From contig JARCRS010000090.1 in assembly GCA_029850555.1 (NCBI GenBank), positions 1 to 34,630 of the forward strand: a stretch of 34,630 nucleotides of DNA, read 5' to 3'. Shown in pieces: positions 1-34,630 of this stretch. Positions within the stretch are counted from its first letter, which is position 1, and every line of letters starts with the position of its first letter. A program made the translations under genes and the position numbers. Below the pieces are notes generated by a model. It ran no database searches. It was not told where the DNA came from and worked only from the letters and a program-made list of their open reading frames with translations. The DNA comes from an archaeon. GTDB lineage: Archaea > Thermoproteota > Nitrososphaeria > Nitrososphaerales > CADDZS01.

Positions 1-200
1 GGACTTGGGATCGGGCTTGACTCGGTAGGGGTGATTCCGACGTTATGAGTGACTCCAGGCGGAATCCCTCTCATTCCTTTCTCAAATTCCCTCCGAGCTT
101 GACCCATTGCTCGCGCAATTTCAGGAATCTTGTTGCTCCCAAATAGGAAGACTACCAGGGCGACTATCAGAATCCAAACGACGGGATCGTCCCAAGCCAT
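1..200 (-). CDS. tatA: Sec-independent protein translocase subunit TatA (3' part outside window)
   Basis: The frame starts at an ATG at 200-198 on the minus strand and runs off the left edge, giving 66 visible residues beginning MAWDDPVVWILIVALVVFLF. A short hydrophobic helix (about residues 6-19) is followed by FGSNKIPEIARAMGQARREF, the usual TatA/TatB-type hinge and amphipathic helix, and then a Pro/Ser/Thr-rich tail. TatA oligomers form the pore that exports folded twin-arginine proteins across the membrane. The helix begins almost at the N-terminus and the FG hinge is present, as in TatA. TatB-like activity cannot be excluded because the C-terminus is missing. The helicase gene upstream is on the same strand, 67 nt away. 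Confidence 0.9.
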   Translation of the reverse strand, partial: MAWDDPVVWILIVALVVFLFGSNKIPEIARAMGQARREFEKGMRGIPPGVTHNVGITPTESSPIPS

Positions 201-267
201 GCTGATTCTTCCAGCCTTCGATCAAAAAGACTGAGGTTTGAGATATTTAAGAGTGGAGCACTCGAAA

Positions 268-1746
268 TTAGCGTCTTTGATTTCTCTGAAAGCGAGGCTT
301 GTGTTCTCGAAAGTCACTCGAAGAGGAAGCCACGTTTTCCGTGAAACTAAAGTTTCTTCCTCTATCAGAGTTATGACTCTGTGTTCCTTGTGAACTCGAA
401 GGCCTGTCATTAGAACGGCTTCCAGAGCGGAATCCGCCTCCTCCTCTAGATTGTCCAAATCTTCTTTCTCCTCCTCTTCTTTGCCTAAAACCTCGATCAT
501 TACGATATCCTCTTTGAGGTCTCGAGGGTCCAGAACTCGAAGCTGAAAAGCCTGCGATTTCTCTGCCTTCGCCAACTAAGCCCGTGAGTTTTGTTATCGG
601 AACTTCCGTCATACCAGCAATTCTATTGAAATCTGGGTACTCTGATTCCGTAACAAGTGTTATCGCTTGGCCAGTTCTACCTGCTCTTGCAGTTCTTCCA
701 ATCCTATGGAAGTAAGTCAATGGATCTTGTGGTACATCGTAGTTTATGACGTGGCTCACAGCTGGAACATCTATGCCTCTAGCTGCAACATCTGTCGCTA
801 CAAGAAGTTCGATGTATCCGTTTCTGAAATTTCTCATGGCATGTTCTCTTTGATTCTGGGAGAGGTCTCCGTGAATTGGCGACGCCTTAAAGCCTGCAGT
901 TTGGAGTTTTTCAGCAAGCCGGTGGGCTCGAGATTTCATTCCACAGAAAATTATTCCCGACGAGATTCCATTTCGTCTAAGGTATTCAGTCAAGGCTGGA
1001 AACTTTGTTCTGTCGTCCACCAAGACGTATCGTTGCTCAATCGTTTCAAGTGAGATTTCATCACTGTCGATCAGAACTTCTAGCGGCCGATTCATGTAGC
1101 GCTGACTAAGGCGTTTGATTTCCTCTGGCATCGTAGCAGAGAATAAAGCCGTCTGATTTCCGCTCGGAATTTGTCTTAGAATATAATCTATATCATCTAT
1201 GAAGCCCATATCGAGCATCCTGTCCGCCTCGTCCAGAACTACAAACCGGACGTCTTGAAGATCGATTGTTTCTCGCTCAATATGATCTATCAACCTTCCT
1301 GGTGTTGCAACTACAACCTGAGGGGGTCTCTTGTGCAATCTCTCAATCTGTGGAGTAATCGATTGTCCACCATAGATGGGATACGCTTTCAGAGTTGTGA
1401 ACTTTGCTAACTTGTTGAATTCTTCCGTAACCTGAACTGCTAGTTCACGGGTAGGCACGACCACTAGCGCTTGGACATATGGCTTTTTTTCATCCAACCT
1501 TTCAATCATCGGAATCGAAAACGCCGCCGTTTTGCCAGATCCTGTATGGGCCTGACCTATGACATCTCTTCCTTCAAGGAGGGGTGGTATCGCTTGCTCC
1601 TGGATTGGAAACATACCGGTATACCCAGCGTCACGAAGCGAGCGGGCGAGCTCAGGCCGTAGCTTCAGGGTTTGAAAGCCCCGATTTTCCTGCGGCTTTC
1701 CAAGTTCGTTCTTTGTCGTAGTTGACACTATCTCTTGTTCATTCAT
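268..1746 (-). CDS. DEAD-box ATP-dependent RNA helicase with RG-rich C-terminal tail
   Basis: 492 residues with all helicase motifs: Q motif around F46-Q49, motif I AHTGSGKT (66-73), Ia PTRELA (98-103), Ib TPGR (148-151), II DEAD (172-175), III SAT (203-205), V ARGID (322-326) and VI HRIGRTARAG (347-356). Two RecA domains occupy about residues 25-385. The last 90 residues are low-complexity and rich in Gly, Arg and Ser (RGG, SRGGGG), a typical nonspecific RNA-binding tail. The layout matches CsdA/RhlE-type helicases that unwind rRNA or mRNA structures in the cytoplasm. The long untranslated stretch upstream (1747-2055) would suit a regulated leader, but this is inference. The reading frames overlapping the tail are compositional shadows. 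Confidence 0.97.
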   Translation of the reverse strand: MNEQEIVSTTTKNELGKPQENRGFQTLKLRPELARSLRDAGYTGMFPIQEQAIPPLLEGRDVIGQAHTGSGKTAAFSIPMIERLDEKKPYVQALVVVPTRELAVQVTEEFNKLAKFTTLKAYPIYGGQSITPQIERLHKRPPQVVVATPGRLIDHIERETIDLQDVRFVVLDEADRMLDMGFIDDIDYILRQIPSGNQTALFSATMPEEIKRLSQRYMNRPLEVLIDSDEISLETIEQRYVLVDDRTKFPALTEYLRRNGISSGIIFCGMKSRAHRLAEKLQTAGFKASPIHGDLSQNQREHAMRNFRNGYIELLVATDVAARGIDVPAVSHVINYDVPQDPLTYFHRIGRTARAGRTGQAITLVTESEYPDFNRIAGMTEVPITKLTGLVGEGREIAGFSASSSGPSRPQRGYRNDRGFRQRRGGERRFGQSRGGGGFRSGSRSNDRPSSSQGTQSHNSDRGRNFSFTENVASSSSDFREHKPRFQRNQRR

Positions 1747-2055
1747 TATTTTTTCTTCTCTCTTTCTTTTTTGCTAGTACATTCGTGCATGGTGCCAAAG
1801 AGAGAAAAGATTGCGAAGCTGGAAGTTTTTGCTAGCTCCTTGTTCCCAATTTTGGTTGGAGCTCAAAACAACCGGTTTTTGCCAGTCGTTTCGATTCTTC
1901 CTCTTCGAACCTCTCAATATCGCTAAAGGCGGTTGTAGAGATTCCTTTCTTTCTTTTTCCTATGCTTTCTTAAGAAGACAAAAGTCCTTCTCCTGCACAG
2001 AAGAGAGGTAAATCATAACCACAACGTTTCGAGAATTTGAAAAATCACAAACGTT

Positions 2056-2256
2056 CTAAATGGAATATTCCCTTTGGATCTGTTGATTGCGAGACGGCCC
2101 TTTGCCCTTTCTTTTTCTTATGTACTCAAAACCTTCCTTATCCTTCATACTATTTAAGCGTTCAATGCGAGCTATCTTTTGATCATTCTCAGGCTCGCAA
2201 CCCAGCATGATATGCCTTAACCTTCGGTCTTGAACTATTTTTTGAAAATGAAACAT
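2056..2256 (-). CDS. possible small basic protein, unknown function
   Basis: An open frame of 66 codons with ATG starts at 2256 and at residue 17 (MLGCEPENDQKIARIE...). The C-terminal half is basic and polar (EGFEYIRKRKGKGPSRN). A TTTTTTATC element precedes the first ATG on the minus strand by about 15 nt, close for an archaeal TATA box. I do not recognise the family. It is kept because the composition looks protein-like and it sits in an otherwise empty gap. It could be a chance frame. Confidence 0.35.
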   Translation of the reverse strand: MFHFQKIVQDRRLRHIMLGCEPENDQKIARIERLNSMKDKEGFEYIRKRKGKGPSRNQQIQREYSI

Positions 2257-2384
2257 ACTTTGCCAAAGATAAAAAAGAGTTTGCGCAAAACTAGTTAGTG
2301 TTCAATTTGCCCTAACCATCAAGCAAATTTTGCCCTATCAAGTGTCGATATGGGTCCCAGAGACAGATTTAGCATCTATGCGTA

Positions 2385-2396
2385 TAGTTTTTAAGT
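2385..2396 (+). promoter_or_regulatory. TATA-like box for the small Cys/basic protein gene
   Basis: The element TAGTTTTTAAGT is centred about 32 nt before the ATG at 2423. This spacing fits a short-leader transcript and favours the ATG over the in-frame TTG at 2405, which lies too close to the box to be transcribed. Confidence 0.45.
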
Positions 2397-2422
2397 AGCG
2401 TACTTTGAGCTACGTCCTAACT

Positions 2423-2650
2423 ATGGTAACCATCTGTCCTAAGTGCCACAAAAGAGCCTGGAAGCCCTACAGATTCGTGATAAAAGGAAAAAGCGGTAAG
2501 AACTATGCGTACCTAGTGTACAGGCATAACGAGAAAAAGAGACATACTCCAAGAAAGTGCTACGTTGCGATAAAAGGCCCAGCAAAAAGAAAGACTTCCA
2601 AGAGCCGATCCTCAAGATCACGGAAAGCTTCTAGGTCTCGAAGACGATAG
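2423..2650 (+). CDS. small basic protein with CPKC motif, unknown function
   Basis: 75 residues from the ATG at 2423, starting MVTICPKCHKRAWKPYRF. An N-terminal CPKC is followed by a beta-type aromatic/basic stretch (YAYLVYRHNEKKRH..RKCYV) and then a C-terminal tail of about 20 residues made almost entirely of Lys, Arg and Ser. The two N-terminal cysteines plus later His and Cys could bind zinc, and the tail suggests nucleic-acid binding. Similar short CPKC proteins with a conserved RH..K..CY segment are, to my recollection, common in Thaumarchaeota, without a known role. An in-frame TTG at 2405 would add six residues but conflicts with the TATA-like box. Confidence 0.75.
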   Translation: MVTICPKCHKRAWKPYRFVIKGKSGKNYAYLVYRHNEKKRHTPRKCYVAIKGPAKRKTSKSRSSRSRKASRSRRR

Positions 2651-2707
2651 AGAAGAGCTGGAAGAAGTTATTCCTTAAGATGGAGTATAGGCTTCCCTCT
2701 CCCTACA

Positions 2708-2713
2708 TTTTTT
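2708..2713 (+). terminator. oligo-T terminator candidate
   Basis: A run of six T residues on the plus strand, 57 nt after the stop of the small basic protein gene and just before the convergent MarR gene end. Archaeal RNA polymerase terminates at such U-rich tracts without needing a hairpin. There is no other support. Confidence 0.35.
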
Positions 2714-2725
2714 CGCTGTCTTATG

Positions 2726-3235
2726 CTACTCTTGAGCTTGGATCATATCTCTAATTTTTGTAGTATAATCTATGAGCGATTGAAGCTCACTTCCTTTGAG
2801 GGCCGACATTAGCTTTGCGATTTGTTTGTGGTGTGAACTATAGATGCGCCTCACTAGTTTCTTCCCGTCTGGAAGTAACTGCACTCTTACAATTCGTCTA
2901 TCGCCTTGATCACGAACGCGTTTCACATACGATCTTTTCTCTAAATTATCAACAATTGTTGTGATATTTGCAAAGGTTACTACCATCTCTTTTCCAATCT
3001 CATTCATAGGTAATAGGCCTCTGGGAGATCTCCAGATTGTTCGCAAGACTGCATATTGTGGGGGAGTTAGTCCGTATTTTCTCAAGTCAGAATTTATGTG
3101 AAAATACACAGTCTTGTAGGTCCTTGCCAAGCTGCGCCAAGCTTGGTTCTCAAGACTATCGCGAATCCGATTCTTTCTTTCGGTTTTTTGGATTCTCTTT
3201 ACTCTAAACGGAGGCATCTTTCCACTAAACGACAT
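2726..3235 (-). CDS. MarR-family winged-helix transcriptional regulator
   Basis: 169 residues from ATG at 3235. After a basic N-terminal leader of about 25 residues comes the MarR pattern: a helical dimerisation segment, LTPPQYAVLRTIWRSP, the recognition helix region (VVTFANITTIVDNLEKR), and the wing signature VKRVRDQGDRRIVRVQL (about residues 104-120). The C-terminal helices complete the dimer interface. MarR proteins usually repress their own operon or a neighbouring efflux or enzyme gene and release DNA on binding a small molecule. It lies downstream of NreA on the same strand, with an 80-nt gap that holds a 12-bp palindrome, so it probably has its own promoter and may be autoregulated. 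The effector is unknown. Confidence 0.93.
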   Translation of the reverse strand: MSFSGKMPPFRVKRIQKTERKNRIRDSLENQAWRSLARTYKTVYFHINSDLRKYGLTPPQYAVLRTIWRSPRGLLPMNEIGKEMVVTFANITTIVDNLEKRSYVKRVRDQGDRRIVRVQLLPDGKKLVRRIYSSHHKQIAKLMSALKGSELQSLIDYTTKIRDMIQAQE

Positions 3236-3277
3236 TTCTCAGTCATAATTTCTTAGCAGTGTTGATAGCTAGGGTAA

Positions 3278-3289
3278 TTCAAACTTGAA
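3278..3289. promoter_or_regulatory. palindrome upstream of the MarR gene (operator candidate)
   Basis: TTCAAACTTGAA has perfect 5-bp arms TTCAA/TTGAA around AC, 43-54 nt before the MarR start. A TAATATTT element at about 3296-3303 on the minus strand could be the TATA box. Placement between NreA and marR suits autoregulation, but no second copy was found. Confidence 0.35.
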
Positions 3290-3315
3290 CTAATCAAATA
3301 TTAAGAGTATCCAGT

Positions 3316-4623
3316 TTATCTAACAAAAAATTGAGTTATTTTCATCTGCTCTTTGGCTTGGCGCAAAAGCTCGGAGTTTGCGATCCAGTTAGATTTTGGA
3401 ATTGAAAAGAAAGTGCAGGCGTAGTTCAACGCTTCATCTAAAGTATCAAACGCTTTGTATCTAGTCATAAGCAGGCTCCTAATGCTCTCCCTGACATTCC
3501 AAACTCCAACTGGCAAAATATAGCCAGGGTGGATTTCTCTTAGCATGATTGCTCCGCTTTGCTTTCTTTCTCTCGCAAGATATTCGCTTACGGCAAATCG
3601 TGTGGTGTAATAACAGCCGCCGGGTTTCGCGTAAGTTTTTCTCCCGTAGTACCCTTCATAGTCGCCGATCATCTCTGGCTTTGTTCCAAACTTGTTCCAG
3701 GCTGTCCCCGAGTGCCACGCCTCTATCCATTCGTACTTCCATTTTTCTGGAGTCAGAATTGCGATGTAGGCATTGTCAAGATTCTCATAATGAAATACCC
3801 TGAACCCGTCAATTTCATTATAGTCTTTGATTTCATCAATCAGCCGGAGAGAAAGGTTGCTGTCGACGGCAGTTATACTCCAACGGGTGGGGACAAGCTT
3901 TCTTCTTTTCTTTTCGCCGAATACTCCTACTGAGAAAGCTTTCTCAATTTTCGAGAATAGTACCCCGTCTCTATAGAGGTCAAAAACCGCGTCACTTGCT
4001 TTTAGGTCGCGATCATAGTATGCTTTCTCCATCCTGGAATCGACCGAGATATTCCCAGAGGGCTTGAATTGTTTCAGAGGAGCGCTAGGTCCAAAAGGCT
4101 GGCTATTCTCGCTGAAAGTAATCCTTTGAACTGGCTTGGTTCCAAGCACAAGCTCGGAGTCAGTCGGCTTGTTTGACATTGAAATTTCTTGAAGAATATC
4201 GATAAGGCTTGAACCATTTACCGCATCATGAATGTCTGCTTTGAAGCAACCCCTGACAAGACTGTACCTGTAGTCAACAATTTCCTCAATTGTTTTTCCT
4301 TTCCACATTTCTGGGGTGTCCAGAAATTCCGTGTCTCCATGGATCGCAGGAACCATCGGCCCAATGAATACCTTAGGATAACCAAATCTTCCTACAAAAA
4401 CCCCAGGCGGGGATGAACCCGAAATGACATCGGAGCTATAGAGCATCTCTGCATGTCTTGAGAATCCTTCAACCTTTGCAAGAATAGGGCACTTTGATTT
4501 GCCGCATAGTAGTTTCGCCCCTCTACATGCAAGGCACATTTCGGCACTGGGCCGTTCTATGATTACTTTCGTTCTCCAGTTTGGGTTGTTTCCAACAAAT
4601 CCCGATGGGTTGAACCAATTCAT
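3316..4623 (-). CDS. nreA: NreA-like archaeal DNA repair protein with PCNA-interacting tail
   Basis: 435 residues from the ATG at 4623; a TTG at 4641 would add six. Near the N-terminus is a four-cysteine motif, CLACRGAKLLCGKSKCP (C30, C33, C40, C45), typical of the archaeal Nre family. The body shows family-like stretches such as GYPKVFIGPMVP, and GWNVRESIRSL-like sequence near the end. The last ten residues, QMKITQFFVR, fit the PIP-box pattern Q-x-x-h-x-x-a-a (Q426, I429, F432, F433) used to bind the PCNA clamp. NreA has been linked to repair of DNA damage through PCNA in haloarchaea. A TTTTATCG element at about 4672-4680 supplies a likely promoter, so the gene need not depend on the membrane-protein gene upstream. 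The exact biochemical activity of the family is unsettled. Confidence 0.92.
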   Translation of the reverse strand: MNWFNPSGFVGNNPNWRTKVIIERPSAEMCLACRGAKLLCGKSKCPILAKVEGFSRHAEMLYSSDVISGSSPPGVFVGRFGYPKVFIGPMVPAIHGDTEFLDTPEMWKGKTIEEIVDYRYSLVRGCFKADIHDAVNGSSLIDILQEISMSNKPTDSELVLGTKPVQRITFSENSQPFGPSAPLKQFKPSGNISVDSRMEKAYYDRDLKASDAVFDLYRDGVLFSKIEKAFSVGVFGEKKRRKLVPTRWSITAVDSNLSLRLIDEIKDYNEIDGFRVFHYENLDNAYIAILTPEKWKYEWIEAWHSGTAWNKFGTKPEMIGDYEGYYGRKTYAKPGGCYYTTRFAVSEYLARERKQSGAIMLREIHPGYILPVGVWNVRESIRSLLMTRYKAFDTLDEALNYACTFFSIPKSNWIANSELLRQAKEQMKITQFFVR

Positions 4624-4713
4624 GGCTTGAGAAGAGAACAAAAGGACAATGTCGATTTGAAACTGATTTGCGATAAAAGAGTTGCCGCAAAATCATCGTG
4701 GATGCAAAAGAGA

Positions 4714-5496
4714 CTATGAGGTATATTCGATTACAATCGTGTGGTTTCCTCCGTATGGGTAACCGCCAGCAGTCCCAGGTGCAAACCCAGTTACACCATT
4801 CCAATACGGATTGCCTATTACACCGTTCGATCCAGCGTCTGTTGGATAACAAGGAGGGCTGTTTGCTGGCTGAGAGCTCGAACAATAGTCTAGCACATTC
4901 AATACTAAATTCCCGTACTGAGACGATGATCCACTAAAGTCCCCGGAGGGCGCTGATTTACCATCTACAAGAAGCTTCAAACTATCGGACGAACTATTCA
5001 CTTTGAATCCTAATATGTCTGTATTGTTGAAGACAATTGGCTCGCGGGTTCCATTCACCAATGCATAGGCATAACTAGCGTTCCAAATTTCGAAGAACTG
5101 TGCTAGAGTATAGTTCGTATTTGTGGACGACTCTATGTGAATAAGTCCGGAACTATCGTGAGTATGCATAGGTTCCACGCAGTTACTCGGGTTATCCGAT
5201 ATACAACCTATCCCTTGGGGTACAGTCACGTTTTGCCCGTTAATCGTGATTACTAGCCAAGGGTGAATGTGGATGACGAGAGATGAAGTGACTTCCGCAA
5301 ATGGCCAGTTAAAATTCCCCGGTTGTAAGCCTACAACGGGAGGGTGAGAGTAGCTTTCTATGTAGATGACTCCAATGATAATTGCTAAGACGATCAGAGC
5401 AGGGATTATGTATCCCCAAGGAACCTTGCCTTTTTCCGCCATTCTTCGACGTCTCGCGCTCACGTCTTGACTCTTTTTCTTGCTCGAGTGAACCAC
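4714..5496 (-). CDS. membrane-anchored extracytoplasmic protein with HxH and HTHD motifs
   Basis: 260 residues from a GTG. A basic N-terminus (KKK, RRRR) precedes one membrane helix at about 29-47, giving an N-in/C-out anchor with about 210 residues outside. The outer domain has HIHPW (H76, H78), an INGQNVTVPQGIGC strand region, and MHTHDSSGLIHIES (H111, H113, H120) followed by YTLAQFFEIW. The same ordered pattern (HxH, a short NG strand, IGI, HTHD, IHxES, TLxQFF) occurs, as I recall, in uncharacterised exported proteins of archaea and Actinobacteria. The clustered histidines suggest metal binding, possibly copper, but this is inference. There are four cysteines (C98, C106 and two later) that could form disulfides outside the cell. 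The tail is rich in Gly, Asn, Ser and Pro. Confidence 0.8.
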   Translation of the reverse strand: MVHSSKKKSQDVSARRRRMAEKGKVPWGYIIPALIVLAIIIGVIYIESYSHPPVVGLQPGNFNWPFAEVTSSLVIHIHPWLVITINGQNVTVPQGIGCISDNPSNCVEPMHTHDSSGLIHIESSTNTNYTLAQFFEIWNASYAYALVNGTREPIVFNNTDILGFKVNSSSDSLKLLVDGKSAPSGDFSGSSSQYGNLVLNVLDYCSSSQPANSPPCYPTDAGSNGVIGNPYWNGVTGFAPGTAGGYPYGGNHTIVIEYTS

Positions 5497-5649
5497 TCTG
5501 CGCTGGGGAATAAACCGTCCTAGTTTTTCACTATATTGATGTGTCGGCGAACCGCATCACTAATTCTTATTGGATTCAAGCACGAAACCACGATTAAAGA
5601 CAAAAAAGAAACTCTATAGGGAATGTGGTAAGCGCAGATCGTGGTTTAA

Positions 5650-6186
5650 TTGCGAAAGATAAATCGTAGCTCGAAGAAGAAAATTGCCAGTCCCGATTAT
5701 TATAGGCGCCTATTTGCATACAACAGGAAGGTATTCAATGCATATCTCAATGCGCTCGCAAAACTTCCTTGGAAAACGCTCTCAAAGAATATGGAATCTT
5801 CTCATTACTCGATGAAGGATACCCTCGTCCACATTCTAACGGTCTATAATGGATGGTTAAACTACAACGTGTATGGCAGATCATCCGAGATCCCCCACGA
5901 GACTGAGCATAACCCGGAGAGCTACAATTCCATTGGTGATATTCGGAAATTCAGAGATAAGGTGTGGTTGGGAGTCGATGAACTATTGGATAATTTGGAT
6001 GATGAGCTCCTTGCAAAGAAAGTCAAGGCTCCTTGGCTTCCAGGATCGCATTACCTTGCAGATGTTCTCATGCAAGTCTCATTCGAACAGGCCCATCATA
6101 TCGGAGAAATTATTGCTATGATGTGGCAATTAGATATCGAGCCTCCAGAAATGACTTGGATCATGAATACAAGAAATATGAGGTAA
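5650..6186 (+). CDS. DinB/YfiT-fold metalloenzyme-like protein
   Basis: 178 residues from a TTG at 5650; the next methionine (48) would cut off the first helix. The pattern is that of the DinB four-helix bundle: a helix with YNRKVFNAYLNAL, a second with MKDTLVHILTVYNGWL carrying the first metal-ligand histidine (H61), and a late helix with FEQAHHIGEIIAMM, where E146 and H150 sit at the i/i+4 positions of the family's H-x3-H pair. Replacement of the first histidine by Glu is seen in some members. The superfamily includes thiol-dependent transferases and many proteins of unknown substrate. It converges with the minus-strand set beginning at 6208. Confidence 0.85.
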   Translation: MRKINRSSKKKIASPDYYRRLFAYNRKVFNAYLNALAKLPWKTLSKNMESSHYSMKDTLVHILTVYNGWLNYNVYGRSSEIPHETEHNPESYNSIGDIRKFRDKVWLGVDELLDNLDDELLAKKVKAPWLPGSHYLADVLMQVSFEQAHHIGEIIAMMWQLDIEPPEMTWIMNTRNMR

Positions 6187-6207
6187 TTATGCGATCATAC
6201 AAATCGT

Positions 6208-6369
6208 TCAAGATTCGGTTTCTTTCTCAACATTCCCTTGCTCATCTTTTCGATCTAACTCTTCGGCAAACTGTTTTTTCATCAGATATTTTTGATAGGC
6301 AACCAGTATTTCTGCTACGATTGCTATCCCTATTGCCAAAATTATAAAGACGTAGACGAGAGGGTCCAT
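6208..6369 (-). CDS. 53-residue single-pass membrane protein coupled to DNA methyltransferase
   Basis: A 53-codon frame starts with [20 protein letters not shown], one hydrophobic helix at about residues 4-24, and continues with a charged tail (YQKYLMKKQFAEELDRKDEQ...) ending at a TGA. Its ATG (6369-6367) overlaps the TAA stop of the preceding DNA methyltransferase in a TAATG junction, the usual sign of translational coupling. The short outer N-terminus, one helix and acidic/basic cytoplasmic tail resemble small membrane subunits or regulators. I do not recognise a family. The overlap and clean hydrophobic segment make it a likely real gene despite its size. Confidence 0.7.
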   Translation of the reverse strand: MDPLVYVFIILAIGIAIVAEILVAYQKYLMKKQFAEELDRKDEQGNVEKETES

Positions 6370-7289
6370 TATTTCTTCCTAAATTCTTGTTTCTTCTTTG
6401 CAGAAAGGACTCTGGATATCGATTCGTCCAAGTACTCTTTATCAATTTCAAAGCCAATAAACCATACCCCGAGTTTGAGCGATGCAAGGGCCGTTGAACC
6501 TATGCCCGAGAAAGGATCGACAACCTTCACCCCTTTCCTGACCCCATGAAGTCTGATACACATTTCCGGAAGTCTAGAAGGAAAAGTAGCCGGATGCGGC
6601 CTCTCACTTTTCCTCTGGATAGTCTCGTACGGGATGAACCAAGTATTCCCCCTGTCTCGATTGTCAGACGTAGCTGTTTTCCACCTCCCAATGTTTGTCT
6701 TGTCCTGATAGGGGACGCCTATCGAAAGTTTCTCAAGTTTTGTTTCGCCAAACTTTGTAAAATGAAAAATGTACTCATGACAGTCATTTAGAAATCTCTT
6801 GCTCACTATCGGCTTGAAATGACCAACCGACACGTCGCCAATCATGTTAGGATAATTTCCGACGTCTTCCTTCTTAATCGCAATCGATTTGACCCAGTGT
6901 ATTACGTTTTGAAGTACAAACTTTTCGCGTAGGCTTGCAGCAACATCCCAGGCTATCCATTGATTTTTTGGAGTGTTGCCAATATTCAAAAAGAAAGACC
7001 CATCATCTCTTAATGCTCGTTTAACCTCTTCTCCTAATTTTCCCATCCATTCTAGATATTTTTGCCTTGGCAGATTGTCTTCATGCTTTCCGTATTTCAT
7101 GCCAATATTGTACGGCGGAGAAGTAACCACAATGTCAACCGACCGATCTTTGAGATTTAGTCTCATCCCTTCTAAACAATCTTCGAGGAAGAATGAGAGG
7201 GTAGTTCCACGCGAACCTCGAATCACTTTGTATGCTGAACTTTCGAAATTCTCTTCGTGGCGTTGCATTATAGTGCTCATGTAGGGCAA
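6369..7289 (-). CDS. site-specific DNA methyltransferase, beta class (N4-cytosine or N6-adenine)
   Basis: 306 residues. Catalytic motif IV TSPPYN is at 56-61 and the SAM-binding motif [18 protein letters not shown] is near the C-terminus (258 onward, FSGIG 260-264). This order (IV before I) defines the beta class of amino-methyltransferases. SPPY rather than DPPY is more frequent in N4-cytosine enzymes, though N6-adenine enzymes with SPPY exist. The region between contains [10 protein letters not shown] and a variable target-recognition part. No restriction endonuclease is recognisable next to it, so it looks like an orphan methylase used for regulation or protection. Upstream on the same strand (38 nt) is an HExxH protein; downstream a small membrane protein overlaps its stop. 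Confidence 0.93.
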
Positions 7290-7326
7290 TGACGATTCTA
7301 AAAACGATTCCTATTGCTGACATTCT

Positions 7327-7752
7327 TTAGTCAACATCTAGCGCTTCTGCCGAAATCTTCGCAGAAACCGATTTTGCAAATTTATTGTATGTATCAATAA
7401 AGGATAGAGCGAATCTATCCGCGTTCTTCTCGGTTCCTTTATGCGCCCCTGATTTTGACCTAATGCAATGATATAGCTCGTGAAGTACAACAAATGGATT
7501 GAAGAACTGATCTTGATCCCTGAAAGCAATGGAATTTGACGCGACGCTATAGACTCCAAGCGCTTTCTTGTGACCCTTCGGGACTCCGCCAACTCTTAAG
7601 CTCGGCACCGTTACACGATTTCTCTTGCACACAAGGTCAACTGCTTTCTCGGTTTCCTTTGATAGAATTGCATACACAATATAAACCCTGAACATTTCAT
7701 CATTGAGGCCTAGAGGATCAACATCTGAATCTCTGCTTTCTTTGGTAGACAA
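7327..7752 (-). CDS. small zincin-type (HExxH) metallopeptidase-like protein
   Basis: 141 residues from a TTG; a TAAATAATT element centred about 30 nt upstream (around 7782) supports that start as nearly leaderless. The key segment is FVVLHELYHCIRSKSGAHKG followed by TEKNADRFALSF. H91, E92 and H95 form the zinc motif and E108 is a plausible third ligand, 12 residues after the second His, in the E-x2-AD-xFA context seen in minimal IrrE/ImmA-like peptidases. The N-terminal 80 residues show a small beta-rich part (RVTVPSLRVGG, NSIAFRDQDQ). It is the first gene of an apparent three-gene set with the DNA methyltransferase and the 53-residue membrane protein. A proteolytic role is inferred from the motif only. 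Confidence 0.8.
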   Translation of the reverse strand: MSTKESRDSDVDPLGLNDEMFRVYIVYAILSKETEKAVDLVCKRNRVTVPSLRVGGVPKGHKKALGVYSVASNSIAFRDQDQFFNPFVVLHELYHCIRSKSGAHKGTEKNADRFALSFIDTYNKFAKSVSAKISAEALDVD

Positions 7753-7826
7753 ACGAGATGAATACCTCTTTCGAATTATTTACAAAGTATCCTTCATGTG
7801 GAGATTAGACTTTTTCAAAAATATTG

Positions 7827-8822
7827 ATGGTTGCGACGCAAGTTCTTATTATGCCGAATTCTTTTGATTCTGCAAAGAAGTCTTTGACAGTGACCACATA
7901 CGAAATAGGCCAAGAGTCTTATCATTATCGATGGAACAATGAGCACAAGGCAATTGTACACATAAAACCTGGGGACAGAGTTCATTTCATATTAAACGAG
8001 GTCACATCATGGCAAATCAAAAAAGATGCAAAACTCGAAGATCTCGTAAAACTAGATCTAGGGAAACTCTACCCACTCTCCGGTCCCGTTTTTGTAGAGG
8101 GGGCTTCAGAAGGAGACGCCTTGGAAATAGAAGTTGAGAATATCAAAACGGCAAATTGGGGCTGGTCGGCAATTATGCCAGGTCTCGGCCTTCTTCCTGA
8201 ATTTACAGACCCTTATCTTTGGATATGGGACCTTTCGAAGAGTGAAAAGTTAGTCCGATTCAAGAACGAGATCAATGTACCGTTAAATCCCTTTTGCGGT
8301 GTGATGGGAGTTGCGCCCAAAGAAAAAGGATCATTCGACGTTCTGCCACCTGGAAAACATGGAGGCAATTTGGACATCAAGCATTTGAGAGTTGAAAGTA
8401 GGCTCATTCTGCCTGTATGGGCCAAGGGAGCTCTCTTCTCAGTGGGAGATCTTCACGCAGCAATGGGTGATGGCGAGGTTTGCGTAACTGCTATTGAATG
8501 CCCAGGCGAAGTTACTTTGAGGTTTGAACTAATTAAAGGCGCAAATATCCCGGCTCCTAGGTTCATTACGAAAGAAAAATCAGATTCCACTTCAAAAGAA
8601 GGCTACTTTGTAACAACCGGAATTGCGCCTGATCTTATGGACGCGTGCAGGCTAGCTACAAGAAATATGATTGACTATCTGGTTAGAGAGCATGACCTAG
8701 AAAAGAAAGAAGCATATATTTTATGCAGCGTCGCGGCTGACTTGAAAATTCATGAGGTTGTCGATGCGCCTAACTGGGTCGCAGGCCTGTGGATATCAAA
8801 AGACACTCTTGGACTACATTAG
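7827..8822 (+). CDS. acetamidase/formamidase family protein (FmdA/AmdA)
   Basis: 331 residues from ATG at 7827; a TTG directly before it is a less likely start. Family features are GDRVHFILNEV near the N-terminus, the PLSGPVFVEGASEGDALEIEV strand pair, GLG..PEF, the HGGNLD motif, the GDLHAAMGDGEVC loop and a late helical region. This is the layout of the FmdA_AmdA family, zinc-dependent amidases that hydrolyse formamide or acetamide to ammonium and the carboxylate. In an archaeon it could supply ammonium from small amides. Substrate choice cannot be read from the sequence. The downstream 98-residue gene is on the same strand, 48 nt away. Confidence 0.92.
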   Translation: MVATQVLIMPNSFDSAKKSLTVTTYEIGQESYHYRWNNEHKAIVHIKPGDRVHFILNEVTSWQIKKDAKLEDLVKLDLGKLYPLSGPVFVEGASEGDALEIEVENIKTANWGWSAIMPGLGLLPEFTDPYLWIWDLSKSEKLVRFKNEINVPLNPFCGVMGVAPKEKGSFDVLPPGKHGGNLDIKHLRVESRLILPVWAKGALFSVGDLHAAMGDGEVCVTAIECPGEVTLRFELIKGANIPAPRFITKEKSDSTSKEGYFVTTGIAPDLMDACRLATRNMIDYLVREHDLEKKEAYILCSVAADLKIHEVVDAPNWVAGLWISKDTLGLH

Positions 8823-8870
8823 TTCCAAAATTGCTATCTATGAATACTGGTACTATTTCCATAGTTTGGG

Positions 8871-9167
8871 ATGTCAAAGGAATTAGTGAAAAGACAGGCC
8901 CCTGCTTCTTACTACTCCAAGATACTTGAGCAGATTCCTATAGGGCGATCAATCTGGCTCAAATTCAGAAGCGAGAACTCTACAACATATCTTCGACTAG
9001 ACAGAATTGACAAGGACTTGTTCAAACTTCACGGTGAAAAGTCTCGAAGCCATAGCGGCAACGAGGAAAGAATATCCGAAATCATCCAAAGATCTCCATA
9101 TCTCAGCAAATCAGTTCCTCTCGAAATTGAGGTCTTGCCAAAAGAGGAGCAGGAGAAAGGCAGCTAG
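8871..9167 (+). CDS. 98-residue protein of unknown function
   Basis: Starts with ATG and begins MSKELVKRQAPASYYSKILE. It is highly charged, with a predicted beta segment (SIWLKFRSEN..TYLRLDRIDKDLFKLHG) and helical ends. No cysteines, membrane segment or known motif. It follows the amidase gene by 48 nt and could be co-transcribed. The strand-like middle (hydrophobic residues alternating with charged ones) suggests a small folded domain. The family is not recognised. Confidence 0.65.
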   Translation: MSKELVKRQAPASYYSKILEQIPIGRSIWLKFRSENSTTYLRLDRIDKDLFKLHGEKSRSHSGNEERISEIIQRSPYLSKSVPLEIEVLPKEEQEKGS

Positions 9168-9220
9168 CGTCCCTAAGAATCCACGGATTAATCTAGTCAG
9201 GCATTTTTTGCTTATTCGTG

Positions 9221-10018
9221 TTATTTCTCAGTTAGAACAAACTCGCAGAACGAGTCTCCGAGAGCCGCACATTTTGTCTCGGTACAATTCACTTTTTTCT
9301 GAAAGATAGTGTTTATGAGCCCAGTCATGTGGCCGCGGATAAAATAGCTGTGTGGTTTCGTCGATTTCTGCCCAGCGCACTCAAAGGAATCATAGAGCCT
9401 TATAGTGGCACTGAATGGAATCGCATTGAATCTAACAAGCTCAGGCCTTCCCCAACCAAGAGTGAGGTACAGATTGCTGAGCTCTGGTATACTCTGCTGC
9501 GCCAAATCCTTGCCAAAGACCTCAATCAGTCTTCGCCCATCACTTTCTCCAGTGGCTTCCCCTTCTTCAAATACAATCGTCTCTCCGCCTGTTCCAAATA
9601 TCTCGCCGAGCCGCTTGAACATATCACTGAAAACCTCTTTTCTTGCAAGAATCATGGTCTCTCCCGAATTCAATTTCAATGGAAAATGAATAGTATCGAC
9701 AACTAATCCTTCTTCTGTTCCCTCGACAACGCTGCTCCCAGTCACGTAAGGCGAACTGTCAATTAGTTTCTTAAGCTGGGAAGCTCGCACATCCTTTTCA
9801 CTCTCTGCAAAAAAACCCCAAACTCCAATTTGTGACACTGGATTCATCGAAGTAAAACCACCCAATGCTGTTATCCCTGAACTGGAGAGAATCGAAGTTA
9901 TGCTGGCTAATGCCCTGGGGTCACTTTTCATTTCGATGGAAACTAAGAATACTTTCTTCTTTGGGTTGAAGTGATACCCGATAGTTTCCTTTACCTTTGG
10001 ACCTAGCTCACGCGGCAT
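9221..10018 (-). CDS. ACT-like plus V4R (4-vinyl reductase) domain protein
   Basis: 265 residues. Residues about 22-100 look like an ACT domain (VFLVSIEMKSDPRALASITSIL.. GFTSM), a fold that senses amino acids or other small ligands. Residues about 120-265 match the V4R domain: helical middle, RLYDSFECAGQ (C214), a long segment with FIRGHMTGLINTIF, and the terminal signature NCTETKCAALGDSFCEFVL (C245, C250, C258). V4R domains bind small hydrophobic or aromatic molecules in regulators such as DmpR/XylR and in BchJ-like proteins. No DNA-binding domain is present, so it may be a ligand-binding partner rather than a transcription factor. It follows the zinc-ribbon prenyl-synthase-like gene by 82 nt with its own TATA-like box. 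Confidence 0.87.
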   Translation of the reverse strand: MPRELGPKVKETIGYHFNPKKKVFLVSIEMKSDPRALASITSILSSSGITALGGFTSMNPVSQIGVWGFFAESEKDVRASQLKKLIDSSPYVTGSSVVEGTEEGLVVDTIHFPLKLNSGETMILARKEVFSDMFKRLGEIFGTGGETIVFEEGEATGESDGRRLIEVFGKDLAQQSIPELSNLYLTLGWGRPELVRFNAIPFSATIRLYDSFECAGQKSTKPHSYFIRGHMTGLINTIFQKKVNCTETKCAALGDSFCEFVLTEK

Positions 10019-10043
10019 TTTTGTTTACGCGTTCCCAAGCGTC

Positions 10044-10054
10044 TTCTATAAACG
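10044..10054 (-). promoter_or_regulatory. TATA-like box for the V4R gene
   Basis: On the minus strand the element reads CGTTTATAGAA, centred about 31 nt before the ATG at 10018, which fits a short leader of a few bases. It indicates that the V4R gene can be transcribed separately from the upstream prenyl-synthase-like gene. Confidence 0.5.
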
Positions 10055-10100
10055 TATCAGATGTGTACGAGAATTTGTCACAATTTGGTGTTGGACTATC

Positions 10101-11063
10101 TCAAATCAATGGAATTTCAGAGATCTTGCAGAGGTTTCTAAGTTTCCTCTGCGCTTGTGTCGGCTTGAGCTTATCGGTGCATTTTATCGCCTCTGAAGTT
10201 AGATCTCTACTTTCTGAGAGGGCCCTTTCCCTGTAAGACTTTGGATAGTCAGGATCTCCAGAATCGTCGAAGAGCTGGTTAGCAGTCCCCATTGCCATTC
10301 CATAATTCTTCAAGAGCAAGATTTCTTCTTCAGAGCCTTTCCCGACAATACCTCCTGCGGTAGTTCCAGCTGCGACGAGTATTCCTCTTTTGCCTTCTGC
10401 AAGCCTAACTCCCTCCTCAAAGGTTAGGTCAGCTTTCGACCTTTTAGCTAGTTTCTCTTCCTCCTCTGCGCGAGAGGAATCGCCAAATGCAGACCTAAAA
10501 GTTCTCATGAGCCGATCGGATTCCCCTCTTCCCAAAATAGAATCGTAGGCAGAGAGCGCTTCAAACATTTCGGAAACGAGCCATAGTGCGAGTGGTATTG
10601 CGACAGGATCTCCGAACTCTTTCCATACAGTCCTTTTTCCTCTTCTTTCGTTTGTCCGGTCCATTATATCATCAAAAATCCTTCCTGCTATCAACCCAAG
10701 TGAATAGCTATAAGACAAAACCAGCGCATCGTAGGATCTCCCTCCGACCGCTTCACATGATATTTGTGGAATGACGGCGCCAATCAAATGATCATTCATG
10801 TTAATCGCATAGAGTACTGCAGGTTGATCTTTATGCAACTCTAGCAGCTTTGTATTAACTGGACGAACATAATTAACAAACTCGTATGAATTGCGTATTA
10901 ATTCATTGGAATCATCTGGAATCGATAATTTTGTTGTTGGTACGCTTGCCGAGCCTGCGAGAAAACGAACATCCAAAAGAGAATCTTTCATGAACAATCC
11001 GCACGAAGAGCAGTATCTCTCGCCCTCTGAGATTTCATTTCCGCAGTTAATGCAATGAATCAA
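10101..11063 (-). CDS. zinc-ribbon fused to isoprenyl-diphosphate-synthase-like domain, paralogue 1
   Basis: 320 residues from a TTG, the only start that keeps the N-terminal zinc ribbon (C4-x2-C7, C18-x2-C21). After a linker of about 40 residues, residues 60-315 resemble class I trans-isoprenyl diphosphate synthases. The first Asp-rich motif is DDIMD (131-135) followed by ERRGKRT, and the second is DDSGD (266-270) after ANQLF. These bind Mg-diphosphate in true synthases. The usual substrate-binding GGKxxRP is replaced by LHKDQPAV, so activity may be altered. The zinc ribbon is not a normal part of such enzymes. It could tether the protein to nucleic acid or partner proteins. The paralogue at 11684-12670 is about 70% identical by eye. 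Products are unknown. Confidence 0.88.
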   Translation of the reverse strand: MIHCINCGNEISEGERYCSSCGLFMKDSLLDVRFLAGSASVPTTKLSIPDDSNELIRNSYEFVNYVRPVNTKLLELHKDQPAVLYAINMNDHLIGAVIPQISCEAVGGRSYDALVLSYSYSLGLIAGRIFDDIMDRTNERRGKRTVWKEFGDPVAIPLALWLVSEMFEALSAYDSILGRGESDRLMRTFRSAFGDSSRAEEEEKLAKRSKADLTFEEGVRLAEGKRGILVAAGTTAGGIVGKGSEEEILLLKNYGMAMGTANQLFDDSGDPDYPKSYRERALSESRDLTSEAIKCTDKLKPTQAQRKLRNLCKISEIPLI

Positions 11064-11083
11064 CTCGAGATGCCTGAGGGCCG

Positions 11084-11095
11084 CAATAAAATTCG
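11084..11095 (-). promoter_or_regulatory. TATA-like box for paralogue 1
   Basis: Minus-strand CGAATTTTATTG, centred about 26 nt before the TTG start at 11063. It supports a leaderless transcript and the TTG start, and gives the gene a promoter facing away from the SCP2 gene. Confidence 0.45.
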
Positions 11096-11159
11096 ATTTC
11101 GTTGTTAGCGCTTATGGATTTGTGGTAAGGAGCCCATATCCATAATGCCTCAAGATTGT

Positions 11160-11169
11160 CTTTATAAAA
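11160..11169 (+). promoter_or_regulatory. TATA box for the SCP2-like gene
   Basis: CTTTATAAAA is close to the archaeal consensus. Transcription would start near 11190, leaving a short leader before the ATG at 11204; a GAGGTG sequence at 11187-11192 could act as a weak Shine-Dalgarno site. This promoter lies back to back with that of paralogue 1. Confidence 0.6.
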
Positions 11170-11203
11170 AGTGGAAAAGACCTTGTGAGGTGTATAACGT
11201 CTC

Positions 11204-11641
11204 ATGCTCGTATTTCCAAGCAAGGAATGGGTCGACAGTTTCGTTGAAAAACTAAATTCCAGTCCAGAGTTTGCCGAAGCTGGCGAAAATTGGGTAGGGG
11301 ATATTTTATTTGTGGTTGATAAGGACGAGAATTTTCCTAGGACGTCATGCGTCTATCTTGATCTATTCGAAGGAAAGTGTAGGAGGTTCGAGTATCACGA
11401 CGATTGCGCGGAATCAAAAATGCCTAAATCAGAATTCAAGTACATTGGACCATACAAAAACTGGGTCAGGCTAATCAACAAGGAGATAGATCCAATACAG
11501 GGAATAATTACAGGCAGGTTCAAACTAGATGGGCCAATAATGAAAATAATTACATACAGAAAAGCAGCAAAGGAGATCGTCAACGTTGCAGCAACGATAG
11601 AAAGCGATATTCAAAAAGAAAAGAAAACGACTACGATTTGA
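11204..11641 (+). CDS. SCP2 sterol-binding-domain-like lipid carrier
   Basis: 145 residues from ATG. The sequence follows the SCP2 fold: first helix KEWVDSFVEKLNSSPEFAEA, strands GDILFVVDKD and TSCVYLDLFEGKCRRFEY, then IGPYKNWVRLINKEIDPIQG, IITGRFKLDG and a C-terminal helix starting IMKIITYRKAAKEIVNVA. SCP2 proteins carry a hydrophobic ligand such as a fatty acyl chain or isoprenoid in a central cavity. No fusion or targeting signal is seen, so it should be cytoplasmic. It sits between the two prenyl-synthase-like paralogues, divergent from one and convergent with the other. A role in handling an isoprenoid ligand is a reasonable guess from context only. Confidence 0.85.
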   Translation: MLVFPSKEWVDSFVEKLNSSPEFAEAGENWVGDILFVVDKDENFPRTSCVYLDLFEGKCRRFEYHDDCAESKMPKSEFKYIGPYKNWVRLINKEIDPIQGIITGRFKLDGPIMKIITYRKAAKEIVNVAATIESDIQKEKKTTTI

Positions 11642-11683
11642 ATATTCGACACAAAGATCGAATCTACTAGGTTTTTTAAAAAA

Positions 11684-12670
11684 TCATAGTAGTGGGATTT
11701 CGGACATTTTGCACAGCTCTCGGAGCTTTCTCTGTGCTTCTGTGTTCCTTAGTTGGTCAGTTGATTTTATGCCCTCGGCTGTTAAATCTCTACTTTCCGC
11801 AAGAGCCTTTTCTCTGTATGATTGTGGATAATCGGGATCTCTAGAGTCATCAAATAGCTGATTTGAGGTACCCATTGCCATTCCATAATTTTTCAATAGT
11901 TCAATTTCAAGTTCTGTTCCGCCTCCGACAATACCTCCTGCGGTAGTTCCAGCTGCGACTAATATTCCTCTCTTTCCCTGTGCTAGCTTTATTCCTTCTC
12001 CGAAGGTCAGGGAAGCTTTGGATCTTGTAGCTAGTTTCTCCTCCTCTTCTGCACGCGCGGATTCTGCAAGAGCCAATCTGAAAATTCTGTTAACTCTTTC
12101 AGAGCTAACCCGCCCTAAGGTTAGGTCGTACGTAGATAGTGCCTCAAACATTTCAGAGACGAGCTGGAGTCCCAGAGGAATTGCAACAGGATCGCCAAAC
12201 TGCCTCCACAGAGTCCTCTTTCCTCTTCTCTCGTTTGTCCTGTCCATCATGTCATCGCAAATTCTTCCGGCTATCAAGCCAAGCGAATAGGCATAAGCGA
12301 GGTCTATGGCGTCGTATGCCTTGCCTCCGACAGCTTCGCAGCAGATTTGAGGTAATATAGCACCGATGAGATGATCGTCCATGTTAATGGCGTATATCAC
12401 TGCGGGTTGGTCCTTGTGAGATTCTAACAATTTCGCATTAACAGGGCGAATGTAATCGACTAATTCATACAGCGGTCCTTGGGTAAAGTCGATTGTAGGT
12501 TTTAGGACGCTGCCACTCAAATTGGAGGGAATTTCAAGAGTCGTTGGTTTAAGCGAAGTAGCTACAAGAAAGCCTAGATCTGAGGATGCATCTCTTAGAC
12601 GAATTCCACACGAAGGGCAGAATCTATGATAGTGTGAGATTTCTCTTCCGCACTTCGGGCAAGAGGGCAA
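11684..12670 (-). CDS. zinc-ribbon fused to isoprenyl-diphosphate-synthase-like domain, paralogue 2
   Basis: 328 residues from a TTG. A zinc ribbon (C4, C7, C18, C21: CPKCGREI..FCPSCG) precedes the synthase-like domain at about 68-325. The first Asp-rich motif is DDMMD (139-143) with ERRGKRT following, and the second is DDSRD (274-278). As in its neighbour, HKDQPAV stands where GGKxxRP is expected. The N-terminal linker is longer and differs from paralogue 1, while the catalytic region is strongly conserved; both end in SEIPL plus one residue. A very good TATA box about 29 nt upstream confirms the TTG start. The pair looks like a local duplication interrupted by the SCP2 gene. Retention of both Asp motifs in both copies argues for selection on diphosphate binding. 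Confidence 0.88.
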   Translation of the reverse strand: MPSCPKCGREISHYHRFCPSCGIRLRDASSDLGFLVATSLKPTTLEIPSNLSGSVLKPTIDFTQGPLYELVDYIRPVNAKLLESHKDQPAVIYAINMDDHLIGAILPQICCEAVGGKAYDAIDLAYAYSLGLIAGRICDDMMDRTNERRGKRTLWRQFGDPVAIPLGLQLVSEMFEALSTYDLTLGRVSSERVNRIFRLALAESARAEEEEKLATRSKASLTFGEGIKLAQGKRGILVAAGTTAGGIVGGGTELEIELLKNYGMAMGTSNQLFDDSRDPDYPQSYREKALAESRDLTAEGIKSTDQLRNTEAQRKLRELCKMSEIPLL

Positions 12671-12693
12671 TGAGATTTCTCATTTCATGTCCC

Positions 12694-12705
12694 GTTTTAT
12701 ATGTG
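12694..12705 (-). promoter_or_regulatory. TATA box for paralogue 2
   Basis: Minus-strand CACATATAAAAC, one of the best TATA-like sequences in the window, centred 29 nt before the TTG at 12670. This predicts a transcript starting within a few bases of the start codon. Confidence 0.6.
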
Positions 12706-13014
12706 TTTAGAACCAGTCATTTGATTCAAAAATTCCATATCATAATGGCCAAGAAAATTCTGTGCGTCTATAGTCAAAAGGTAGATAGCTGCCTCCAGAC
12801 CAGCAGCGTGTCTCCAAAAGCCGTACCAACATCCCACAAGTGAGACTGCATCGCCATTAGATGCAAAGTAAGAGGTTTAGCATCAAGCTATTTTGCAATT
12901 TGCGCTTCATGAAAAAACTCTTTCATAAATTCGATCGAGTTTCGGATGTTCCGGTAAAATGAATTGTTTGGAAGCGCTCTAATAGGCTCTGAGCGAATAT
13001 TTTCAAGATTGGAT
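12706..13014. other. gap without a recognised gene
   Basis: About 310 nt between paralogue 2 and the Nudix gene. The only plus-strand frame with an ATG (12745-12843, 32 codons) has no recognisable content. A weak stem GATGC/GCATC is present at about 12859-12887. I see no tRNA, box C/D pattern or repeat here. It may simply separate two minus-strand transcription units. Confidence 0.4.
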
Positions 13015-13482
13015 TCAAGGACAATCTCCTGTGTACTTCCAAGAGACAGAGAACGGGGTGCTGTGATCTAGAAATCTCAAGATGAAATGCTTGAGATATC
13101 TATCTATTTTCAGATCAAGAGCTGCTTTTGGATCTACCCAGATTATTGACTGAATCTCGTCAGAATCCACCGTCGCTTCCTGCTTTCCTTCGGCCTTGCA
13201 GAGATAATCAAAGAAAATGAAGTGCACATCGCTTCTCCAGAATTCCTTTGGATGGATTACCTGCTGGATAGAGAGAAGTTCAACAACCTTCACGTCTAGT
13301 CCCACTTCCTCTTTGCATTCTCTGATCAGAGCCTCCTCGCACGTTTCGCCGAGCTCGACGTGTCCGCCCGGCACTGTGTAAATCCCGGGCCATTTGTGGG
13401 AATCGCACAAGAGCACTTTGCCTTGTTCATTTTCTATTAGTGCTCCAACAGTCGGCTCTGGAAAGATTTGCTTTCTGCTCAT
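13015..13482 (-). CDS. Nudix hydrolase
   Basis: 155 residues from ATG. The Nudix box runs from G40 to L62 (GHVELGETCEEALIREC plus KEEVGL), matching G-x5-E-x7-REUxEExGU. Upstream is the usual PGIYTVPGG strand. These enzymes hydrolyse a nucleoside diphosphate linked to another group, and the metal-binding glutamates of the box are intact. The C-terminal half contains DVHFIFFDYLC and IIWVDPKAALDL, common to the MutT/ADP-ribose branch, but the substrate cannot be told. The neighbour on the other strand, the luciferase-like oxidoreductase, is divergent with a 95-nt gap. Confidence 0.92.
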   Translation of the reverse strand: MSRKQIFPEPTVGALIENEQGKVLLCDSHKWPGIYTVPGGHVELGETCEEALIRECKEEVGLDVKVVELLSIQQVIHPKEFWRSDVHFIFFDYLCKAEGKQEATVDSDEIQSIIWVDPKAALDLKIDRYLKHFILRFLDHSTPFSVSWKYTGDCP

Positions 13483-13577
13483 TTCTGAGATTGGTATGAA
13501 ATATTCTATGTCTATCTGCTTTTACTCCTCGTTTTTTCTTAAAGAATAAGTGTCAGACTTTCCAAGAAATTCCTGCA

Positions 13578-14537
13578 TTGTTTTCGATCAAGAACTGCGG
13601 GCTTATGCTCGAACCACAGGAAGGAATGAAGGTCCAGGAGATCATTGACTGGGCGCTATATGCAGAAAGAAAAGGCTATGGTTACATTTTTAGATCAGAT
13701 CATCTGCTTGCCTTGCAAGGATCTGACCAACCTGAAGGAAAAAAGGCAATTGACTCCTCCGAGTGTTGGGTAACTTTGGGAGCCGTAGCAGCCAAAACAA
13801 CTAAGATTAAATTCGGTCCTTTAGTCACTCCGGTTGGTTTTAGAAATCCAGCCCTACTCGCAAGGATGGCTTGTACGCTTGACTCTTACTCGCGAGGACG
13901 AGTGTGTCTGGGGCTCGGGGCCGGTTGGAATGAGAATGAATACAAAGCCCATGGATATGATTTTCCAACATTCAAAGTTAGAAGAAAACAGGCCGACGAA
14001 GGATACAAGATAGTAAGAGGAATCACCGAAGGTAAGCGAGTGGATTTTGACGGCGAGTATTATTCGGCGCATGTTGAATGTTATCCAAAGCCAGCAAAAC
14101 GAAAGGTGCATCTCATCGGTGGAGGCAGAAATCCAAGAATCGTTCAAACTCTCGCGAATTATGTTGATGAGTGGAATGTATTCAACAGTCCGCTTGGGAC
14201 TTTTCAGAAACTGAAACAGGTATTGATCGAAAATAGGTCTTCAGAGGAAAGAATCGAGATTTCGCAGATGGGTTCTTTCCTGATTGCAGAGAGTCGGAAG
14301 AAGCTCGATCAGAAACTTGCGAGACTTGCTGCCAAGCTGGGGCTCGGCTCCGATCCTGATCAAGCAGCTAAGAAACTGATTGACGGAGGCAGATTATGCG
14401 GCATCGTGGATGAATTTGTTGACCAAATGAATGAGAAAATCGATGCGGGCATTCAGAATTTCTATTTTCAAATCCTTGACCCGAAAGACAAGAATATGGT
14501 TGAAACACTAACTCATACGCTCAAAACTAAATTCTAG
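13578..14537 (+). CDS. luciferase-like (LLM) F420-dependent-type oxidoreductase
   Basis: 319 residues from a TTG that gives the normal first strand (IKNCGLMLEPQEG). The TIM-barrel pattern is clear: WALYAERKGYGYIFRSDHLL, TLGAVAAKTTKIKFGPLVTPVGFRNPALLARMACTLDSYSRGR split over strands 3-4, LGLGAGWNENEYKAHGYDF, and HLIGGGRNPRIVQTLANYVDEWN. Archaeal members of this family normally use coenzyme F420 for hydride transfer to diverse substrates, including lipids, sugars and cofactor precursors. The flavin/F420 choice is inferred from family behaviour. It is the first gene of a plus-strand run with three methyltransferases, though the next gene has its own TATA box. Confidence 0.92.
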   Translation: MFSIKNCGLMLEPQEGMKVQEIIDWALYAERKGYGYIFRSDHLLALQGSDQPEGKKAIDSSECWVTLGAVAAKTTKIKFGPLVTPVGFRNPALLARMACTLDSYSRGRVCLGLGAGWNENEYKAHGYDFPTFKVRRKQADEGYKIVRGITEGKRVDFDGEYYSAHVECYPKPAKRKVHLIGGGRNPRIVQTLANYVDEWNVFNSPLGTFQKLKQVLIENRSSEERIEISQMGSFLIAESRKKLDQKLARLAAKLGLGSDPDQAAKKLIDGGRLCGIVDEFVDQMNEKIDAGIQNFYFQILDPKDKNMVETLTHTLKTKF

Positions 14538-14550
14538 TGTATCATTTCAC

Positions 14551-14563
14551 TTTAAAAAATATC
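14551..14563 (+). promoter_or_regulatory. TATA box for the first methyltransferase
   Basis: TTTAAAAAATATC is centred about 25 nt before the GTG at 14581, so the methyltransferase run can be transcribed as a leaderless unit separate from the oxidoreductase gene. Confidence 0.55.
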
Positions 14564-14580
14564 AGAGAAATAAAAGAGTC

Positions 14581-15396
14581 GTGTTCAATCACTTGGTACC
14601 AAGATCACAAAGGAGCTACACAAAGCTCGCAAAATACTACGATGCGATCTACAACCATATAGTTGATTACGAATCGCAGACGAGTAATCTTGAGAAGATT
14701 TTCCACGACTTTCGAGGTAGAGTGAGAACTATTCTCGATGTAGGATGCGGGACGGGAAACTTTACTCTCATCTTTGCAAAGAGAGGCTATAGAACAACAG
14801 GAATCGACCTATCTGAAGATATGATTAAGGTTGCCAAAGGAAAGCATAGATCTTCGAAAGCAAACCCAGAATTCCTCAGAATGGACATGCGTGACATTCG
14901 ACTCAATGCGAAATATGACGCCGCTATCGCTCCATTTGGAGGCTTTAGTTATCTTCTCAAGCATGAAGATGTTCTAGAATTTTTTACAAGCGTAAAACAA
15001 CGCCTAAACCAAGACGGACTGCTAATCTTCGAATTCTGGCATGTATCTGGACTGCGGCCAGAATCTTCGAGCAAGAATGGTTACACCTCGTTTGTGAAGG
15101 CGAAATTTGGACACAATATCATAATCAGGTTAGACACAAACAAGTACGATCCTATTACCGACATTTGCCACTTAACATTTGATACATACATACTCAATCC
15201 AAAGACGAAAAGGTTGAGTGATTCTTTTTCAGAAACGCATCTTCTGAAGGCCTATTCAATTTCTGAGATGAGACACCTGCTTGAGGAGAATGGTTTCAAT
15301 GTCCTTGGCTTTTATGAGGATTCACTTGGAATCTCGAAAAAAATGGAACCCGCACGTCAGTCCTCATTTCGAGTTCTGGCTGTGGCATCTGCATAA
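14581..15396 (+). CDS. class I SAM-dependent methyltransferase
   Basis: 271 residues from a GTG. Motif I ILDVGCGTGNFTLIFAKRG (51-69) and the acidic residue of motif II in TTGIDLSEDMI bind SAM. The rest follows the small-molecule methyltransferase fold (MDMRDIRLNAKYDAAIAPFG, then HEDVLEFFTSVKQRLNQDGLLIFEF). The C-terminal 100 residues form an insert/cap (FVKAKFGHNIIIRLDTNKYD..CHLTFDTYIL) similar to that of methyltransferases acting on small metabolites, which could recognise the acceptor. It is the first of three successive, non-identical methyltransferases, so it may act in a multistep modification. The acceptor is unknown. Confidence 0.9.
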   Translation: MFNHLVPRSQRSYTKLAKYYDAIYNHIVDYESQTSNLEKIFHDFRGRVRTILDVGCGTGNFTLIFAKRGYRTTGIDLSEDMIKVAKGKHRSSKANPEFLRMDMRDIRLNAKYDAAIAPFGGFSYLLKHEDVLEFFTSVKQRLNQDGLLIFEFWHVSGLRPESSSKNGYTSFVKAKFGHNIIIRLDTNKYDPITDICHLTFDTYILNPKTKRLSDSFSETHLLKAYSISEMRHLLEENGFNVLGFYEDSLGISKKMEPARQSSFRVLAVASA

Positions 15397-15410
15397 ATAC
15401 GATAGTCAGT

Positions 15411-15416
15411 AGGAGG
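15411..15416 (+). promoter_or_regulatory. Shine-Dalgarno site deciding a TTG start
   Basis: A full AGGAGG lies 4 nt before TTG 15421 and 7 nt before a second TTG at 15424. It confirms that the SRPBCC-methyltransferase fusion starts with TTG and that internal operon genes here use SD-led initiation, in contrast to the leaderless first genes. Confidence 0.75.
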
Positions 15417-15420
15417 CAAT

Positions 15421-16491
15421 TTGTTGCTTGCGAACATTGAATTAGAATTAGCTCCCAAGGATGCATTCGAACAATTTGTTGCGCAGCTAAAAGACAGTCT
15501 TAAGACACGAAAAATAGAATTCAATTTAGGCGAAAAAGTAGAGATCCATCAGGGCCTCGTGAAAATTGGGCAAGTTGTGGTATGGCAGCCCCCTAAGAAA
15601 ATTGAAATTGATTGGTATACCGCCGCGACATGGAATCCTAACGATACGTCAAAGCTCAAGTTTGAATTCGAAGGGCTTCCAAATGGAGGAACGAGAATTA
15701 CCATAGAAAACGAAGGATGGGGAAGCCTTGTCGAAGATCGTGGAAATCGTCTATCGGAGTGGTTTGCAGATGAAATAGCTGCAAATCTCATCGACGCAAC
15801 TAGTCCGAGGCGGTTTGTGAACTGGCTAACAGACAGAAGAGCTCGAAGGCCGATGGGGGCTATGGCTCGAGAGGGTTACCGGGATCCTGTGTATCATCGC
15901 CCAAATTTCTTGGCACTCTTTGACTATCTTAAACTGAAGAAAGAAGATTATCTTCTCGAAGTGGGCTGCGGTGGGGGAGCTTTCCTCTTCGAAGCTCTGA
16001 AATCTGGTTGCAGGGCGGCTGCGATTGACCACAGTCCTGACATGGTGATGGTCGCCAAAGAACTGAATTCCTCGGCAATTGCGGAAAAGCGCCTAGAAAT
16101 ACTCGAATCAGAAGCCGAATCTCTTCCGTTTCCCGACGGTAAGTTCACCTGCGCTGTTTGTACTGGAGTCTTTGGTTTTATTGACAGGCCTGTCGTAGTA
16201 TTGTCCGAAGTATGCAGAGTGATGGTTAAAGGGGGCAGACTGATCGTATTCGTAAGTACTAAGGAGCTCAAGGGCACACCAGCAGCGCCGGAGCCTATCG
16301 CTTCCCAGCTGCACTTTTACGAAGATCAACAGCTTGTACAGCTAGCTCACCAAGGTGGCTTTGAGGAAGCGAGAGTTGAGAGAATTAGTTTTGAAGAGTA
16401 CGCACGCCAAGCCAAGATCCCTCAAGAAGCAATGGGCCTATTTTCCTCCGATGCTAGAAACGCTCAGCTTCTTTTAGCTCAGAAAATCTAG
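15421..16491 (+). CDS. SRPBCC (AHSA1-like) domain fused to SAM methyltransferase
   Basis: 356 residues. Residues 1-135 look like an SRPBCC/AHSA1 ligand-binding domain (ELELAPKDAFEQFVAQLKD, IDWYTAATW, KFEFEGLPNGGTRITIENEGW, then the long C-terminal helix). Residues about 150-350 are a class I methyltransferase with motif I LLEVGCGGGAFLFEA (178-192), AAAIDHSPDMV, LESEAESLPFPDGKF and a ubiE-like VLSEVCRVMVKGGRLIVFV. The SRPBCC cavity could hold the hydrophobic substrate for the methyltransferase. Two adjacent TTG codons are possible starts, both served by the SD site. It follows the previous gene by 24 nt and precedes the next by 15 nt, so co-transcription is very likely. Confidence 0.9.
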   Translation: MLLANIELELAPKDAFEQFVAQLKDSLKTRKIEFNLGEKVEIHQGLVKIGQVVVWQPPKKIEIDWYTAATWNPNDTSKLKFEFEGLPNGGTRITIENEGWGSLVEDRGNRLSEWFADEIAANLIDATSPRRFVNWLTDRRARRPMGAMAREGYRDPVYHRPNFLALFDYLKLKKEDYLLEVGCGGGAFLFEALKSGCRAAAIDHSPDMVMVAKELNSSAIAEKRLEILESEAESLPFPDGKFTCAVCTGVFGFIDRPVVVLSEVCRVMVKGGRLIVFVSTKELKGTPAAPEPIASQLHFYEDQQLVQLAHQGGFEEARVERISFEEYARQAKIPQEAMGLFSSDARNAQLLLAQKI

Positions 16492-16506
16492 ACTAAAATT
16501 ATTGAA

Positions 16507-17169
16507 GTGAGTTCCGCCAATTTGGAACTAGGGGATAAGCTTGCAGATACTTGGCTCTATTGGTATTGGGGCAAAGAAGGGAAGATAGATCCAGAGCTTC
16601 CGGATATCGCAGATCTTTTTGCAAAGAACAAAGTCTCCACAATTTTAGATCTTGGCTGTGGAACCGGGAGGCATTCTATATTTCTTGCAAAGAAGGGATT
16701 CAACGTCTTCGGTCTCGATCAGTCTGAAAAGGCGATCAGAAGAGCAAAAGAGCTTGCTGAAAATGAAAAATTGATAGTAAATTTTAGAGTTTGGAATATG
16801 ATAGACTTTCCTTATCAATACGACAACTCTTTTTTCTCAGCTGTTATTTCAACCAAGGTTATTCATCATACAACAAAGGAGAATGTCAACAAAGTCGCGA
16901 GTGAGATTTCAAGAATAACAAAAAATGGAGGTTATCTGTTTCTTGAGGTTCCTACTTTTGAAAAGCTAAAACGGCTTGAAAGTGAGGGGCAACGTTATGA
17001 GGATCTCGGGAATGGGACCGTAATCTTTCTTGACGGCGAAGAAAAAGGAGTTCCACATCATTATTTCACAGAGGAAGAACTACTATCTACTTTTTCCGAG
17101 TACAAAGTGCTGGATCTTCATACGAGGGAGGAACACTATCGCCTAACTGGCGTCAAGAATCAAGATTAA
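16507..17169 (+). CDS. class I SAM-dependent methyltransferase
   Basis: 220 residues from a GTG. Motif I is TILDLGCGTGRHSIFLAKKG (about 45-64), followed by VFGLDQSEKAIRRAKELA, NMIDFPYQYDNSFFSAVIST and VASEISRITKNGGYLFLEV. The N-terminus WLYWYWGKEGKIDPELP resembles tellurite-resistance/ubiE-like small methyltransferases. The C-terminal half has FLDGEEKGVPHHYFTEEEL, typical for the substrate-side loop. Third and last of the methyltransferase run, 15 nt after the fusion gene. Confidence 0.9.
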   Translation: MSSANLELGDKLADTWLYWYWGKEGKIDPELPDIADLFAKNKVSTILDLGCGTGRHSIFLAKKGFNVFGLDQSEKAIRRAKELAENEKLIVNFRVWNMIDFPYQYDNSFFSAVISTKVIHHTTKENVNKVASEISRITKNGGYLFLEVPTFEKLKRLESEGQRYEDLGNGTVIFLDGEEKGVPHHYFTEEELLSTFSEYKVLDLHTREEHYRLTGVKNQD

Positions 17170-17258
17170 TTGGAAAAAGTAGCTCGATAGCTATTCTCAG
17201 TAAGCAGGATTATATGTCCTCGGACACCATTGCGTCTTTGTCATTGTAAGGAAGCTTT

Positions 17259-17462
17259 CTATTCAACGACAGCTGGTTCAGAACTTAGCTTAGTTTGCTC
17301 TCTCACCCACTCGTCTATTTCGTCACGAAGCCGAAGCGCATCTTCTGTGGAAAGAGAGATCACGGATATACCAAAATAATGATCCGCTCTAATTTGAAGA
17401 CAGTCCAATTTTCCCGCTAGGTCAATTTCTTTAAGTTGCCTATGTTGGCCAAGTTTTACCAA
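17259..17462 (-). CDS. 67-residue protein, unknown
   Basis: From a TTG, bounded upstream by an in-frame TGA. The sequence has alternating strand and helix character: LDCLQIRADHYFGISVISL then STEDALRLRDEIDEWVREQ, a clear amphipathic helix. It could be a small beta-alpha domain. No motif or family is recognised and no SD site is evident. The protein-like composition and isolated location favour a real gene. Confidence 0.5.
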   Translation of the reverse strand: MVKLGQHRQLKEIDLAGKLDCLQIRADHYFGISVISLSTEDALRLRDEIDEWVREQTKLSSEPAVVE

Positions 17463-17611
17463 GTCGACTTTCAGCTCTCAACTATGGATCACTAAGATTG
17501 GCTCCGATAAAATACTGATAGGAGAGGTCTCTGTGGCAATAATATGGAAGAAATGTTAGAAGCTTAAACCTTTAGAGAAGTCGTGCTCAGCAAAGACTCT
17601 TTTTATGACGA

Positions 17612-17633
17612 TTCTATACTATTAGCTATAGAA
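17612..17633. repeat. inverted repeat upstream of a small gene
   Basis: TTCTATA and TATAGAA form perfect 7-bp arms separated by 8 nt. It lies about 62-83 nt before the ATG at 17695 and could be an operator or overlap a promoter. A run of seven T follows at 17671-17677. Confidence 0.35.
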
Positions 17634-17694
17634 CCATTTGGCTTTGCCATTTATCTGAGATGCTTTTGCATTTTTTTGTTGTGGAGAAAGCAAG

Positions 17695-17898
17695 ATGGAG
17701 AACAAAGGCAGCTCTCAACATGAGTGTACTTTTCCGAAGGCTGACGCAATAGAGAGTGCCAATGAAATCGATGAGTTACTCTCAGGTCACGATTGGAAAT
17801 TAGAGTCGGCCAAAGATTATGCTGGCGGGTTGCTTGCAATTTTAACTTGCGAGATATGCAAAGCGAACCGGGCCATGATTATCAATTGCCCGGCCTGA
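17695..17898 (+). CDS. 67-residue Cys-containing protein, unknown
   Basis: From ATG with a GGAG sequence (17683-17686) at good spacing. Residues include HEC near the N-terminus, an acidic helix (ADAIESANEIDELLSGHDW), and LTCEICKANRAMIINCPA, so a C-x2-C pair plus C-terminal Cys and N-terminal His/Cys could form a zinc site. Small zinc-binding proteins of this kind are common in the phylum. Function unknown. Confidence 0.6.
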   Translation: MENKGSSQHECTFPKADAIESANEIDELLSGHDWKLESAKDYAGGLLAILTCEICKANRAMIINCPA

Positions 17899-18073
17899 AT
17901 TTGAGCTAAGCTCCTTCTTATTCCGAGATTCGGATTAGAATTGCCAAACTTCTAGTCTATCATCTTTCATTAGACACTCGGAACCTGCACTCTCAAATGA
18001 AAAATCGGAACACTTAAGTTACAGTAAAAATGCAGTAACAGGTCCAGAAATGTACAAGGAGCTCGGTTAGAAA

Positions 18074-18955
18074 ATGGAAGAATTAGAACTAGTTCAGAAA
18101 AACGGAGAGAATAGATTTTCAACTGATATTGAGCGCGAAGAATCCTCAGTATTAGCAGAAGCAACGACACCCAAAGCCCAGAATGGAAAGAGAAATCCAC
18201 CTGCGAGAAACACATCTAGGTTTTGGTTTGAGCGATTTCTTGCAATAATTCAAAGGCAGAATCCGAGCGTGATTGATTCGTCTTTTTTGAGCCAGGTAGC
18301 GCCGAATAACGAGGGAAAACTGCTCGCACAGCTCAAATTTCTTCATGTTATAGACGAGGAGGGTAAACCTACGGAGCTTCTTTCAATGCTTAACATGGTG
18401 GGCGCGGAGCAGAAGAAAGGATTCCAGAAAATGATCCGCGAATCCTATGGCGAACTGATGTCAGAAATTGTCGTTGAAAAGGCCGTTCCTGATGATCTGG
18501 TAAATTTCTTCATTCGACGCTACGCTTTTAGTCGAGACAAAGCTATCAATGCCACAAAGTTCTTTCTTTATCTTGCCGAAAAGGGAGCGCTCACCGTATC
18601 TTCCGAGCTCTCCTCTCTATTGACAGAAAAAAGCGCAAACGCAGCTCCAACAGTATCAGCTTCCACATCATCGTTAAATTCAGTACCAAGACTCACAGTT
18701 GAAAGAACTACTAGACCTGGCCGAGAATCACGAATTTATTCAACTAGTCTCCCTAAAAAATCTCGTCGTGATTTCGAAGGTAACTCATCGCCTACAATTC
18801 AAACAGTGATTAACATTACACTTGACAAAGATACTCCCAAAGAGTACTGGGATCGAGTTCTGGCACTGATTGGAGAAAACAAGAATGAACGATCCAGCGA
18901 GATTCCAATCTCAGAGTCTTCATCGCAGCAACACGAAAATGGAAACTCGCCCTAA
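18074..18955 (+). CDS. DUF5343-like protein
   Basis: 293 residues from ATG. The central part (about 47-180) resembles DUF5343: FLSQVAPNNEGKLLAQLKFL, HVIDEEGKPTELLSML, KMIRESYGELM and a further helical half. A Ser/Thr/Arg-rich linker follows, then a short strand-helix element VINITLDKDTPKEYWDRVL that in my recollection also closes DUF5343 proteins. The N-terminus is polar and likely disordered. No catalytic motif is visible; the helical repeats resemble winged-helix DNA-associated domains. It ends convergently with the topoisomerase gene, the two stops sharing bases at 18952-18955. Function unknown. Confidence 0.75.
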   Translation: MEELELVQKNGENRFSTDIEREESSVLAEATTPKAQNGKRNPPARNTSRFWFERFLAIIQRQNPSVIDSSFLSQVAPNNEGKLLAQLKFLHVIDEEGKPTELLSMLNMVGAEQKKGFQKMIRESYGELMSEIVVEKAVPDDLVNFFIRRYAFSRDKAINATKFFLYLAEKGALTVSSELSSLLTEKSANAAPTVSASTSSLNSVPRLTVERTTRPGRESRIYSTSLPKKSRRDFEGNSSPTIQTVINITLDKDTPKEYWDRVLALIGENKNERSSEIPISESSSQQHENGNSP

Positions 18956-20601
18956 AACTGCCGCTTCTCCACCTTCACTGTTACTTCGGCTGGTTGGGGG
19001 GCCTGTACACGCGCAGCCTCTCCGTCCACCCATGCCATTTTCCTTTGCAGTGTAGCAGTATACAACACCTTCCAATCTAATTTTATTCTATCCGCCCAGC
19101 TCTTGAATACGCGAGGATCAATATAGTTTCGAAGAGAAGTGTTGAGATTGTAATCTTTGGTTTGTTCGCTGAGTTCAATTTGTTTCTTGAGTTTTGCGAT
19201 TCGTAGTTTCAGTTTCTCTTTCTGTCTGTCTGTTTTTGGGATGCTCTGCTCCAATTGAGCTAGCCTATCTTTTTTCTTCTGAAGCGTTTGCTCAAACGTC
19301 TTTGGAGGCGTTCTCTTGTGATTACATTTCAATGCGGCTTCAAGATTGGCAAGGCGTGCCTCGTAGATCTTGTCGTGCTCAGGTGTTCCATCTGGGAATG
19401 CACTGTGCTCTTTTAGATAGTCTTTGACTACGGAAGTCGCAATGTACGTGCGGAAGACTTTGGCTGTTAGCCCTTGAGAAGCTTTTCCAAAAAATTCGTT
19501 CACATGCCTTGATGTTATTCCATCAAAGATAAGATCTTCGGGCTGCTTACCTTTGCAGAATTCTTTCAAGTTTTCAATTGCAATGCCTTCGCTAGGGCTG
19601 ACCTCAAGAGTTTTCTGCCAGCGGACATAATCTTTTCCAAAGAAATCAAAGTCTACCGTGTTCGGCCTGGGGAAAATCAGATGCTCTACTCTTAGAGTCG
19701 AGGCTCCAACAGTATCGGCCTCGTCTTCATCTTTTTCATCTCCGACTCTCATAGCGAGTCTGTGGATCAAAAAACAAGCCGTCGCTATTTTGCGTTCTTT
19801 TGGATCTTTTGATTTCATCGCTTTCAAGATGAACGAGTCGACCTTCCTGATGTCTTTCTCTAGCCTCTGCGCCTTGTCGTACTTGCTCTTGTCGCGCATC
19901 TGCCGCAAGCTCGAAGAATCATGCAGCCAGATGTACTTGACTTTGCCTGTGAGTTTATCCGTCCAGCAAGCAACCCACATATTGTGGGGCTCGTGAACTA
20001 TCTTCCACTTGCCCTTTGGAACTTGAGCGTTCTTATCCAGGTTCAGCGTTACATCTTCTTCCAATATTCTAGGTTTCCAGTGGCCGCGGATCGGAATCTG
20101 GCCACGCCCCATATAGATTCCTGGAGGCTCAACGACCCAGTTTGCGATCTCGGTTTTTACGCCATCTACCAGAGCATAACCAAACTTCTCCTTTAGCTCG
20201 AGTCTCTTTTTCTTTCTCTCAGCAGCGAGAGTTTTCTTTTGTTCTTTTGTGAGTTCGGCCTTCTCTGGCAAAGTTGGAAAAATAATGTCGGAGATCTTTG
20301 CGTTTCTGTATTTTTCAGGGAATAGCTTCAAAAAATCAGACAGGAAGTTCTTTTGAAAAACAGGATCTTCGACGTAAGGAGTGCCTATCTTCTTTGCCCA
20401 GGCTACTGCCATTTCTTCCTGGGCCAAGTTCATTACGATTTTTTCTCCTTTAATCGAAATCGTGTTTGTCCTTGGATCAGATTTGTATGACTCTGGAAAT
20501 ACGACTCCGTTGTGGGATAACGTCGCCCATTGCTTCTTTTTCGAGCTAACTCGAGTCTGCTCCTCCTCGGGCTCCTCTTCCTCTGATTCGATTTCTACCA
20601 T
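18952..20601 (-). CDS. eukaryote-type DNA topoisomerase IB
   Basis: 549 residues from ATG, with a short acidic N-terminus instead of the long eukaryotic one. The core has PPGIYMGRGQIPIRGHWKPR-type sequence, HDSSSLRQMRDKSKYDKAQRL, MRVGDEKDEDEADTVGASTL and RVEHL, and AKVFRTYIATSVV. After a coiled-coil linker (about 410-470) comes the active-site motif SLRNYIDPRVFKSWA, with catalytic Tyr493 and then LYTATLQRKMAWV. These match eukaryotic nuclear topoisomerase I, which nicks one strand, forms a 3'-phosphotyrosine and relaxes supercoils. In archaea this enzyme is characteristic of Thaumarchaeota and near relatives, so it is the best taxonomic marker here. The gene is complete. Confidence 0.97.
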   Translation of the reverse strand: MVEIESEEEEPEEEQTRVSSKKKQWATLSHNGVVFPESYKSDPRTNTISIKGEKIVMNLAQEEMAVAWAKKIGTPYVEDPVFQKNFLSDFLKLFPEKYRNAKISDIIFPTLPEKAELTKEQKKTLAAERKKKRLELKEKFGYALVDGVKTEIANWVVEPPGIYMGRGQIPIRGHWKPRILEEDVTLNLDKNAQVPKGKWKIVHEPHNMWVACWTDKLTGKVKYIWLHDSSSLRQMRDKSKYDKAQRLEKDIRKVDSFILKAMKSKDPKERKIATACFLIHRLAMRVGDEKDEDEADTVGASTLRVEHLIFPRPNTVDFDFFGKDYVRWQKTLEVSPSEGIAIENLKEFCKGKQPEDLIFDGITSRHVNEFFGKASQGLTAKVFRTYIATSVVKDYLKEHSAFPDGTPEHDKIYEARLANLEAALKCNHKRTPPKTFEQTLQKKKDRLAQLEQSIPKTDRQKEKLKLRIAKLKKQIELSEQTKDYNLNTSLRNYIDPRVFKSWADRIKLDWKVLYTATLQRKMAWVDGEAARVQAPQPAEVTVKVEKRQF

Positions 20602-20745
20602 TACCTTTTAATCACCAAGGAGATAAATTGCCAAAGCTCAAAATAGCAAAAGCTTAATTCCAGCTATGCGCAATATCTAGGCCAGGACCCGCTCTTAAAG
20701 ATATATCAAATTCGTCAAAGTCCGCGAAATTCAATCACAAAAATC

Positions 20746-21207
20746 TCATGTTACTGGAACAAAATCATCCGGAGATTTGAATATTCGAAGAATGGCATGG
20801 CTCTTGCTGTCTCGAAATACTTTTCCATACTTTGTCCGAAGGTTCGCAATGTACTGATCGTACTCCTTCGTATTTCGAAACGCCAGGATCTGCATGATAT
20901 CCCACTCGCCTGTCACTGAAGCATCCATTAGAACGTGATGACTTGCTCTAAAATCGTCTAGAGCCGCAGATAATAGCGCTTCGTCGAAAGATCCCAACTT
21001 CAGAAACAGTACGAAGAATATATTGTATCCAAGCTTAGAGTAGTCTATCTTCGCGCGGAATCCGTCAATAATCTTTCTTTTCTCGAGTTTCGTGATTCTA
21101 GACGCAACAGTCTGCCTTGTGACTCCAATCTTCTCGGCAAGTTTCTTTGTCGATTGCGAAGAGTTCTTAGCAAGCTCATTAAGTAATTTGGCATCAATTT
21201 GGTCCAT
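20746..21207 (-). CDS. Lrp/AsnC-family transcriptional regulator
   Basis: 153 residues from ATG at 21207 (an upstream TTG at 21219 is less likely). The N-terminal helix-turn-helix is MDQIDAKLLNELAKNSSQST and KKLAEKIGVTRQTVASRITKL split around the turn, followed by the beta linker GFRAKIDYSKLGYN and a C-terminal ligand/oligomerisation domain with VTGEWDIMQILAF. Such regulators respond to amino acids or other metabolites. It is divergent from SAH hydrolase, and a TTAACA-CAA-TGTTAA palindrome lies 16-30 nt upstream over its probable TATA box, so autoregulation is likely. Confidence 0.94.
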   Translation of the reverse strand: MDQIDAKLLNELAKNSSQSTKKLAEKIGVTRQTVASRITKLEKRKIIDGFRAKIDYSKLGYNIFFVLFLKLGSFDEALLSAALDDFRASHHVLMDASVTGEWDIMQILAFRNTKEYDQYIANLRTKYGKVFRDSKSHAILRIFKSPDDFVPVT

Positions 21208-21222
21208 TTCTCGACTCAAGAG

Positions 21223-21269
21223 TTAACACAATGTTAAATTAGAATCTCGATCATGCATTAATGTGTTAA
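21223..21269. promoter_or_regulatory. palindromic Lrp operator candidate in divergent promoter region
   Basis: TTAACACAATGTTAA (21223-21237) is a perfect palindrome of two 6-bp arms around CAA. A related half-site TGTGTTAA at 21262-21269 is the exact inverse complement of TTAACACA (21223-21230), and lies 39 bp away, a bit under four helical turns. The first element covers the likely TATA region of the Lrp gene. The spacing suits an octameric or tetrameric Lrp wrap between this gene and ahcY. Confidence 0.6.
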
Positions 21270-21300
21270 ACAAAGCTTTCAATTTCTTTACTTCTGACAA

Positions 21301-21310
21301 CTCTTAAATC
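21301..21310 (+). promoter_or_regulatory. TATA-like box for SAH hydrolase
   Basis: CTCTTAAATC lies about 50 nt before the ATG at 21357. A start of transcription near 21331-21335 would exclude the in-frame GTG at 21318 as start codon and leave a leader of about 24 nt. Confidence 0.45.
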
Positions 21311-21356
21311 GTAATTCGTGCTTAATGTAGGATTAATATCTTTAGAAGTTGAGATT

Positions 21357-22607
21357 ATGAGCAAAATCAAAGACCCTTCACTCGCGCCTTCCGGTAGGAA
21401 AAAAATCGAATGGGCTGAATCTAGGATGCCCGTTCTGATGAAATTACGATCTACTCATGCAAAGAAAAAAACGCTGTCGGGCTTTAGGATTTCAGGCTGC
21501 CTTCATGTCACAAAAGAAACTGCAGTTCTAGTTGAAACATTCAAGGCAGCAGGAGCCGAGGTTGCATGGTCGGGTTGTAATCCTCTCTCAACTCAGGATG
21601 ACGTCTCGGCAGCCCTAGATGCTAACGATATTGAAGTCTTTGCATGGCGCGGACTCACTCCTAAAGAATACTACTGGAGTATTGAAGAGACTCTTAAAAT
21701 CAAGCCTCATTTGACTCTCGACGACGGCGCTGATCTCATCTTCACAGTTCACAAGAAACATATTGAATATCTGAGTGCTTTGCAAGGGGGTACGGAAGAA
21801 ACAACTACTGGTGTCCACAGGATTAGGGCGATGGCCAAAGATGGCAAACTAAAGTATCCAATCATTGCTGTAAATGATGCAGAAACGAAATCAGATTTTG
21901 ACAACGTCTACGGTACAGGTCAGAGCGCTATCGATGGAGTGATACGGGCTACAAATGTTCTCTTCGCGGGAAAAAACGTTGTTATCTCTGGATACGGTCA
22001 TTGTGGGAAAGGTCTCTCTTCAAGGGCTAGAGGATTTGGCGCGAAAGTAATCGTGACTGAAGTCGATCCAATCCAAGCGTTGCGTGCAAGAATGGAAGGC
22101 TACGATGTTATGACCATGGACAAGGCGGCAAAAGTCGGAGATATTTTCATCACAGCTACTGGTTGCAAAGATGTGATTACGAAAGATCATTTCGCTCAGA
22201 TGAAAGACGGAGCAATACTTGCCAATGCTGGGCATTTCAATGTTGAATATTCCATTGGAGATCTCGATTCTCTAGCAAAGAAGAAAAGAGAAATTAGACC
22301 AGACAACGTAGAGTATACGCTTCCTAGCGGAAAGAAACTATACGCACTAGCGGAGGGAAGACTCGTGAATCTCGCTGCTGCGGAAGGACATCCAAGCGAA
22401 GTGATGGACATGAGTTTCGCAAATCAGTTTCTCTCGATTTTGAGACTTGCGAAAGAAGGAAAGAATCTGAGACCGTATGTTTACGAGATTCCGAGATCCC
22501 AAGACGAGGAAGTGGCGCGTCTGAAACTCGAAAGTATGGGAATGGAGATAGATTCTCTTTCAAAGGAGCAAAAGGATTACCTTTCTGGCTGGGAGCAAGG
22601 TACTTAG
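21357..22607 (+). CDS. ahcY: S-adenosyl-L-homocysteine hydrolase
   Basis: 416 residues from ATG at 21357, the normal archaeal length. It splits S-adenosylhomocysteine into adenosine and homocysteine with bound NAD, relieving product inhibition of methyltransferases. Key features are CLHVTKETAVLVETF, SGCNPLSTQDDVSAAL, the lysine-containing NDAETKSDFDNVYGTGQS, the Rossmann motif SGYGHCGKGLSSRARGFGA, and the C-terminal EGRLVNLAAAEGHPSEVMDM. Substrate-binding and NAD-binding signatures are intact. It is divergent from the Lrp regulator, a likely controller. At least five SAM methyltransferases occur in the window, so demand for this enzyme is plain, though they are not in one operon. Confidence 0.97.
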   Translation: MSKIKDPSLAPSGRKKIEWAESRMPVLMKLRSTHAKKKTLSGFRISGCLHVTKETAVLVETFKAAGAEVAWSGCNPLSTQDDVSAALDANDIEVFAWRGLTPKEYYWSIEETLKIKPHLTLDDGADLIFTVHKKHIEYLSALQGGTEETTTGVHRIRAMAKDGKLKYPIIAVNDAETKSDFDNVYGTGQSAIDGVIRATNVLFAGKNVVISGYGHCGKGLSSRARGFGAKVIVTEVDPIQALRARMEGYDVMTMDKAAKVGDIFITATGCKDVITKDHFAQMKDGAILANAGHFNVEYSIGDLDSLAKKKREIRPDNVEYTLPSGKKLYALAEGRLVNLAAAEGHPSEVMDMSFANQFLSILRLAKEGKNLRPYVYEIPRSQDEEVARLKLESMGMEIDSLSKEQKDYLSGWEQGT

Positions 22608-22681
22608 AAAGTGCTTGTATACGAAGTATGCGCGATTCTTCGAATCAGTTAAGGCGTTATGACGTCTAACATTACTACTTA

Positions 22682-23425
22682 CTATCCTTTTTCGACTTTA
22701 TCGATAAGTAAGGGAACCTCAGTCAAATTATCTATTGCAAGATCCGCGATATCTACAATCTTTCTGATTTCTTCCTGATTCTTGAGACCATTTTTTGCGA
22801 CATGCCCTCGCATAAAAACCACTAATCCAAAACCCGCGTCTTTGGCTCCTGCGAGTTCTTCGCTTGCTCCATCGCCTACATAGACGGAGGATTGGGCCGG
22901 TGTTACTAGTCTATTCAACACAATAGAATATGCTTCATTTGAAGGCTTCATGTAACCAATCTCGCATGAAAAACACACTGCGTCAAATAACGACGCGAGA
23001 CTAGAATAAGGCCATGCGGAAACTTCTCTTTCGTCTACATTTGAAAGTATACCCAGTTTCATTCCATTATACTTGAGCTTAGCCAAGGTTTGACGAACCA
23101 TGGGATCAGGGTTTCGGATCGCCAAATCTTGATATCGCCCCAGTATAAACTCCGCAATCATAAGATCATCCTTTGAGCAGGGTTTCCCAGTTGTTTTCTG
23201 AACGTATTTCTCGACATAATCTAGAGTCTTTCTTGACCTAGAAGTGCATCTTTCGACAAGAGTTTCAGACCAGTATTTCGAAAATGCATCTTGATCGAGT
23301 TTGAAAAGTTCAGCGACCTTGCTAGTCCTTGTAAAATCCTTTGGTCTGTAATCTTCTGGATCAACAAGTGTATGAAATAGATCAAACACAACGGATCGGA
23401 CTTTGAAATGTTTGATCGCGCTCAT
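22682..23425 (-). CDS. HAD-superfamily hydrolase
   Basis: 247 residues from ATG. Motif I is VVFDLFHTLVD with nucleophile D15, but the position two after it is Phe rather than the general-acid Asp of ordinary phosphatases, a pattern shared with dehalogenase-type and some uncharacterised HAD proteins. Motif II is GILSNVD, motif III lysine GYMKPSNEAY, and motif IV YVGDGASEELAGAKDAG. The helical cap between motifs I and II (about 25-110) places it in HAD subfamily IA. Substrate unknown; the missing second Asp makes a classic phosphatase role less sure. Confidence 0.9.
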   Translation of the reverse strand: MSAIKHFKVRSVVFDLFHTLVDPEDYRPKDFTRTSKVAELFKLDQDAFSKYWSETLVERCTSRSRKTLDYVEKYVQKTTGKPCSKDDLMIAEFILGRYQDLAIRNPDPMVRQTLAKLKYNGMKLGILSNVDEREVSAWPYSSLASLFDAVCFSCEIGYMKPSNEAYSIVLNRLVTPAQSSVYVGDGASEELAGAKDAGFGLVVFMRGHVAKNGLKNQEEIRKIVDIADLAIDNLTEVPLLIDKVEKG

Positions 23426-23585
23426 TTTGTCATTCTTATCCCAGATTGCAGTTGCTTTACCCTGCGTTGCGTGTTTCTTTCAATGGAAATATTCATCTCA
23501 TAATGATATTCTTCACCTTTTTCTATTTTGTAGCCTCAACTAATATAGCAGCAAAATCAGGTTTCTGAAAGAAGACGAACAAAGT

Positions 23586-24125
23586 ATGGTAGAATACAAG
23601 CCTGGGGTATTGGCTGGACTTATCTCAGGTGCGCTCTGGGCTGCTCTCATCTCTGCTGCTGGAGCAATAGTCGTCGCAGTGTTCTATTCGCAAACCTTGG
23701 ATTATTATAATGGGATTTGGACAGCGAATCAAACTGCTCTAGGTGGAATGACGCCCCTCCAGTACATGAGTTTTACTCTTGAGGTTAACACTGCTGTTGC
23801 GTTTGCAGGTGGAATTGGTTTTGGTGCCTTGATTGGAGTGCTTTTTGTTTGGATTGCGCCACGATTCCTAAGCAAACAAAACTACATGGTTAAGGGAACT
23901 GTGGTGGCGGTCTTTTTCTGGTTGCTTTACGAATTAGGGCTGGCCGGCTTCGTTGACCCAATCGAAATACTTTCGTCCCTAGCGGTTTCTCTGCTCGCAG
24001 GATATCTTTTGGGCTTTCTCTATCTGAGATTTACTAGTTCCCGAAGATTTACTTTTCCAGGTCAGGATTCTTTGTCTCGACAGGATCCAACCCAGCCTTC
24101 GTCGTCATCGAACAATCAGCCATAA
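23586..24125 (+). CDS. small integral membrane protein with four predicted helices
   Basis: 179 residues from ATG. Hydrophobic segments lie at about 7-34, 68-90, 103-121 and 126-147, separated by a loop with YYNGIWTANQTALGGMTP. The C-terminal 30 residues are polar (Ser, Gln, Asn, Pro) and probably cytoplasmic. Gly-rich helices suggest close packing. No catalytic residues stand out and I do not recognise the family. Its end overlaps that of the convergent AAA ATPase gene by 10 nt. Confidence 0.75.
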   Translation: MVEYKPGVLAGLISGALWAALISAAGAIVVAVFYSQTLDYYNGIWTANQTALGGMTPLQYMSFTLEVNTAVAFAGGIGFGALIGVLFVWIAPRFLSKQNYMVKGTVVAVFFWLLYELGLAGFVDPIEILSSLAVSLLAGYLLGFLYLRFTSSRRFTFPGQDSLSRQDPTQPSSSSNNQP

Positions 24126-25030
24126 TAAGTCGGCGAGTGTTCATCACGAAAGTTTGAAGAGCTCTCAAAATGGTTTCTCAAGTACTCGTAGTATCTTAGG
24201 TCTTCGGATTTCAAACTAGGCCGAACGGTCTTCAGCGCGCTTTCAAAGTATTGCATAGAAAGAGCTTCTTTCTTATTCGAGATGAACTTTTTCACCCATG
24301 CGGTAGTTGCACTGTTTACTAAGAGTTCGAGATCTGCCCCAGTAAACAAGTTAGTCTTTTGCGTCAATTGCTCAATGTCTATCTTACCAATTGGTTTTCC
24401 AGCCAAGTGAATTTTTAGAATTTCTTTTCGCTCAGCTTTGTTTGGAGGAGGAATGTAAATCATCTTATCAAAGCGACCGGGTCTCAGAAGAGCTGGATCG
24501 AGCCTATTTGGCATGTTTGTCGAGCCAAGAATCGTGACTTGGCTCAGAGGAACAAATCCATCCATTTCGGAGAGAAGGCTTGAAAGAAGCGAAGTTCTGG
24601 CGTCTTCGATCGTAATCGCCTGTCTGTTCGGCGCAAGGCTCTCAAGCTCATCAAAGAAGATTATGGAGGGTTTCGTCTTGCTTGCTTTGGAGAAGAGCTG
24701 CTTCACTCTTCTCTCAGAGACTCCGAACCATTCGCTCATAATATCAGAAGATCTGATATGATAGAAAGTCGCGCTGCATTCTTTCGCGATAGTCCTAGCA
24801 AAAAGCGTCTTGCCAGTTCCAGGAGCTCCCCAGAGAAGAATACCCTTTGGTGCTCTAATTTTTAGACGCTTGTACAAGTCTGGATGGCGCATAGGCATTA
24901 CTATGGCATCGCGTATTTCCTGTTTAACTGCATCATATCCTCCGATATTCTGGAAAGTAAAATCTAGTATACGCTTTCTAGGCTTGTGCTTTGCTTCCTT
25001 GAGGGGTTTTTTCTTTAGTCTGAACGCCAT
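24116..25030 (-). CDS. single-domain AAA+ ATPase (CDC48/FtsH-like)
   Basis: 304 residues from ATG. After a basic N-terminus comes the AAA module: Walker A GAPGTGKT (68-75), pore-loop region SEWFGVSERRV, Walker B IIFFDELE (123-130), sensor TN (171-172), and arginine fingers in LLRPGRFD (R183, R186). The sequence is most like one AAA domain of CDC48 or proteasome-activating ATPases, but it lacks the N-domain, coiled coil and second ring. A C-terminal extension (about 265-304) with YYEYLRNHFESSS is unlike the HbYX tail used for proteasome docking. The job is probably substrate remodelling, partner unknown. It does not carry an MIT domain, so it is not CdvC. Confidence 0.93.
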   Translation of the reverse strand: MAFRLKKKPLKEAKHKPRKRILDFTFQNIGGYDAVKQEIRDAIVMPMRHPDLYKRLKIRAPKGILLWGAPGTGKTLFARTIAKECSATFYHIRSSDIMSEWFGVSERRVKQLFSKASKTKPSIIFFDELESLAPNRQAITIEDARTSLLSSLLSEMDGFVPLSQVTILGSTNMPNRLDPALLRPGRFDKMIYIPPPNKAERKEILKIHLAGKPIGKIDIEQLTQKTNLFTGADLELLVNSATTAWVKKFISNKKEALSMQYFESALKTVRPSLKSEDLRYYEYLRNHFESSSNFRDEHSPTYYG

Positions 25031-25181
25031 TCGTTGGCTAGTCCCTGTAGCTGATGCGCATTTAATTTGATTGGATACCTGAAGACAAAGCCAAGTTTCA
25101 CTTCATTCAAAATGCTTTTGCTTTTGATGATCTCAAAATCGCAAATGCTTTATGACATAATCTTAACAGTCCAAAAAAGCT

Positions 25182-25697
25182 TTGGCAACCTCATTTCCAA
25201 GTACGAAACCCGACTGGCTCAACCCGCCGAAGACGGTACAGGCTGTACTTTGTTATCTTGATAAAAATAACCAATACCTTTTGCTTCTAAAGTCAAAGGG
25301 GAAATTTGGGGAGGGGTTTTGGAATGCGCCAGGAGGAAAGATTGAGCCAAAGGAAAAGCCCGAGGAAGCGGTAAAGAGAGAGGTCCTGGAGGAGACAGGC
25401 CTTCGAGTACTCGAGCTGATCAAAGCAGGATCTCTAAAGTTCTTTTTTGGCAAGTCAAAACAAATACCAGACTGGTTTGTGAATGTATTTGTCTGCTCTA
25501 AATTCGAAGGGGAAGTGAATGAAAGTCATGAAGGAAAGCTTCAATGGTTCAACAAGAATGCCCTGCCATATGACGAAATGTGGGCAGATGATAGACATTG
25601 GCTCCCTCTTTTGATTGAGGGAATAAAGTTCGATGGGATGTTCATTTTTAGCGAAGATTCAAAAGAACTGTTGAAATCTTCAATCACTTTGCTTTAG
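25182..25697 (+). CDS. MTH1-like Nudix hydrolase (oxidised purine nucleotide sanitiser)
   Basis: 171 residues from a TTG. The Nudix box is G51-L74 (GGKIEPKEKPEEAVKREV, LEETGL). Unlike generic Nudix proteins the C-terminal half follows human MTH1/NUDT1: LQWFNKNALPYDEMWADD, then RHWLPLLIEGIKFDGMFIF. W134, D136 and D137 correspond to the Trp and Asp pair that hold the oxidised purine base in MTH1. The likely role is hydrolysis of 8-oxo-dGTP or 2-hydroxy-dATP to monophosphates in the cytoplasm. This is recognition by pattern, not a computed alignment. Its 3' end overlaps the convergent membrane protein gene by 14 nt. Confidence 0.9.
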   Translation: MATSFPSTKPDWLNPPKTVQAVLCYLDKNNQYLLLLKSKGKFGEGFWNAPGGKIEPKEKPEEAVKREVLEETGLRVLELIKAGSLKFFFGKSKQIPDWFVNVFVCSKFEGEVNESHEGKLQWFNKNALPYDEMWADDRHWLPLLIEGIKFDGMFIFSEDSKELLKSSITLL

Positions 25698-26256
25698 ATA
25701 ATTCCTTTTTCATTTTTGAAAGATCTCCGCTTTTTGTGCTCAACACTAGTTCAGTTCCGACAGTCAATAGGAAGAAAATACCTCCGAGAACTAAAGAAAC
25801 TGTGTTGAATTCAAAATCCAGTATTGCGAATGACTCGATTAGTGCGAGTACTATTACTCCCACCAGCGCGCCGGATCCTAGTATCCATCCTCTGCGAGTT
25901 TTAGAAATAGTCAAAAATCTCGAACGATCAAGCTTCGTTCCAACTGTAATCAGATAGGGGGAGATTTTCTTTGCAATTGAGGGCCCATTCTTACCTATGT
26001 CGCTGGACCCAATGAAGAAAAATAAAGTGCGCACACCGTAGATTTTCGCGACCGCGAAATGGGAAAGAGGATGAGCTGCATACCAAATGACCGCCATCGA
26101 GACTAGGAATAGTATTGCTTGGAGAATTACTTGAGTAATAGTTGATGAGAGAAATAAAATAGCGATTCCGAAGGCTTCTACAATAACTAGGAGCGAAGGT
26201 CCTACCGCAGCGGATAATCTATTTTGTGCTTTTTGAGGCAAATTTTTAAAATTCAC
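25684..26256 (-). CDS. integral membrane protein with HPLSH motif, unknown
   Basis: 190 residues from ATG. Hydrophobic helices at about 17-37, 40-60, 123-143 and 150-170. Between the second and third is HPLSHFAVAKIYG and a polar stretch with RTLFFFIGSSDIGK. HPLSH resembles neither HExxH nor a known transporter motif, though two histidines at i and i+4 at a membrane border could bind a metal. Function unrecognised. It follows the PP2C-like gene by only 3 nt on the same strand, so both are probably in one operon and translationally linked. Confidence 0.75.
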   Translation of the reverse strand: MNFKNLPQKAQNRLSAAVGPSLLVIVEAFGIAILFLSSTITQVILQAILFLVSMAVIWYAAHPLSHFAVAKIYGVRTLFFFIGSSDIGKNGPSIAKKISPYLITVGTKLDRSRFLTISKTRRGWILGSGALVGVIVLALIESFAILDFEFNTVSLVLGGIFFLLTVGTELVLSTKSGDLSKMKKELSKAK

Positions 26257-26259
26257 AAT

Positions 26260-26970
26260 CTAAAGAAAGACAATTACTGCGCTCATGTCATCAGATTTAA
26301 GGCCAGTCTCCATTGCAATTTCAACAAGAGCTTTCGCACTTTTGTTCTTCAAAACTAGATCTCTTAATTTAGAAATATCATTCGTTGTCCCAAGAATATT
26401 GTCGCTTATTCCATCTGAACACAAAAGCAGAATGTCCTCCTTATCATAATCGGTTGATTTTGTGTGAATAGTAACCCTTCCACCAAAACCTAGATACTGA
26501 TTTATCGACCACATGTTATTTGGATCTTCAAATCGTTCAGAGTCATCTTTGTACAAGAGAATCACCTTATCTTCTCCGCCTTTAATCAAAAAGATCGGGC
26601 TATCCCCCACGTTCGCAGTAAGGATCGTTTTTCTCTCAGGCAAGACTTTTGCGAGTGCCAGAGTTGTTCCCATTCCTAGATTGTGAAGCTCTTTCGCTCT
26701 CTCCTTGATTTTTCGGTCTATCTCAAAGACACAGGTTTCAAGTGCTTTTTCACTGTCTAAAATCATCAATTTATCTTTGATGATTTGCACGGCAATCTCA
26801 CTTGCCTCCTTTGCACCGAGATATCCACCCACGCCGTCAGCGACAGTAAACACAAAGTTAGTCACGGACGCAAATAGCGAATCTTGATTTTCGCTATGGA
26901 ATCCTCCGACGCTGTTTGAATCGGAGAAATAGTCGACTACGATTTCGTCTTTCTTGCCACTTAAGATAGT
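26260..26970 (-). CDS. PP2C-type protein phosphatase with anomalous 5' end
   Basis: The frame is open from 26970, but the first conventional start (GTG at 26865) would give a 201-residue protein lacking motif 1. The codons upstream read DYFSDSNSVGGFHSENQDSL, containing the ENQD metal-binding motif of PP2C. Downstream are VADGVGGYLGAKEAS, GMGTTLALA, NVGDSPIFL, LLLCSDGISDN and the terminal SDDMSAVIVFL, so the catalytic Asp set is otherwise complete. Between TGA at 26971-26973 and motif 1 there is no ATG, GTG or TTG in frame; ATC at 26967 is the only near-cognate. A TTG at 26974 in another frame would enter this frame after one +1 shift near CTTAAG. PP2C removes phosphate from Ser/Thr with two metals. 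It sits in a run with the gamma-CA-like gene (upstream) and a membrane protein (3 nt downstream). Confidence 0.88.
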   Translation of the reverse strand, partial: TILSGKKDEIVVDYFSDSNSVGGFHSENQDSLFASVTNFVFTVADGVGGYLGAKEASEIAVQIIKDKLMILDSEKALETCVFEIDRKIKERAKELHNLGMGTTLALAKVLPERKTILTANVGDSPIFLIKGGEDKVILLYKDDSERFEDPNNMWSINQYLGFGGRVTIHTKSTDYDKEDILLLCSDGISDNILGTTNDISKLRDLVLKNKSAKALVEIAMETGLKSDDMSAVIVFL

Positions 26971-26975
26971 TCAAC

Positions 26976-27506
26976 TCACCTCTTTCTCTTGATTTGCCTC
27001 ATTTCGAGATATCGCACTCTAAATTCGTTGTAATGATTCGCATTTAGCTGAATCTGCTTTATTTCATCTTCTGTAAGTTTACGCTTTGCAACTGCGGGTG
27101 AACCAATGACTAGGGAATTGCTTGGCATCTCCTTTCCTTGAGTTACAAGAGATCCTGCAGCCACAAGGCAGTTTTCTCCTATCTTTGCTCCATTGAGCAA
27201 AGTAGCTCGCATTCCGACTAGGCAATTTGATCCAACAATTGCGCCATGAATGACTGCCCCATGGCCTACAGAAACCCTGTCTCCAATATCGACTGGAAAG
27301 CTTAGATCGGTATGTATGACGCAGTTGTCCTGAATATTACTCTGTTTTCCGATTAAGATTGGTTCGAGTTCGGTTCGAATGACCGCGCCATACCATACAG
27401 AGGCTTCTTCGCCAATGGATACGTCGCCGATCAGAGTGGCGCTTTCTGCTACAAAGGAGCTTTCTGAGATTCTAGGAGACTTGCCGTTGAAACTATGAAA
27501 TGGCAA
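26976..27506 (-). CDS. gamma-carbonic-anhydrase-like hexapeptide-repeat protein
   Basis: 176 residues if the TTG at 27506 is used; a TTG at 27620 would add 38 residues unlike the family. TTTAT about 27 nt before 27506 supports the shorter form. The left-handed beta-helix repeats are clear: VAESATLIGDVSIGEEASVW, YGAVIRTELEPILIGKQSNI, QDNCVIHTDL, VSVGHGAVIHGAIVGSN, LVGMRATLLNGAKIGENCLV, then AAGSLVTQGKEMPSNSLVIG. The three metal-ligand histidine positions (VIH, GHGAVIHG) are present, so it may be a true zinc/iron carbonic anhydrase or a CaiE/YrdA-like protein. It ends 8 nt before the first base of the PP2C frame. Confidence 0.9.
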   Translation of the reverse strand: MPFHSFNGKSPRISESSFVAESATLIGDVSIGEEASVWYGAVIRTELEPILIGKQSNIQDNCVIHTDLSFPVDIGDRVSVGHGAVIHGAIVGSNCLVGMRATLLNGAKIGENCLVAAGSLVTQGKEMPSNSLVIGSPAVAKRKLTEDEIKQIQLNANHYNEFRVRYLEMRQIKRKR

Positions 27507-27619
27507 TTCAAATGAAAGACAATGAACTTTGGATAAAGTGTTTTGCTTTCTTTCAATCTCCGGGATGCGTTCGTTGCCTACTTCCCGCAAACAAGAAACC
27601 TCTTGTTCACGATTACACA

Positions 27620-27649
27620 AAACTAAGTTTAGCGAGAGTTTAGTAAACT
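27620..27649. promoter_or_regulatory. twin palindromes with AGTTTA half-sites
   Basis: AAACT-A-AGTTT (27620-27630) is followed by AGTTTA-G-TAAACT (27637-27649). The half-site AGTTTA occurs at 27626 and 27637, 11 bp apart, i.e. one helical turn. The cluster lies between the 144-residue gene and the gamma-CA-like gene, both minus strand. It looks like a cooperative operator, though a TATA function for the TAAACT part is possible. Confidence 0.5.
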
Positions 27650-27688
27650 ATCGGATTGTCTATAGCTAGGAAAAAGTTAGTATCTACT

Positions 27689-28123
27689 TTAATCTCTACG
27701 GCCAAAGGAATTATCGATGGCTTCGTCTAACTCCGAGAAACTATTTGGGATTCCCGTATACACTTTAACGCCGTTTACGTAAAAGGTGGGCTTTACCTCA
27801 AGAGAAGAGTCTCTCCCACGAAGGAAAGTATTCAGCAATTTGTTCGAAGACCTTTCGAAAACGCGTACCTCGACGCCTCTCCCATAAGCTCTTTCAAAAT
27901 CAACTGTAATTGATACTATTTTGTTGTATAGAGCAAGCTGATCCTTTGGAATCGAGGCAAGTTCAGAATTGGTCGGAGCTAGATTCGAGCTCTCGGTAGA
28001 GACAAGACGTTCTTTGCCTCTCGATTGCACAAGAGTCCGATTATTTTCTCTACACATCAAAAATATTCTGGGTTCCAGACCGACAATGTCCAAGCGCACT
28101 GAAGGGCCACTTGCTCGCTTCAT
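27689..28123 (-). CDS. thioredoxin-fold-like protein, unknown
   Basis: 144 residues from ATG. The C-terminal third, LEVKPTFYVNGVKVYTGIPN followed by SFSELDEAIDNSFG, resembles the cis-Pro strand, turn and last helix of thioredoxin-fold proteins (PTFYVNG). The middle has YNKIVSITVDFERAYGRGVEVRVFER. No CxxC active site is present; a single Cys lies at position 24 near an N-terminal FLMC. It may be a redox-inactive or one-Cys glutaredoxin relative. The assignment is by pattern and is tentative. Confidence 0.7.
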   Translation of the reverse strand: MKRASGPSVRLDIVGLEPRIFLMCRENNRTLVQSRGKERLVSTESSNLAPTNSELASIPKDQLALYNKIVSITVDFERAYGRGVEVRVFERSSNKLLNTFLRGRDSSLEVKPTFYVNGVKVYTGIPNSFSELDEAIDNSFGRRD

Positions 28124-28196
28124 AATACAGATCAGAATAGAGAAAAAAGTATAACTAAAAGTTTGCCCATAGTCGGAAACCGAGTAATCGCTTTAA

Positions 28197-28361
28197 CTAC
28201 TGCCTTGACTTTTTCACGTCGCCGCGATTTAATTTTAGAACTTTACCTTTCTTGACGAGCCTCACTATTACTCGCCCGTAAGGAACAAATTGTTCTATGA
28301 TGCCGTGGTCTTCTTCATCGCTAACGTACACAGTATCGCCTAGATTGAGGCGAACTCGCAT
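28197..28361 (-). CDS. 54-residue SH3-like beta-barrel protein, unknown
   Basis: From ATG at 28361 to TAG at 28197-28199, a frame not preceded by other genes. The sequence MRVRLNLGDTVYVSDEEDHG continues IIEQFVPYGRVIVRLVKKGK and VLKLNRGDVKKSRQ. Alternating hydrophobic strands with GDTVYV, GIIEQFVP and a closing LNRGDVK are typical of small SH3/KOW-like barrels, which often bind nucleic acid or ribosomes. Nothing else is known. The strand pattern makes it a good candidate for a real gene. Confidence 0.6.
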   Translation of the reverse strand: MRVRLNLGDTVYVSDEEDHGIIEQFVPYGRVIVRLVKKGKVLKLNRGDVKKSRQ

Positions 28362-28519
28362 TATTCCCACTTTGGATACACCTGATAGTGCTGTGCAAAT
28401 CTTGGCTTTGGGATATTCCCTGCCCAGAAGTACTACGATAAATCCCTAGCTTACCCGAAGTTGCATATAGGTTTTTGCTTCTGTTTTAAATGTGCAGGGC
28501 GATCTGCATTTTTTACTGA

Positions 28520-28609
28520 ATGGCTCTTGAGGGTTATTGTTCGATCTGTAAAGTTATGAAGAGGCAATTAATTCAGGGCCTTAATGCCAAATGCATCAAG
28601 AGACCCTGA
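28520..28609 (+). other. short ORF with CSIC motif, possible DUF5679-like remnant
   Basis: 29 codons: ATG ... EGYCSICKVMKRQLIQGLNAK then CIKRP and stop. The start MALxGYCSxCKV resembles the N-terminus of DUF5679-type archaeal zinc proteins, but the second CPxCG knuckle is missing. It overlaps the start of the HIT-family pseudogene, which begins in another frame at 28584. It may be a remnant or chance. Confidence 0.3.
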
Positions 28610-28972
28610 AGATTGTTTCATATGTAGGAAACATAGCGGAAGAGAGAAGTGGCCTCCAAGCGGATATATCTACGAAGGGCATATCATTTTCTCCTTTGTC
28701 ATGCTCCCCTAAGGATGGGAACGAGAGGAACTTTGATTGTGGAATCAAAACGTAATTTTCTTGACTACAAGGAGATGAGCAAGGAAGAAGGTGCTGAACT
28801 CTTCGAAATGAAGAGAAGATCCACAAGATGGGCTCGGATCCAAGCATTGGATGAGAGTATGCGTCCACAATCGGACTGGAGTACGAGATTCTCATCTTGT
28901 CGACCATATTGTGGAGCTGATCATGCAAGAGAATATCTATTTGCGCTTATTGGCGGAAGAAAGAACAAGTGA
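28584..28972 (+). pseudogene. HIT-family (histidine triad) gene broken by two frameshifts
   Basis: The first frame (from ATG 28584) reads MPNASRDPEDCFICRKHSGR, then GYIYEGHIIFSFVMLP and a TAA at 28710-28712. In the next frame the HIT sequence continues HAPLRMGTRGTLIVESKRNF, LDYKEMSKEEGAELFEM. Near 28833-28850 it returns to the first frame with MRVCVHNRTGVRDSHLVDHI, the region where the HxHxH nucleotide-binding triad should be; only part of it (HL, then H) remains. Functional HIT proteins hydrolyse or transfer nucleotides. Order and spacing of these pieces match one ancestral protein of about 130 residues. A decayed gene or base-calling errors in the assembly would both explain it. The 3' limit is uncertain. 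Confidence 0.7.
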
Positions 28973-29164
28973 AGCATCCTTTTTTCTAAAGGATTTCTTT
29001 GCATTCGAGATTTCGAAGCCTGTGATTTGTCCGGTCTTTGAGATATCAACAACAACATTCGGAGCTATCTCGACACTCTTCCAGTATTTCTTTTCGCTCA
29101 CTTGAATAGCCAAAATGTCTTCCTCCGAATCGTACCAAATATTGCTACTGCTGTTCTTGCTCAT
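28937..29164 (-). CDS. DUF2283 family protein
   Basis: 75 residues from ATG at 29164 (a TTG at 29179 would add five). The family pattern is evident: NIWYDSEEDILAIQVSEKKY, VEIAPNVVVDISKTGQITGF, and EISNAKKSF. These are small beta-rich proteins, often found beside toxin-antitoxin DUF4258 partners, but no such partner is seen here. It is antisense to the 3' end of the HIT-like pseudogene. Role unknown. Confidence 0.85.
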   Translation of the reverse strand: MSKNSSSNIWYDSEEDILAIQVSEKKYWKSVEIAPNVVVDISKTGQITGFEISNAKKSFRKKDASLVLSSANKRK

Positions 29165-29272
29165 AATTAATCTAACCAATACGCGGTGATCACCCTATAG
29201 TTTTTCGATCCGAGTCTTCTGAACATAAAAAAGAAATGCATGCGCCATGATTGCAACCATGTTTGAGGACCT

Positions 29273-29278
29273 AAGGAG
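29273..29278 (+). promoter_or_regulatory. Shine-Dalgarno site deciding a GTG start
   Basis: AAGGAG lies 9 nt before the GTG at 29288. An ATG at 29280 is in a frame that stops after four codons, so the GTG is the real start of the SixA-like gene. A CATAAAAAAG element at about 29224-29233 could be its TATA box. Confidence 0.65.
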
Positions 29279-29287
29279 AATGGATTT

Positions 29288-29779
29288 GTGTTGATTCTTT
29301 ATTTTCTTCGTCATGGTCAAGCGCAGCCAAAAGCAAGTTTTGCAGGCGACGAAGACAGAGTGCTAACTTCTGAAGGAGCCGCAAAGGTAAGAAAGGTTCT
29401 TTCAATTGCAAAGTATACCTACGGCGTCGAAATAGATCGCATACTCTCTAGCCCCTACAAACGAGCATTGGAAAGTGCAGAAATTGCAAAGGAAGTTTTG
29501 AAACCAAACAAGCCCAAAATTATCTTGGACGAGGCACTAGTTCCAGAAAAATCCCCATACGAAGTGTATTCCTTCCTTTCAAAGCAGAAATTTGGACCTG
29601 CGGACCGAGTTCTAGTTGTTTCGCATCAACCAAGTATTGGTGAAACGATATCTGACCTCATCGGATCTAATGCAAGCATGGGGTTTGCGCCGGGTTCTAT
29701 GGCCCGTATTGATATTGGAGGCGAACTTCAATCAAAATCAGGAACGCTAGTTTGGTTGATTTCGTCTGAGGTTATCTGA
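29288..29779 (+). CDS. SixA-like phosphohistidine phosphatase (histidine phosphatase superfamily)
   Basis: 163 residues. The catalytic RHG is in LYFLRHGQAQPKAS (R8, H9, G10), followed by the SixA-type D.DRVLTSEGAAKVRKV, ILSSPYKRALESAEIA and the second histidine in VLVVSHQPSIGETISDLIG. Bacterial SixA removes phosphate from phosphohistidine; archaeal members are little studied and could act on other phosphorylated compounds. Length and motif order match the family. A T-run terminator follows. Confidence 0.92.
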   Translation: MLILYFLRHGQAQPKASFAGDEDRVLTSEGAAKVRKVLSIAKYTYGVEIDRILSSPYKRALESAEIAKEVLKPNKPKIILDEALVPEKSPYEVYSFLSKQKFGPADRVLVVSHQPSIGETISDLIGSNASMGFAPGSMARIDIGGELQSKSGTLVWLISSEVI

Positions 29780-29801
29780 GCCAATCGAGCCAAGGGATTA
29801 C

Positions 29802-29808
29802 TTTTTTT
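29802..29808 (+). terminator. oligo-T terminator candidate
   Basis: Seven T residues, 22 nt after the SixA-like stop codon, in an intergenic gap before the next plus-strand gene. This is a typical archaeal termination signal. Confidence 0.5.
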
Positions 29809-29893
29809 GGGAGAAAAAGGGCAATTTTCCTTCTTTGTCAACTTGAATAGCATTTAGTAAAGAACAAGAACAAGGAGATTGGTTTCCTCAGTC

Positions 29894-30388
29894 ATGAGTA
29901 GCGCTAGAACAATTCCAAAAAGTGATTTTATTTCCTTTGTTCGAAAATATCTAGTCGTTGAAGGTCTCCCTTGCTCAAGACATTGCGAAAAGCCCACTCA
30001 TTTTGCCGCTCTCATGGAAGATAGGAATAAGCTAGTGGGCGCCTATGTGTGCCCGGACAGTTACGTCGTCCGGATTGTCTATTTCGAATTAACTAATCAC
30101 GATATGGACTGGTTCAAGAGCTTTGTTCGAAGCGAGTTAGAAGGTGGCTCTTTTGTCAGGGACAGAGACTTTAGGATCGCAACTCGCCACGGCTGGGAGC
30201 TTGGTGGCAACGCAGAGAACGAGATAGCGGCGTTCACGAATCCATCAAGTGGAATAAAGGAGTACTATTGGACATTTTATGCAAAGACCAATGAGGAGAA
30301 AAAACTGGGCAACTTTCTTTGCGAAAGGTGCGGTAAATTATTCACGCACCCGCTTACTTTAAAGAGCAAAATTTGCGAGAGACACTAG
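29894..30388 (+). CDS. protein with C-terminal zinc-finger-like motif, unknown
   Basis: 164 residues from ATG at 29894; a TTG at 29879 would add five, but a GCATTTAGTAAAG element near 29850 puts the transcript start close to 29879, favouring the ATG. The body is alpha/beta with KSDFISFVRKYLVVEG, a cluster CSRHCEKPTHF, and YYWTFYAKTNEEKKLG. The end FLCERCGKLFTHPLTLKSK ICERH carries C-x2-C and C-x2-H, a likely zinc site. Family not recognised. Its stop is interlocked with that of the convergent thioredoxin-like gene (CTAG at 30385-30388). Confidence 0.75.
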   Translation: MSSARTIPKSDFISFVRKYLVVEGLPCSRHCEKPTHFAALMEDRNKLVGAYVCPDSYVVRIVYFELTNHDMDWFKSFVRSELEGGSFVRDRDFRIATRHGWELGGNAENEIAAFTNPSSGIKEYYWTFYAKTNEEKKLGNFLCERCGKLFTHPLTLKSKICERH

Positions 30389-30765
30389 TTGGATTGCGAT
30401 TTCTTCATATCAATATAGAACTTGCTCTTGAATAGATCTTCCCATCTTTGTTTTGTGACTTTGGGATTCTCTGAAAAGCCAGTGAATATATGTTTGACAG
30501 AGCCGTCTTTGAGCTCCATAAAGACCTGGGGAATCAAATAGTCTTCCGCATCGTCTCCGTGGTCCTTGACGAGTTTATCAGCAATTTTTACGTCATCCTC
30601 CCGATCTATATCCAAGACGCGAAGCTGGACATCCAGTTCCTCAGCCATTCGCTTTGAGTTATCAACGGATAGTGGGTAACAATGAGGACACCACGTTGCG
30701 ATGACAGTTGATATTCTCTCTACTCTCGATCCTTTTCTCAAGTAAGTAGAATGTGTTTGTTGCAT
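30385..30765 (-). CDS. thioredoxin-like protein with CPHC active site
   Basis: 126 residues from ATG at 30765. A GTTAAATC element near 30798 predicts transcription from about 30773, which rules out the GTG at 30780. The active site is TVIATWCPHCYPLS, a CPHC like that of DsbA, following a strand. The chain continues with DVQLRVLDIDREDDVKIADK and the cis-Pro region YLIPQVFMELKDGSVKHIFTGF. There is no signal peptide or membrane helix, so it is probably cytoplasmic, where CPHC would make it a relatively oxidising thiol-disulfide enzyme. The substrate is not known. Confidence 0.88.
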   Translation of the reverse strand: MQQTHSTYLRKGSRVERISTVIATWCPHCYPLSVDNSKRMAEELDVQLRVLDIDREDDVKIADKLVKDHGDDAEDYLIPQVFMELKDGSVKHIFTGFSENPKVTKQRWEDLFKSKFYIDMKKSQSN

Positions 30766-30810
30766 TGCAGAATGGAACACAGGCCTATCAAAGATTTAAC
30801 CGTTTGGAAA

Positions 30811-31569
30811 TCATAACAATCCGAGAAAAATATTCGTCTCGTAAGTTAGCATAATCTTGCTGTCCTTTTGATATTTGCTAAACATATCTTCGAGTTCCTT
30901 TTTCACTTCTGAAAATCGCTCTTGGTTTGGCTGAGGCATGTATGACGCAGAGCAGACCCTTCCAACAAGTCCTTCAAAATCCAAAACCTGCTCGTTTGAA
31001 ATAGAAAATTTCTTGAATGACCATCCGCTGAAAAATTTGGACAAGGTATCATCTTCAACTCTTTCTAACTTGGGCTTATTTCTCGCGTGTTTATCGATTA
31101 TTGCTTCATATCTTTGCATGATTCCCGAAGCATCATCCGTTTTTCTGTCATTGTAGAGAATGCAAAGATATCCTCCTTGCTTTATGATTCTACTGAACTC
31201 TTTCCACGATCTTTTCGAATCAAACCAGTGAAGTGCTTGACCTACGGAGATGAGATCTACGCTTCGATCTTCAAGTGTCGTATTTTCGGCAGTTCCCTTG
31301 ATACTTGCAAATCTTTGAAAATGTCCTAGGTTTGATCCTGCCACGCTTCTCATATCATCATTTGGCTCAACACTGAATACTCGATTCCCATTCTCAAGAA
31401 ACAACTTTGACAGAATCCCTGTGCCTGAACCGACGTCGGCAACTATCTTGGTCGAATCAAAATTTGCTTCTTTATTTAAAATGTCGAGAAATTGTTTCGG
31501 GTAAGTAGGACGGTATCTTGAATACGCTTCAGCCCGTCCTGTGAATCTCTGAGTATAGTCCTCCATCAT
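30811..31569 (-). CDS. class I SAM-dependent methyltransferase
   Basis: 252 residues from ATG. Motif I is IVADVGSGTGILSKLFLENG and motif II VFSVEPNDDMRSVA, followed by IKGTAENTTLEDRSVDLISV, GQALHWFD and FSRIIKQGGYLCILYND. This matches the SmtA/UbiE-like family, and the GQALHWFD motif is shared with trans-aconitate-methyltransferase-like proteins. The N-terminus FTGRAEAYSRYRPTYP is also common in that group. Acceptor unknown. It follows the glycosyltransferase-like gene by 23 nt on the same strand, so co-transcription is likely. Confidence 0.92.
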   Translation of the reverse strand: MMEDYTQRFTGRAEAYSRYRPTYPKQFLDILNKEANFDSTKIVADVGSGTGILSKLFLENGNRVFSVEPNDDMRSVAGSNLGHFQRFASIKGTAENTTLEDRSVDLISVGQALHWFDSKRSWKEFSRIIKQGGYLCILYNDRKTDDASGIMQRYEAIIDKHARNKPKLERVEDDTLSKFFSGWSFKKFSISNEQVLDFEGLVGRVCSASYMPQPNQERFSEVKKELEDMFSKYQKDSKIMLTYETNIFLGLL

Positions 31570-31592
31570 TTATCGAAGTCATTTTTGGTAGC

Positions 31593-32666
31593 TCATTGTT
31601 TATCAGTGAATCGAGGTGAACCAATATTTTCGGGGCGGCTCGAAGTATTGATCTCCTTTAGGAGCACAAATCGCTTTACATAACCATAGCTCAAGATTGA
31701 CGGTATGAGAGCACAGATTATGATCATGGGTAAAAGAAAATAATTCCAAAACCCATCTAACGGGAGTACGAAGGTAGCGAGCGCGCTCACTATAGCAGTT
31801 CCGATCAGTACATTCTTCTTTGTTGTTGAAAATAATATACTTACAATCCCTGCTGGAACAAGAAATATCGCAAGGCGGAGGTAAGTTCCCATTTTGAATC
31901 CACTTATTGCGTAAACCAAATAATAGAGGCTCCAGATTCCATTTTTTTGCATTGGTCTTTCCAGTTGAAATAGCAAGACATCATACAGAAATTTCGAAGG
32001 CGAATACAACATGAAAGGCAGAATTATTGCTGACGCAACCAAAATAGAAACGAGTATCGTTTTCAAATTATGATTTCTAAGGGAGTAGATCGCTATGAGC
32101 GGAAAAGTCAGGATTATGAACTGGTTTGCCGCTAATGCTAGGCCAAGAAAAATGCCTGCAACCAACCATTTTTCTTGTAAAAGAGCAGCCAAAGCCACAA
32201 TCAAAAACATGGGGCCTATCATCATGTTTGTGCCGGAAACGCTAGTAAGATAGATCGAAGTCGGCAAGATTGCGTAAGCTATAGATCCAGAAAATCGAAT
32301 CCACGGTTTGGTGTGAGTCCCTCCCAGTGTAGACCTAGCAATGAAGTACATCGCGATCGTTATGACTACATCTGCGATGATGCTCCCATATCTAATGTCA
32401 GAGCCGATAAAGACGAAAGGGGCAAAATACGCAGGTATTACCGGCAAATATGCAAAAGTGACTACTTTTCCAAGGTAATTTGTGTAATTTGAGAAAAGAT
32501 ACGGATTCTGATATTGAAGGATTAGTTTAGCTGCCTCACGATCGACATAATAAACATCTACTGGATTACCGTGTAAACCATTCCCGAAGAAGGGTATCAC
32601 AACGAGCCTTAAGAAAACGGCAATTGCCGAAACCGCTATCAGTAAATGAAAAGCGCCAATCTTCAT
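31593..32666 (-). CDS. GT-C-fold membrane glycosyltransferase-like protein
   Basis: 357 residues from ATG, with about nine hydrophobic helices. After the first helix comes an outer loop with GNPVDVYYVDREAAKLILQY and NPYLFSNYTNYLG. Acidic residues D37 and D42 followed by NPY and a later AYLPVIPAYFAPF are a GT87/DUF2029-like pattern. Such enzymes transfer a sugar from a polyprenyl-phosphate carrier on the outer face of the membrane, in lipid or protein glycosylation. Substrate and acceptor cannot be told. The C-terminal tail (about 335-357) is polar. The methyltransferase downstream may be in the same transcript. Confidence 0.82.
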   Translation of the reverse strand: MKIGAFHLLIAVSAIAVFLRLVVIPFFGNGLHGNPVDVYYVDREAAKLILQYQNPYLFSNYTNYLGKVVTFAYLPVIPAYFAPFVFIGSDIRYGSIIADVVITIAMYFIARSTLGGTHTKPWIRFSGSIAYAILPTSIYLTSVSGTNMMIGPMFLIVALAALLQEKWLVAGIFLGLALAANQFIILTFPLIAIYSLRNHNLKTILVSILVASAIILPFMLYSPSKFLYDVLLFQLERPMQKNGIWSLYYLVYAISGFKMGTYLRLAIFLVPAGIVSILFSTTKKNVLIGTAIVSALATFVLPLDGFWNYFLLPMIIICALIPSILSYGYVKRFVLLKEINTSSRPENIGSPRFTDKQ

Positions 32667-32728
32667 AAATCAAAAACCCTGAGCAAATTAGTTGCCGAGT
32701 CGAGATCTAAATACCGCGTTAACATAGT

Positions 32729-32740
32729 CACTATATAGTG
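32729..32740. promoter_or_regulatory. perfect 12-bp palindrome between divergent genes
   Basis: CACTATATAGTG lies in the 166-nt gap between the glycosyltransferase-like gene (minus) and the ABC exporter (plus), about 63 nt and 93 nt from the two starts. The AT core could be a TATA element, or the whole a repressor site. A separate AGTTAAATT at about 32807-32815, 22 nt before the TTG, is a better TATA box for the ABC operon, so the palindrome is more likely regulatory. Confidence 0.4.
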
Positions 32741-32832
32741 CTTTTTTAGAATATAGCAACCATCCAAAACTAGACAACATGTCAAGAGCGCAAAAGGCAC
32801 CAATCAGTTAAATTGCTTCGGAGTTCGTAAGT

Positions 32833-33846
32833 TTGGCTTCAGAGATTATCGAAGTTAAAGATCTGGTTCTAACATATGCGGACGGGACTAAAGCTGTACA
32901 AGACATTAGTTTCTCTGTGAGGGAAGGTGAATTCTTCGGTTTTCTAGGACCAAATGGCGCCGGAAAGAGCACCACCATCAAAATTCTAACGACTCTTCTT
33001 CAAAAAACGTCCGGTTCAGTGAAAATTGCAGGCCTTGACCTTGACAAAGATGAAAGCGAAATTCGAAAGATCATAGGCGTTCAAAGCCAAGATACCTCCG
33101 TTGATCCAGACCTTACGGGTAGAGAAAATATGATTCTCGAAGGAAATCTCCAGCAAATGAGTGGCAAGGAGCTTAAAGAAAGAGTGGATTATTTACTCGA
33201 TGTAGTGGGATTGAAAGATGCGGCTGACAAACGCGCCAATCGCTATTCCGGAGGGATGAGAAAGAGGCTAGATCTTGCGACAACACTTGTTCACAAACCA
33301 AAGATCCTATTCTTGGACGAACCCACAACAGGTTTGGATCCTCAGTCAAGAGCAGTCGTTTGGGATTATCTCGATGAACTCAACTCAAAAGAGCATATCA
33401 CAATTTTCCTCACCACTCAATATCTTGAGGAAGCCGATAGACTATGCGAACGTCTTTGTATCGTTGATGGAGGAAAGATAGTTGCCCAAGGCTCTCCCTC
33501 AGAACTAAAACAAGAGATTGGCGCAGATGCAATTACGATCACGATGAGAGACGCTGAGGGAAAATACGACCAGAATGTAAAGCAATCTGCAAAGCAAGTC
33601 CTTCAAACGATTCCTGGCATCGTAGATATTCTGGATTCGGATGATGGGGTTACTCTATATGTTAAGAACGGAGGCATGTTTGTTCCAGAATTAGTTAGAG
33701 CGTTTGACAAGAGTAACATTAAACTCGTCTCAATAAATCTCTCAAGCCCTAGCTTAGATGACGTATTTTTGAAACACACGGGCAAGAGAATCCGCGTCGA
33801 AGAAGTTGCGAAACAGGCTCCATCTGGAATGTTCGGTAGAAGGTAG
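32833..33846 (+). CDS. ABC exporter ATP-binding protein, DrrA type
   Basis: 337 residues from a TTG. Walker A GPNGAGKST (39-47), Q-loop in GVQSQDTSVD, signature YSGGMRKR (138-145), Walker B ILFLDEPTTGLDP (158-170). The switch position reads FLTTQYLEEADR, with Gln where most ABC ATPases have the H-loop His, a variation usual in DrrA-like proteins. A C-terminal domain of about 100 residues (TITMRDAEGK..., SLDDVFLKHTGKRI) is also typical of DrrA. It powers export of a drug, lipid or glycoconjugate with the permease that follows 8 nt later. Confidence 0.96.
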   Translation: MASEIIEVKDLVLTYADGTKAVQDISFSVREGEFFGFLGPNGAGKSTTIKILTTLLQKTSGSVKIAGLDLDKDESEIRKIIGVQSQDTSVDPDLTGRENMILEGNLQQMSGKELKERVDYLLDVVGLKDAADKRANRYSGGMRKRLDLATTLVHKPKILFLDEPTTGLDPQSRAVVWDYLDELNSKEHITIFLTTQYLEEADRLCERLCIVDGGKIVAQGSPSELKQEIGADAITITMRDAEGKYDQNVKQSAKQVLQTIPGIVDILDSDDGVTLYVKNGGMFVPELVRAFDKSNIKLVSINLSSPSLDDVFLKHTGKRIRVEEVAKQAPSGMFGRR

Positions 33847-33854
33847 AAGAGAAA

Positions 33855-34628
33855 GTGAGCATACTTTTTGACACGGGATACCTCTTCGTCAGGGCTTTGA
33901 AGAAACTTATTCGCAATCCGATTCTGATATTCTTCTCACTTTTCCAGCCAATCATTTTCCTAATACTCTTCACTCAGCTTTTTCATTCGTTGAACGAGCT
34001 GCCGAGTTTCCCAAAGGGCATTAGTTATGTTCAATTCGCGGCAGCGGGCATTCTTTTGCAAAACGCGTTCAGCAGTGCCCTGCAATCTGGAACCTCAATA
34101 GTAGACGATCTAAATTCAGGCTTCCTTCAAAAAATGCTAGTAACTCAGGTTAGCCGGCCAGCAATTTTGCTTGGAAGGTTATCAACAGATGCGTTCAGAG
34201 TTCTCATCCAATCAATCATCATTCTAGTTTTGGCTTACGCGCTCGGAGTTAGAGTCGCAACTGGAATTCTCGGAATCGCACTAATCCTGTTCATCATAGC
34301 GTTCTTCGGGTTGGCGTGGTCAGGCATATCGCTCGCTCTAGGAATGAAAACAAAAAGCAGTGAAACTGTGTTTGGGATAGGGGCCTTCTTGACATTTCCT
34401 TTGCTGTTCATGAGCACAGCATTGGTACCAGTTTCTTTCATGCCAACTTGGATGCAAAACGTGTCAAACTATAACCCGATCAGCCTTGCAGTGAATGCAG
34501 TTAGAGATCTGACAGATCCCGGCGCTTTTTCCTTGAACGCAGTGCTTCTCGGTCTAGGGGTAATTGCTCTTATTGCGGTTGTGACCATGGGCGCAACTTT
34601 GTACTTGTTTAGAAAAGTAGTTAGCTAA
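33855..34628 (+). CDS. ABC-2 type exporter permease, DrrB type
   Basis: 257 residues from a GTG, complete just before the right edge. Six hydrophobic helices are visible, starting with PILIFFSLFQPIIFLILFTQ. Between helices lie SGTSIVDDLNSGFLQKMLVT and SRPAILLGRLSTDAFRVL, the usual ABC-2 coupling region, and near the end LVPVSFMPTWMQNVSNYNPI is the family signature loop before the final helix. With the ATPase it forms a homodimeric exporter. The upstream glycosyltransferase-like gene is on the other strand, so substrate cannot be inferred. Confidence 0.95.
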   Translation: MSILFDTGYLFVRALKKLIRNPILIFFSLFQPIIFLILFTQLFHSLNELPSFPKGISYVQFAAAGILLQNAFSSALQSGTSIVDDLNSGFLQKMLVTQVSRPAILLGRLSTDAFRVLIQSIIILVLAYALGVRVATGILGIALILFIIAFFGLAWSGISLALGMKTKSSETVFGIGAFLTFPLLFMSTALVPVSFMPTWMQNVSNYNPISLAVNAVRDLTDPGAFSLNAVLLGLGVIALIAVVTMGATLYLFRKVVS

Positions 34629-34630
34629 GG

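Follow-up and report, generated by a model that had tools for sequence, protein, structure and literature searches.

What could be the function of two neighboring archaeal genes, each of which joins a four-Cys zinc ribbon to a domain resembling class I prenyl synthases? The genes, IDS-A and IDS-B, lie in a 34,630-nucleotide stretch of DNA (the window) from a draft Nitrososphaerales genome (G000; 88% complete, 5% contaminated), and the fusion was noticed in a first-pass annotation made from the letters of the window.

Architecture and conservation of the gene pair

11684..12670, minus strand: IDS-A, zinc ribbon and an isoprenyl diphosphate synthase (IDS) domain predicted to lack the IPP site; 328 aa; TTG start (ATG in the G001 ortholog)
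10101..11063, minus strand: IDS-B, paralog of IDS-A with the same architecture; 320 aa
12596..12670, minus strand: zinc ribbon of IDS-A, C4-x2-C7-x10-C18-x2-C21; Cys in 4/4 homologs
10989..11063, minus strand: zinc ribbon of IDS-B; PF13240, 26.5 bits

Both open reading frames are as described in the first-pass annotation and are 67-70% identical to each other. In both of them the N-terminal CxxC-x10-CxxC motif (C4, C7, C18 and C21) is followed by the IDS domain, with some 30-40 poorly conserved linker residues in between. Among the profile matches, Zn_Ribbon_1 (PF13240) is over its 25-bit cut-off in IDS-B and just under it in IDS-A (24.2 bits), and the trans-isoprenyl-diphosphate-synthase family (PF00348) scores 64 and 60 bits in the pair, with a cut-off of 27. 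The PF00348 match extends from profile position 41 (IDS-A) or 57 (IDS-B) to 190-196 of 251, the unmatched ends being those with the GKxxR loop and the part following the second Asp-rich motif (SARM). Neither protein has a Pfam match to a classic terpene-synthase family, and the SARM is DDSxD, not an NSE/DTE triad. IDS-A and IDS-B are small, probably soluble proteins.

Both genes were found in the same order and at the same spacing on contig JASHNZ010000038.1 of G001, a Nitrososphaerales metagenome-assembled genome (MAG) representing a second species of the genus (identity of 87% for IDS-A and about 83% for IDS-B); the pair is known from these two draft genomes, belonging to two species. All four proteins retain the four Cys residues, while the first 80 residues of the other IDSs examined (36 of 36) are free of such a motif. 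The fusion of the ribbon with the IDS domain is real, and the ribbon is predicted to bind zinc. A mis-start as the source of the ribbon was considered and rejected, as the IDS-A ortholog in G001 begins with ATG at MPSCPKCG. TATA-like sequences seen by eye approximately 30 bp 5' of IDS-A, and also 5' of the SCP2 gene described below, fit the assigned starts. A search of openly accessible journal papers yielded no published account of a zinc ribbon joined to a polyprenyl synthetase, its one result being an unrelated paper.

The TTG starts and the incomplete, partly contaminated draft would be compatible with an artefact, that is, a mis-start, an assembly chimera or a decaying duplicate, which we consider extremely improbable. 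This explanation is refuted by the orthologs: the fusion, the gene order and the spacing are repeated in the second genome of the genus, with ATG for IDS-A, and the GC content is as in the neighboring genes. Between the two species, pN and pS of the IDS domain are 0.06 and 0.76 for IDS-A and 0.07 and 0.51 for IDS-B, demonstrating strong purifying selection, and since pN is well below pS, the genes are not decaying. The Asp motifs are invariant in both paralogs.

In the unrooted tree the two IDS-A proteins separate from the two IDS-B proteins, hence the duplication is older than the split of the two species. With midpoint rooting, the four proteins group in a 100/100 clade that sits on a branch of 3.19 and includes none of the 36 other IDSs. 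Close kinship with the other divergent IDS clade of the class (RH or DLQNN type) was also considered and is contradicted by this separate 100/100 clade. Within the family, the pair is present in two of nine genomes. A search of 400 genomes of the class (E 1e-22) gave no further members, its weaker matches (1e-24 to 1e-29) being three ordinary IDSs of the order, which keep GKxxR; nor did a search of 398 genomes of the phylum, a sample overlapping that of the class, at 1e-26. A scan of contigs from 84,980 species by short exact peptide patterns, which reaches close relatives only, returned just the G001 contig, and the plasmids and viral contigs searched contained no relative of the pair.

The active site and the predicted structure

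In established IDS biochemistry, GKxxR and a His/Gln hold IPP, while Mg and the allylic diphosphate are held by residues that are kept in the pair. We aligned the four pair proteins from G000 and G001 with the 36 other IDSs of the class. All four retain D1, D2 and D5 of the first Asp-rich motif, both Arg of RR, the Lys of KT, the Gln of QxxDD, and D1, D2 and D5 of the second motif; the DDIMD/DDSGD, DDMMD/DDSRD and ERRGKRT motifs listed in the first-pass annotation are all found. Three positions conserved in 36 of 36 other IDSs are changed in four of four pair proteins: the K and R of GKxxR (H and G instead), the helix-D His/Gln, located seven residues ahead of the first DDxxD (Leu), and the Thr/Ser of KT (Arg, giving KR). 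Moreover, the segment GKPxxxDxxxGKxT after the SARM is deleted in IDS-A and IDS-B together with its helix. This deletion is not diagnostic and perhaps tolerated, because short IDSs of the class (about 285 aa) also lack GKPxxxDxxxGK. The deletion and the changes of the helix-D His and the KT Thr go beyond what had been noticed earlier.

12398..12418, minus strand: IDS-A HKDQPAV (residues 85-91), lineage-specific; HKDQ..V invariant in 4/4
12362..12379, minus strand: IDS-A DDHLIG (residues 98-103), in place of the IPP-binding GGKRxR by alignment
12242..12256, minus strand: IDS-A first Asp-rich motif DDMMD (139-143) by alignment, followed by RTNERRGKRT
11969..11974, minus strand: IDS-A KR (233-234) instead of the KT motif, by alignment
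11837..11851, minus strand: IDS-A second Asp-rich motif DDSRD (274-278) by alignment, with GKPxxxDxxxGK deleted after it
10779..10796, minus strand: IDS-B NDHLIG instead of GGKRxR, by alignment
10659..10673, minus strand: IDS-B first Asp-rich motif DDIMD
10254..10268, minus strand: IDS-B second Asp-rich motif DDSGD

It had been claimed that both proteins replace the GGKxxRP substrate loop with HKDQPAV. The loop is lost, but its true equivalent is DDHLIG in IDS-A and NDHLIG in IDS-B: GGKRxRPVLxLLACEAVGG aligns without gaps with (D/N)DHL(I/A)GA(I/V)xPQIxCEAVGG, anchored on CEAVGG. HKDQPAV begins 13 residues upstream of this substitute loop and aligns to a region with no conservation among the other IDSs. 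Extra charge near the active site comes from R136, which precedes the first DDxxD by three residues, and from the Arg at the KT position.

Judged by these residues, the active site is predicted to have lost its IPP side and to retain an intact allylic/Mg side. The suspicion of a non-standard role therefore stands, although an enzyme with a different allylic substrate, proposed earlier along with a sensor and a regulatory subunit, is the weaker of these three options, since the changed site is that for IPP (homoallylic) and not the allylic one.

An AlphaFold2 model built from eight sequences (mean pLDDT 78.9, pTM 0.74) has an all-helical IDS domain, with pLDDT mostly about 77-97 by ten-residue block, a disordered linker (27-66) and a ribbon with pLDDT around 75. 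In the model, DDHLIG lies directly before helix B, and the SARM helix (253-276) leads straight to helix 283-305, so that the post-SARM helix is absent. The best matches among solved structures, found by Foldseek, are GFPP/GGPP synthases (E 1e-9, probability 1.00, TM-score for the target about 0.7-0.8).

A four-gene unit and its neighborhood

9221..12670, no single strand: four-gene unit (ACT-V4R, IDS-B, SCP2, IDS-A), in G000 and G001, missing at the same site in G002 and G003
11204..11641, plus strand: SCP2-like gene (sterol-carrier/lipid-transfer fold) between the paralogs; PF02036, 21.2 bits, 0.1 under the cut-off
9221..10018, minus strand: ACT-like plus V4R, predicted ligand-binding regulator; ACT part assigned from a relative in locus L079

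The SCP2 gene is divergent from IDS-B and convergent with IDS-A; its paralog in G001 scores 29.9 bits with PF02036. In G001 (L114:3678-6711) and G003 (L110:4976-10471), a paralog of SCP2 adjoins a gene for an iron-containing alcohol dehydrogenase, and an aldehyde dehydrogenase gene follows directly or lies close by. The ACT-V4R gene has its own promoter-like TTTATA, conserved in G001, and hence co-transcription with IDS-B is not required. Binding of hydrophobic ligands has been suggested for V4R domains (PMC2253512).

None of V4R, IDS-B, SCP2 and IDS-A occurs at the formamidase/NUDIX site in G002 and G003, and since the contigs span the site, this absence is not a gap. The joint absence implies that the four genes came or went as a set, and the simpler history is a gain in the ancestor shared by G000 and G001. 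At the edges of the island, no mobile-element repeats were seen, and the GC content is like that of the neighbors, with no shift. At this site G002 carries an ORF that by eye resembles a family I inorganic pyrophosphatase (L112:2762-3277), and G003 a small hydrophobic ORF.

Other genomes of the genus have the NUDIX gene, an F420-type LLM oxidoreductase and methyltransferases but not the unit, and these neighbors provide no evidence on it. Within the unit, no gene is clearly a tailoring or terpene gene, and only SCP2 and V4R accompany the pair. Elsewhere in the window, the gene at 15421-16491 encodes a methyltransferase with a fused N-terminal AHSA1 domain and belongs to a run of three methyltransferases after the LLM oxidoreductase, the LLM gene and the first two methyltransferases being also found in G003. 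The 98-aa ORF at 8871-9167 has no Pfam family, and comparison with stretches of G001, G002, G003 and G004 gave no match for it.

A different IDS-containing cluster recurs in Nitrososphaeria: a divergent full-length IDS with KaiC-like ATPases and a membrane protein (weak MASE2/DUF835/DUF7504 matches) at loci L079, L080, L081, L084, L086, L087 (contig C56 of G000, the window's own genome) and L088. In its IDS the first Asp-rich motif is followed by RH or RR, and DxxxGK reads DLQNN/DLENN; genes for a UbiA prenyltransferase and for a winged helix protein of the AsnC type are present in several of the clusters. The whole is suggestive of a prenyl-lipid or sensory system. Adjacency of V4R to IDSs outside the unit is weak, being observed for two of about 29 V4R genes (in G005 and G055), both by an IDS-KaiC cluster of this kind.

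Possible functions and relation to known proteins

We tentatively favor, at close to an even chance, the explanation that IDS-A and IDS-B are IDS-derived, IPP-independent class I enzymes that act on an allylic prenyl diphosphate in a terpene-synthase-like manner. We hold it the most likely one because the allylic/Mg half of the site is kept and the IPP half erased, as in IDS-derived terpene synthases. The purifying selection on the IDS domain, the modeled fold and the co-occurrence of the pair with SCP2 and V4R speak for it as well. Each paralog would bind an allylic prenyl diphosphate, which could be supplied by the four other IDSs of the host, through a Mg cluster formed by both DDxxD motifs, with the first Arg of RR, Lys233 and Gln271. 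The bound diphosphate would be ionized, and the cation, with no IPP pocket for elongation, would be quenched inside the cavity or by water, possibly yielding a terpene-like hydrocarbon or alcohol. The ribbon may be a docking or assembly module, and the two paralogs may form a heterodimer. SCP2 would be a possible carrier of the hydrophobic product, and ACT-V4R a possible sensor of it. The extra Arg charge could suit binding rather than carbocation chemistry and counts against such an enzyme, as do the lack of a classic terpene-synthase Pfam match, the DDSxD form of the SARM, the post-SARM deletion, the shortage of clear tailoring or terpene genes in the unit, the marginal SCP2 score and the occurrence in just two draft genomes. 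That pair, carrier and sensor together make up a self-contained archaeal terpenoid signaling or lipid module is an unlikely extension.

The same extra Arg residues close to the diphosphate site, the deleted lid segment after the SARM and the adjoining V4R regulator would suit a non-catalytic prenyl-diphosphate sensor or regulatory subunit, which binds the allylic diphosphate with Mg and signals or docks through the ribbon, possibly to ACT-V4R or to one of the host's four other IDSs; zinc ribbons are common interaction modules. We regard this as rather unlikely, though the strongest of the alternatives: inactive termite FPPS-like proteins have disrupted Asp motifs (PMC13143122), whereas here both are kept under strong purifying selection. 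Lower still we place transfer of the allylic cation to an acceptor other than IPP, a nucleophile held by the NMDDHLIG/HKDQPAV region. The replacement of the IPP loop by an invariant new one (NM[DN]DHLxG and HKDQ..V in 4/4) is what a new binding site would look like, but the unit has no gene providing an acceptor, and no characterized precedent was found in the literature searched. Very unlikely, finally, is a still chain-elongating IDS with an unusual IPP site. PF00348 over its cut-off, the IDS fold, RR and both DDxxD motifs agree with it; on the other hand, the K and R of GKxxR, the helix-D His/Gln and the KT Thr are all lost, fungal and insect enzymes lose IDS activity when this Arg or the KKxR motif is changed (PMC7484799), and G000 encodes four other IDSs that score strongly with PF00348.

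With the trans-IDSs (PF00348; GGPP/GFPP synthases, PDB 1wy0, 5jfq, 5e8h) the pair shares the fold, both DDxxD motifs, RR and the allylic-site Lys and Gln; it differs in the loss of GKxxR, the helix-D His/Gln, the KT Thr and the post-SARM segment, and in the gain of the N-terminal ribbon. Short archaeal IDSs of about 285 aa (the type of loci L004, L020, L021 and L023-L027; NCBIfam GFPS_Meth, 285 positions) also have no GKPxxxDxxxGK after the SARM, but keep GKxxR, His/Gln and KT, have no ribbon and form a separate clade. Non-catalytic partner subunits of IDSs (the small component of HexPS/HepPS, the plant SSU) lack Asp motifs; the pair may resemble them in a regulatory or partner role, but keeps both motifs.

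The IDS-derived terpene synthases of insects and Melampsora are, like the pair, of IDS descent, with the first Asp motif kept and IPP-binding residues lost. In fungi, R81P at the IPP-site Arg removes IDS activity and brings terpene synthase activity, one fungal ILTPS keeps an ordinary second Asp motif, and in insects the change of KKxR to SDAW removes IDS activity (PMC7484799). In a sandfly terpene synthase, substitutions affect 12 of the 15 residues that contact IPP (PMC10962984). Most motifs other than the first Asp-rich one, which is retained, have been lost from termite GGPPS-like proteins, and in termite terpene synthases a change of the KT Thr alters the product (PMC13143122). These enzymes are eukaryotic, with no ribbon reported, whereas the pair's second motif stays DDSxD; the origin of the pair is presumably independent of theirs. 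A literature search restricted to openly accessible journal papers brought up no archaeal terpene synthase.

Most of what is known on how chain-elongating synthases give rise to terpene synthases comes from insects and fungi. If the IPP site was indeed erased, the allylic site kept and a domain added, the same route would have been taken in archaea, giving a prokaryotic case, and if the unit is a terpenoid module, the pair would represent a lineage of archaeal terpene synthases with direct descent from an IDS and, to our knowledge, the first with a zinc ribbon. Should the pair act as a sensor instead, prenyl diphosphates would be sensed by a protein in organisms whose membranes consist of isoprenoids.
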